This document shows, piece after piece, positions 1 through 35,516 of a stretch of DNA of 35,516 nucleotides; positions within the stretch are counted from its first letter, which is position 1; every line of letters starts with the position of its first letter. A program made the position numbers and the translations under genes. A model generated the notes under the pieces. The model worked only from the letters and a program-made list of their open reading frames with translations, was not told where the DNA came from and did no database searches. The stretch is from a virus. The stretch spans positions 1-35,516 of the IMG/VR virus record IMGVR_UViG_3300017767_000047; one strand, given 5' to 3'.

Positions 1-135
1 AGTACCACTAATCTTTAACGTATCTCCAATTTTTATTTTGCTTTGAGTATCACTACTATCAGATGTATATATAGTACTATTAGAGTGACTAGTACCACCT
101 GTTAGTTTCATATATTGTTTTTTAGGTACAGCCAT
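1..135 (-). CDS. Partial structural-operon protein (3' end off the window)
   Basis: An open frame starts at an ATG at 135 and runs leftward off the edge, so only the first 45 residues are visible. They begin MAVPKKQYMKLTGG and are rich in Ser, Thr and Gly. The start lies 2 nt after the stop of the preceding gene, which indicates one transcript and probably coupled translation. The composition resembles short beta-rich virion proteins, but no family is recognised. It is most likely a virion component because it is last in the visible late operon. Confidence 0.6.
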   Translation of the reverse strand, partial: MAVPKKQYMKLTGGTSHSNSTIYTSDSSDTQSKIKIGDTLKISGT

Positions 136-137
136 AA

Positions 138-569
138 TTACTCAGTATCTGTTACAGGAATATATGGAATAGCATCTGTTCTTGTAGATGTTTTATTAAA
201 ACTTATTTCACCATTGCTAGTACCAATGGCTAAAGCAGTTCCAGATTTAGTTTCTGTTATTGTTTGTGCGTTACTTAATCCGTGGTCTGATTCAAAATAA
301 AAAGCACCAAAACCACCAGCATTAATAGTTCCATCACTAAAATCTTTTAAATTTACATAACTAGTATTAGATATATATTCTGTTAAATTAGTAGAGCCGT
401 CATTTGATTCTATATGAGCATAGAATCCACCAGCTGTTTTTATTTTACCAATAGCATCTATAGAAAAATTATTTATATAACTAGATTCATTTTCAGTTAT
501 ATCTCTAGGGTCACGTTTTGTATTCATACCACCTGAAAAATCACGTATGATTAGTTTTTGTTTTGGCAT
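138..569 (-). CDS. Probable virion protein with FSGGMN-type N-terminus
   Basis: The 143-aa product begins with IIRDFSGGMNTKRDPRDI followed by NES. This resembles the N-terminus of large phage tail/neck beta-propeller-like proteins (pattern I-x-x-F-x-G-G-x-N-x-R-x-x-P with a downstream D-N-E/Q). Those proteins are usually several hundred residues long. Here only the N-terminal module is present, followed by a Gly/Ser/Thr-rich beta region. The frame is closed by a normal TAA, and another gene starts 2 nt later, so this is either a short form or a split gene. A role in the tail or neck is inferred; the exact function is unknown. Confidence 0.65.
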   Translation of the reverse strand: MPKQKLIIRDFSGGMNTKRDPRDITENESSYINNFSIDAIGKIKTAGGFYAHIESNDGSTNLTEYISNTSYVNLKDFSDGTINAGGFGAFYFESDHGLSNAQTITETKSGTALAIGTSNGEISFNKTSTRTDAIPYIPVTDTE

Positions 570-573
570 TACG

Positions 574-954
574 TTATCCTTTTATTTCTACGTGAACTAA
601 ATCATCGAAACGGTTATCTTTTGTTTCACCATCACTATCCCAGTCTCCTCCCCAACGTACTGGTATATTTAATTGTTGTCCAATGCCACGTATCATTCCA
701 CCCATATAATGAAATCTATCTCTATCTTCCCAGTCAATAGGGTATGGTGCTACGTCTACAGCTTTGCCTTCAATATGTTTAGAAAACTTTGTTTTACTTG
801 CACCTTGCTTAACTAATTCTTCTTGTCTTTCTTTTGTGCGTAAACCTTCTATAATAGTTACGTCCATAATTTTAACAAGTTCGTTAAGTACGTTTACAAG
901 TTTAGCATCAACGCCTTTTAATCTTTCTTTAGAGCGTTTACCAAATCTTGGCAT
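574..954 (-). CDS. M15-family peptidase, probable endolysin
   Basis: The 126-aa single-domain protein has the zinc peptidase M15 (VanY/L-alanyl-D-glutamate peptidase-like) signature. The motif S-K-H-I-E-G-K-A-V-D-V-A-P places zinc ligands at H60 and D67. A late F-D-D-L-V-H-V-E-I motif supplies the acidic catalytic residue around D117/D118 and the third ligand H121. An upstream E-G-L-R-T segment (about 36-40) is also typical. Family members cut peptide cross-links in peptidoglycan and serve as phage endolysins. No signal peptide is present, so release would need a holin; several one-helix membrane proteins lie just upstream in the same operon. Length is normal for the minimal domain. Confidence 0.88.
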   Translation of the reverse strand: MPRFGKRSKERLKGVDAKLVNVLNELVKIMDVTIIEGLRTKERQEELVKQGASKTKFSKHIEGKAVDVAPYPIDWEDRDRFHYMGGMIRGIGQQLNIPVRWGGDWDSDGETKDNRFDDLVHVEIKG

Positions 955-1187
955 TACTTACCCCAAACCATACGTATTGCTACAGATAAAATATCCATAC
1001 TTTCTTTTGCAATCTCTTGCTTTTCTTTTGCAGTAAGCTTACCATCTTTCATAGCTTCATTATATTTTTCAGCTACGTCTTTAAATTCTTTTAAGATAGG
1101 TCTCCACTTTACAGCAACCATACTCATATAACCACCAATTAAAATAGCAGCTAAATATGCTGCGTTACTTAACGATAACCATTCCAT
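954..1187 (-). CDS. Small one-helix membrane protein, holin or spanin candidate
   Basis: The 77-aa product has one hydrophobic segment near residues 8-26 (SNAAYLAAILIGGYMSMVAV), followed by a charged Lys/Glu-rich helix. Its start overlaps the end of the preceding gene at 1187, and its stop overlaps the ATG of the endolysin at 954 (TAATG arrangement), so it is translationally coupled to the endolysin. Position and topology suit a lysis accessory protein. No lipobox is seen. Lysis function is inferred from context only. Confidence 0.7.
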   Translation of the reverse strand: MEWLSLSNAAYLAAILIGGYMSMVAVKWRPILKEFKDVAEKYNEAMKDGKLTAKEKQEIAKESMDILSVAIRMVWGK

Positions 1188-1423
1188 TATTTTTTCTCCT
1201 TTAGTATTTGTTTTATTTCCGCAATGTCTTCCATCATTACGTCTAATTTATATGTAATTAATTCTCTATCAGCAGCTACGTCTCTTATGTTTGCTTTTGT
1301 TTCTAATTCTTTACGTATCATATCTACATCATACTGCATAAAACCAAAAGCTAGTATCATTGAACACACTAACGTAATAATAGTTATAATGTTTTCAATA
1401 GATATATTTGTATTCAATTTCAT
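1187..1423 (-). CDS. Small membrane-anchored coiled-coil protein
   Basis: The 78-aa product has a hydrophobic stretch near residues 10-28 (ENIITIITLVCSMILAFGF), then a charged heptad-like region ending in KQILKEKK. This is the same design as the proteins at 2275 and 2758, and resembles XhlA/UviB-type lysis proteins in topology only. It overlaps the upstream gene by 4 nt and the downstream gene by 1 nt, so it is part of a tightly packed operon. Function is not established. Confidence 0.68.
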   Translation of the reverse strand: MKLNTNISIENIITIITLVCSMILAFGFMQYDVDMIRKELETKANIRDVAADRELITYKLDVMMEDIAEIKQILKEKK

Positions 1424-1824
1424 TTTGCCTTTCTTACTTTTCTAGCAACTGATTTACTATACTTTGCTCTTTGTTTTCCAGCTTTACTAGCTGCCCGTTT
1501 CTTTTTATTTGTACTTGCCTTTTGACTTTTAGTAAGACTTTTACGTACTGACTCTGGTAAATATCTTCCACGTTTTTTCTTTGGTTTTTTTTTATCACCT
1601 TTACTTACGTAATCCCATTTTTGTTTAGACCATTTACTTAAGCTGTTACTAGAAGATTTTTTACCCCTATATCCGCCACCTGCTTTTTTATAACGTGCCG
1701 TAGCAATTTGCGCTTTACGTGCAGACCATTGACCCTTACTTCCACCTTTGCTACCAGACTTAACACTAGAAACAATACGTTTCCATAATGCGGGTTTAGT
1801 TTTAGTAGCTGATTTAGTAGCCAT
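1420..1824 (-). CDS. Highly basic DUF5872-like protein
   Basis: The 134-aa product is extremely rich in Lys, Arg and Ser. The stretches WKRIVSSVKSGSKGG, QWSARKAQIATARYKKAGGG and NSLSKWSKQKW match the signature I know as DUF5872, a family common in marine phages and algae; its GERYLP-like element appears here as GRYLPESV. Function of the family is unknown. The charge suggests nucleic-acid or virion association. It overlaps the next gene at 1423/1420 and starts within the stop codon of the 51-aa gene at 1824, so it is co-translated with other cationic proteins. Confidence 0.8.
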   Translation of the reverse strand: MATKSATKTKPALWKRIVSSVKSGSKGGSKGQWSARKAQIATARYKKAGGGYRGKKSSSNSLSKWSKQKWDYVSKGDKKKPKKKRGRYLPESVRKSLTKSQKASTNKKKRAASKAGKQRAKYSKSVARKVRKAK

Positions 1825-1979
1825 TATTTCTTTTTATGTTTTGCTTGTACTTTAAATGATGCCATTAAAGTAGCACCTTTGTGCGCTTTATAACCACCAC
1901 TAGGATTTTTCATTAACTTAAAACCTCTACCAGCTTTCATCCAATGAAATCCTGCTGGTGCTTTTACTTTTTTATTCAT
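1824..1979 (-). CDS. Small cationic protein (51 aa)
   Basis: This short frame fills the gap exactly between two overlapping neighbours. Its ATG at 1979 overlaps the stop of the upstream gene, and its TAA overlaps the ATG of the downstream gene. The product reads MNKKVKAPAGFHWMKAG, then a Gly/Lys-rich core with KGATLMASFKVQAKHKKK at the end. A K-x-P-x-G-F-H-W-M-K start and a K-G-A-x-L-x-A-S-F-K-V-Q end recur in marine phage genomes as a small unnamed family. Function unknown; possibly DNA- or capsid-associated because of charge. Confidence 0.75.
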   Translation of the reverse strand: MNKKVKAPAGFHWMKAGRGFKLMKNPSGGYKAHKGATLMASFKVQAKHKKK

Positions 1980-2266
1980 TACCATTTAACCTTATGTGAC
2001 CAATACCTAGCAGAAAGTTTACTAGGTTTTGAATCTTGTGCATTATGTCTAGCATAATACGATTTACGTCTTGCTTTATCTTTTTTTGATTTAGGATTTT
2101 TACCAGCACCACGTACGCCTTGCTGTCCAAAACGTATTAACTTTGTAGTTTCTCCAACTTTAGCAACTACTACGTGTGATTTTTTAGGATGACTAGGAGT
2201 TCTTTTAGGTTTATTATAACCACTTACTCCAGCACGTTTTAACTTAGCGTCTTTCTTTTTTGGCAT
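1979..2266 (-). CDS. Cationic conserved phage protein with ARH/YW-KVKW C-terminus
   Basis: The 95-aa product is Lys/Arg rich. It contains KLIRFGQQGVRGAGKNP, then KARRKSYYARHNAQ, and ends SARYWSHKVKW. The F-G-Q-Q-G core and the A-R-H...S-A-x-Y-W-x-x-K-V-K-W tail are a recurring signature in marine phage proteins of unknown function. It sits in a block of three consecutive basic proteins (this, 1824-1979 and 1420-1824). No membrane segment is present. A clear Shine-Dalgarno-like AGGAGATA lies just upstream of its ATG at 2266 and overlaps the end of the preceding gene. Confidence 0.78.
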   Translation of the reverse strand: MPKKKDAKLKRAGVSGYNKPKRTPSHPKKSHVVVAKVGETTKLIRFGQQGVRGAGKNPKSKKDKARRKSYYARHNAQDSKPSKLSARYWSHKVKW

Positions 2267-2274
2267 ATTATCTC

Positions 2275-2592
2275 CTAATGTTTTCCATTTAATCTACTTA
2301 TAATACCTTTTATTTCCGATACCTGATTATCAAGGTCATTAATTTCCTTCGTAATCGAATCAAACTTCCTGTCCAACTTGTCGTCACTCTGATTCCAGCG
2401 GTTAATAAGCTTAATAACCATACCTTCCATATTCTCAAGTGTTTCACTTTGACCTCTATTCTCTGTCTTCAGGTCTTGTAAATTTTCTTCCTGCGCAGAC
2501 CCTCTTTTGTTCATAGAGAATACCATATACACTAGCAAAGCCCCTACGACACCTATCATACCCGCTTCGCTGTAGACTTCTAAAAAATTCAT
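2275..2592 (-). CDS. UviB/BhlA-like holin candidate
   Basis: The 105-aa product has an N-terminal membrane helix near residues 10-27 (AGMIGVVGALLVYMVFSM), followed immediately by positive residues (NKRG) and a long charged coiled coil to the C-terminus. This topology matches BhlA/UviB-type holin-like proteins (short N-out helix with a cytoplasmic coiled coil). Its ATG overlaps the TGA of a 34-aa zinc protein. The holin role is inferred from topology and from the M15 endolysin in the same operon; another of the small membrane proteins nearby could be the true holin. Confidence 0.65.
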   Translation of the reverse strand: MNFLEVYSEAGMIGVVGALLVYMVFSMNKRGSAQEENLQDLKTENRGQSETLENMEGMVIKLINRWNQSDDKLDRKFDSITKEINDLDNQVSEIKGIISRLNGKH

Positions 2593-2693
2593 TCTTCTTC
2601 TTCTTTTTGTTTTGTTTTACATTCATCACATAAACCGTGCATAGCTACAGATATTGGATTATCGCATTCTATACAATGAAAAGGCATCGGCAT
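2589..2693 (-). CDS. Mini zinc-binding protein (34 aa)
   Basis: A 34-aa frame begins at an ATG at 2693 and ends in a TGA that overlaps the ATG of the next gene at 2592. The product has two Cys pairs, F-H-C-I-E-C and G-L-C-D-E-C, followed by a KQKEEEE tail. The spacing is that of a small zinc ribbon. A second ATG at 2687 is a possible alternative start. No function can be assigned; coupling to the holin-like gene suggests coexpression. Confidence 0.6.
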   Translation of the reverse strand: MPMPFHCIECDNPISVAMHGLCDECKTKQKEEEE

Positions 2694-2824
2694 TACCGAA
2701 CTCTCCGCAGTTCTCTGTTAATAAAATAGTTATGATTAAAGTCATCTTCAGTTAAGATTACTTTCTTTTCCTTTTTTTCTTTCCCCAACTTAAAGGATTT
2801 AAATTTAATTCTGTTTGATACCAT
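2693..2824 (-). CDS. Possible overlapping 43-aa ORF
   Basis: A 43-aa frame starts at an ATG at 2824 inside the gene 2758-3081, in another frame. It leaves that gene at 2758 and stops at 2693 in a TAATG junction with the 34-aa zinc gene. The non-overlapping half reads KKVILTEDDFNHNYFINREL, which looks like ordinary protein, and it fills an otherwise empty gap. A shorter form using a TTG start is possible. The 67-nt overlap with the upstream gene is long for this operon, so the call is uncertain. Confidence 0.35.
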   Translation of the reverse strand: MVSNRIKFKSFKLGKEKKEKKVILTEDDFNHNYFINRELRRVR

Positions 2825-3081
2825 TCTAATTGTTCTTGCATTTGTGTTATTTTTTTATCTTCTTCTTCTATGTGCTTACTTACAAGGTCTTCAATGTTGG
2901 TATCAGCAAGTTCAACTCTTCGCTCAAGTTCTCCAATCCTGTTTTCAATACGTAAGTAGCCCATAACAAGGATGCCAACTCCCACGATAATTTGCCCAAG
3001 CCACTTAATGTTAAGACTGATACGAAAGTTATCATCAATCTTTGCCATACCGACTGACCTGTACGTTTTTTCATCACTCAT
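2758..3081 (-). CDS. Membrane-anchored coiled-coil protein
   Basis: The 107-aa product has a short polar N-terminus, one membrane helix near residues 26-43 (WLGQIIVGVGILVMGYL), then a coiled coil with E/K heptads (ENRIGELERRVE and onward) and a strongly basic end KKKRKRK. The architecture recurs in marine phage lysis regions. Its ATG at 3081 overlaps the TGA of the upstream 39-aa membrane protein. It may be a spanin-like or holin-like partner for the M15 peptidase, but no lipobox or catalytic motif is visible. Confidence 0.68.
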   Translation of the reverse strand: MSDEKTYRSVGMAKIDDNFRISLNIKWLGQIIVGVGILVMGYLRIENRIGELERRVELADTNIEDLVSKHIEEEDKKITQMQEQLEWYQTELNLNPLSWGKKKRKRK

Positions 3082-3197
3082 ACCTCATATCCAGCGATTG
3101 ACCAACCACTATCACAACTACCAATAAGTATTAAACCACCAAGTACTACAAATAAAAATGCTATTATAGAAATATAATCTTTCCAATCCTCATTCAT
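3078..3197 (-). CDS. Mini membrane protein (39 aa)
   Basis: This frame fills the gap between two genes, with ATGA overlaps at both ends (ATG at 3197 inside the stop of the upstream gene; TGA at 3080-3078 over the next ATG). The product begins MNEDWKDYISIIAFLFVV, continues with LGGLILIG, has one Cys (GSCDSG) and ends AGYEV. Residues about 9-27 form a single transmembrane helix. The GSC could be a weak lipobox-like site, but the spacing is not convincing. Coupled translation supports it as a real gene. Confidence 0.62.
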   Translation of the reverse strand: MNEDWKDYISIIAFLFVVLGGLILIGSCDSGWSIAGYEV

Positions 3198-3487
3198 AAT
3201 ACCATCCACCAAGCAGCTGCTACTTCAACAAATATATCTGATGCAGTATTAATTGCCCATCTTTGTTTTGTACCATACGTTTCTTCTGTACCTTCTACGT
3301 ACACTTCAAATATTTCCCACGCAATACCTATTATAAGTACCCATAAGACCGCCCATAAATCTGATGCACCTAACCATTGTGCTACTTTTGCTATAAATAA
3401 TCCAGCTGCTAAATGATAAGATGTCCACCCATCTAATGCTCCTGAACTAACTTGCCATCCATAAAACGTTGCTAAAGGATTTTTCAT
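3194..3487 (-). CDS. Small polytopic membrane protein
   Basis: The 97-aa product has two to three hydrophobic segments: about 26-38 (AAGLFIAKVAQWLG), 43-60 (LWAVLWVLIIGIAWEIFE) and the C-terminus 81-97 (SDIFVEVAAAWWMVL). Conserved-looking acidic residues sit in or near the membrane (W-E-I-F-E and N-T-A-S-D). This resembles small VanZ-like or holin-like phage membrane proteins, but I cannot place it firmly. It heads the run of small membrane proteins that ends with the endolysin gene. Confidence 0.65.
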   Translation of the reverse strand: MKNPLATFYGWQVSSGALDGWTSYHLAAGLFIAKVAQWLGASDLWAVLWVLIIGIAWEIFEVYVEGTEETYGTKQRWAINTASDIFVEVAAAWWMVL

Positions 3488-3488
3488 A

Positions 3489-3926
3489 TTATTTCTTTAT
3501 ATGTTTTGCACCAAAGTTATCTACAATCCTAGATAACAATTCTGCTTTAGTTTCACTATCACTATACGTAATACTTCTCATATCATACCACGCTTTTATC
3601 TCTGCCTTAGTATTTGATTCATCAGGGTATTCAGATTGTAATGTAGCAATACCACCTATTACTTGATGTTTGCCCACTATTAATCTACCGTGACTATCAC
3701 TATGAACTTTTTCACATTCATCTACATAGTATTCTTCTATGTTTTTAAAACTATCTGAACGCTTTACAACTTCACCATCAACTTCTACAAAATAATCATA
3801 ACCACCAGAAGGGTAAGTCAAAGTCTCGACAGTCCCATCAGCATACGTTTTAGTACGTACAGCATTAGGAGTCGTGTTACGATGTAACCTAATTCGATGA
3901 CCTTGACTACACTTCCTTATAATCAT
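3489..3926 (-). CDS. HeH/LEM-domain protein
   Basis: The 145-aa product has an N-terminal beta-rich part with CSQGHRIRLHR and GGYDYFVEVDGEV. Its C-terminal helix-extended-loop-helix segment, about residues 104-134, reads NTKAEIKAWYDMRSITY followed by S-E-T-K-A-E-L-L. The repeated T-K-A-E-I/L pattern is the HeH/LEM signature, a small domain often found at the ends of phage tail and structural proteins, where it may bind nucleic acid or protein. It lies just downstream of the fibre and a coiled-coil protein, so a virion-associated role is plausible. Nothing catalytic is visible. Confidence 0.7.
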   Translation of the reverse strand: MIIRKCSQGHRIRLHRNTTPNAVRTKTYADGTVETLTYPSGGYDYFVEVDGEVVKRSDSFKNIEEYYVDECEKVHSDSHGRLIVGKHQVIGGIATLQSEYPDESNTKAEIKAWYDMRSITYSDSETKAELLSRIVDNFGAKHIKK

Positions 3927-3929
3927 AGC

Positions 3930-4163
3930 TTACGCTTCAGCTTCCTCTTCTTTATCTTCAGCAAGAGCTTCACGAAGTTTTTCTATGAACGCATCTTTAC
4001 CAACACTTAACTGGTCTAAGTTAAACTGCATTGAGTTCATCTTATTCTGTAAGTCATTAATGTGGTTAAGTAATGCTTTTTGTTCATCTGTCATATCCTC
4101 GATTACGTACTCTTTGTCATCGAAAGTTAAAACAGGCTTTTGTTCTTTTTCTTTTTTAGCCAT
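3930..4163 (-). CDS. Acidic coiled-coil protein downstream of the fibre
   Basis: The 77-aa product starts with MAKKEKEQKPVLTFDDKEY, then VIEDMTDEQKALLNHINDL, a heptad-like helix, and an acidic EDKEEEAEA tail. The F-D-D-K-E-Y...L-x-D-E-Q-K-x-L pattern is a common small phage family (DUF6447-like, tentative), usually encoded beside tail or fibre genes. It may help fibre assembly. A clear AGGAGCTAA ribosome-binding site lies before its ATG at 4163. Confidence 0.7.
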   Translation of the reverse strand: MAKKEKEQKPVLTFDDKEYVIEDMTDEQKALLNHINDLQNKMNSMQFNLDQLSVGKDAFIEKLREALAEDKEEEAEA

Positions 4164-4195
4164 TATTTAGCTCCTTTGTTTGTTAGTTAAAATCT

Positions 4196-7100
4196 TTACG
4201 CTTGGTCAACCCAAGTACCGCTAATAGAATCAATTAACCATCCATCTCCATTTAATCCCACTAGTTTTACAAAGTCTCCTTGATTTTGAGTTGCTTTTGT
4301 ATTTATAATATCTTTGCCATCAGTTCCAACAGAACCTGCTATATTAGTTAAAAACTTATCATTAGCATCTGGAGAAATAGTAAGTAAAGCACCACCATCA
4401 GCAGCCTTATTAACAATAATAAATACCGCTCCTATTTGAACTGCTGGAAGTGTTATAGTTTGAGCATCCGCACTAACAGTTACATACTTACCTGATTGAA
4501 CAGACATTGCATTATATGTTAATGTAACGCTATTTTGATTTGTTGGAGTTAAGTCATTTACTAACGCTCCACTATGTACTACTGCTCCACTATCAGAACC
4601 CATATAAACATCAGTTACTGCTGAATTACCAATGACTGCAGAATTATCTGCTAACCCAGTTGTAGATGCTCCAATGACAATTTGATTAACTGCTCCGTGA
4701 GCACTTGCATCAGCGTCATAACCTATCATAGTATTAGTGTTACCAGCTTGAATTACATTTCCAGCACTTGTTCCTATAGCTACATTATCTGCTCCAGTAC
4801 AAACTCCTAAAGCTCCATATCCGACAGCTACATTATCATCATCTGCATTACCACTAAGAGATGCTTCTCCAATAGCAACATTTCTATTTCCATCTATGCA
4901 ATGGTCAGCAACGTTATGACCTATATAAACACAAGCTGAACCAGTAGTGTGTCTTAATCCAGCTTGATATCCAATGGCGACATTCCCAGCACCTGAAGTA
5001 AGAGCAGTAAGAGCTAAAGAACCTATAGCAACTGTGCCATCTGTTGTTGTTTGACCTGCACTAATTGCTGTACCGCTATTATGACCTATTAAAACATTAT
5101 TAGATGAAGTGGTCATTGTCGCTCCAGTACTTGTACCCATAGCAACATTTTGATTGCCAGTAGTAAGGGCAAAAAGAGATGAAGAACCTATCGCAGTATT
5201 TCTATCTGAACTATTATTATTAATACTTTTTAATGCTCTAAAACCTAACGCAGTATTATCTGATGCATTAGCTGAACCACAATCAACCATTGTTTCATAA
5301 CCCACCATAGTATTTCTAAAAGCATTAACATCATTTAGACCAGTCATTGATTTATAACCAATAGCTGTATTACCACTACCATCAGTTGCAGTACCATCGT
5401 GACCATTAGTTGTATCGTTAGCTTTGTAAGCATCTTTACCAATAGCAACAACATTATAATCTGTAGTAATTTCGTAACCAGCATTTGCTCCAAGAACTAC
5501 ATTATTTTGACCTGATGTAATAGAATCAAGTGAGTGTTTTCCTACTGCTACATTTAATTGACCACTAGTTACCGCATTCATTGAAAAAGCACCTACTGCA
5601 ACATTTCCATCATTATTAGTACTTGGTGCACCTACACCAGCTTGAGCACCTAAGTAAGTATTATTTTTACCACCTACATTATGATATCCTGCACTATCGC
5701 CTACATAAGTGCTATAAGTAGAACCACTTGCAATTTGCATTCTTGCAGCGTCTCTACCTATTGCGACTGTAGAAGTTGCTGTAATTTCAGCTCCTAAAGC
5801 ATTATAACCTATTGCCACATTAGTGCTTCCAGTTGTCAAAGCATCTCCAGCATATGTTCCTAATACAGTATTACTAGCACCAGTTGTGATACTTTTTAAT
5901 GCATCAACACCTACAGCAACAGAACCAACTGGTCTAGAAAAAAATGTAAGAGTTTGATTTACTTGAGCACTTCCAGCAGAAGTAACTTGATTTAATTCAA
6001 AATGAGTCGGGTCTGTAATAGAGGCTATATACGAACCGGGTTGTATATGAGTACCAGTTACTCCTAATCCAACTACAATATTCGCATTTGCATCGTGAGC
6101 TACTGTTGCGTCTGCAGAACCACCAGCATTCCAATCACAAGTCGAATCTGAAAATGATGTTCCTGCTAAAGTGTTTACACCCACCGCAGTATTATATCCA
6201 CCTACAGTATTACTCGATAATGAAGATTTTCCTATTCCTGTATTACTTTCACTACTACTAATTTGATAACCTGCAGTACTTCCAACAAATGTATTATCAC
6301 TACCAAGATTAGTATTTCCTTGACCTGAAGCACTACCGATAAATGTATTATCATCTCCACTTGTTGTTGTATGCCCAGATAAATCTCCAAGAAATGTATT
6401 CCTATCTCCAGTAATATTACTACCAGCAGCAGCACCAAAAATTGTATTATCTGTACCACTATCATTATTACTAAGACTAATGCGAGAGTTGCCATCGACT
6501 ATAAATCGTTTAGTCCCACCAGTACCAGTAGCACCTTGAGCAACAATAAAAGATGAATCAGTACTTCCATCAGCATCAAAATTTATATATACCCTATCAT
6601 CTGAATTTATTGAGCCGTGTAATGCTCCATTCACTCCAATATATATATTTTTAACATCAAGAGTTGCGTTTCCAGCAACATTTCTAGGGGATGTTGTACC
6701 AATGCCAAAGTGACCATCACCTTTTAATGTCATTTTTGCACTACCAGCCATTCTAAATTGCATAACTGAATCGGCATTATCATAAGAGTTATTAAACCAC
6801 ATTTGTGTAGATGCTGCTTCAGAGTAACCAAATTCACCTCTATAAGCTGCATTGTCACTAATTATAAGCGATGGTGTACTAGTGCTTGTTAAATCTACAC
6901 CAAGCGATAATAAAGCATTAGGCGAGGATGTGCCTATGCCAATTTTGCCATCTCCTGTAATATGTAATCTATTAGTTGCATTTGTTCCAAGTGCTAAAGG
7001 ATTGTCTCCTTGACCAAAGATTTGCAATGCAGTACTTGCATAAATAGCTGATTTATTTGAAAAACCACTAAGAGTACTAAGAGCTGTATGAAGCCCTAAT

Positions 7101-7696
7101 AAAATAGTACCACCTGAATTTTTTAAATTAAAAGTACCAGTCATTCCTGAAGCTGGTACTACATTCACCGAACCACCATCATTTATCTTAAAATCAGTAT
7201 TACCCGCTGAAGAAATAGTTAATCTATCTGTTGCGTAAGCTCTTAAAGAAAATTGATGCTCTGTTATTGTTCCAATATGGGCACTATTATGATTGTTTGA
7301 ATATTCTGAAGATGCATTTCCAGTTCTTGATAATTTTATATTTGCAGTACCACCATATTTTTCAAGTTGAAGTAAATAACTAGCATTATCAGTTGGAGGA
7401 TTATCACTTGCATCTCTTGTTCCAATATTTACTCTAGTAGCTGCAAGTGTACCTGAAATAGTTTCATCATAAGAAAGACTACCACCTCCTTGAACAACTA
7501 AGTCACCACTTATAGTAACGTCACCAGATATTGTACCACCTACTAGTGATACGTTTAATCTACTGTTTGCAGAATCTAATACAGCGTTTAATGCTTCTTG
7601 AGATGTGTGTGAAAGTGCGGCAACTGAATTGCCTGAAGAATCTAGAAGTACTTTATTTAATACTTCTTTTGTTGTAAACTTGTGTAAGTCAGCCAT
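4196..7696 (-). CDS. Large fibre/adhesin with YadA-like beta-roll repeats
   Basis: The 1166-aa protein is the probable receptor-binding fibre. Residues 1-110 contain a trimer-like N-terminus (NVSLVGGTISGDVTISGDLV). About 110-400 carry modules ending in I-G-I-G-T-S/T-S-P. About 405-1030 are a long array of approximately 14-15-residue repeats of the type N-T-A-I-G-x-x-A-L/G...T-T-G-x-N-N-V, the left-handed beta-roll signature of YadA-head trimeric adhesins. A non-repeat insert (about 510-587, around GTHIQPGSYIASITDPTHF) interrupts the array. About 1055-1166 form a C-terminal beta domain with ITLPAVQIGAVFIIVN and GDGWLIDSISGTW. No S74 chaperone domain is seen. The gene is unusually poor in the ACGT tetranucleotide, which suggests exchange. 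Confidence 0.88.
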   Translation of the reverse strand: MADLHKFTTKEVLNKVLLDSSGNSVAALSHTSQEALNAVLDSANSRLNVSLVGGTISGDVTISGDLVVQGGGSLSYDETISGTLAATRVNIGTRDASDNPPTDNASYLLQLEKYGGTANIKLSRTGNASSEYSNNHNSAHIGTITEHQFSLRAYATDRLTISSAGNTDFKINDGGSVNVVPASGMTGTFNLKNSGGTILLGLHTALSTLSGFSNKSAIYASTALQIFGQGDNPLALGTNATNRLHITGDGKIGIGTSSPNALLSLGVDLTSTSTPSLIISDNAAYRGEFGYSEAASTQMWFNNSYDNADSVMQFRMAGSAKMTLKGDGHFGIGTTSPRNVAGNATLDVKNIYIGVNGALHGSINSDDRVYINFDADGSTDSSFIVAQGATGTGGTKRFIVDGNSRISLSNNDSGTDNTIFGAAAGSNITGDRNTFLGDLSGHTTTSGDDNTFIGSASGQGNTNLGSDNTFVGSTAGYQISSSESNTGIGKSSLSSNTVGGYNTAVGVNTLAGTSFSDSTCDWNAGGSADATVAHDANANIVVGLGVTGTHIQPGSYIASITDPTHFELNQVTSAGSAQVNQTLTFFSRPVGSVAVGVDALKSITTGASNTVLGTYAGDALTTGSTNVAIGYNALGAEITATSTVAIGRDAARMQIASGSTYSTYVGDSAGYHNVGGKNNTYLGAQAGVGAPSTNNDGNVAVGAFSMNAVTSGQLNVAVGKHSLDSITSGQNNVVLGANAGYEITTDYNVVAIGKDAYKANDTTNGHDGTATDGSGNTAIGYKSMTGLNDVNAFRNTMVGYETMVDCGSANASDNTALGFRALKSINNNSSDRNTAIGSSSLFALTTGNQNVAMGTSTGATMTTSSNNVLIGHNSGTAISAGQTTTDGTVAIGSLALTALTSGAGNVAIGYQAGLRHTTGSACVYIGHNVADHCIDGNRNVAIGEASLSGNADDDNVAVGYGALGVCTGADNVAIGTSAGNVIQAGNTNTMIGYDADASAHGAVNQIVIGASTTGLADNSAVIGNSAVTDVYMGSDSGAVVHSGALVNDLTPTNQNSVTLTYNAMSVQSGKYVTVSADAQTITLPAVQIGAVFIIVNKAADGGALLTISPDANDKFLTNIAGSVGTDGKDIINTKATQNQGDFVKLVGLNGDGWLIDSISGTWVDQA

Positions 7697-7803
7697 TATT
7701 GACTCCTACGTATTCCACCACCACCGCTTATAGCATTATATAAAATATCTTATATAATTTAATACGTACGTATTATATATATCAAGATAGTATATTATAT
7801 ATA
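7697..7803 (-). promoter_or_regulatory. AT-rich spacer with 14-bp ACGTACGT palindrome before the fibre gene
   Basis: This 107-nt spacer separates the fibre gene from the neck genes inside an otherwise tightly packed operon. It contains the perfect palindrome AATACGTACGTATT at 7761-7774, flanked by TATATATAT tracts. The same TTAATACGTA core next to TATATA runs recurs in the divergent control region (about 17667) and before the gene at 25129. A promoter or operator controlling the fibre cluster is inferred. Confidence 0.45.
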
Positions 7804-8229
7804 TTATTGAAAGTTTGCAGGTAAAATAGAACGAAGACCACCAGTTTTTTCACGTCTTCTATCACCAAATCTACGTACAGTTTCTAAAAATTTACTTCTA
7901 TGCATTTGTGATAGTTGCATTGATACAGCAGCTCCTTCTCCCATTTGCGTACCAGTTCTATCCATATATAAACACATTTTTACGTAATCAACTATTGCTA
8001 AATGAAAAGAATTATCTATATCTGGCGTATCTGTTATAGCTGTTACTTTTTTAGGGTCTGCCCAATAATGAAGAACTAATCCATTAGCAACTGCGTGGTC
8101 TAAAGGTTGCCACATTTTTCTATCTGTACGTGATTCTCCACTAGATGAATAAGAAGATGCAACTCCTATTGCATCTCCTTTTAAAAAGTATACTACTCTA
8201 TCTTCTGGAAAATTTATATTACTAGCCAT
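7804..8229 (-). CDS. Probable neck/adaptor-region virion protein
   Basis: The 141-aa product starts MASNINFPEDRVVYFLKGD and ends in a basic stretch, RRFGDRRREKTGGLRSILP. It has no membrane segment. It lies between two adaptor-type genes and the fibre, overlapping the upstream stop by 1 nt (TAATG at 8229). Location and size suit a head-tail connection or tail component, but no named family is recognised. Confidence 0.7.
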   Translation of the reverse strand: MASNINFPEDRVVYFLKGDAIGVASSYSSSGESRTDRKMWQPLDHAVANGLVLHYWADPKKVTAITDTPDIDNSFHLAIVDYVKMCLYMDRTGTQMGEGAAVSMQLSQMHRSKFLETVRRFGDRRREKTGGLRSILPANFQ

Positions 8230-8579
8230 TAATCTGGTTCTTCTATTGCTGGTTCTGGTTCTATCTCAAATACTAAAACTTCTCCATTTAAAAGTCTTGG
8301 TATCTTTATATAATCACCATTACTATCCATAAAATCTACTCTATAAATCTTATTAAGTTCAAGTGCATTACCACTAGAATCATTTGCACTATCTGACAAA
8401 TCATAATACGTTTGACCTGCTACTATATTAATTTTAGCAGACATACTTTTAGTTGAGTATAAACCGCATTCAACTAATGCATCATTTATTAATGACATAA
8501 TGTAAGCTTCTGGTGCATCTGGAAATACCTGACGTACTCTGCTAATTATTTGTTTTACTGTTAATGAATGTACTGCCAT
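8229..8579 (-). CDS. Probable head-tail adaptor-like protein
   Basis: The 116-aa product begins with a helical SLTVKQIISRVRQVFPDAP and INDALVECG, followed by a beta segment INIVAGQTYYDL and LNKIYRVDFMD, and an acidic tail EIEPEPAIEEPD. This order (helix pair, then a Q-x-Y-Y-D-L strand) is usual for phage adaptor/connector-like virion proteins. A strong GCGAGG Shine-Dalgarno precedes its ATG, within the end of the upstream gene. Assignment is by pattern and position. Confidence 0.7.
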   Translation of the reverse strand: MAVHSLTVKQIISRVRQVFPDAPEAYIMSLINDALVECGLYSTKSMSAKINIVAGQTYYDLSDSANDSSGNALELNKIYRVDFMDSNGDYIKIPRLLNGEVLVFEIEPEPAIEEPD

Positions 8580-8581
8580 AA

Positions 8582-9832
8582 TTACCTCGCTAAGTAAGCC
8601 AATCCTTTATCATAATCAGCTTGTAGTTTTACTTGTTGTTGTGCATATATATTATAATTACGTTGATTATTTTCAAGATTTTGAGAATAGGTTTGCACTT
8701 CAGTAGTTACTTGAGAACTATATTTATTTAATTCTGCTAAAAATTTAGATACTAAATCATCATTATTTTGTATAGCTGCTTGTAAAGTTTGAGATTTATT
8801 TTGTAAATCTAAAGCTTGGTCTTGAGCTTTGTTAAATTTATCTACATCAGTAGTCTGAGCTGCTTCTTGTTGCGCATCAGCTGCATCAAGTTGAGCTTGT
8901 GTTAATTCAACTTGTAAATCTGTATTGTGCTTTGCTAGTTCCGCTTGAACATTAGCTTGATACTTTGAATTTTCTTTATTGAACTCGTTTAATTCATTTT
9001 GAATATCTGTTCTATATGAATCAAGTAATTGATTTTGTTTTTGTAATTCTACAGATGCTAATTCAACATCTTCATTAGTACCAAGCATTGTATCAAAATT
9101 ATTACCACTTCCAAAATTAACAGTAGTAGCAGGTTTACTATACGTAGGAACATCGCCACTAATGTCAGCTTTTGAAACGGTAGAAACAGTAATTGCACCT
9201 ACAGAACTAGAACTTGCATCTGAATTACTAGCATCACTATACGATATAGTTGCTAGACTAGGCGCACTTGGTGCAGATGCAGATATAGTTAAATCTGATT
9301 TTATTATACTACTTATTTTATTTTGTAGAGATTTAATAGACGCATATAGCGGTACTAAGTATTCTGCGTCATCAGGAAATTTTGCAATAACAGAATCTCC
9401 AAAAGCTACTGTTGGGTATGTTAATGTTTCTATGATTGCAACGTTAGAACCTGTAGGTGTTGGTATAATTTTTAATATATTGTTTTCTATATAATAAACA
9501 GGGTCAGTAACTGAAGCTGCTATCATATCACTAGCATCTAAAGCTCTACCACTTAAGGCTGGAGATATTCTTCTACAAGGTTGATTTATTGTTCCGTCGC
9601 CCCTGATTACACTAAATACTTCTGAGCCTAGTAATATTAATTCAACCAGTCCAGCACCACCATTTAAAGTATTAGAAGTAGTAAACATTTCTTGTTTGTT
9701 TCTAGGTAATACATTTAATACTTCTTTAGCACCATCAGTTAAAAACTGAGATACTTCATTTTGCGTAGGCGCACTACTGCCATCTATTGAAAGACCTGTA
9801 AGTCCTTCTACTTGTACTTCAAATGTTGCCAT
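8582..9832 (-). CDS. Adaptor/neck virion protein with long Gln-rich coiled coil
   Basis: The 416-aa protein is bipartite. Residues 1-180 are adaptor-like: V-S-Q-F-L-T-D-G-A-K-E-V-L near the start, D-P-V-Y-Y-I-E-N in the middle, and FPDDAEYLVPLYASIKSLQN at about 150-170, a segment that recurs in marine phage neck proteins. Residues about 260-416 are a coiled coil rich in Gln, Asn, Asp and Ala with almost no hydrophobic core variation. The coiled coil may reach along the tail or into the capsid. Its ATG overlaps the stop of the 29-aa Lys-rich gene. Confidence 0.78.
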   Translation of the reverse strand: MATFEVQVEGLTGLSIDGSSAPTQNEVSQFLTDGAKEVLNVLPRNKQEMFTTSNTLNGGAGLVELILLGSEVFSVIRGDGTINQPCRRISPALSGRALDASDMIAASVTDPVYYIENNILKIIPTPTGSNVAIIETLTYPTVAFGDSVIAKFPDDAEYLVPLYASIKSLQNKISSIIKSDLTISASAPSAPSLATISYSDASNSDASSSSVGAITVSTVSKADISGDVPTYSKPATTVNFGSGNNFDTMLGTNEDVELASVELQKQNQLLDSYRTDIQNELNEFNKENSKYQANVQAELAKHNTDLQVELTQAQLDAADAQQEAAQTTDVDKFNKAQDQALDLQNKSQTLQAAIQNNDDLVSKFLAELNKYSSQVTTEVQTYSQNLENNQRNYNIYAQQQVKLQADYDKGLAYLAR

Positions 9833-9921
9833 TAATATCCGTACTTCTTCTTAGTTATTTTCTTTTTAATTGCTTTTTTTCTTTTAGCTGGTTTTGCTTT
9901 TTTCTTTTTCTTATACATCAT
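9832..9921 (-). CDS. Lysine-rich mini protein (29 aa)
   Basis: A 29-aa frame begins with ATG ATG (9921, alternative 9918) overlapping the end of the zinc-ribbon gene, and stops at 9832 in a TAATG junction with the next gene. About half of the residues are Lys or Arg (MMYKKKKKAKPAKRKK, then AIKKKITKKKYGY). Its exact fit between two genes supports it as real. It resembles a histone-tail-like peptide; a role in DNA condensation or capsid packing is a guess. Confidence 0.6.
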   Translation of the reverse strand: MMYKKKKKAKPAKRKKAIKKKITKKKYGY

Positions 9922-10147
9922 ACTTTATATTTCCCCATTTTTGTTTTTGCATTCTTTTTACAGAAGTATCCATATCCTCTGTTCTAAAATCTATTTGGTC
10001 TTTACGTATTGCAGTAGCAAAAGCGTTACCTTCTCTAATTACAAATTGCGTAGAGTATAAAGGTTCTGAAGCTTTTTCTCCACAACTACGACAATAGAAC
10101 CATCCTTCTTTGTTTGGTTCACCACAATTTATACATTTTTTTTCCAT
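9911..10147 (-). CDS. Zinc-ribbon protein in the capsid operon
   Basis: The 78-aa product carries two Cys pairs, K-K-C-I-N-C-G-E at residues 4-7 and Y-C-R-S-C-G-E at about 19-22, the four-Cys spacing of a zinc-ribbon domain. The rest is a short beta-helical tail (STQFVIREGNAF, RTEDMDTSVKRMQKQKW) without known motifs. It lies between the decoration and adaptor genes. Zinc ribbons occur in some marine phage structural operons without assigned function. Virion association or transcript control are both possible. Confidence 0.72.
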   Translation of the reverse strand: MEKKCINCGEPNKEGWFYCRSCGEKASEPLYSTQFVIREGNAFATAIRKDQIDFRTEDMDTSVKRMQKQKWGNIKYDV

Positions 10148-10168
10148 ACTATTCCTTAGTTTAGTTTT

Positions 10169-10195
10169 GGGGAGAAACTTTTATTGAATCTCCCC
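10169..10195. other. Hairpin in the spacer after the decoration gene
   Basis: The arms GGGGAGA (10169-10175) and TCTCCCC (10189-10195) are perfectly complementary with a 13-nt AT loop, in an otherwise AT-rich spacer. In the leftward transcript the stem is followed by AAAAC rather than a U run, so it is not a canonical intrinsic terminator. It may stabilise the 3' end of abundant capsid mRNA or attenuate transcription. Confidence 0.45.
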
Positions 10196-10234
10196 ACAGT
10201 ACTATTAAACTGTTATCCTTATGTATTCGGATTA

Positions 10235-10720
10235 TTAAGCACTTGCTGATTCAACTAATACAACAGTACCGATTGCAACTGGAACATATCCGCTTAAATG
10301 CCAATTTGTTCCATCGCAAATTAATGTTATTCTCAAACCTTCAATAGCCTGAGAAACAGAACCATCTACGGTTATTTTTGAAAGACCATCAAAATCATCT
10401 ACTGTACTATTAGCACCACCAGCAACAATATAACCATAAATATCAGTTCCATTTGCTCCAGTTGAAATACTGAAATCTGCATCATCATCTGAATTAACAG
10501 TAAAGCAGAAATCATAACTACAACCAGCAATATCGTCTGATACAGTTGGTAAAGTTAAAGCTACATTGTTATCTACAGCGGACATATCAACTGCAAAAAG
10601 AGTTCCAGACTCAGAAGCTAACAGCGTTCTTGAAACAGCTGCTTCGTTACTAATTTTGGAAAAAGCCTTTTCACTAGTTTGAAATGCACCACTTGCACTA
10701 TTTGCTTTATCACTTCTCAT
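10235..10720 (-). CDS. Probable capsid decoration/head-fibre protein
   Basis: The 161-aa product has a helical N-terminus, then a beta domain: LFAVDMSAVDNNVALTLP, an acidic SDDDADFSIS, LSKITVDGS and LRITLICDGTNWHLSGY. The order N-V-A-L-T-L-P...G...I...D-G-T-N-W is the same type of beta domain that ends the large fibre. Immediately following the major capsid gene (ends 10722) is the usual place for a decoration protein. I found no ACGT tetranucleotide in this gene, unlike most of the window. Confidence 0.68.
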   Translation of the reverse strand: MRSDKANSASGAFQTSEKAFSKISNEAAVSRTLLASESGTLFAVDMSAVDNNVALTLPTVSDDIAGCSYDFCFTVNSDDDADFSISTGANGTDIYGYIVAGGANSTVDDFDGLSKITVDGSVSQAIEGLRITLICDGTNWHLSGYVPVAIGTVVLVESASA

Positions 10721-10721
10721 C

Positions 10722-12104
10722 TTATACTCCTTCTAGGTCGTACAATGCGTGAGACTCAGGAAGACAAACTTCAAGACCTGCTTCGGTAAGAATCATATCT
10801 TTTCTTAAGTCTTCGTCTTTTGACTGTACGTCTGTTACGATTTGAGTATCTCTGTTATAACCATTTCCAATAAGAGGTCTGTACATTAAGTACTTCATAT
10901 CAGCCATAAGCATATAACTTGCGCTGATACCTCTGAATAGAGGCTCTTTAACTAGATTAAGGCTACCGTGAACAGTATCAATCATCATTACTTTATGTCC
11001 AAAAGAACCAGTACGAGACTCAAGTCCGTAAGGGAAACCTCCAGAGTTATGACCGATTGATTCATCAAGGAATTTACCATCACCTAGTTTGTTGAAAAAT
11101 GAAATAACAGGTAGTGAACAAAGTACTAACTTATCACCTGAACTACCACGAGCAGGGTCAAAAATGACCTCAAGGTCACTTAATAGTCTGTCATAAGTAA
11201 GTTCACTATCAGCTACCCTTCTATAATAAGGTTTACCTGAAGAGTATGAAAAGTTATCAGTAGCTTCGTGTAATGGGTCTACATTTTTTAAAATGTGACC
11301 TATAATACCTTCTGAGTATTGGATTCCACCAACACGTGCTTTCTGTCCAAAGAGCATTGCTCTTTCAATATCTACTTTATGCTCACGTAGTTTTTCTGAC
11401 CAAATACGATTCCATTCGTATTCGTAACCTCTGAATCGAGTTGCTAATGCAGTTCCAGTCATCTCAGCAGCTGTTTTAAAGATTTGAGTATATCCATAAT
11501 TATCTTCAATTTCTGTTGAGAAAACATCAGGCGCACCAGAACCTTCTTCAAAAGAAGTACCAATTACTTGACAAGGGTCATCATCAGCTATTGTTCCAGC
11601 TCCAGCGGGACCTGTATTAGAAATAGAAACAACTTGTCCTGTAAAAGAACTAGATGTTCCTGCATCAACAACTCCTGATGCAACTCTAACAATAACATTA
11701 GCTAAACCAGTACTAGCATCAGCAGTTTGAACTGCAAACACCATACCTTTTTGTAGCCAGTCAATAGAAGCTGGAGACGAAGCACCATCATCTACTGAAA
11801 AACTATAAGAAGAACCAGCAGCTACAGCACCGGGTGCATTAGCTAATTGGAAACTTCTATTAGTCCAGTTAATTGGGTTTCTATTTTCGAGGTAACGAAA
11901 TACTGAATCGTCCGTAGGTACTTTATTAACCTGACTAAGATATACAAAGAACGGTGACTCCTCTGGAGCTAGTTCGTGTACTCTGTCGCCAAAGTTATAA
12001 ATCCGCCTACGGTCAGGGGCTACCCCTGTGCCAGAATCACTAGCTGTAGTCGAGGCTGTAATGTCAGATGCTTTTAAACCACCTGAGTTATATGATATAG
12101 CCAT
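10722..12104 (-). CDS. Major capsid protein, SU10-like
   Basis: The 460-aa product matches the SU10-type major capsid family (HK97 fold). The N-terminal region reads RRIYNFGDRVHELAPEESP followed by F-F-V-Y-L-S, and R-Y-L-E-N-R-N-P-I-N-W. A beta insertion lies at about 95-200. The core has AAEMTGTALATRFRGYEYEW and H-K-V-D-I-E-R-A-M-L-F-G. The C-terminus has LTEAGLEVCLPESHALYDL. No N-terminal delta domain is seen; a separate scaffold gene lies upstream. Length is somewhat above the family average because of the insertion. It is the most abundant virion protein by inference. Confidence 0.88.
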   Translation of the reverse strand: MAISYNSGGLKASDITASTTASDSGTGVAPDRRRIYNFGDRVHELAPEESPFFVYLSQVNKVPTDDSVFRYLENRNPINWTNRSFQLANAPGAVAAGSSYSFSVDDGASSPASIDWLQKGMVFAVQTADASTGLANVIVRVASGVVDAGTSSSFTGQVVSISNTGPAGAGTIADDDPCQVIGTSFEEGSGAPDVFSTEIEDNYGYTQIFKTAAEMTGTALATRFRGYEYEWNRIWSEKLREHKVDIERAMLFGQKARVGGIQYSEGIIGHILKNVDPLHEATDNFSYSSGKPYYRRVADSELTYDRLLSDLEVIFDPARGSSGDKLVLCSLPVISFFNKLGDGKFLDESIGHNSGGFPYGLESRTGSFGHKVMMIDTVHGSLNLVKEPLFRGISASYMLMADMKYLMYRPLIGNGYNRDTQIVTDVQSKDEDLRKDMILTEAGLEVCLPESHALYDLEGV

Positions 12105-12130
12105 AATATTCTCCTATGCTATGTTTTGTG

Positions 12131-12829
12131 TTAAGGCAATCTTCCAGCTTTAGATGCTCCCATAAGAGTGTCCCAAGCTTTCGATTCGTTCGACTTACGT
12201 ACTGGAACTTGATTGCTCTGAGTTCCTGCTGTACGTGGAGTCGCTTGTTTCGTTTGTGGAACTTGTACGGTTTGTTGAGACATAGACTTTCCTGTTTGCT
12301 CACGCCAAAGATTAACTAACGAACCTACAGGTACGTTAGATTTTGGTTGTGATACAAAATCCAGAAACTCATTTATGTCACTATCATTCATATTATGATT
12401 ATTACGTAGTTCGTTCCGTGTGTTATTCATAGTCATTTCAGATTGAATACGTCCGATTTCTTTATCTACTACACTATGTATAGTTTGTTGTTCTTTCTGT
12501 ACTCTCATCTGATATGACGGTGAATCCGGTTTGTAGTATGCATCCCAAGGGTTAAACTCGTCCTCGGACATTTGCACCTGCTGTGGTTGCTCTGCCTGTT
12601 TTTGATTTTCCTGTTGTATACTGAGGTACTCTGTAATGGACGATTGCAATTTTGCATTATCTGCACTTGCTTTGTCATACATTGACTGCCATTTTTTTAC
12701 CTCATCCTCAAGTGGATTAGACTCAACTTGTTGTTCTTCTACAGGTTGCTCACCATCTATGTTTGCGGATGTTTCCTGTTCTTGTTCGATTTGCTGTTCT
12801 ACGACAGCATCTGCATTAGCTTCAGCCAT
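12131..12829 (-). CDS. Capsid scaffolding protein
   Basis: The 232-aa product has a very acidic Gln/Glu-rich N-terminus (EQQIEQEQETSANIDGEQP), a coiled-coil middle (about 45-75) and a basic, more ordered C-terminus (KSNESKAWDTLMGASKAGRL). It lies between portal and major capsid, the canonical position for scaffold. Basic C-terminal segments of scaffolds bind the coat protein. No protease motif is visible here, so whether scaffold is cleaved or recycled is open. Confidence 0.8.
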   Translation of the reverse strand: MAEANADAVVEQQIEQEQETSANIDGEQPVEEQQVESNPLEDEVKKWQSMYDKASADNAKLQSSITEYLSIQQENQKQAEQPQQVQMSEDEFNPWDAYYKPDSPSYQMRVQKEQQTIHSVVDKEIGRIQSEMTMNNTRNELRNNHNMNDSDINEFLDFVSQPKSNVPVGSLVNLWREQTGKSMSQQTVQVPQTKQATPRTAGTQSNQVPVRKSNESKAWDTLMGASKAGRLP

Positions 12830-12844
12830 ATTAATTTCCTTTCT

Positions 12845-14899
12845 TTAAGATGTCTCGTCATCATCTGGAACTGGACTACCCATACTACCGAGCATAGCAT
12901 CTTGCTGACGTGCGATAGCATTTTGTAATCTTTCCGATTCGAGCCTCACCTTGGTTGTTAGTTCATTGGCATTTATTCTCTTATCAGCTCTAGCGTCTGC
13001 TGCTACATTACCGAGTTTAGATTTAAATTTCTGAACCTCTACTCGTTTTCTGTCTGCAACAGACTCCCTTCGGGCGGTTTGCAAGTCTCCTTGCAATTCT
13101 TTTAATTGTTGTTGTAATTGAGCATTTATTGCTTGTAATTGTTCTATTTCGCCTGTTCTTTGCATTATACCTTCTTTGTCAAATATTTCTGGATTCTTTT
13201 TAAGAACCTCAAGTTTATCAACTATACCCATTTGGTATGCCTCTAAATATACATTAAGTTCTGCATATTTAGAAGTAGGTAACGTAGAACCGGGAACAAT
13301 ACGTATATCGTGTTGCTCAATATTATTTTTATCTTTTTGTATATCGATGATTGTTTGCGTCATATCATCATACATATTTACTGTTACTTCTGTTAAATCA
13401 TTGTTTGGTTGTGCTGTTCTAAAATATTTTTTATACGTATACTGTTGTTTAGACATTGCGTAAATAACACGACCTAATTTTATAATACTATGTTCTACAT
13501 CACGCAACTTTGACTTACTACGTTCAGAACCTAACGCAATCATTTGTTGCGTACCTTTAAATGTTTCAGGTGCTTTATCTGCCATACCGTGCATAATCTC
13601 TGGTATACCAAATATAAAATCTATATAGAACTCACATTGTTGTATTAATCTATAAAACTCTCCTGCTAGTGGAGTAGGAGATGGATAATGTGGTTCTCCT
13701 TGTGAACTATCTACTTCTATAACTGCATTAGGGTTAGCCCAATCACGCTCTAATTGGTCTAGTCCGTTTACTGCACTACCTACAGGTACAAGTAATTTTA
13801 ATCCTGCTGATGCTTGAGCGTGTGATAATGCAAGTGACCATAGTTTATTTAACAATCTTTGCATTGGTAATGCCCTAGATACGTCAGACCTTGGGTAAGG
13901 TGTTTCAGTCCAGTTATTAGGAAAAGCTACAATAGGGTAATCTTTTAAGTTTAATGTGTATTCATCTAATACTATTTCACCACAAGTAACCATTACAGCT
14001 ACTCTTGTTTGTATAAAAGCCTCATATGATAAAAGATTTCTTTCAAAATCACTAGCACGTTCGTCTGAAATAATTAAGAACTCTTCTTCGTTAAGAATAG
14101 ACTCTGCACCTGTTTGATTGTCTATAAGTCTATAAAACGTAACTTTTTTCTTATAAAATCTTTCTAAGACCTGATATTTATTCTCACGATAGTAATCATA
14201 GTCTTTTGTTTCTGATGGTGTATATACATCTCTTGATAGTTTATTTTGAGTATTTGGAAAGTCTTCATCAGAGTATGTAGATATATCATTTAAGATACTA
14301 TCTAGCTCTTCTCCAGTTTCTTTATCTATTGTTGCACCTAATTCAGGGTAGAGGTTTACAAGTTGTTCACCTGTTAAAATAGTAGACAAGATGATTCCAT
14401 CGGCATCGCCAAACCATCTGTCTCTTGATGAAGGAGGAACGTAAACCCTAAAAGGATTGATGTGAACAAATCTTACATCACCTCTACCCATATCAGCTTC
14501 GGCATCAACATATACGTATAAATATCCAATGCCAACGGTTGAAAAATCGTGTATAGCTTGTTTTACTTGAGAGTCTCCATCTGAGCCTTCCCATATAGCT
14601 CCAAGCATTGTTTGCCAAACTTTTGCCATCTTTGCATCGCTATCCTCACGTGGCATAGCAGTAAAGACTGGCGGTCTAGCAGTCATAAATGATTTTAGTT
14701 TTTCTACAGCAGGAGATATTCTATCCATAGGAATATCTGCCTGATTACGTGATTGTAGTTCATCAGACTCATCAGAAGTAAAGTGATTACCTAAGTAAAA
14801 GTCTAAATCCTTACGTGCTTGAGAATCCCAAGAGTCTCTAGCATCTCGCCATCTTTTAAATAATTCTTCGTTATATAATGCTTTTGGGTCGTATTCCAT
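12845..14899 (-). CDS. Portal protein, P22/SU10-like
   Basis: The 684-aa product is the portal. It begins with a helical RWRDARDSWDSQARKDLDFY, then P-M-D-R-I-S-P-A-V-E-K-L-K-S-F-M with R-P-P-V-F at about 60-77, and later INPFRVYVPPSSRDRWFGDA. A clip/stem-type helical region lies near 430-470 (FGIPEIMHGMADKAPETFKG). The C-terminal 120 residues form a long coiled coil (QAINAQLQQQLKELQGDLQ), consistent with a barrel. Size matches large P22-like portals. Its ATG overlaps the terminase stop (TAATG at 14899). Confidence 0.88.
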   Translation of the reverse strand: MEYDPKALYNEELFKRWRDARDSWDSQARKDLDFYLGNHFTSDESDELQSRNQADIPMDRISPAVEKLKSFMTARPPVFTAMPREDSDAKMAKVWQTMLGAIWEGSDGDSQVKQAIHDFSTVGIGYLYVYVDAEADMGRGDVRFVHINPFRVYVPPSSRDRWFGDADGIILSTILTGEQLVNLYPELGATIDKETGEELDSILNDISTYSDEDFPNTQNKLSRDVYTPSETKDYDYYRENKYQVLERFYKKKVTFYRLIDNQTGAESILNEEEFLIISDERASDFERNLLSYEAFIQTRVAVMVTCGEIVLDEYTLNLKDYPIVAFPNNWTETPYPRSDVSRALPMQRLLNKLWSLALSHAQASAGLKLLVPVGSAVNGLDQLERDWANPNAVIEVDSSQGEPHYPSPTPLAGEFYRLIQQCEFYIDFIFGIPEIMHGMADKAPETFKGTQQMIALGSERSKSKLRDVEHSIIKLGRVIYAMSKQQYTYKKYFRTAQPNNDLTEVTVNMYDDMTQTIIDIQKDKNNIEQHDIRIVPGSTLPTSKYAELNVYLEAYQMGIVDKLEVLKKNPEIFDKEGIMQRTGEIEQLQAINAQLQQQLKELQGDLQTARRESVADRKRVEVQKFKSKLGNVAADARADKRINANELTTKVRLESERLQNAIARQQDAMLGSMGSPVPDDDETS

Positions 14900-16491
14900 T
14901 AAATTTTTGCACCTGTAAGCCAGTTATATGATTTCAATTTTTTTCTCACTTTAGAAATTGTATCTGAAGTGCCTTTCTTAAACCTGCTACTTGCAGGTGG
15001 TTGTGAAAAATAATCAGCATAATACAACGCATCCATTAAGTCATCGTGCTTTGAAACAGGATGCTCAAACATCTCATCAACCAACTCGGTCATAGATTTA
15101 CGTATGTATAATTTTTTCGAATTTACAATAGCTCCTAGCGAAGTTTCAAGTCTATCTTGTTTTTTTATTCCACCCGGAGGCTTTACGCCTTTAAATATAC
15201 CCGGCATCAATCTTCTATCGTCTGCCGCAAGTCTTGTTGTCATATCACGTACCATTTCTTGAGCAGCTACGGTTTCTATAGTAACTCTACGAACCGGAGC
15301 ATACTTACGTGCATATTGTATAATAATCTCTGGTAAATCAAAGGTTGGTATACGTTCACGGTAGTAATCAAGTACGTATCTATTTTTATTTGAGTCTATA
15401 CCCATAACAACAATTACTTGAAAGTCTGACGTAGAAGTAGCTGTAGCAGCAATATCAACACCCATATATACGTTTAATGGTATTGATTCACCATTTAAAT
15501 CTAAGAAACAAAACCTATCTTCACTTTTAAATACACCGTTATGGTATTTAATTCTATCTATTTTAAACGAAGCTGATGACGCATCACGTGCATCATTCAT
15601 ATATTCTTGAGCAAACTTGTTTAACATACCTGCTTCAGCAAACTCAGACTTCTTACGTTCTAGTTTAGTTAAAGGGAATTGTTCTTCCCATATAGGCTTT
15701 TCGTTTTCTATAGCTCTATAAAAGTTTAAATCCCAAGGATATTTTTCATTATTTACCTTTGCATCATTGAATCCATCTATTGTCATTTGTAAAAAACTAT
15801 CAAAGTGTACAATCGTACCAGATAACCATATCCATCCTTCACGTCCCGGAGATTCTTCTAATGCTGGATATACAGTAGATACAACCCATTTTTTTATCTC
15901 TGACCTACGTTCTGGTGTTTTAGTATTTAACTCTGATTCAAAGTCATCTAGTATGATACCAGTATACCTTACATCTATTTCTGTACGTCCACGCAATCTT
16001 TGACTAGTACCTTTTGCAATTATTCTATCTCCCTTAGAAGTTACTAAATCTTTTTCTGTCCAACGTTTACCAGCTAAATCACCTGCTAATTGTCCAAAGT
16101 AGTATTGTATTGACTTATTAGTTTCTAAATGATTACGTATATACTTCAAGTGGTCAATAGCTTGACCTTGTTCTTCTGCTACCCAAGCTATAAAATTACG
16201 TTCTTCTGCTGGGGAAAAACATATTTTGTGTAATATAGCTGCTTTTGCTAGTATAGACTTACCAAAACCTCTAGGCATTATGTTACAAACACGTGCGCCC
16301 GGCTTTGTTGTTATAAGTTTCTTAGCTACTTCGTAATGAAATGGGGGAGATTGACTTTTATTTAGGAAATCATTAGGTAAAAACGCACGTCCAAAGTAAA
16401 TAAGGTCGTTTAAAGAACGTGAAAGTACTTCTTCTTTCTCTGATAACTCAGATGGAGAACTTATAATGTTGAATACTTTATCTTTTTCCAA
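14899..16491 (-). CDS. terL: Terminase large subunit
   Basis: The 530-aa product has both expected domains. The N-terminal ATPase has a Walker A-like M-P-R-G-F-G-K-S at residues 72-79 and a Walker B G-I-I-L-D-D-F-E at 178-185 with the acidic D-D-x-E end. The C-terminal RNase H-fold nuclease has acidic residues at D346 (YMGVDIAAT), E406 (RVTIETVAAQ) and D483/D487 (KHDDLMDALYYAD). It pumps DNA into the prohead through the portal and cuts it. The gene directly precedes portal and follows the small-terminase-like gene. Confidence 0.93.
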   Translation of the reverse strand: MEKDKVFNIISSPSELSEKEEVLSRSLNDLIYFGRAFLPNDFLNKSQSPPFHYEVAKKLITTKPGARVCNIMPRGFGKSILAKAAILHKICFSPAEERNFIAWVAEEQGQAIDHLKYIRNHLETNKSIQYYFGQLAGDLAGKRWTEKDLVTSKGDRIIAKGTSQRLRGRTEIDVRYTGIILDDFESELNTKTPERRSEIKKWVVSTVYPALEESPGREGWIWLSGTIVHFDSFLQMTIDGFNDAKVNNEKYPWDLNFYRAIENEKPIWEEQFPLTKLERKKSEFAEAGMLNKFAQEYMNDARDASSASFKIDRIKYHNGVFKSEDRFCFLDLNGESIPLNVYMGVDIAATATSTSDFQVIVVMGIDSNKNRYVLDYYRERIPTFDLPEIIIQYARKYAPVRRVTIETVAAQEMVRDMTTRLAADDRRLMPGIFKGVKPPGGIKKQDRLETSLGAIVNSKKLYIRKSMTELVDEMFEHPVSKHDDLMDALYYADYFSQPPASSRFKKGTSDTISKVRKKLKSYNWLTGAKI

Positions 16492-16598
16492 GGTTCTGTT
16501 GTATTTAGTTCTTCATAGTGGTGTTTTAGTAACCCAAATGCGTAATCAATAGACTTTATTTCTTCTTTCTTTCGACTTCTAAATCTAAATCTACTCAT
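16461..16598 (-). CDS. Small basic protein between terminase genes (45 aa)
   Basis: A 45-aa frame starts at an ATG at 16598, overlapping the stop of the small-terminase gene (GATGAGTAG), and ends 31 nt inside terL in another frame. The product is basic and helical: MSRFRFRSRKKEEIKS, then IDYAFGLLKHHYEELNTTE. It fills the only gap in this part of the operon. The product may aid the terminase complex, but that is inferred from position alone. Confidence 0.6.
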   Translation of the reverse strand: MSRFRFRSRKKEEIKSIDYAFGLLKHHYEELNTTEPWKKIKYSTL

Positions 16599-17352
16599 CG
16601 CCTTCCTCCAAGACGTTTTCTGCGTGGGCTATTTGCTTTATTTCGTCTGCTTTCTTTAGTTTCTGTAGTTGTTCTCGTGAAAAACCTTGAAAGACTGTAA
16701 GAGCCTCACGTTTCTCTTCTTTTGGAAACATATCTTTTATCTTCATTAGCAATTCTATAGCACGTAGCTTATCAGAATCCTTACCTTCTAGGTTTTCTAT
16801 TACGTCTTTGGTCTTTTCAAATAAGTAATCCCTGTTTATTCCTATCTTATCTAACGATTCTATATTCTCTTTGCTTATCATACTTATAATCCTTTCTTGC
16901 TTTAGTAATACTCTTGATTGTTGTTTAGCTATCTCTACGTTATTTGTTTTAAATACTTTTAAGTAGGATTGTACAACATCTTCTCCATTTGCAACGTATC
17001 TAGCAAATAAAGTTTCATTACCTGTAGGGTTTTTTCTTTCTTTAACTGCTTCTTCACTAGTCTTATCAGCTGAGAAAGAGTATATATTCTTTTTTGGTTT
17101 ACCTGAAAGCTGTTGGTTTACGTTTACTCTACGCAATCCAAGTAACGTGCGCACGTAGTAGTTGTTTTTTTTGTTATTAAACTTTTTTCTATCTAGTATT
17201 CTAACAACCTGTCCGTCATCTGTAAGTGTGTATGAACCGTTACGTGCGGTGCGCCAATCTTTTTCAAGGTCTTTATTAGGAAAGTATTCCCTAAACTCTT
17301 TTTCAGATTCAAAAACAAACTCACGTTCGCCTTTAACCTTACGTTCATACAC
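16591..17352 (-). CDS. terS: Probable terminase small subunit
   Basis: The 253-aa product lies directly before terL. Its C-terminal two thirds show the small-terminase layout: N-E-T-L-F-A-R-Y-V-A-N-G-E-D-V-V-Q-S-Y-L-K (about 110-130), then a helix pair with A-K-Q-Q-S-R-V-L-L-K-Q, then LDKIGINRDYLFEKTKDVIE and L-R-A-I-E-L-L-M-K-I-K-D-M-F. The N-terminal 80 residues are an extra beta-rich module (KEFREYFPNKDLEKDWRTAR, SYTLTDDGQVVRILD) that might contribute DNA binding. The family call comes from pattern and position. Confidence 0.75.
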   Translation of the reverse strand: MYERKVKGEREFVFESEKEFREYFPNKDLEKDWRTARNGSYTLTDDGQVVRILDRKKFNNKKNNYYVRTLLGLRRVNVNQQLSGKPKKNIYSFSADKTSEEAVKERKNPTGNETLFARYVANGEDVVQSYLKVFKTNNVEIAKQQSRVLLKQERIISMISKENIESLDKIGINRDYLFEKTKDVIENLEGKDSDKLRAIELLMKIKDMFPKEEKREALTVFQGFSREQLQKLKKADEIKQIAHAENVLEEGDE

Positions 17353-17512
17353 TTTCTGTATCTTCTGCTAGTTTCTTTATAAACCAAGTGAGTTCTTCGT
17401 TTGATTTGAGAACTTTGTATAATTCACTCTGTAGTTCGGATTTGTTAAACAATAGATAGCTAGGGTTTATTCTATCTAGGTATCTTTTTTCAAATGTTTT
17501 TAGTTTTTCCAT
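17345..17512 (-). CDS. First gene of the leftward operon (small helical protein)
   Basis: A TAAGGA Shine-Dalgarno (plus-strand 17521-17526) sits 8 nt before the ATG at 17512, giving 55 residues that start MEKLKTFEKRYLDRI. The frame could be extended to a TTG at 17530, but that would place the ribosome site inside the gene. The product is short, charged and helical, with no recognised family. It overlaps the small-terminase gene by 8 nt. As the first gene after the control region it may be regulatory or packaging-related. Confidence 0.65.
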   Translation of the reverse strand: MEKLKTFEKRYLDRINPSYLLFNKSELQSELYKVLKSNEELTWFIKKLAEDTESV

Positions 17513-17542
17513 TTTAATATTCCTTATCAAGTTATGGTATAA

Positions 17543-17569
17543 ATTATAAAAAAATGTTAAATGAGTAAA
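17543..17569 (-). promoter_or_regulatory. Candidate sigma70-type promoter of the leftward operon
   Basis: On the minus strand a -10 hexamer TATAAT (plus 17543-17548) lies 15 nt downstream of TTTACT (plus 17564-17569, 4 of 6 matches to TTGACA). This would give a short leader before the TAAGGA site and the ATG at 17512. The region is very AT-rich, so chance matches are likely. Confidence 0.4.
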
Positions 17570-17765
17570 GTTTTTTGTTGATTTATTTCTTTTTGTGTAT
17601 ATATTAATAATATATATATAGATATATAGATATATATAGATATATAAATAATATATAATAATATATTAATACGTAGTATATATATAATATATATAGGAAA
17701 ACTTGAAAAAATTACCCAGCTATGTGTGTCTCCCTTTTATATGCCCCCCACACCCCTGCTTACGT

Positions 17766-17792
17766 AATTACGTTGAAAAAATTACGTTGAAA
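17766..17792. repeat. Tandem 13-nt direct repeat AATTACGTTGAAA
   Basis: Two identical copies of AATTACGTTGAAA lie at 17766-17778 and 17780-17792, a 14-nt period. Further TTACGT elements follow at once (TTTACGTTACGTTTT). Head-to-tail sites of this kind are typical of iterons or cooperative repressor sites. Confidence 0.7.
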
Positions 17793-17820
17793 CTTTTACG
17801 TTACGTTTTATCAGATTAAA

Positions 17821-17860
17821 AATTCTATGCCACTACGTAAAAAATTCTATGTCAATACGT
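17821..17860. repeat. Direct repeat with 22-nt period containing ACGT
   Basis: AATTCTATGCCACTACGT (17821-17838) and AATTCTATGTCAATACGT (17843-17860) match at 16 of 18 positions. The 22-nt period is about two helical turns, so a protein bound to both would lie on one face of the DNA. Confidence 0.68.
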
Positions 17861-17944
17861 CATAAAAAAAGTAGCTCTAATTTATTGTATATACGTGTAT
17901 TATAGTATTTAAATAGTAACATATGAGTACGTAAAATGTCTATA

Positions 17945-17968
17945 ATTTGCGCTATTGGTGGCGCAAAT
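17945..17968. other. GC-rich hairpin in the control region
   Basis: ATTTGCGC (17945-17952) and GCGCAAAT (17961-17968) form a perfect 8-bp stem around TATTGGTG. A third GCGCAA copy follows near 17984. GC-rich dyads are rare in this AT-rich window. No U tract follows, so an origin or operator element is as likely as a terminator. Confidence 0.5.
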
Positions 17969-18149
17969 AAGACTATCAAAACAGCGCAACGTTTACGTAA
18001 TTAATATCATAACGTATTATTATTAATTTGGTATTATGGTATTATTGTATTATATTCTTTTATGGCGGAGCCTATAAATATATTAGTTTTAAATAACGTA
18101 AAAATTTCGATAGTGTTACGTATTCACAAAATACCTACGGAGGTAAATT

Positions 18150-18692
18150 ATGGATAAACACGTAACCGCAAAAAAGCCAACTACCATTAAAGGCTATAAA
18201 GTTAATGGTAACAACGTAATCTTGACACCAACACAAATGGAGTCAATGACTGCGAATTATGAACTAATGGGTAATCTACAATTCGATACAATCGAGGCGT
18301 ATATATGTACATTAGTTTCTAATGTGTTAAAATCACATAACGTAACAATAACATCTTTTCAAGTTGGAGCGGATAAAACTGGTTCCAATTCCGATGTTAT
18401 GAATACGTTTTTACAAGAGATTGACAAATTACACAAACAATTTGTTAATGATTGTAAGGGTGAAATATTTTCTATAGATGGAAAATATTTTTGGTTAGAT
18501 GGAAAAAACAAAATGCGTGAATTTAGCGCAACGTTTACAGCGAGAACGCCGGACGGCTACACCGCTACAACGTATCAAGAGCATCTAATCAAAAAAGCTG
18601 AAGCCCTTGGTTTAAACCTAGATAACGAGGTTAAGGACGTTGTCGAAGAAGAAAAAACAGAAGTTGATTCAGAAGTAATCAACGAAATATAA
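18150..18692 (+). CDS. First gene of the rightward (early) operon, unknown function
   Basis: The 180-aa product has no family I recognise. It has a basic N-terminus (MDKHVTAKKPTTIKGYKV), a helical middle (DVMNTFLQEIDKLHKQFV), a beta segment (GEIFSIDGKYFWLDG) and an acidic C-terminal tail with KDVVEEEKTEVDSE. The start is fixed by a strong TACGGAGGTAAA site 2 nt before ATG. That 12-nt site is exactly complementary to an exposed segment of the structured RNA at 19353-19364. First position after the control region suggests an early protein. Confidence 0.75.
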   Translation: MDKHVTAKKPTTIKGYKVNGNNVILTPTQMESMTANYELMGNLQFDTIEAYICTLVSNVLKSHNVTITSFQVGADKTGSNSDVMNTFLQEIDKLHKQFVNDCKGEIFSIDGKYFWLDGKNKMREFSATFTARTPDGYTATTYQEHLIKKAEALGLNLDNEVKDVVEEEKTEVDSEVINEI

Positions 18693-18700
18693 AAACCCGA

Positions 18701-18982
18701 ATGCGTAACACTATCAAAAAATTTAATTCACATATTTATTTGTACTACGAATACAAAGCATTATTAAAAATAAAAGCTGAAACGTTTAACAGGGATTATT
18801 TTGTTAAAGCTAAAAAACGTATTGCCAAAACAATTACAGACGAAAATAAAAAGAAGTATTATTTTAGAGGTAAACGAAAAGAATTAAAAGACTGCGAACA
18901 CGTACGTTTTATGGTTCAAACGTTAACAGAAAATAATCGACTTGATTTATTAAATGATGACTTTTTTGAGATGGATAAGTGA
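18701..18982 (+). CDS. Small basic protein of unknown function
   Basis: The 93-aa product is strongly basic (FNSHIYLYYEYKALLKIKAE, KKRIAKTITDENKKKYYFRG) and largely helical, with a short acidic end (NDDFFEMDK). No family is recognised. It starts 8 nt after the preceding stop without a clear Shine-Dalgarno, so it probably depends on translation of that gene. Basic charge hints at nucleic-acid binding. Confidence 0.65.
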   Translation: MRNTIKKFNSHIYLYYEYKALLKIKAETFNRDYFVKAKKRIAKTITDENKKKYYFRGKRKELKDCEHVRFMVQTLTENNRLDLLNDDFFEMDK

Positions 18983-18990
18983 ACGTAGGA

Positions 18991-19004
18991 TCTGGAGGTC
19001 CAGA
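18991..19004 (+). terminator. Possible weak terminator hairpin with SD sequence in the loop
   Basis: TCTGG (18991-18995) and CCAGA (19000-19004) form a stem around AGGT, and a TTTTTT run follows at 19015-19020 after a 10-nt gap. The loop and upper stem hold GGAGGT but no start codon follows. It begins 9 nt after the stop of the 93-aa gene. The stem is short and the U run is offset, so it may be a partial terminator or a structural element of the next leader. Confidence 0.35.
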
Positions 19005-19031
19005 CGTACAAAAATTTTTTATCAAAGAAAG

Positions 19032-19047
19032 CTTCGTACTTACGAAG
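19032..19047 (+). other. Perfect small hairpin before the mini-membrane genes
   Basis: CTTCGT (19032-19037) and ACGAAG (19042-19047) pair around ACTT. It lies 36 nt before the ATG at 19083 and may stabilise the leader. With the hairpin at 18991-19004 it makes this 100-nt spacer structured. Confidence 0.4.
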
Positions 19048-19082
19048 TATATAGTAACAAACGTAACTAAAGGAGATACAAT

Positions 19083-19193
19083 ATGTATTCAGTTGAATTA
19101 GTAAAAGTATTTGCTGAACTCTTCGTAATCATTATAGCTATGATGATGGGTTGTTTAGCAACGTTGTCTTATCAAACTTGGAGTAAAAAATGA
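19083..19193 (+). CDS. Mini membrane protein (36 aa)
   Basis: A good AAAGGAGATACAAT ribosome site precedes the ATG. The 36-aa product reads MYSVELVKVFAELFVI, then IIAMMMGCLATLSYQ and ends TWSKK. It has a single transmembrane helix (about residues 8-30). Its TGA overlaps the ATG of the next mini gene (AATGA), so the two are translated together. Such paired small membrane proteins are known as phage modifiers of host membrane functions, but nothing specific can be said here. Confidence 0.65.
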   Translation: MYSVELVKVFAELFVIIIAMMMGCLATLSYQTWSKK

Positions 19194-19309
19194 AGTATTA
19201 CCGCATACTAGAAAAACTAGACCGTATATTTGACTTCCTTGGAAGTGATACTATGTTCTACATTATTACTATTTGGTTCGTACTAATATTTTTATCAATA
19301 TTTATTTAG
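19190..19309 (+). CDS. Second mini membrane protein (39 aa)
   Basis: This 39-aa frame is coupled by a 4-nt ATGA overlap to the preceding mini gene. It starts with an amphipathic, charged MKYYRILEKLDRIFDFLGSD and ends in a C-terminal membrane helix (TMFYIITIWFVLIFLSIFI). The topology differs from its partner, with the helix at the C-terminus, so the two may form a complex. No homologue is recognised. Its stop lies just before the structured RNA at 19311. Confidence 0.62.
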   Translation: MKYYRILEKLDRIFDFLGSDTMFYIITIWFVLIFLSIFI

Positions 19310-19310
19310 G

Positions 19311-19431
19311 ACTCATTACTGCGTGGACTTCGCTAGTTACAACGTAGTAGTGTTTACCTCCGTAAGCGTAGAGCATACCAAGTCTCTCTTCCTTCTTGTA
19401 CTTGGTTGTCAGTCTCTACGCATTTACGTAC
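19311..19431 (+). ncRNA. Structured RNA element with anti-Shine-Dalgarno linker
   Basis: This 121-nt intergenic stretch is about 44% G+C (hand count) against about one third around it, and folds into two domains. Stem A pairs CATTACTGCGT (19314-19324) with ACGTAGTAGTG (19342-19352) with one mismatch and one wobble. Stem B pairs GCGTAGAG (19366-19373) perfectly with CTCTACGC (19414-19421). Inside B, ACCAAGT (19377-19383) pairs perfectly with ACTTGGT (19400-19406) around a pyrimidine-rich 16-nt loop. The single-stranded linker TTTACCTCCGTA (19353-19364) is the exact complement of the ribosome site at 18136-18147. It has no open frame of note and no U tract. It may be a processed sRNA or a cis leader for the gene at 19448. 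Confidence 0.6.
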
Positions 19432-19447
19432 ATAAAGGAATAAACTA

Positions 19448-19909
19448 ATGCAAACATTTTTACCATACGAAAACTTCAAAGAAAGCTTAGACGTATTAGA
19501 TAACAAACGTTTAGGTAAGCAGAGAAGTGAGACGTATCACATACTAAATATATTATTACAACGTACACAAAAGAATGGGTACGCCAATCACCCCATCGTA
19601 CATATGTGGCGAGGCTACGAACCTGCACTACAACAATACTTCAACGTGAATACAGAAGTGTGGTTAGGTCGTGGCTTCCGTCATACAATGGGTTACGAAA
19701 TTATTACAGATGAAATACGTATGCCTGAATGGTTTGGTGACAAAGTATTTCACGCTACTCACAGGTCTAACTTATTACGTAAAGACAGTGGGTACTATTC
19801 AAAGTTTGGATGGAAAGAAAGTTCCGATGTTCCGTACGTGTGGCTTGACCCACAACGTGAGCAATGGTTCTTTATTCATCCGGAAACAAAGAAACGTATG
19901 TATATATAA
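19448..19909 (+). CDS. Pyrimidine-dimer glycosylase-like protein (Pyr_excise/MSMEG_6728-type)
   Basis: The 153-aa product opens MQTFLPYENFKESLDVLDNK followed by R-L-G-K-Q-R-S-E-T and continues with HPIVHMWRGYEPALQQY (residues 48-64) and a V-W-L-G-R-G-F segment. This is the signature of the family related to T4 endonuclease V (pyrimidine dimer DNA glycosylase/AP lyase) and of MSMEG_6728-like proteins. Known members excise UV photoproducts; for the MSMEG_6728 branch the activity is assumed. The start is supported by AAAGGA 7 nt upstream. A repair role for a sunlit-water phage fits. Confidence 0.75.
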   Translation: MQTFLPYENFKESLDVLDNKRLGKQRSETYHILNILLQRTQKNGYANHPIVHMWRGYEPALQQYFNVNTEVWLGRGFRHTMGYEIITDEIRMPEWFGDKVFHATHRSNLLRKDSGYYSKFGWKESSDVPYVWLDPQREQWFFIHPETKKRMYI

Positions 19910-19941
19910 ATGCATACTTAATTAACAAACAGGAGGGACGT

Positions 19942-22044
19942 ATGTCCGAAACAAAAAAACCTAGCTTTCATCAGCAGTTAAATGATGTAGGTTATTTTTG
20001 TACAGAAGAGTTCGCTGACGTAGTCGAGAACGCTTTGCACAAAAAACCTATGTCAATTACAATGTTGAAAGGGAAAGCAGGTACGGGGAAATCATATCTA
20101 CCCGAAAAGATAGCTGAGATACTTGGATGTAATATCTACGTAAAACAAGCGGCTAAAGATTTCGATTGGTATGACTTCGTACAAAACTATATACCCGATG
20201 AAAACGCAAAGTCAGGTATTGTTGCAAAAGATTCTGAACTGCTACTTGCAGTAAAAGAATCAAAAGATAAACGTGTAGTATTGTTGCTTGACGAATGGGA
20301 TAAGACGCAACATTCTGCTGATGGTATGTTCTTAGAGTTCTTACAGACTGGACGTATCAGCGTTAAAGGTGAAGAGTTCAAAGCTAACTTAGATAATCTT
20401 ATCATATTCTTTACGGGTAATGATGACAGATTATTTTCAGAGCCATTCATTAGACGTATGAAGTTTATTGAAGTGGAACATATGCCACCTAATCTAATAC
20501 TGCAAATACTTCAGAGTAAGTATAAAGGTAATAAGGACGCAGAGAAAATGTTCAATGCCGTACTTAATCTTTACAATACATCTATCTTAGCAGACTTAGA
20601 TAAACCTGCTACGGTACAAGAACTTTGTGACGTAATCAATGATTGGGTACGATACAAACGTAAAGGTAAAAGTCCAAGGTGGGAAGAACTTGTATATCAA
20701 AACGTAACTAAGACTAGAGAAAATCATAATGAGTTACAACGTGCGCTTGAATCTATCAAGAACGGAGAACTTCGTAATGAGTCAGAGTTTAGCAAGGCAC
20801 TAGATGTTACGTATTTTGATAAACAAGCTGAAGTAGAAGCTGAAACTATATCTAATGGTTTTGGTTCTGCCCCACGTATGATGGAGATACTAGGTATTAA
20901 TACTGAATTTGGTACAGATGAAAATGATGGTGAAGTTTACGCAGAGTTTCAACGTGATGATGCTGTATACACCAATGCTTACGAAGATGCCATAAATAAT
21001 GATGAAGACATAAGTCAACCTCATTTTGTATCTTGGTATACAGTACGTGATTCTAGTATTGAACGTTCAAAGTCATATGATTTACGTGAGATAGTAGAAG
21101 AACAGATGAAGTTTAGAAGACTGCGAAACTCAGATGGTACGTTAGTTTTTACTGAACCTAACGCAGGTAAAGCTGATGTTGCAGACTTCCTTGAATTAAC
21201 TGAGTCAGATGCATACATACGTAAAGCTACTAACAATGAAATAATATTCAGAGTTACTTCACGTGGACGTACTAGGAATCATCAGAACAGTATAGAGTAT
21301 AATGCAAGATGGACTAAGGAAAATGGATGTGAGTTTATTGTGCCTACGAATGCGTTAGACTTGTTTACAGATACAATAAAGTCTGTAGATTGGTACTCAG
21401 ATGGTGATTATAGATTACGTTTAGATAATATATGTCTTGACTTAATGGGTAATCATATCAGTACAAACAAGTATGTTAACGTAAGAACGTTAGGTAACTC
21501 CGATAAATTACTTGATGTAATAGTAGCTGGAGAAAGACGTTCTAATGATGAGTTGTCGTACCATATGATGATGTACAAAAGTAAATCAGCAAAAATCAAA
21601 GAGACTAAACGTACTACTACATACGACTTAGGTTGGGCAGTTGTACGCTCTTGGCATCTCAAAGACAAACCTAACTACAAGAATCACGTAGTGATTAAAC
21701 GCTCACCTAATATAGATTCTAGTAAAAGCACACTTGCTTTGCAGGTTACGTTTCTACAAAAGAAGTTAGGATGTCAGACAATACCTTTGTTCGTAAATAT
21801 GAATAAAGATTTGTATCTCAAGATGCCTACGGTAGCTGAAGGTGGTAAGTGGAAAATTGGTAGGTCAACACGTGTAATGGAAGATACATCTAATAAGTTG
21901 TTGAACATCTATTGCGTAAATACATTTGACAATACAACGTTTGTTGCTATGCTTAAAAAAGATGAGACAAACATTGGTGACCTTATAGATTGGCGTAAGC
22001 ATATGTTATTTACACGTAAAAAGATGGAGGAAACTAACGTATGA
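19942..22044 (+). CDS. MoxR/CobS-type AAA+ ATPase
   Basis: The start is the ATG at 19942, preceded by a strong AGGAGGG, giving 700 residues; a longer frame exists upstream but overlaps the previous gene. The AAA+ core occupies about residues 20-260: Walker A G-K-A-G-T-G-K-S (44-51), Walker B V-V-L-L-L-D-E (112-118), sensor 1 I-I-F-F-T-G-N (154-160), and arginine-finger candidates R171/R172 in E-P-F-I-R-R-M. The remaining 440 residues are a large unassigned mixed alpha/beta region. The next gene, overlapping by 4 nt, encodes a VWA-type partner. Such pairs act as ATP-driven remodelling or metal-insertion machines. Confidence 0.85.
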   Translation: MSETKKPSFHQQLNDVGYFCTEEFADVVENALHKKPMSITMLKGKAGTGKSYLPEKIAEILGCNIYVKQAAKDFDWYDFVQNYIPDENAKSGIVAKDSELLLAVKESKDKRVVLLLDEWDKTQHSADGMFLEFLQTGRISVKGEEFKANLDNLIIFFTGNDDRLFSEPFIRRMKFIEVEHMPPNLILQILQSKYKGNKDAEKMFNAVLNLYNTSILADLDKPATVQELCDVINDWVRYKRKGKSPRWEELVYQNVTKTRENHNELQRALESIKNGELRNESEFSKALDVTYFDKQAEVEAETISNGFGSAPRMMEILGINTEFGTDENDGEVYAEFQRDDAVYTNAYEDAINNDEDISQPHFVSWYTVRDSSIERSKSYDLREIVEEQMKFRRLRNSDGTLVFTEPNAGKADVADFLELTESDAYIRKATNNEIIFRVTSRGRTRNHQNSIEYNARWTKENGCEFIVPTNALDLFTDTIKSVDWYSDGDYRLRLDNICLDLMGNHISTNKYVNVRTLGNSDKLLDVIVAGERRSNDELSYHMMMYKSKSAKIKETKRTTTYDLGWAVVRSWHLKDKPNYKNHVVIKRSPNIDSSKSTLALQVTFLQKKLGCQTIPLFVNMNKDLYLKMPTVAEGGKWKIGRSTRVMEDTSNKLLNIYCVNTFDNTTFVAMLKKDETNIGDLIDWRKHMLFTRKKMEETNV

Positions 22045-23180
22045 ATAATATAAATCCGTCTTGGTCGCAATGGAAATTAGGAGATACTCCAGAGATTGAA
22101 CGTTCTGAGCAAGAAGAACCTCCTGTTCAAAATAAAAACGAAGCTCAGAATGATGAGATGGCAGACGTAAAGTCTGCCATCGATTCACATAATTCTGATA
22201 TAGATAATCAATATCAAAGTTATGAGAAGCCAGTAGATACAGCTACGTTACGTAAGGAAATGTACAACTACGAAGACCAATTAATAGAAGAAGATTTAGA
22301 TAAGGTCATTAAGAACTTACAACGTAAGACACCTACGAAACTTATAGATACAGATGATGAATTTAAATTAGACTTAAATAAATTTGATGATAGTAATGAC
22401 ACGTACAAAGTTGTAAACGTTGCGAGTAGTGCTACAAAAACACGAGAGTTAAAACGTGTGCCTATTGAAAGGCTACAAAGCAATCGTAGACAAGCTAAAA
22501 ATAATTTAGAACAACGTGATTGGAAAATAAATACGCAACAGGCACAAAGTGAGTTTTCTTTTGAGGCATTACAAAATCGTAAGCTATCTTCAAACTTAGC
22601 ATTACTATTTAGTAGGATAGCAGAGGAACGTACAGGTGATAAGATTGCAGGTAGGCACAAATGGGATATAGAAAAGATTATGTTTAGACGTGTATCTAAA
22701 AAACTTATTACGCAATGTAAGTACTCACGTGATAAAGAAAAGATTATTATATTACTTGATAGCAGTCCTTCGTGTAGTAGGATGGCAAATTTATATAGTC
22801 AAATATCTACAGAGGCTTGTAAGTATGACCACGTAGAACTATATGATGCTCCGAATGGTTACATACATAGTAAGTATTCAATATCTGAGAAGAAGTATGT
22901 ACCGCTTACAGATGAACAACTTGATAACGTATACTATTGGTTAGGCTTTGAAGGTAGAACTATAATATACTTTGGTGATGAAGATGCTACGTCAAGTATG
23001 TACAAGGCTTACAAATATAGTGAGATACATTGGTTCTATCAGAATCCAAGTAGTCATCAAAATAAAATACAGAGACAGTATACACTTGAAAGATTGCACG
23101 AAGAGTGGGATGACAAGCTAAAAATTTATGAGTGTAGTAACGTAAACGAAATAGTAAAAGCAGTAAAGGAAATGAAATGA
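22041..23180 (+). CDS. VWA-domain (CobT/MoxR-partner-like) protein
   Basis: The 379-aa product has an acidic, low-complexity N-terminus (about 1-125) and a basic linker. A C-terminal von Willebrand A-like domain begins near residue 230. Its MIDAS motif is K-I-I-I-L-L-D-S-S-P-S at 234-244 (D-x-S-x-S), with a later F-G-D-E-D-A-T that may provide the other metal ligands. A preceding GRHKWDIEKIMFRRVSKKL resembles the CobT linker. The ATG overlaps the AAA+ stop (ATGA), supporting a stoichiometric pair. CobT proteins bind metal and substrate while the AAA+ ring hydrolyses ATP. Confidence 0.78.
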   Translation: MNNINPSWSQWKLGDTPEIERSEQEEPPVQNKNEAQNDEMADVKSAIDSHNSDIDNQYQSYEKPVDTATLRKEMYNYEDQLIEEDLDKVIKNLQRKTPTKLIDTDDEFKLDLNKFDDSNDTYKVVNVASSATKTRELKRVPIERLQSNRRQAKNNLEQRDWKINTQQAQSEFSFEALQNRKLSSNLALLFSRIAEERTGDKIAGRHKWDIEKIMFRRVSKKLITQCKYSRDKEKIIILLDSSPSCSRMANLYSQISTEACKYDHVELYDAPNGYIHSKYSISEKKYVPLTDEQLDNVYYWLGFEGRTIIYFGDEDATSSMYKAYKYSEIHWFYQNPSSHQNKIQRQYTLERLHEEWDDKLKIYECSNVNEIVKAVKEMK

Positions 23181-23584
23181 GTAAAATATTTGGAGATGAA
23201 TTTAAAGATGAGATACGTAATCTAAAGAAACTAGATAAGAATCTTACAGAATGTAAAGCGAATATAGAAGAAGTAATATACGTAATACAAAACAGAAAAG
23301 GTTTTATAAATAGTAAACCATCTTTAACTGAAGCATTACAAGCCGTAATATCTTTATCAACTACAGTAGAAAAATTATTAGAAAACATACAAGACTTTGA
23401 AAAAACGTATGACAATGCAAGTGGTTGGGTAAAGAAAAGAATAAATAATAAAGCAAGTTTTATAATTGATTTGAATCGCATACGTAAAGTTAGAAGTGGT
23501 GCAGAAAAGCTAATAAAAGAATACAATGTGGTACTAAAAGAACTTGGTGCTAAGTATAGGCAAGAGGTATTAAAACGTGATTGA
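23177..23584 (+). CDS. Coiled-coil satellite of the AAA+/VWA cluster
   Basis: The 135-aa product is almost entirely helical and charged (FKDEIRNLKKLDKNLTECKA, LSTTVEKLLENIQDFEKTYD) with a basic C-terminus. It is coupled to the VWA gene by an ATGA overlap at 23177. No family is recognised. Strict co-translation suggests it is a subunit or adaptor of the ATPase machine, but that is inference. Confidence 0.65.
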   Translation: MSKIFGDEFKDEIRNLKKLDKNLTECKANIEEVIYVIQNRKGFINSKPSLTEALQAVISLSTTVEKLLENIQDFEKTYDNASGWVKKRINNKASFIIDLNRIRKVRSGAEKLIKEYNVVLKELGAKYRQEVLKRD

Positions 23585-23726
23585 TGTAAAAATATTATCA
23601 GATAGACAGATACTTGAACGTATCAATAAATACCATAGCATATGGGAAATGACAAAAGAAATATCTGACCTTAATGAATATGCAGAACTAATACGTGAAG
23701 CAACTAAAAGAGAATTTGAACTATAA
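23577..23726 (+). CDS. Small helical protein (49 aa, GTG start)
   Basis: A GTG at 23577 overlaps the end of the preceding gene and is preceded by AGAGG. The product reads MIDVKILSDRQILERINKY, then HSIWEMTKEISDLNEYAEL, and ends REFEL. It is helical, charged and without known motifs. It continues the overlapping series behind the AAA+/VWA pair, so it is likely part of the same cluster. Confidence 0.55.
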   Translation: MIDVKILSDRQILERINKYHSIWEMTKEISDLNEYAELIREATKREFEL

Positions 23727-23741
23727 TAAAAGGAGAACGTA

Positions 23742-24449
23742 ATGAAAGAAGAAAACATATTTGATGACTTCGAAGTCGTTGATTTAACAGAAGATATAGG
23801 GGACGCAGTTTGTTGCGACTTCTGTAATTTTGGAGAAGATACAATGGGCGGTGTTATGATAGGCAGTAATGCAATCTGTGGAGATTGTTGTAAAAAGAAT
23901 GACTACTATTATGATAAAGCTGAAGACGTAGACTATTACTTTGATAGAAATAGAACGTTTAAAGAGAACGTTTTAAAGTACAGAAAAGATAATGCTAGAA
24001 ATAAAATTAACTCTAGTATAAAGTTTAGAGTTGGTGAAGGTCATACGTTTAAAGACAATATAAAAAGCCTTACTGATATGCAGTTAGATGTAGAAGAGAT
24101 ACTTAAAGTAAGTATGGAGATGGAAAAATCAAATCCAAGTAAGTATAGAGATGCAGTAAAAGACTATATAAAACGTAGACCGAGTATCTTTGAGGTTCTT
24201 AAAAATAGCTATGAAGACTTACATTTTGATAGCATAGAAGAGTTTGCATTTAAACTAGCATTGATGCATCTGCACGTAAAGCAACATCAAATAGAGTCTA
24301 ATAAAAATGATAAGTCTATTAAGATTGAAGCACCTCAGACTACTGGTTACGTAGTGTGTGATACTGTAGAAGAGCAAGAACAAGCACTTCAAAAGGTACG
24401 TGAGAGCGAAGAGATGAAAGATATATTTCCAGACATAGCGAGGGCGTAA
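23742..24449 (+). CDS. Zinc-binding protein of unknown function
   Basis: The 235-aa product starts after a clear AGGAGAACGTA site. Residues 24-50 form a Cys-rich knuckle: A-V-C-C-D-F-C-N near 24-28 and A-I-C-G-D-C-C-K near 46-51, the spacing of a four- to six-Cys zinc site. The rest is helical and charged, with F-K-E-N-V/I repeats (RTFKENVLKYR, HTFKDNIKSL) that look like an internal duplication. No family is recognised. It overlaps the next gene by 1 nt. Confidence 0.68.
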   Translation: MKEENIFDDFEVVDLTEDIGDAVCCDFCNFGEDTMGGVMIGSNAICGDCCKKNDYYYDKAEDVDYYFDRNRTFKENVLKYRKDNARNKINSSIKFRVGEGHTFKDNIKSLTDMQLDVEEILKVSMEMEKSNPSKYRDAVKDYIKRRPSIFEVLKNSYEDLHFDSIEEFAFKLALMHLHVKQHQIESNKNDKSIKIEAPQTTGYVVCDTVEEQEQALQKVRESEEMKDIFPDIARA

Positions 24450-24940
24450 TGAAGATAGAAGCATTTGAACATAACTTAAGACAGAAAACAGTTCCGTTTG
24501 CATACTCTGTAATTACTAGTACAGGTAGTCACGTACCAATGGTATTGACTTACGATAAAGAAGGTAATGAAAGAGCGTCTAAACTTGATAGTTTATTTTC
24601 GTATGATAATAAAGAAATAATGTTTAAAGTACTTTCTAAATATTTAGATGACGTAGAGGCTTGTGCTTACGTACTAATATGTGAAGCGTATATGAAGAAA
24701 GTATCTAGAGAAGATTACGAAAACAAATCTGAAGAAGAGTTTAATGACGTTATAGAGAATACTAAAACCAATGAAGTACTTACTATTACGTGGGAATACA
24801 GAAATGAAACTAATAAAAGTGGTATAATAAGTACACCTATATTAAAAAATAGTGGTATAGTAGAAATAGACTACGAAAATACAGTAGATAGGTACGATGA
24901 AGACGGTGAAGTTGAGGGTCGTGCTACTAGTTTACTATAG
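24449..24940 (+). CDS. Protein of unknown function (last gene before the second control region)
   Basis: The 163-aa product is acidic with mixed structure (VPFAYSVITSTGSHVPMVL, CAYVLICEAYMKKVSREDYE, ending RYDEDGEVEGRATSLL). No family is recognised. The first base of its ATG overlaps the last base of the preceding stop (TAATG). It is followed by a 188-nt AT-rich spacer, so it probably ends the first early transcript. Confidence 0.65.
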   Translation: MKIEAFEHNLRQKTVPFAYSVITSTGSHVPMVLTYDKEGNERASKLDSLFSYDNKEIMFKVLSKYLDDVEACAYVLICEAYMKKVSREDYENKSEEEFNDVIENTKTNEVLTITWEYRNETNKSGIISTPILKNSGIVEIDYENTVDRYDEDGEVEGRATSLL

Positions 24941-25128
24941 ATTGTATTATAGTATTAAACAAAATAATAAAAGTACTTGTGATAGGTTATTTCAAGTATT
25001 AAGTTAAGTATATCATATATATATAATAACGTATGTTATGATTAATAATATTTAATACGTTATTATATTAAATAATACGTACGTTATATATATATATTTT
25101 TTAACATACCAAAAACTAAGGAACGTAA
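24941..25128 (+). promoter_or_regulatory. Second AT-rich control region with inverted repeats
   Basis: This 188-nt spacer contains no credible gene. Near its start AGTACTTG (24972-24979) pairs with CAAGTATT (24993-25000). Further on, ATATAATAACGTAT (25021-25034) and ATACGTTATTATAT (25055-25068) form a perfect 14-bp inverted repeat with a 20-nt spacer. A TTTAATACGTTATTATAT element and a TAATACGTACGTTATATATA element follow, the same box seen near 7761 and 17667. The gene directly downstream encodes a ribbon-helix-helix protein, so an autoregulated promoter/operator is inferred. Confidence 0.55.
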
Positions 25129-25326
25129 ATGGCAAATAAAAAAACAATCGTTACATCATTCAGAGCGAATCAAGGTATATGGAAGAAGCTAAAGATAGCT
25201 TCGGCAATAGAGGGAGTAGCTATTCAAGATAAGTTAAATGAAATCATTGAAGACTACGTAAATTCTAAGTATGGACACCTACTAAGTCAGAATATAACTC
25301 AGAGTAATGATGCCGAAGAAGAATAA
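25129..25326 (+). CDS. Ribbon-helix-helix DNA-binding protein
   Basis: The 65-aa product has the RHH layout: an N-terminal beta strand with TIVTSFRANQ, helix A GIWKKLKIASAIEG, then helix B VAIQDKLNEIIEDYVNSK, and a polar tail. Proteins of this size and order (CopG/Arc/plasmid-partition type) dimerise and bind operator DNA with the strand pair. It starts after an AAGGAACGTAA site and directly follows a spacer with a 14-bp inverted repeat. Autoregulation is likely; it may also regulate other ACGT-containing boxes. Confidence 0.75.
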   Translation: MANKKTIVTSFRANQGIWKKLKIASAIEGVAIQDKLNEIIEDYVNSKYGHLLSQNITQSNDAEEE

Positions 25327-26071
25327 CTATCAGTACAAATCTGTACAAGAAATATACGACAATTATATACAAGGTAAGAATGATGTAAAAGTTAAGACTC
25401 GATACGTTGGTAAGGAGTCTTGGTTTCATTCTTCTGTAAGTGGCTTATGCTTACGTAAACATTACTACGGTTCTGTGGTACAACCCGATGAGAAACAATC
25501 ACACGATATAAATACATATAGATTGTTTAGATTAGGAGACATAGTACATACAGACATACAAGAAGCAGTATCAGATTATGCAAAACAAAATGGTATTCCA
25601 ATCTTTATTGAGAATGAAATACGTATTGATGATTTAAATATGCGAGGCTTTATTGACTTAGGCTTTGTAGAAGATGGAGTTTTGTACGATATAAAAACTT
25701 GTAACTCTTGGAAATGGAAGACAATGTTCGGACGTTATGCAAAGTCAGATGCAATATCTAGGAACTATAAGTTACAACTTGGTACGTATGGATTGTGGTA
25801 TAAAAGAAAGTATGGAAAACTAAACGGATTAGTTCTTGTTTTCTACAACAAAGATAATTCTAGGATGAGAGAAGTCAGCTTAGATTTAAGCGTAGTAGAC
25901 GAGGCAGAACAATATTGGATTACTGCTAACAAAGTAGTTCAAGAATCAAAAGAAAGTGGAGTACCACCTGTATTAAACTTAGGTGTAACACCCGCTGAAG
26001 AGTGGGAATGTAACGTAAAGTATTGTCAATTTTTTGACGTATGTGGTGGTGGAATCAAAGGTAATTTTTAA
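25307..26071 (+). CDS. Cas4/RecB-like PD-(D/E)XK exonuclease
   Basis: The 254-aa product carries the RecB-type nuclease motifs: L-G-D-I-V-H near 76-81, G-F-I-D-L-G with D117, L-Y-D-I-K-T with D128 and K130, and Q-L-G-T-Y at 157-161. Four cysteines (C48 in GLCLRKHYYG; C235, C240 and C246 in WECNVKYCQFFDVCGGG) have the Cas4-type arrangement for an iron-sulphur cluster. It likely resects DNA ends for the annealing protein encoded next. It overlaps the RHH gene by 20 nt; the first of two adjacent ATG codons is used here. Confidence 0.85.
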   Translation: MMPKKNNYQYKSVQEIYDNYIQGKNDVKVKTRYVGKESWFHSSVSGLCLRKHYYGSVVQPDEKQSHDINTYRLFRLGDIVHTDIQEAVSDYAKQNGIPIFIENEIRIDDLNMRGFIDLGFVEDGVLYDIKTCNSWKWKTMFGRYAKSDAISRNYKLQLGTYGLWYKRKYGKLNGLVLVFYNKDNSRMREVSLDLSVVDEAEQYWITANKVVQESKESGVPPVLNLGVTPAEEWECNVKYCQFFDVCGGGIKGNF

Positions 26072-26107
26072 ATAACAATAACAATCATATAAGAGAGGAA
26101 CGTTTAT

Positions 26108-26788
26108 ATGGCTAAAAAGAAAAATACAAATATGGTTCTTTGGGAATCTGTTTGTGAAACAGACCCGAAGTATACAAAGAAGGTGAATCAACGTGGTGGT
26201 TTTACTGCGATTGGTGCGCAATCTCAAGTAATGAAAGCAACAGAAATGTTTGGTGCTTTTGGTTACGGATGGGGAGTAAGAGAAGAAAGAATAGAACGGT
26301 GGGAGAATTGTGGACTAGTAGTTTATCAAGCTACGTTGTGGTTCTTACAAGATGGTAAAGCAGAAGAAGGAATTATCCCATTACATTCATCCATAAAGTA
26401 TAGTAGTAACGGTAGAATAGATGATGACTTCTTTAAGAAGGTAGCTACTGATGCCCTTACAAAAGGACTAAGTAAACTTGGATTTAATGCTGATGTATTT
26501 ATGGGTATGTTTGATGACAACAAGTACGTAAATCAAATATCAGATAAGTATAAAGAGACCAAGGCAAAGCCAAAAGGTGCACTTACAAAACAAGTAACAC
26601 CGCTTACTGATAAAGAGAAAGAGGCAGTACTTCAGACAATGGATTCAACTGTAAGTAAAGATGATGATTTTTACAAGAAAGTTGAACACGCTTTGAAGAC
26701 AGATAAGATAACAAAAGAAAACGTAGATGGTTCTTTAATTAAGATATTAGAATATGTAGAAAAGAAAAGTGAGGTGGCAAGTGAGTGA
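26108..26788 (+). CDS. Single-strand annealing protein (Rad52-like/Sak3-type)
   Basis: The 226-aa product has L-W-E-S-V...D-P-K-Y-T-K-K-V-N and GGFTAIGAQSQVMKATEMFG, then D-D-D-F-F-K-K-V-A-T-D-A-L-T-K-G-L-S-K-L, and GFNADVFMGMFDDNKYVNQ. These are hallmarks of phage single-strand annealing proteins of the Rad52-like (DUF1071/Sak3, tentative) group. It binds resected single strands and anneals homologous DNA. It follows the exonuclease gene and precedes replication genes, a common recombination cassette. The start is preceded by GAGAGGAACG. Confidence 0.82.
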   Translation: MAKKKNTNMVLWESVCETDPKYTKKVNQRGGFTAIGAQSQVMKATEMFGAFGYGWGVREERIERWENCGLVVYQATLWFLQDGKAEEGIIPLHSSIKYSSNGRIDDDFFKKVATDALTKGLSKLGFNADVFMGMFDDNKYVNQISDKYKETKAKPKGALTKQVTPLTDKEKEAVLQTMDSTVSKDDDFYKKVEHALKTDKITKENVDGSLIKILEYVEKKSEVASE

Positions 26789-27296
26789 TGATTTTTTAAA
26801 TGACATATTAGGTGGGGCATCCAATACGGATGCCTACTACCACGAGGAACAGAACGTAAGCATAGATGATGGTACATACCCTGCTACTATAATAGATTTA
26901 ACTCAATCTAACGTAACTACTAGGTATGGTACTAGCGCAGATTTATATAAACCCACATATCAAATTGCAAGAGGTAAGAATAAAGGTGTTACTGTAAGTG
27001 ATAAGGGAATATGGAGATTTAAAAGCGAACCATCAAGCGCACGTAATAAAAGCAGTCGTGGTAATATTATATATAAAAATATACTAGACATACTTTCAAT
27101 AGAACTTGAGCAAGTAGAAATAGATGGCATTATTATGCGTAGGTTACCAGAACTTACAAAGGATAATGTAAAGGGTAAGAAAGTTTTAATTAGCGTACAA
27201 GATGATGACTACAAATCTAATTATGGTAGACTAGCATCTAAGGTAGCAATGATACATAGCGAGTGGGCAGATGAAGTTGAAGTTAAACAATCATAA
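26781..27296 (+). CDS. Recombination/replication-associated protein (DUF669-like, tentative)
   Basis: The preferred start is the GTG at 26781, which has GAGGTGG 6 nt upstream and overlaps the end of the annealing-protein gene; an upstream GTG at 26769 would add 4 residues. The 171-aa product begins MSDDFLNDILGGASNTDAYY and includes DDGTYPATIIDLTQSN and VKGKKVLISVQDDD, a layout like DUF669 proteins that accompany annealing proteins and may bind single-stranded DNA. No catalytic residues are visible. It overlaps the helicase gene by 26 nt. Confidence 0.65.
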   Translation: MSDDFLNDILGGASNTDAYYHEEQNVSIDDGTYPATIIDLTQSNVTTRYGTSADLYKPTYQIARGKNKGVTVSDKGIWRFKSEPSSARNKSSRGNIIYKNILDILSIELEQVEIDGIIMRRLPELTKDNVKGKKVLISVQDDDYKSNYGRLASKVAMIHSEWADEVEVKQS

Positions 27297-28617
27297 AAGT
27301 ATAGAGTCTGAAGAAGCGTTAATTGCTTCTGTAATTACAGATAGTAGAGAAATTGAGAAAGTTAATTCTATAATTAAGACAGATATGTTCTACAGTAAGT
27401 TCAATCAAATTGTATGGGATAAGATTATTTCTATGCAACAGAATGGAGTTAAGGTAGATTTAACTACAGTTACATCTCATCTTAATAATGATACCGATAC
27501 TACAGTAAGTGGTTACAGTCCCGCATTTAAACTTACAGGCTACTTTAATAATATGTCTACGTCAGCTAATGCAATTCAATATGCAAAGAATGTGTATGAG
27601 AAATATGAGCTACGTAATATAGAAGACTTAGCTACGGAATTAAAAGGTAGCATAGGTAAAGATAATCTTAAAACAGTTGATGCATTAACTAACGTACATA
27701 AAAAGATTAGTAACGTATTAAGTGTACACGGAGATGATAAGTTTCATTTACGTAGTGCGCTTGAGAAAGCTATAAAAGATATGTACAATAAAGATAATAC
27801 TATACGTTTTGGATTTAATGGATTAGATAATCTTATAGGTGGTATGAGACGTGGAGAAATTACTACCATTGCAGGTAGACCCGGTCATTTTAAAAGTACA
27901 ATGGCTATTAACATAGTACATAATCTTTTATCTAACGGCTACAAAGTTCTTGTATTTAATAGAGAGATGAAGAATGAATCTATGTTAGCTAAATTAATTG
28001 TTGCAGATTCAGACCAAGTAGATTACTCAAGAGTTGTTACGGGTACGTATACAGATAAAGATAAAAAAGATATAGCTAATACTCAGAAGAAGTTATTAAA
28101 AAAGTATGGCAAGAATCTTATAATGAAGGATAGAAGTAATGACTTTGAATCTACTGTAGCTACAATAAGACAGGTAAAACCTGACGTAGTTGTAGATGAT
28201 TACATTGGACTTGCTACACTTAGACATATTGAAGACCCAAGATTGCGCATAGATAATATTATGAAAGAGTATAAACTCTTATGTAAGTCTTATGATATGT
28301 GTGCAATCATTGTATCTCAATTAAATAGAAAGTGCGAGGAACGTACAAATAAGAGACCTATACCATCAGACCTACGTGAGAGTGGTTCAATAGAACAAGA
28401 CTCTGAAACAATACTATTTATGTTTTATGAATATAGATACTTACAAGACGGTTCAAAGAACGGAGAGTTTGGTATTGATATAGTAGTAGGTAAGAATAGG
28501 TATGGTAAAACTGGTACTGTAGAACTAGGTGTAGTAGGAGAAAGATGTAAGATATACGACCATCATTCTATTGCGTTAGCAGAAAAATATGAAATAGAGG
28601 AGAAAGGCAATGACTAA
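27271..28617 (+). CDS. DnaB-like replicative helicase
   Basis: The 448-aa product has a DnaB N-terminal domain (SIESEEALIASVITDS at 10-25) and a RecA-like C-terminal domain starting RFGFNGLDNLIGG. Walker A is A-G-R-P-G-H-F-K-S-T at 201-210, with Phe where Gly is usual before Lys. A Walker B V-V-V-D-D-Y, and CAIIVSQLNRKCEER with P-S-D-L-R-E-S-G-S-I-E-Q-D-S (motif H4 region) follow. It would unwind DNA ahead of a host or phage polymerase. No primase or loader gene is recognised in this window. Confidence 0.88.
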   Translation: MKLKLNNHKSIESEEALIASVITDSREIEKVNSIIKTDMFYSKFNQIVWDKIISMQQNGVKVDLTTVTSHLNNDTDTTVSGYSPAFKLTGYFNNMSTSANAIQYAKNVYEKYELRNIEDLATELKGSIGKDNLKTVDALTNVHKKISNVLSVHGDDKFHLRSALEKAIKDMYNKDNTIRFGFNGLDNLIGGMRRGEITTIAGRPGHFKSTMAINIVHNLLSNGYKVLVFNREMKNESMLAKLIVADSDQVDYSRVVTGTYTDKDKKDIANTQKKLLKKYGKNLIMKDRSNDFESTVATIRQVKPDVVVDDYIGLATLRHIEDPRLRIDNIMKEYKLLCKSYDMCAIIVSQLNRKCEERTNKRPIPSDLRESGSIEQDSETILFMFYEYRYLQDGSKNGEFGIDIVVGKNRYGKTGTVELGVVGERCKIYDHHSIALAEKYEIEEKGND

Positions 28618-28876
28618 AGAATTTTCTTTTAAAGTTAAGATAACTAAATCAGAACTTAATATTATAGTGGAGTCTTTACGTAGATTTAAAAAACAATCTG
28701 ACTCTGTTCCTGTAATAAAAGATAGGGTAAATGATTTGTTTGAAGACTTTAAAAAAATAAAAAGTGATGTTAAAAAAATTGAAGAAAATAAACTAAAGAA
28801 AAGAGAGGTTACATACGATGCCCCCATACATACAGAAGAAACCATCAAAGAACAAACGTGTAAAATCTGCGAGTAA
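28610..28876 (+). CDS. Small coiled-coil protein after the helicase
   Basis: The 88-aa product is mainly helical and Lys-rich (LRRFKKQSDSVPVIKDRVND, FKKIKSDVKKIEENKLKKRE), ending in a single Cys pair (T-C-K-I-C-E). It overlaps the helicase gene by 8 nt and the next gene by 59 nt. A C-x-x-C tail could bind metal with a partner protein. No family is recognised. Confidence 0.62.
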   Translation: MTKEFSFKVKITKSELNIIVESLRRFKKQSDSVPVIKDRVNDLFEDFKKIKSDVKKIEENKLKKREVTYDAPIHTEETIKEQTCKICE

Positions 28877-29183
28877 TGTAAGACGAGGCAGAAGAAATAG
28901 ACAACGTGGTGCAGAACTGCAACGTTTATTAGTTAATAAATGTAAGGAACTAGGACTAGAGGCTCATAACAGAGACAGAGGCGGTGCAATGCACGAAAAA
29001 GGTGACGTTGAAATACAGGGAGAGTTTTACGGATGTAAACGTAGAAAAAGAATACCTACATATCTTATGCCGGAAAAAGAAGAAATAGGTGTAGTGTTTA
29101 GAGGTGAGCGTATGCCACCTATGATTTCATTACCACTAGATAGGTTCTTACTTATGTTAAAAATAGTAACGGAGGAAGAATGA
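28818..29183 (+). CDS. Holliday-junction-resolvase-like protein with altered active site
   Basis: The 121-aa product has the archaeal Hjc/PD-(D/E)XK layout: a basic start with RRNRQRGAELQRLLVN (E33), HNRDRGGAMHEKGDVEIQ with D63, and Y-G-C-K-R-R-K-R at 71-78. In active relatives the residue two before the catalytic Lys is Glu (E-x-K); here it is Gly72. Activity is therefore uncertain unless E65 or E69 replaces it. It begins after a GAGAGG site, 59 nt inside the previous gene. A role in junction processing next to helicase and annealing genes is plausible. Confidence 0.68.
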   Translation: MPPYIQKKPSKNKRVKSASNVRRGRRNRQRGAELQRLLVNKCKELGLEAHNRDRGGAMHEKGDVEIQGEFYGCKRRKRIPTYLMPEKEEIGVVFRGERMPPMISLPLDRFLLMLKIVTEEE

Positions 29184-29317
29184 ATTGTTGTTTATGTAAA
29201 GAAGAAATAGATGACAGGTATAGTAATAACGCAGAGCCTGTAAGTAACGGACGATGTTGTAATAGTTGTAATGAACAAGTAGTAATACCTAATAGAATAG
29301 TAGAGGTTTTAAAGTGA
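29180..29317 (+). CDS. Small Cys-rich protein (45 aa)
   Basis: A GGAGGAAGA ribosome site precedes the ATG, which overlaps the end of the preceding gene. The product reads MNCCLCKEEIDDRYSNN, then AEPVSNGRCCNSCNEQVVIP. The C-C-x-x-C...N-N-A-E-P-x-x-x-G-R-C-C-x-x-C-N pattern recurs in many phages as a small zinc-binding protein of unknown function. It ends in a GTGA overlap with the next gene. Confidence 0.75.
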   Translation: MNCCLCKEEIDDRYSNNAEPVSNGRCCNSCNEQVVIPNRIVEVLK

Positions 29318-29568
29318 ACGATAACTTAAAAGACTTTATAGAGTTTTACGCAGATGATGAGAGTATAAAACTTGATGATTACAATCATTGTATAATAGGA
29401 GTCGATACAAATCAAAGAATAATATATGATGCCAATAAAATTTTAGAAACATTAGCATCTGATATGAAGATAGAAGAAGCTGTAGAATATTTTTATTACA
29501 ACATAGAAGGTTCAAAGTTAGGAAAGTTTAATCCAATATACGTATTTAAATATGAGGAAATAGAATGA
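29314..29568 (+). CDS. Conserved small phage protein (84 aa, GTG start)
   Basis: The product contains LDDYNHCIIGVDTNQRIIYD, then a helix KILETLASDMKIEEAVEYF and Y-Y-N-I-E-G-S-K-L-G...P-I-Y-V. The D-x-x-x-x-I-I-G-V-D and A-V/I-E-Y-F-x-Y-N-I-E-G pattern is widespread in phage early regions with unknown function. The GTG is supported by the GTGA overlap and by GAGG upstream. Confidence 0.72.
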   Translation: MNDNLKDFIEFYADDESIKLDDYNHCIIGVDTNQRIIYDANKILETLASDMKIEEAVEYFYYNIEGSKLGKFNPIYVFKYEEIE

Positions 29569-29660
29569 AAGTAAGTGAATGTTGTGATGCTAAAATAATT
29601 TATACTGATATTTGTAGTGATTGCAAAGAACATTGTGGAATATATGAGGAAGTAGAATGA
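29565..29660 (+). CDS. Mini Cys-rich protein (31 aa)
   Basis: A 31-aa frame with ATGA overlaps at both ends (29565 and 29657). The product reads MKVSECCDAKIIYTDIC, then SDCKEHCGIYEEVE. The C-C...C-x-x-C...C spacing is like other tiny zinc-binding phage proteins that begin MKVSECC. Function unknown. Confidence 0.65.
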   Translation: MKVSECCDAKIIYTDICSDCKEHCGIYEEVE

Positions 29661-29896
29661 AAATAAAAAAGAAATATAATAAAGATATTGTTAATCTAGT
29701 TGAAGAAAGATTAAAAAAAGGTAAGAGTGAGTACGGTGGGGAAATAGATGTACACGATGGTAGGGATTGGACTCAAGAAGCATTAGAAGAAATAATAGAT
29801 TGTTGTGTGTACGTAGGCGCATTAATTTTAGAGTTGCAAGAAAGGGGTAATAATAAATTAAAAAATTCGGGTGATGAAGTCGAATATAAGTATTAA
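29657..29896 (+). CDS. Possible MazG-like nucleotide pyrophosphohydrolase fold protein
   Basis: The 79-aa product has a helix with VEERLKKGKSEYGGEIDVHD, then G-R-D-W-T-Q-E-A-L-E-E-I-I-D-C-C-V-Y-V. The R-L-x-x-G-x-x-x-Y-G...W-x-x-E-A-x-E-E-x-x-D-x-x-V-Y pattern is shared by small phage proteins related to the all-alpha NTP pyrophosphohydrolase group. Only one of the usual two E-x-x-E/D metal motifs is clear, so enzymatic activity is uncertain. It is coupled to the preceding gene. Confidence 0.55.
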   Translation: MKIKKKYNKDIVNLVEERLKKGKSEYGGEIDVHDGRDWTQEALEEIIDCCVYVGALILELQERGNNKLKNSGDEVEYKY

Positions 29897-30152
29897 TTTA
29901 AGACTAGGTATGACAAAAAAAGCATTGATAATAAAACCTAGAAAAGGTTTTGTATTCTTAGAAAGTTTGAAAGAAGGTGTATCTTTTACTACTGAAGGTG
30001 GACTAGAAGGCACTGTAATCAAAAGCAACGAAGGGAGTGTGCTTTGTTATTTTACAAAGTATGATTGTAAAGACGATGATAATAAAAAGTATTGGCTTAA
30101 TAATCATAAAAGAATTGCTCCAAAAACGAACGTAAAAAAGAAAGGAAGTTAG
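29874..30152 (+). CDS. Small basic beta-rich protein, start uncertain
   Basis: From the ATG at 29874 the product is 92 aa; other possible starts are a GTG at 29871 and an ATG at 29910, none with a clean ribosome site. The core reads KKALIIKPRKGFVFLESLKE, then GLEGTVIKSNEGSVLCYFTK, and a basic tail. It overlaps the previous gene in another frame. No family is recognised. Confidence 0.58.
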   Translation: MKSNISINLRLGMTKKALIIKPRKGFVFLESLKEGVSFTTEGGLEGTVIKSNEGSVLCYFTKYDCKDDDNKKYWLNNHKRIAPKTNVKKKGS

Positions 30153-30153
30153 T

Positions 30154-30384
30154 ATGTCTGATTATGATAATACAAACTCTGGTGCATTGTTTACAAACAA
30201 CACCAAAGAAGAAGGCGATAACAGACCCAATATGACAGGTCTAGTTAACGTAGAAGGTAAAGACTATAGAATATCAGCTTGGTCTAATACATCACAAAAA
30301 GGTATGAAATACTTATCACTAAAGATACAAGAGAAGCAAGAAGAGTCTTCTCAAAATCCGCCTAGTGATAACGTACCTTTCTAA
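30154..30384 (+). CDS. DUF736/ssDNA-binding-like small protein
   Basis: The 76-aa product has N-S-G-A-L-F-T-N-N-T-K near the start and PNMTGLVNVEGKDYRISAWS then K-G-M-K-Y-L-S-L-K-I. The pattern G-A-L-F-x-N...G-x-V-x-V-x-G-K-x-Y-R-I-S-A-W...K-Y-L-S-L-K is that of small DUF736-type or OB-fold-like phage proteins often near recombination genes. Binding to single strands is possible but unproven. An AAAGGAAGTT site precedes the ATG. Confidence 0.68.
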   Translation: MSDYDNTNSGALFTNNTKEEGDNRPNMTGLVNVEGKDYRISAWSNTSQKGMKYLSLKIQEKQEESSQNPPSDNVPF

Positions 30385-30395
30385 ATAAAAAGATA

Positions 30396-30459
30396 GTAGT
30401 CTGCAATCATCCCTCTTCTACCTACCGTATGTGTCTACCTCAGTATGGTTGCAGACTAC
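30396..30459 (+). ncRNA. Second structured RNA, long hairpin with anti-SD-like loop
   Basis: GTAGTCTGCAATCAT (30396-30410) pairs with ATGGTTGCAGACTAC (30445-30459) over 15 positions with one wobble pair, enclosing a 34-nt pyrimidine-rich loop. Between the preceding stop (30384) and the ATG at 30477 there is no reading frame, and no U tract follows the stem, so it is not a standard terminator. The loop holds TCTACCTACCGTA (30417-30429) and TCTACCTCAGTA (30434-30445; its last base lies in the stem). Both are close to TTTACCTCCGTA in the RNA at 19311-19431. Confidence 0.55.
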
Positions 30460-30476
30460 AGAATTAAGGAGTAAAT

Positions 30477-30758
30477 ATGAACGTAAACCATCCTCCAAAG
30501 GTTAAGAACTTTAAAGAGAAAGCTAAGAATGACCCAACTGTTAGAGATAAGTATATAAAAAAATTACATTCTTGGGATTCAAAACGTACGGATAATAAAT
30601 TAAAATTATGTACTAAGTGTAAAACAGTTTGGGAAATTTGTAAGAGAACACAAAATAATAAAACTGTAACTAGTTATAATTATTATGATGACTTTCCTAC
30701 TATAGGTAAACGTAGGGAAGTCTGTCCAAAATGTAGAGTTCAAGCAGATGAAAGCTGA
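30477..30758 (+). CDS. Zinc-binding protein with two Cys pairs
   Basis: The 93-aa basic product has K-L-C-T-K-C-K-T near 44-47 and E-V-C-P-K-C-R-V near 83-86, with W-E-I-C-K between, consistent with a zinc ribbon spanning the C-terminal half. The N-terminus is helical (VKNFKEKAKNDPTVRDKYIK). An AAGGAGTAAAT site precedes its ATG, 17 nt after the long hairpin, so the hairpin may control it. Function unknown. Confidence 0.68.
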   Translation: MNVNHPPKVKNFKEKAKNDPTVRDKYIKKLHSWDSKRTDNKLKLCTKCKTVWEICKRTQNNKTVTSYNYYDDFPTIGKRREVCPKCRVQADES

Positions 30759-30766
30759 TTGCTTGG

Positions 30767-31282
30767 TTGGCGTTAAGTAATAAGAAACGAAAAGGTTTGA
30801 ACTCTACAAAAAAATGTAAATCTTGTGATTTAGTTCAAGATTATATTTTATTCCCGGATAGCGGAAAAACTAGTAAGGTTACAGGAAAACCTTATAGACG
30901 AAAAGAATGTAGAGAATGTTATAATCTTAGAAAAAATATTTATAAAAAAAATAAAAAAAGAACTTTAAAAATAATAAAAGAACATCTTTCTTGCGTTGGG
31001 TGTGGTTACTCTAGACAAAGTAGTATTTTTTTTACAACAAGTGCTTTAGAGTTTCATCATAAAGATGGAAACAAAGAACATAATATTTCAAATATGATAC
31101 AACAGTTTGGTTTCTCATTAAAAAAAATAGTAGAAGAAATAAATAAGACAATTATAGTTTGTTGCAAATGTCATAGAGAACATCACTACGGAAATAGAAG
31201 TTTTAAAAAAAATAAAAAATTAAATATAGACTATAAAAAAGTTAAAAAATTATATAATAAAATATTAGAAATGGATAAATAA
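30767..31282 (+). CDS. HNH endonuclease, probably a free-standing homing-type gene
   Basis: The 171-aa product (TTG start, uncertain) has an N-terminal zinc-finger-like module, K-K-C-K-S-C...K-E-C-R-E-C-Y, and a C-terminal HNH core: S-C-V-G-C-G-Y, L-E-F-H-H-K-D-G-N-K-E-H-N-I-S, and CCKCHREHHYG. The H-H and N/H residues are the expected metal and catalytic ligands. It is very A-rich with long AAAAA runs and contains no ACGT tetranucleotide by eye, unlike its neighbours, which suggests recent arrival. Such genes spread by cutting related phage genomes. Confidence 0.82.
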   Translation: MALSNKKRKGLNSTKKCKSCDLVQDYILFPDSGKTSKVTGKPYRRKECRECYNLRKNIYKKNKKRTLKIIKEHLSCVGCGYSRQSSIFFTTSALEFHHKDGNKEHNISNMIQQFGFSLKKIVEEINKTIIVCCKCHREHHYGNRSFKKNKKLNIDYKKVKKLYNKILEMDK

Positions 31283-31297
31283 AAATTAGGAGAAGTA

Positions 31298-31723
31298 ATG
31301 AAAGAAATAGAAAAGAAAATAATAGAAAGATATAATCAAAGGTTTCCTAATTCAACATTAAAACTAAGTAACTTTGAGTACGAAAGATTTGATGCATATA
31401 ATGATAAGTGCGTAGTAGAAGTAAAACATAGAAACGAGTGGTACGATAGGCAGTTAATAGAGTTTGATAAGTTTTCTTATAATAGTTGGTATGCACATAT
31501 ATCTAATAAAAAATTCTTTTACGTAGTAGCTTCAGGTAAACGTATAGTAATATATAATATTACAGATTTAAATAAAAAGAAATACGATTACAACTGGCAG
31601 TATAAAGAGATGCCAAAGCAAACAGAGTTTGATGATAAGAAAAAAATTGTAAAGTTTGTAGGCTATTTGGATTTAAATATACTAAGGTCTTCAAGTTCAG
31701 TATATGAGTTTGAAGTTGTTTAA
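31298..31723 (+). CDS. Possible PD-(D/E)XK nuclease-like protein, last gene of the rightward block
   Basis: The 141-aa product has a helical start with IIERYNQRFPNST, then F-D-A-Y-N-D-K-C-V-V-E-V-K-H-R: D32/D36, E41 and K43 fit a D-x(n)-E-x-K nuclease core. A strand FFYVVASGKRIVIYNI follows. Short nucleases of this type are found in phage genomes, but the fold is inferred from one motif. The gene has an AGGAGAAGTA site and ends in a TAA that overlaps the stop of the convergent large gene. Confidence 0.6.
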   Translation: MKEIEKKIIERYNQRFPNSTLKLSNFEYERFDAYNDKCVVEVKHRNEWYDRQLIEFDKFSYNSWYAHISNKKFFYVVASGKRIVIYNITDLNKKKYDYNWQYKEMPKQTEFDDKKKIVKFVGYLDLNILRSSSSVYEFEVV

Positions 31724-31736
31724 AAACTATCAAACT
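31707..31736. terminator. Hairpin at the convergent gene ends
   Basis: AGTTTGAAGTT (31707-31717) pairs with AACTATCAAACT (31725-31736) as an 11-bp stem with a single bulged base and a 7-nt loop that holds both stop codons. It sits exactly where the rightward block and the large leftward gene meet. A T-rich tail is weak on both strands, so factor-independent termination may be inefficient. Confidence 0.45.
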
Positions 31737-34700
31737 TTAAATAGTTATTACGCATAACATTATCTAATAATCTCATTCTATCTTCATATATCTTCATAAG
31801 ATTTTCTACCTTCTTTCTATTATCGGTAGATAAAGATTCTTTATATTGGTCTGAAAATCTTTTACCCATTACTATTTTATCCCAATCTTCGGGATAAGGT
31901 CTTAATCTTTGCTTCAAACTAGATTTCATATTAGAATGTACATCATTTCTTATTGTACGTTTATAAAAATTTTCATTTCTAGATGCCTTAGTTTTAGCTA
32001 ATTTGTGTTCTAAGAAAGCTCTAGTTTTTAAAAAATCTTTTTCAAAATATTTATCATCACCTGCTATTAAAGATTGCGATAGGAACTTAAAGTAAAATTG
32101 TTTATCAGTGAACTCACCTTTTTTTATTACTGCTTCAAGTCCTGACCTTTGTTCTTTATTTTTGAACTGCTGGTAATTATCTAAAAATTTAAACTGCAAT
32201 CTTTTTTGGTCATCAAATTGTTTATTAATATCATTATTTTTTTCTTTATAGAAATCAGAAACTTGTTTAAATAACGTAACTTGTTTTGTAGCATAGTCTA
32301 CCGTGCCTTTTACAGCTACGTCAAGGTCTTTTATTTCCGTAAGGCTTTTACCATAGTTTATAAACTCTGATACAAATTCAACTGGTACTGGTACATAAGA
32401 ATCTATCACTCCACCATAGCCATCAAAGACATTGCTCAATAAACCAAGAGCCTCACCCCTAACCGCATAATCAAATAATTGCATTGGAACATTTTTAAAA
32501 TCTTTACCAATCAAATCTTTTCCAAGAGCATTTTCATAATATAAATTATATAGTGCCGCTCCCGACAATGTACTCCCAGCAGCGAACCTGAAAAGCGGGA
32601 AAGGATTGCCATCCACAATAAAAGGTTTTACTGCATTATTGTACGTATTTTCTGTAACTCTGTACGCAGTTCTATAAAACAACGTAAGTGGCTTTACGTT
32701 ATTTTTTGCCATCCACGTAGGTATGTATGGGAGTTGGGTTACACCCTGAGTCGCAGCCTGAGATTTAAAAAGCCCTCGCTGGTAAATCTCCTCAAACCTT
32801 TTATCATTCATTGCTAGGTCAAATGCTTTATCACCAAACTTTTTTCTCTTTTTTAATTCTGATAGCATATAATCTATGTCCTCACCATCTAGATTTATTG
32901 CATCTTTTAATATCCTTCTGGCTTCTCTGGTGTTTTTTATTAAAGAACTTTGTTTACTGCTTAATAATGTTTCAAAAGAATCTCTCATTGTTACGTCAGC
33001 TACTGCAACAGATGTTCTTCTATTTAATCTTTCAACATTTCTAAATAAAAACGCAGGGTTTAGTTTACCTTTAGTTAAAAATAATTCATCAATAGAATCT
33101 GACGTAGCACCTATATTTGTAGCTAAATCTTTATATACATTTCTATTTCTTACGTAATTAGAGTAAGATTTTAATAACTTTATTGTACCTACTGACGTAA
33201 GATTTTGTACTTGACCAGTAAGAAAGTTTTTAATTGCAGCAGAAGGTCCTGATAAATACGCACTAGAAATTGTAGTAGTTAAGCCTCTACCAAATCCTGT
33301 AAATGGTGTTTCTGCTTCACCACTTAGTAATAATTTTAAAGTAGTATCTGTATAATCAGATGCTCCATCAATACCTTTTAGTTTACTTTCTCTTTCTATA
33401 GCACCTATAAATCTTCTTGCAACCTTACCACTAGCACCATCTACGTCAAAATTTCTAGCTAGTGATATAGCATTAGCCATTTTATTACCATAAAAATCTA
33501 GTATCTTACTAAAATCTTTTTCATATAATTCTATTACGTCACCTATTACTCTTGATTGATTATCAGCATCTACAATAGACTGACCTTTTTTAAACGTATT
33601 TACATTAGGTAATTCATCTAATTGTATTACTTTACCTGTGCCTTTTTCTAATAGCATATAAGGTGGGATGTCTACTTTTCTAGTATCTAATATTCCTAAT
33701 GGTTTATTAGGGTCTGAAAATGTAAGATAAGCAGCTACTACTTCATCTATTTCATCTTTTGATGCATCTGGATTTGCTCTTTTGAGAGTAGTTCTTAACT
33801 TAGTTGTGAAAGAAGACTCGTTTGTTTTTAAAATCTTTTTAGCTTTTTCTGATAATAAATAAGGTACATAATCTTCTACATAAGTAGAGTTCTTAAATGT
33901 TAAATCATAATCTACGTTTACAATTTTACCATCTGTATTTTTTACTTTACTTCCTTTACGTTGTAATATTTTTAATACGTCACCATTGTCAAAAGAATCT
34001 TCAGAAACTTTTATTATATTACCTTGCTTATCATATATAGATAAGAAGTTTTTAAATTTTTTAGTACCAACTTTTATTTGTCCACCATTACGTGCGTATT
34101 CTACTACTAACTCATCAAAGAAATTTCTAGCTTGATTTTTTAAATCACCTACGTCTTTTATATTTTTTATTTTATTTGGGTCTGCAAGTAAAGCTATTTT
34201 CTCATCACCCAATGCACCAGTTATATTATCAAATTCTTTTTTACCTAGTTTAAAAGATGCCTTAGTATCATTTGCAAATTTACTAAACATACCTCTTACT
34301 AAATTTTTAGTAACAGCATAGTCAGTAACTTTTTTAGATAGCTCTTGTCCTGCTACTCCGAATTGTCTAAAGTTTGCTTCGGGACTAAACGCATATTTTC
34401 TGATTGCGTTAAATGTGTTTTTGTTTTTAAAGAAATCATCTGATATATTAAATGGTAGAACCTCATCTAGCTTTGCTCTCTGAATATTTTTTATTTTTAA
34501 TTCAGGCTTTAACATTTGTTTATACGTAGTTAATTCTTCTATTGTCATCCTATCTGTTTTACCGTAAGACCTAGTAAAGCCAGAACGTTTTAAACTAAAT
34601 GATTCTTTCTTACCTATACCTAAATCTGCTTCTAGTTTTGATATAGAACTAACTAAGCTTTGATGTTCTTTATATGATTCTGGGCTTAGTGTTTTTAATT

Positions 34701-35516
34701 CATTACCAGTCTTTAAATTAAAAGGATTCTTTTTAAAGTAAGACCTAGATATTTTTTTAGTGTCAGGTATTACACTTTTAAAATCTTTATAAAATTGATT
34801 TAATACTTCCTGTTTTGTATCTCCTGTAATAGATATAGTTTTACCAGATAAATCATCTTTGTCTTTTAATATTGTATACGAAAGTCTTTGACCGCCACCT
34901 TTAGCTTCTTTAATTGTTTGAAGCTGTACTAACTGATTAATTTTACCACCACCAGCTTTGCCTATAAATCTATTACGTAAATACTCTGGTCTTTTTGTAG
35001 CTAATAATAACTTTACTTCATCTACGTTTAATGCATCCATTAATTTTTTAGATGTAGATTTATCACTAAGTGCAGTAGATATACCATCTTTTACTAATTG
35101 TTTTACACGTAAATTATCTGCACCTACTCCAATATAATGAGCTGCTGTAAAAATAGCACCATCAATTAGGTTATCCATTGTTGTAGTTTCATTACCTTTT
35201 TTACCAGTACTTCCTACGCCAGATAAAGATGCGCCTACGCCAGTACTAAATACTATTCCAGCCTCAACAGCTTTTCCGCTTTTACTATTAAGTGAAAGAC
35301 TTCCTATCTTACCCGCACCTAAAACTCTAGGCAAACCACCTAACGTCATAAAGAAAGCATCGCCTATTGGCTTTGTTATTCTTTCAGAGATATTTATTTC
35401 TCCTTCTTCATTACGTAATGGTATAGTTTTTTGAAACATAATACCTGACGCAACTAAATTATTTATACCTAAATCAATAGTATTAGCAGCACGTATAGAC
35501 ATTTCATCAGCAGAAG
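31720..35516 (-). CDS. Large virion-type protein, 5' end off the window
   Basis: At least 1260 residues are visible; the frame stays open to the right edge (SADE precedes the first in-window Met at 35502), so the true start is probably outside. The N-terminal part is Gly-rich, the middle is mixed and Lys-rich with no enzyme motif I can defend. About 760-1030 includes FGRGLTTTISSAYLSGPSAA, IKNFLTGQVQN and TLFYRTAYRVTENTYNNAV, resembling large polyvalent/ejection-type proteins (LPD38-like, tentative). A hydrophobic stretch lies near LFRFAAGSTLSGAALYNLYY. The C-terminus is a basic coiled coil. It is likely an internal, ejected or tail-associated virion protein. Confidence 0.7.
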   Translation of the reverse strand, partial: SADEMSIRAANTIDLGINNLVASGIMFQKTIPLRNEEGEINISERITKPIGDAFFMTLGGLPRVLGAGKIGSLSLNSKSGKAVEAGIVFSTGVGASLSGVGSTGKKGNETTTMDNLIDGAIFTAAHYIGVGADNLRVKQLVKDGISTALSDKSTSKKLMDALNVDEVKLLLATKRPEYLRNRFIGKAGGGKINQLVQLQTIKEAKGGGQRLSYTILKDKDDLSGKTISITGDTKQEVLNQFYKDFKSVIPDTKKISRSYFKKNPFNLKTGNELKTLSPESYKEHQSLVSSISKLEADLGIGKKESFSLKRSGFTRSYGKTDRMTIEELTTYKQMLKPELKIKNIQRAKLDEVLPFNISDDFFKNKNTFNAIRKYAFSPEANFRQFGVAGQELSKKVTDYAVTKNLVRGMFSKFANDTKASFKLGKKEFDNITGALGDEKIALLADPNKIKNIKDVGDLKNQARNFFDELVVEYARNGGQIKVGTKKFKNFLSIYDKQGNIIKVSEDSFDNGDVLKILQRKGSKVKNTDGKIVNVDYDLTFKNSTYVEDYVPYLLSEKAKKILKTNESSFTTKLRTTLKRANPDASKDEIDEVVAAYLTFSDPNKPLGILDTRKVDIPPYMLLEKGTGKVIQLDELPNVNTFKKGQSIVDADNQSRVIGDVIELYEKDFSKILDFYGNKMANAISLARNFDVDGASGKVARRFIGAIERESKLKGIDGASDYTDTTLKLLLSGEAETPFTGFGRGLTTTISSAYLSGPSAAIKNFLTGQVQNLTSVGTIKLLKSYSNYVRNRNVYKDLATNIGATSDSIDELFLTKGKLNPAFLFRNVERLNRRTSVAVADVTMRDSFETLLSSKQSSLIKNTREARRILKDAINLDGEDIDYMLSELKKRKKFGDKAFDLAMNDKRFEEIYQRGLFKSQAATQGVTQLPYIPTWMAKNNVKPLTLFYRTAYRVTENTYNNAVKPFIVDGNPFPLFRFAAGSTLSGAALYNLYYENALGKDLIGKDFKNVPMQLFDYAVRGEALGLLSNVFDGYGGVIDSYVPVPVEFVSEFINYGKSLTEIKDLDVAVKGTVDYATKQVTLFKQVSDFYKEKNNDINKQFDDQKRLQFKFLDNYQQFKNKEQRSGLEAVIKKGEFTDKQFYFKFLSQSLIAGDDKYFEKDFLKTRAFLEHKLAKTKASRNENFYKRTIRNDVHSNMKSSLKQRLRPYPEDWDKIVMGKRFSDQYKESLSTDNRKKVENLMKIYEDRMRLLDNVMRNNYLKFDSF

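Follow-up and report, generated by a model that had tools for sequence, protein, structure and literature searches.

The window is the 35.5-kb record of an uncultured bacterial virus, whose genes include those for a phage portal, a terminase and an SU10-type capsid. Its spacer at positions 19311-19431 specifies a genuine structured RNA that, to judge from its conservation across related viral contigs, is selected for both its fold and its loop sequences. An earlier note on this DNA had called it an undescribed structured RNA, and that description holds: the structure covaries, the loops are near-invariant, and neither Rfam nor the GenBank phages contain a match. The functions that the note had suggested, a phage sRNA or a leader riboregulator, are no more than possibilities. 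New relative to that note is that UUUACCUCCGUA, where the two hairpins meet, shows complementarity to the first early gene's ribosome-binding site (RBS). From this complementarity and an analogy with phage c4 RNA, we tentatively propose a C4-like antisense element that may control the first early gene from within the early operon, a reading that we favour over its rivals but consider short of probable.

Setting and fold of the spacer RNA

The spacer sits inside a rightward early operon that begins at about position 18150. As the earlier note had described, two mini membrane genes lie on its upstream side and a DNA-repair-like gene on its downstream side; the genes referred to below are the following.

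18150-18692, plus strand: first early gene, the first of the rightward operon (ATG at 18150, 180 aa), conserved in all carriers of the element
19083-19193, plus strand: mini membrane ORF 1 (36 aa), with a similar ORF in L082/L083
19190-19309, plus strand: mini membrane ORF 2 (39 aa), whose stop codon abuts the RNA element
19448-19909, plus strand: pyrimidine-dimer DNA glycosylase gene (Pyr_excise; PF03013, E 2.8e-19), the downstream neighbour
19942-22044, plus strand: AAA+ ATPase gene (MoxR/CobS-like), next downstream, which served to find distant relatives

The product of the first early gene has only weak PHROG matches; a model of its structure (pLDDT 53) is too poor for use. The AAA+ ATPase gene is followed by a gene for 379 aa with a DSSPS motif resembling a VWA metal site (19942-23180 for the two together); this second gene has no Pfam match, and by sequence the two are possibly a CobS/CobT (MoxR-VWA)-like pair. 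Two smaller features were also observed: a small hairpin, CUUCGUACUUACGAAG, ahead of mini membrane ORF 1 (19030-19048) that is mostly retained in L082/L083, and a set of recurring motifs similar to TTACGTTGAAAAAATTACGTTGAAAC within the divergent, AT-rich intergenic region (17763-17800), which are possibly iterons or promoter-related.

RNA folding, a check that the earlier note had suggested, gives the spacer a minimum free energy of -38.3 kcal/mol, compared with -23.3 ± 3.1 kcal/mol for 200 shuffles (z -4.78), and predicts two hairpins. The strong fold is confined to the sense strand, the reverse strand being unremarkable (z -1.0). A coarse z-scan of fold energy covered the early arm. Two coding windows in this arm fold as strongly as the spacer (19801-19920, z -5.7; 22141-22260, z -4.7); folding energy by itself is therefore not decisive. 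Both stems named in the earlier note are present, CAUUACUGCGU/ACGUAGUAGUG and GCGUAGAG/CUCUACGC, the latter with internal ACCAAGU/ACUUGGU. The parts of the element are listed here.

19308-19428, plus strand: structured RNA element of about 125 bases, with two hairpins and an outer P0 pairing, defined by folding, conservation in six viral contigs and covariation
19308-19310, plus strand: 5′ side of P0, AGG in all carriers, which pairs with CCU at 19357-19359 and overlaps the TAG stop of mini membrane ORF 2
19313-19353, plus strand: hairpin 1, with stem 19313-19324/19342-19353 and inner stem 19326-19329/19335-19338
19353-19364, plus strand: inter-hairpin segment UUUACCUCCGUA, with an anti-Shine-Dalgarno (anti-SD) CCUCC at 19357-19361; 12-nt perfect complement of 18136-18147
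19361-19428, plus strand: hairpin 2, with lower stem 19361-19374/19412-19428, an asymmetric internal loop and upper stem 19377-19383/19400-19406

With P0 counted, hairpin 1 extends over 19308-19359 and hairpin 2 over 19361-19428, and C19360 is predicted to be the only clearly free base between them. The perfect anti-SD that the earlier note had placed in a single-stranded linker is thus real as a sequence, but it is mostly paired, because CCU 19357-19359 pairs with the upstream AGG. An intrinsic terminator was considered and rejected, since there is no U tract; the element was also not called as one.

Conservation, covariation and known RNA families

The element occupies the same place between the same neighbours in six viral contigs that represent only two clades (the window, L002/L086, L087, L082/L088, L083/L089 and L084/L085). 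Whether IMG/VR was scanned with the glycosylase, with the AAA gene, with the first early gene or with two DNA patterns, the carriers were identical; the patterns, which describe hairpin 1 and the junction, recovered the known carriers together with one new one (L087), and the remaining junction matches are attributable to chance. No further member was found at the other 79 glycosylase loci or among some 80 terminase relatives, many of whose contigs are not long enough to include this position, nor by a covariance model (R1) applied to 16 whole records and some 1.2 Mb of related loci.

RNAalifold places 37 pairs in the alignment of the element. In the pair count, 96.2% of cells are paired; two-sided changes affect 8 pairs (13 cells), 4 of them in hairpin 1 (91.7% of cells paired) and 4 among the 21 pairs of hairpin 2. 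Slid controls, in which the 3′ partners were shifted, are 28-38% paired and have two-sided changes in 0-1 pairs and 0-2 cells. The covariation in homologues for which the earlier note had proposed to look is therefore present, and it is this covariation that establishes selection on structure. Between the clades, 18 of 73 paired positions changed, mostly with compensation, compared with 2 of 39 unpaired positions; in the neighbouring genes, divergence at fourfold codon sites is about 32%. The apical UGGACUUCGCUAGUU(A/G)CAAC of hairpin 1 is nearly invariant, and UCUUCCUUCUUGU in the pyrimidine loop of hairpin 2 (19384-19399) is invariant. Compensated change in the stems combined with almost fixed loops is the hallmark of a functional RNA in which the loop sequences matter.

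A translated peptide would be another way to explain the conservation. The statement in the earlier note that the spacer contains no gene is borne out insofar as no convincing gene is present, but a 41-codon ORF with a GTG start (19323-19448) does overlap the element. This frame is open in both clades, and its stop overlaps the glycosylase start as TAATG despite indels. However, its changes fall mostly at codon positions 1 and 2 (5,2,2; 4,0,1; 4,3,2 for positions 1,2,3) and a 4-nt indel shifts the frame of its second half; the peptide-coding reading was rejected on the substitution pattern and is extremely improbable.

The spacer has no match above the gathering threshold in Rfam 15, only noise at E ≤ 10, and a tRNA search found none, in keeping with the earlier note's description of it as not tRNA-like and free of a U tract. 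GenBank phages gave no match to the locus by DNA or to the AAA and portal genes by protein. The pattern of the element has five matches in 84,980 species genomes, all without wider similarity and at chance level. Cuckoo RNAs are alphaproteobacterial sRNAs with two stem-loops that carry the anti-SD CCUCCUCCC in both loops. The present element resembles them in having two stem-loops and anti-SD segments, but these lie at the junction and in one loop and are not CCUCCUCCC in both. An sRNA that acts in trans on host mRNAs through such segments, as in the cuckoo RNA family (named in PMC10746234), would be consistent with the invariance of CCUCC and CUUCCUUC, the two anti-SD-like segments. Nevertheless, no promoter or terminator marking an independent transcript of the element was found, Rfam has no match to it and the species genomes hold nothing beyond chance matches, and we regard this activity as highly improbable.

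The junction segment and the first early RBS

The site with which the junction segment would pair lies 1.2 kb upstream.

18136-18147, plus strand: RBS UACGGAGGUAAA of the first early gene, the candidate target, with the best duplex energy among 109 start sites

In the window, the complementarity between the junction (19353-19364) and this RBS is perfect over 12 nt, and it is found in all carriers; in L002 it consists of 10 nt and 5 nt separated by a single bulged base, and in L082, L083 and L087 of 9 nt. The duplex energy of the first early gene RBS is -20.1 in the window (next start site, -14.2) and -22.2 in L002, where it again ranks 1 of 109 (next, -15.0). When all 30-nt positions on both strands are considered, self aside, this RBS is in the top 4 in all six contigs, and the linker sequence of a genome itself is the best or joint-best partner for 4 of 5 RBSs. 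The best predicted partner of the linker anti-SD is the first early gene RBS, not that of the adjacent glycosylase gene. The first early gene has a very strong Shine-Dalgarno sequence (GGAGG), and any CCUCC would favour such a site. With CCUCC held fixed, per-genome p values are 0.002-0.022 against shuffled flanks and 0.001-0.03 against natural CCTCC segments (n=1,011), or 0.01 and 0.004, respectively, for the window alone; these values are not independent, because the target was picked after viewing all RBSs and the six sequences amount to two clades. We consider the complementarity to be suggestive evidence for an antisense function. Loops 1 and 2 were likewise evaluated as RBS antisense and rejected, the first early gene ranking 50 and 42 of 109, respectively.

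In the mechanism that we propose, UUUACCUCCGUA would act post-transcriptionally by pairing with the first early gene RBS, and translation of that gene would drop once transcription reaches the element. The pairing could take place in trans, once the RNA has been freed from the operon transcript, or in cis on a single mRNA. We infer three things here: a discrete or accessible form of the RNA, its pairing inside the cell, and a repressive outcome. Opening 9-12 nt of the linker is calculated to cost 5-8 kcal/mol (for linker coordinates that start one base early), because the predicted fold pairs CCU with AGG and places CGUA within hairpin 2, and opening the RBS costs about 7 kcal/mol more. As both openings cost energy, the net gain from pairing would be modest.

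The closest parallel is c4 of phages P1 and P7 (RF01695), a phage antisense RNA that blocks translation and that, like the present element, is a structured phage RNA with short segments complementary to an RBS region (PMC12197685). The complementarity found here (12 nt, rank 1 of 109) is to the RBS region of a gene of the same operon, although the RF01695 covariance model gives no match, either by gathering score or at E ≤ 10. The arrangement also differs, in that the complementary segment of the present element is at the junction of two hairpins. Moreover, c4 lies upstream of its target gene, whereas this element is downstream of its proposed target.

The same position in more distant relatives

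Three more distant relatives, L118 and L122 (terminase about 83% identical) and L187 (found via the AAA gene), keep the membrane mini-ORF, but no glycosylase gene separates it from the AAA gene. Tandem hairpins, 1-3 nt apart and with z of -4.5 to -7.6, stand there instead and have no detectable sequence similarity to the window element. In L122/L187 it is the loops that vary and the stems that hardly change, opposite to the window clade, and these hairpins may therefore be analogues and not homologues. Collectively, the tandem hairpins of the relatives argue for a role in the operon as such and against one tied to the glycosylase.

These relatives bear on the possibility of a cis-acting leader (riboregulator or riboswitch) of the glycosylase gene, in which the pyrimidine loop or the linker would mask the downstream AAGGA Shine-Dalgarno. 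The element ends 19 nt 5′ of the glycosylase start codon, and loop 2 is complementary over 6 nt to AAGGAA in the window. The complement is, however, shorter in L002 and L082, which share the loop 2 sequence but vary in the Shine-Dalgarno, and the glycosylase Shine-Dalgarno is unpaired in the predicted fold. Such a role is further weakened by L118 and L122, which lack the gene but retain tandem hairpins here, and by L182, in which the gene is present and the element absent; we consider it very unlikely.

Unrelated tandem hairpins at one position (L118 and L122/L187) would fit a need for structure over sequence, as expected of an intercistronic processing or 3′-end element at which host RNase III cuts the hairpins, or exonucleases are blocked, and mRNA boundaries and stability are set as at the early R sites of T7. 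The T7 R1.1 site is a 49-nt irregular stem that is cut once (PMC8708148). Hairpin 2, a long irregular intercistronic stem of 21 pairs with an asymmetric internal loop in an early operon, resembles it, and hairpin 1 abuts the stop codon of the upstream membrane mini-gene. The present element differs from R1.1 in having two hairpins and near-invariant loops; in the window clade the loops are most conserved and the stems variable, and a generic double-stranded substrate needs no such loops. We regard a processing or 3′-end role as unlikely, but as a serious rival to the antisense reading.

Tandem hairpins in an early operon are also reminiscent of HK022 put, two stem-loops of about 70 nt near early promoters (PMC9378689). 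The put RNA binds the zinc-binding domain of the β′ subunit of RNA polymerase. A put-like antiterminator, in which the nascent two-hairpin RNA would bind RNA polymerase and allow read-through of downstream early-operon terminators, is consistent with the two adjacent stem-loops and the predicted single, or nearly single, unpaired base at their junction, with the 1-3-nt spacing of the hairpins in L118 and L187, and with the lack of a U tract. By contrast with put, the element is about 125 nt rather than 70 and lies about 1.2 kb into the operon, and a terminator scan of the whole arm identified one plus-strand terminator-like site only, at the end of the arm. We view this function as decidedly unlikely, though still as a serious rival.

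The antisense reading was also examined in distant relatives with hairpins, where the first early gene RBS ranks 24 of 50 (L131), 29 of 55 (L140), 39 of 65 (L122) and 9 of 47 (L162), a negative outcome. L118 is a possible exception at rank 2 of 41; its tandem hairpin (8155-8274, reverse-complement coordinates) contains UCCAUCCU, which is complementary to the AGGAUGGA Shine-Dalgarno of the L118 first early gene.

Several other features of these genomes were recorded. L131 (about 14515-14615) and L140 (about 14505-14605; both in reverse-complement coordinates) have a long hairpin overlapping a stop codon, with CCUCC kept in a large unpaired and otherwise diverged loop, which is possibly another anti-SD-presenting RNA. 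Strong intrinsic terminators (a GC hairpin followed by 6-7 T) lie directly 3′ of the first early gene in L131, L140, L162, L182 and L183 and are absent in the window. GATC is nearly absent from the window (1 site vs about 103 expected), L083 (0 vs 24), L002 (1 vs 17), L131 (0 vs 55) and L140 (0 vs 54), compared with 43 of 66 expected in L122, and GANTC is not avoided; this pattern points to a GATC restriction system or a Dam-type system of the host in part of the group. At 6108-7109 of L118, beside the terminase genes, lies a gene whose sequence motif marks it as a probable C5 cytosine DNA methyltransferase.

Uncultured phages have so far yielded few structured RNAs for which a concrete target can be named and tested. 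In its broadest and most speculative form, which we consider unlikely, the antisense proposal would make the junction a dedicated antisense to the first RBS of the operon and a protein-free shut-off timer, within a wider uncultured phage group that keeps re-inventing structured RNAs at this position. Should the element prove to be a processing or antitermination element instead, it would still represent a covariation-supported RNA motif of phage early operons that is missing from Rfam. Pairing with the RBS, if true, would provide early phage translation with a minimal feedback timer and would make the element a translation switch that can be reused.
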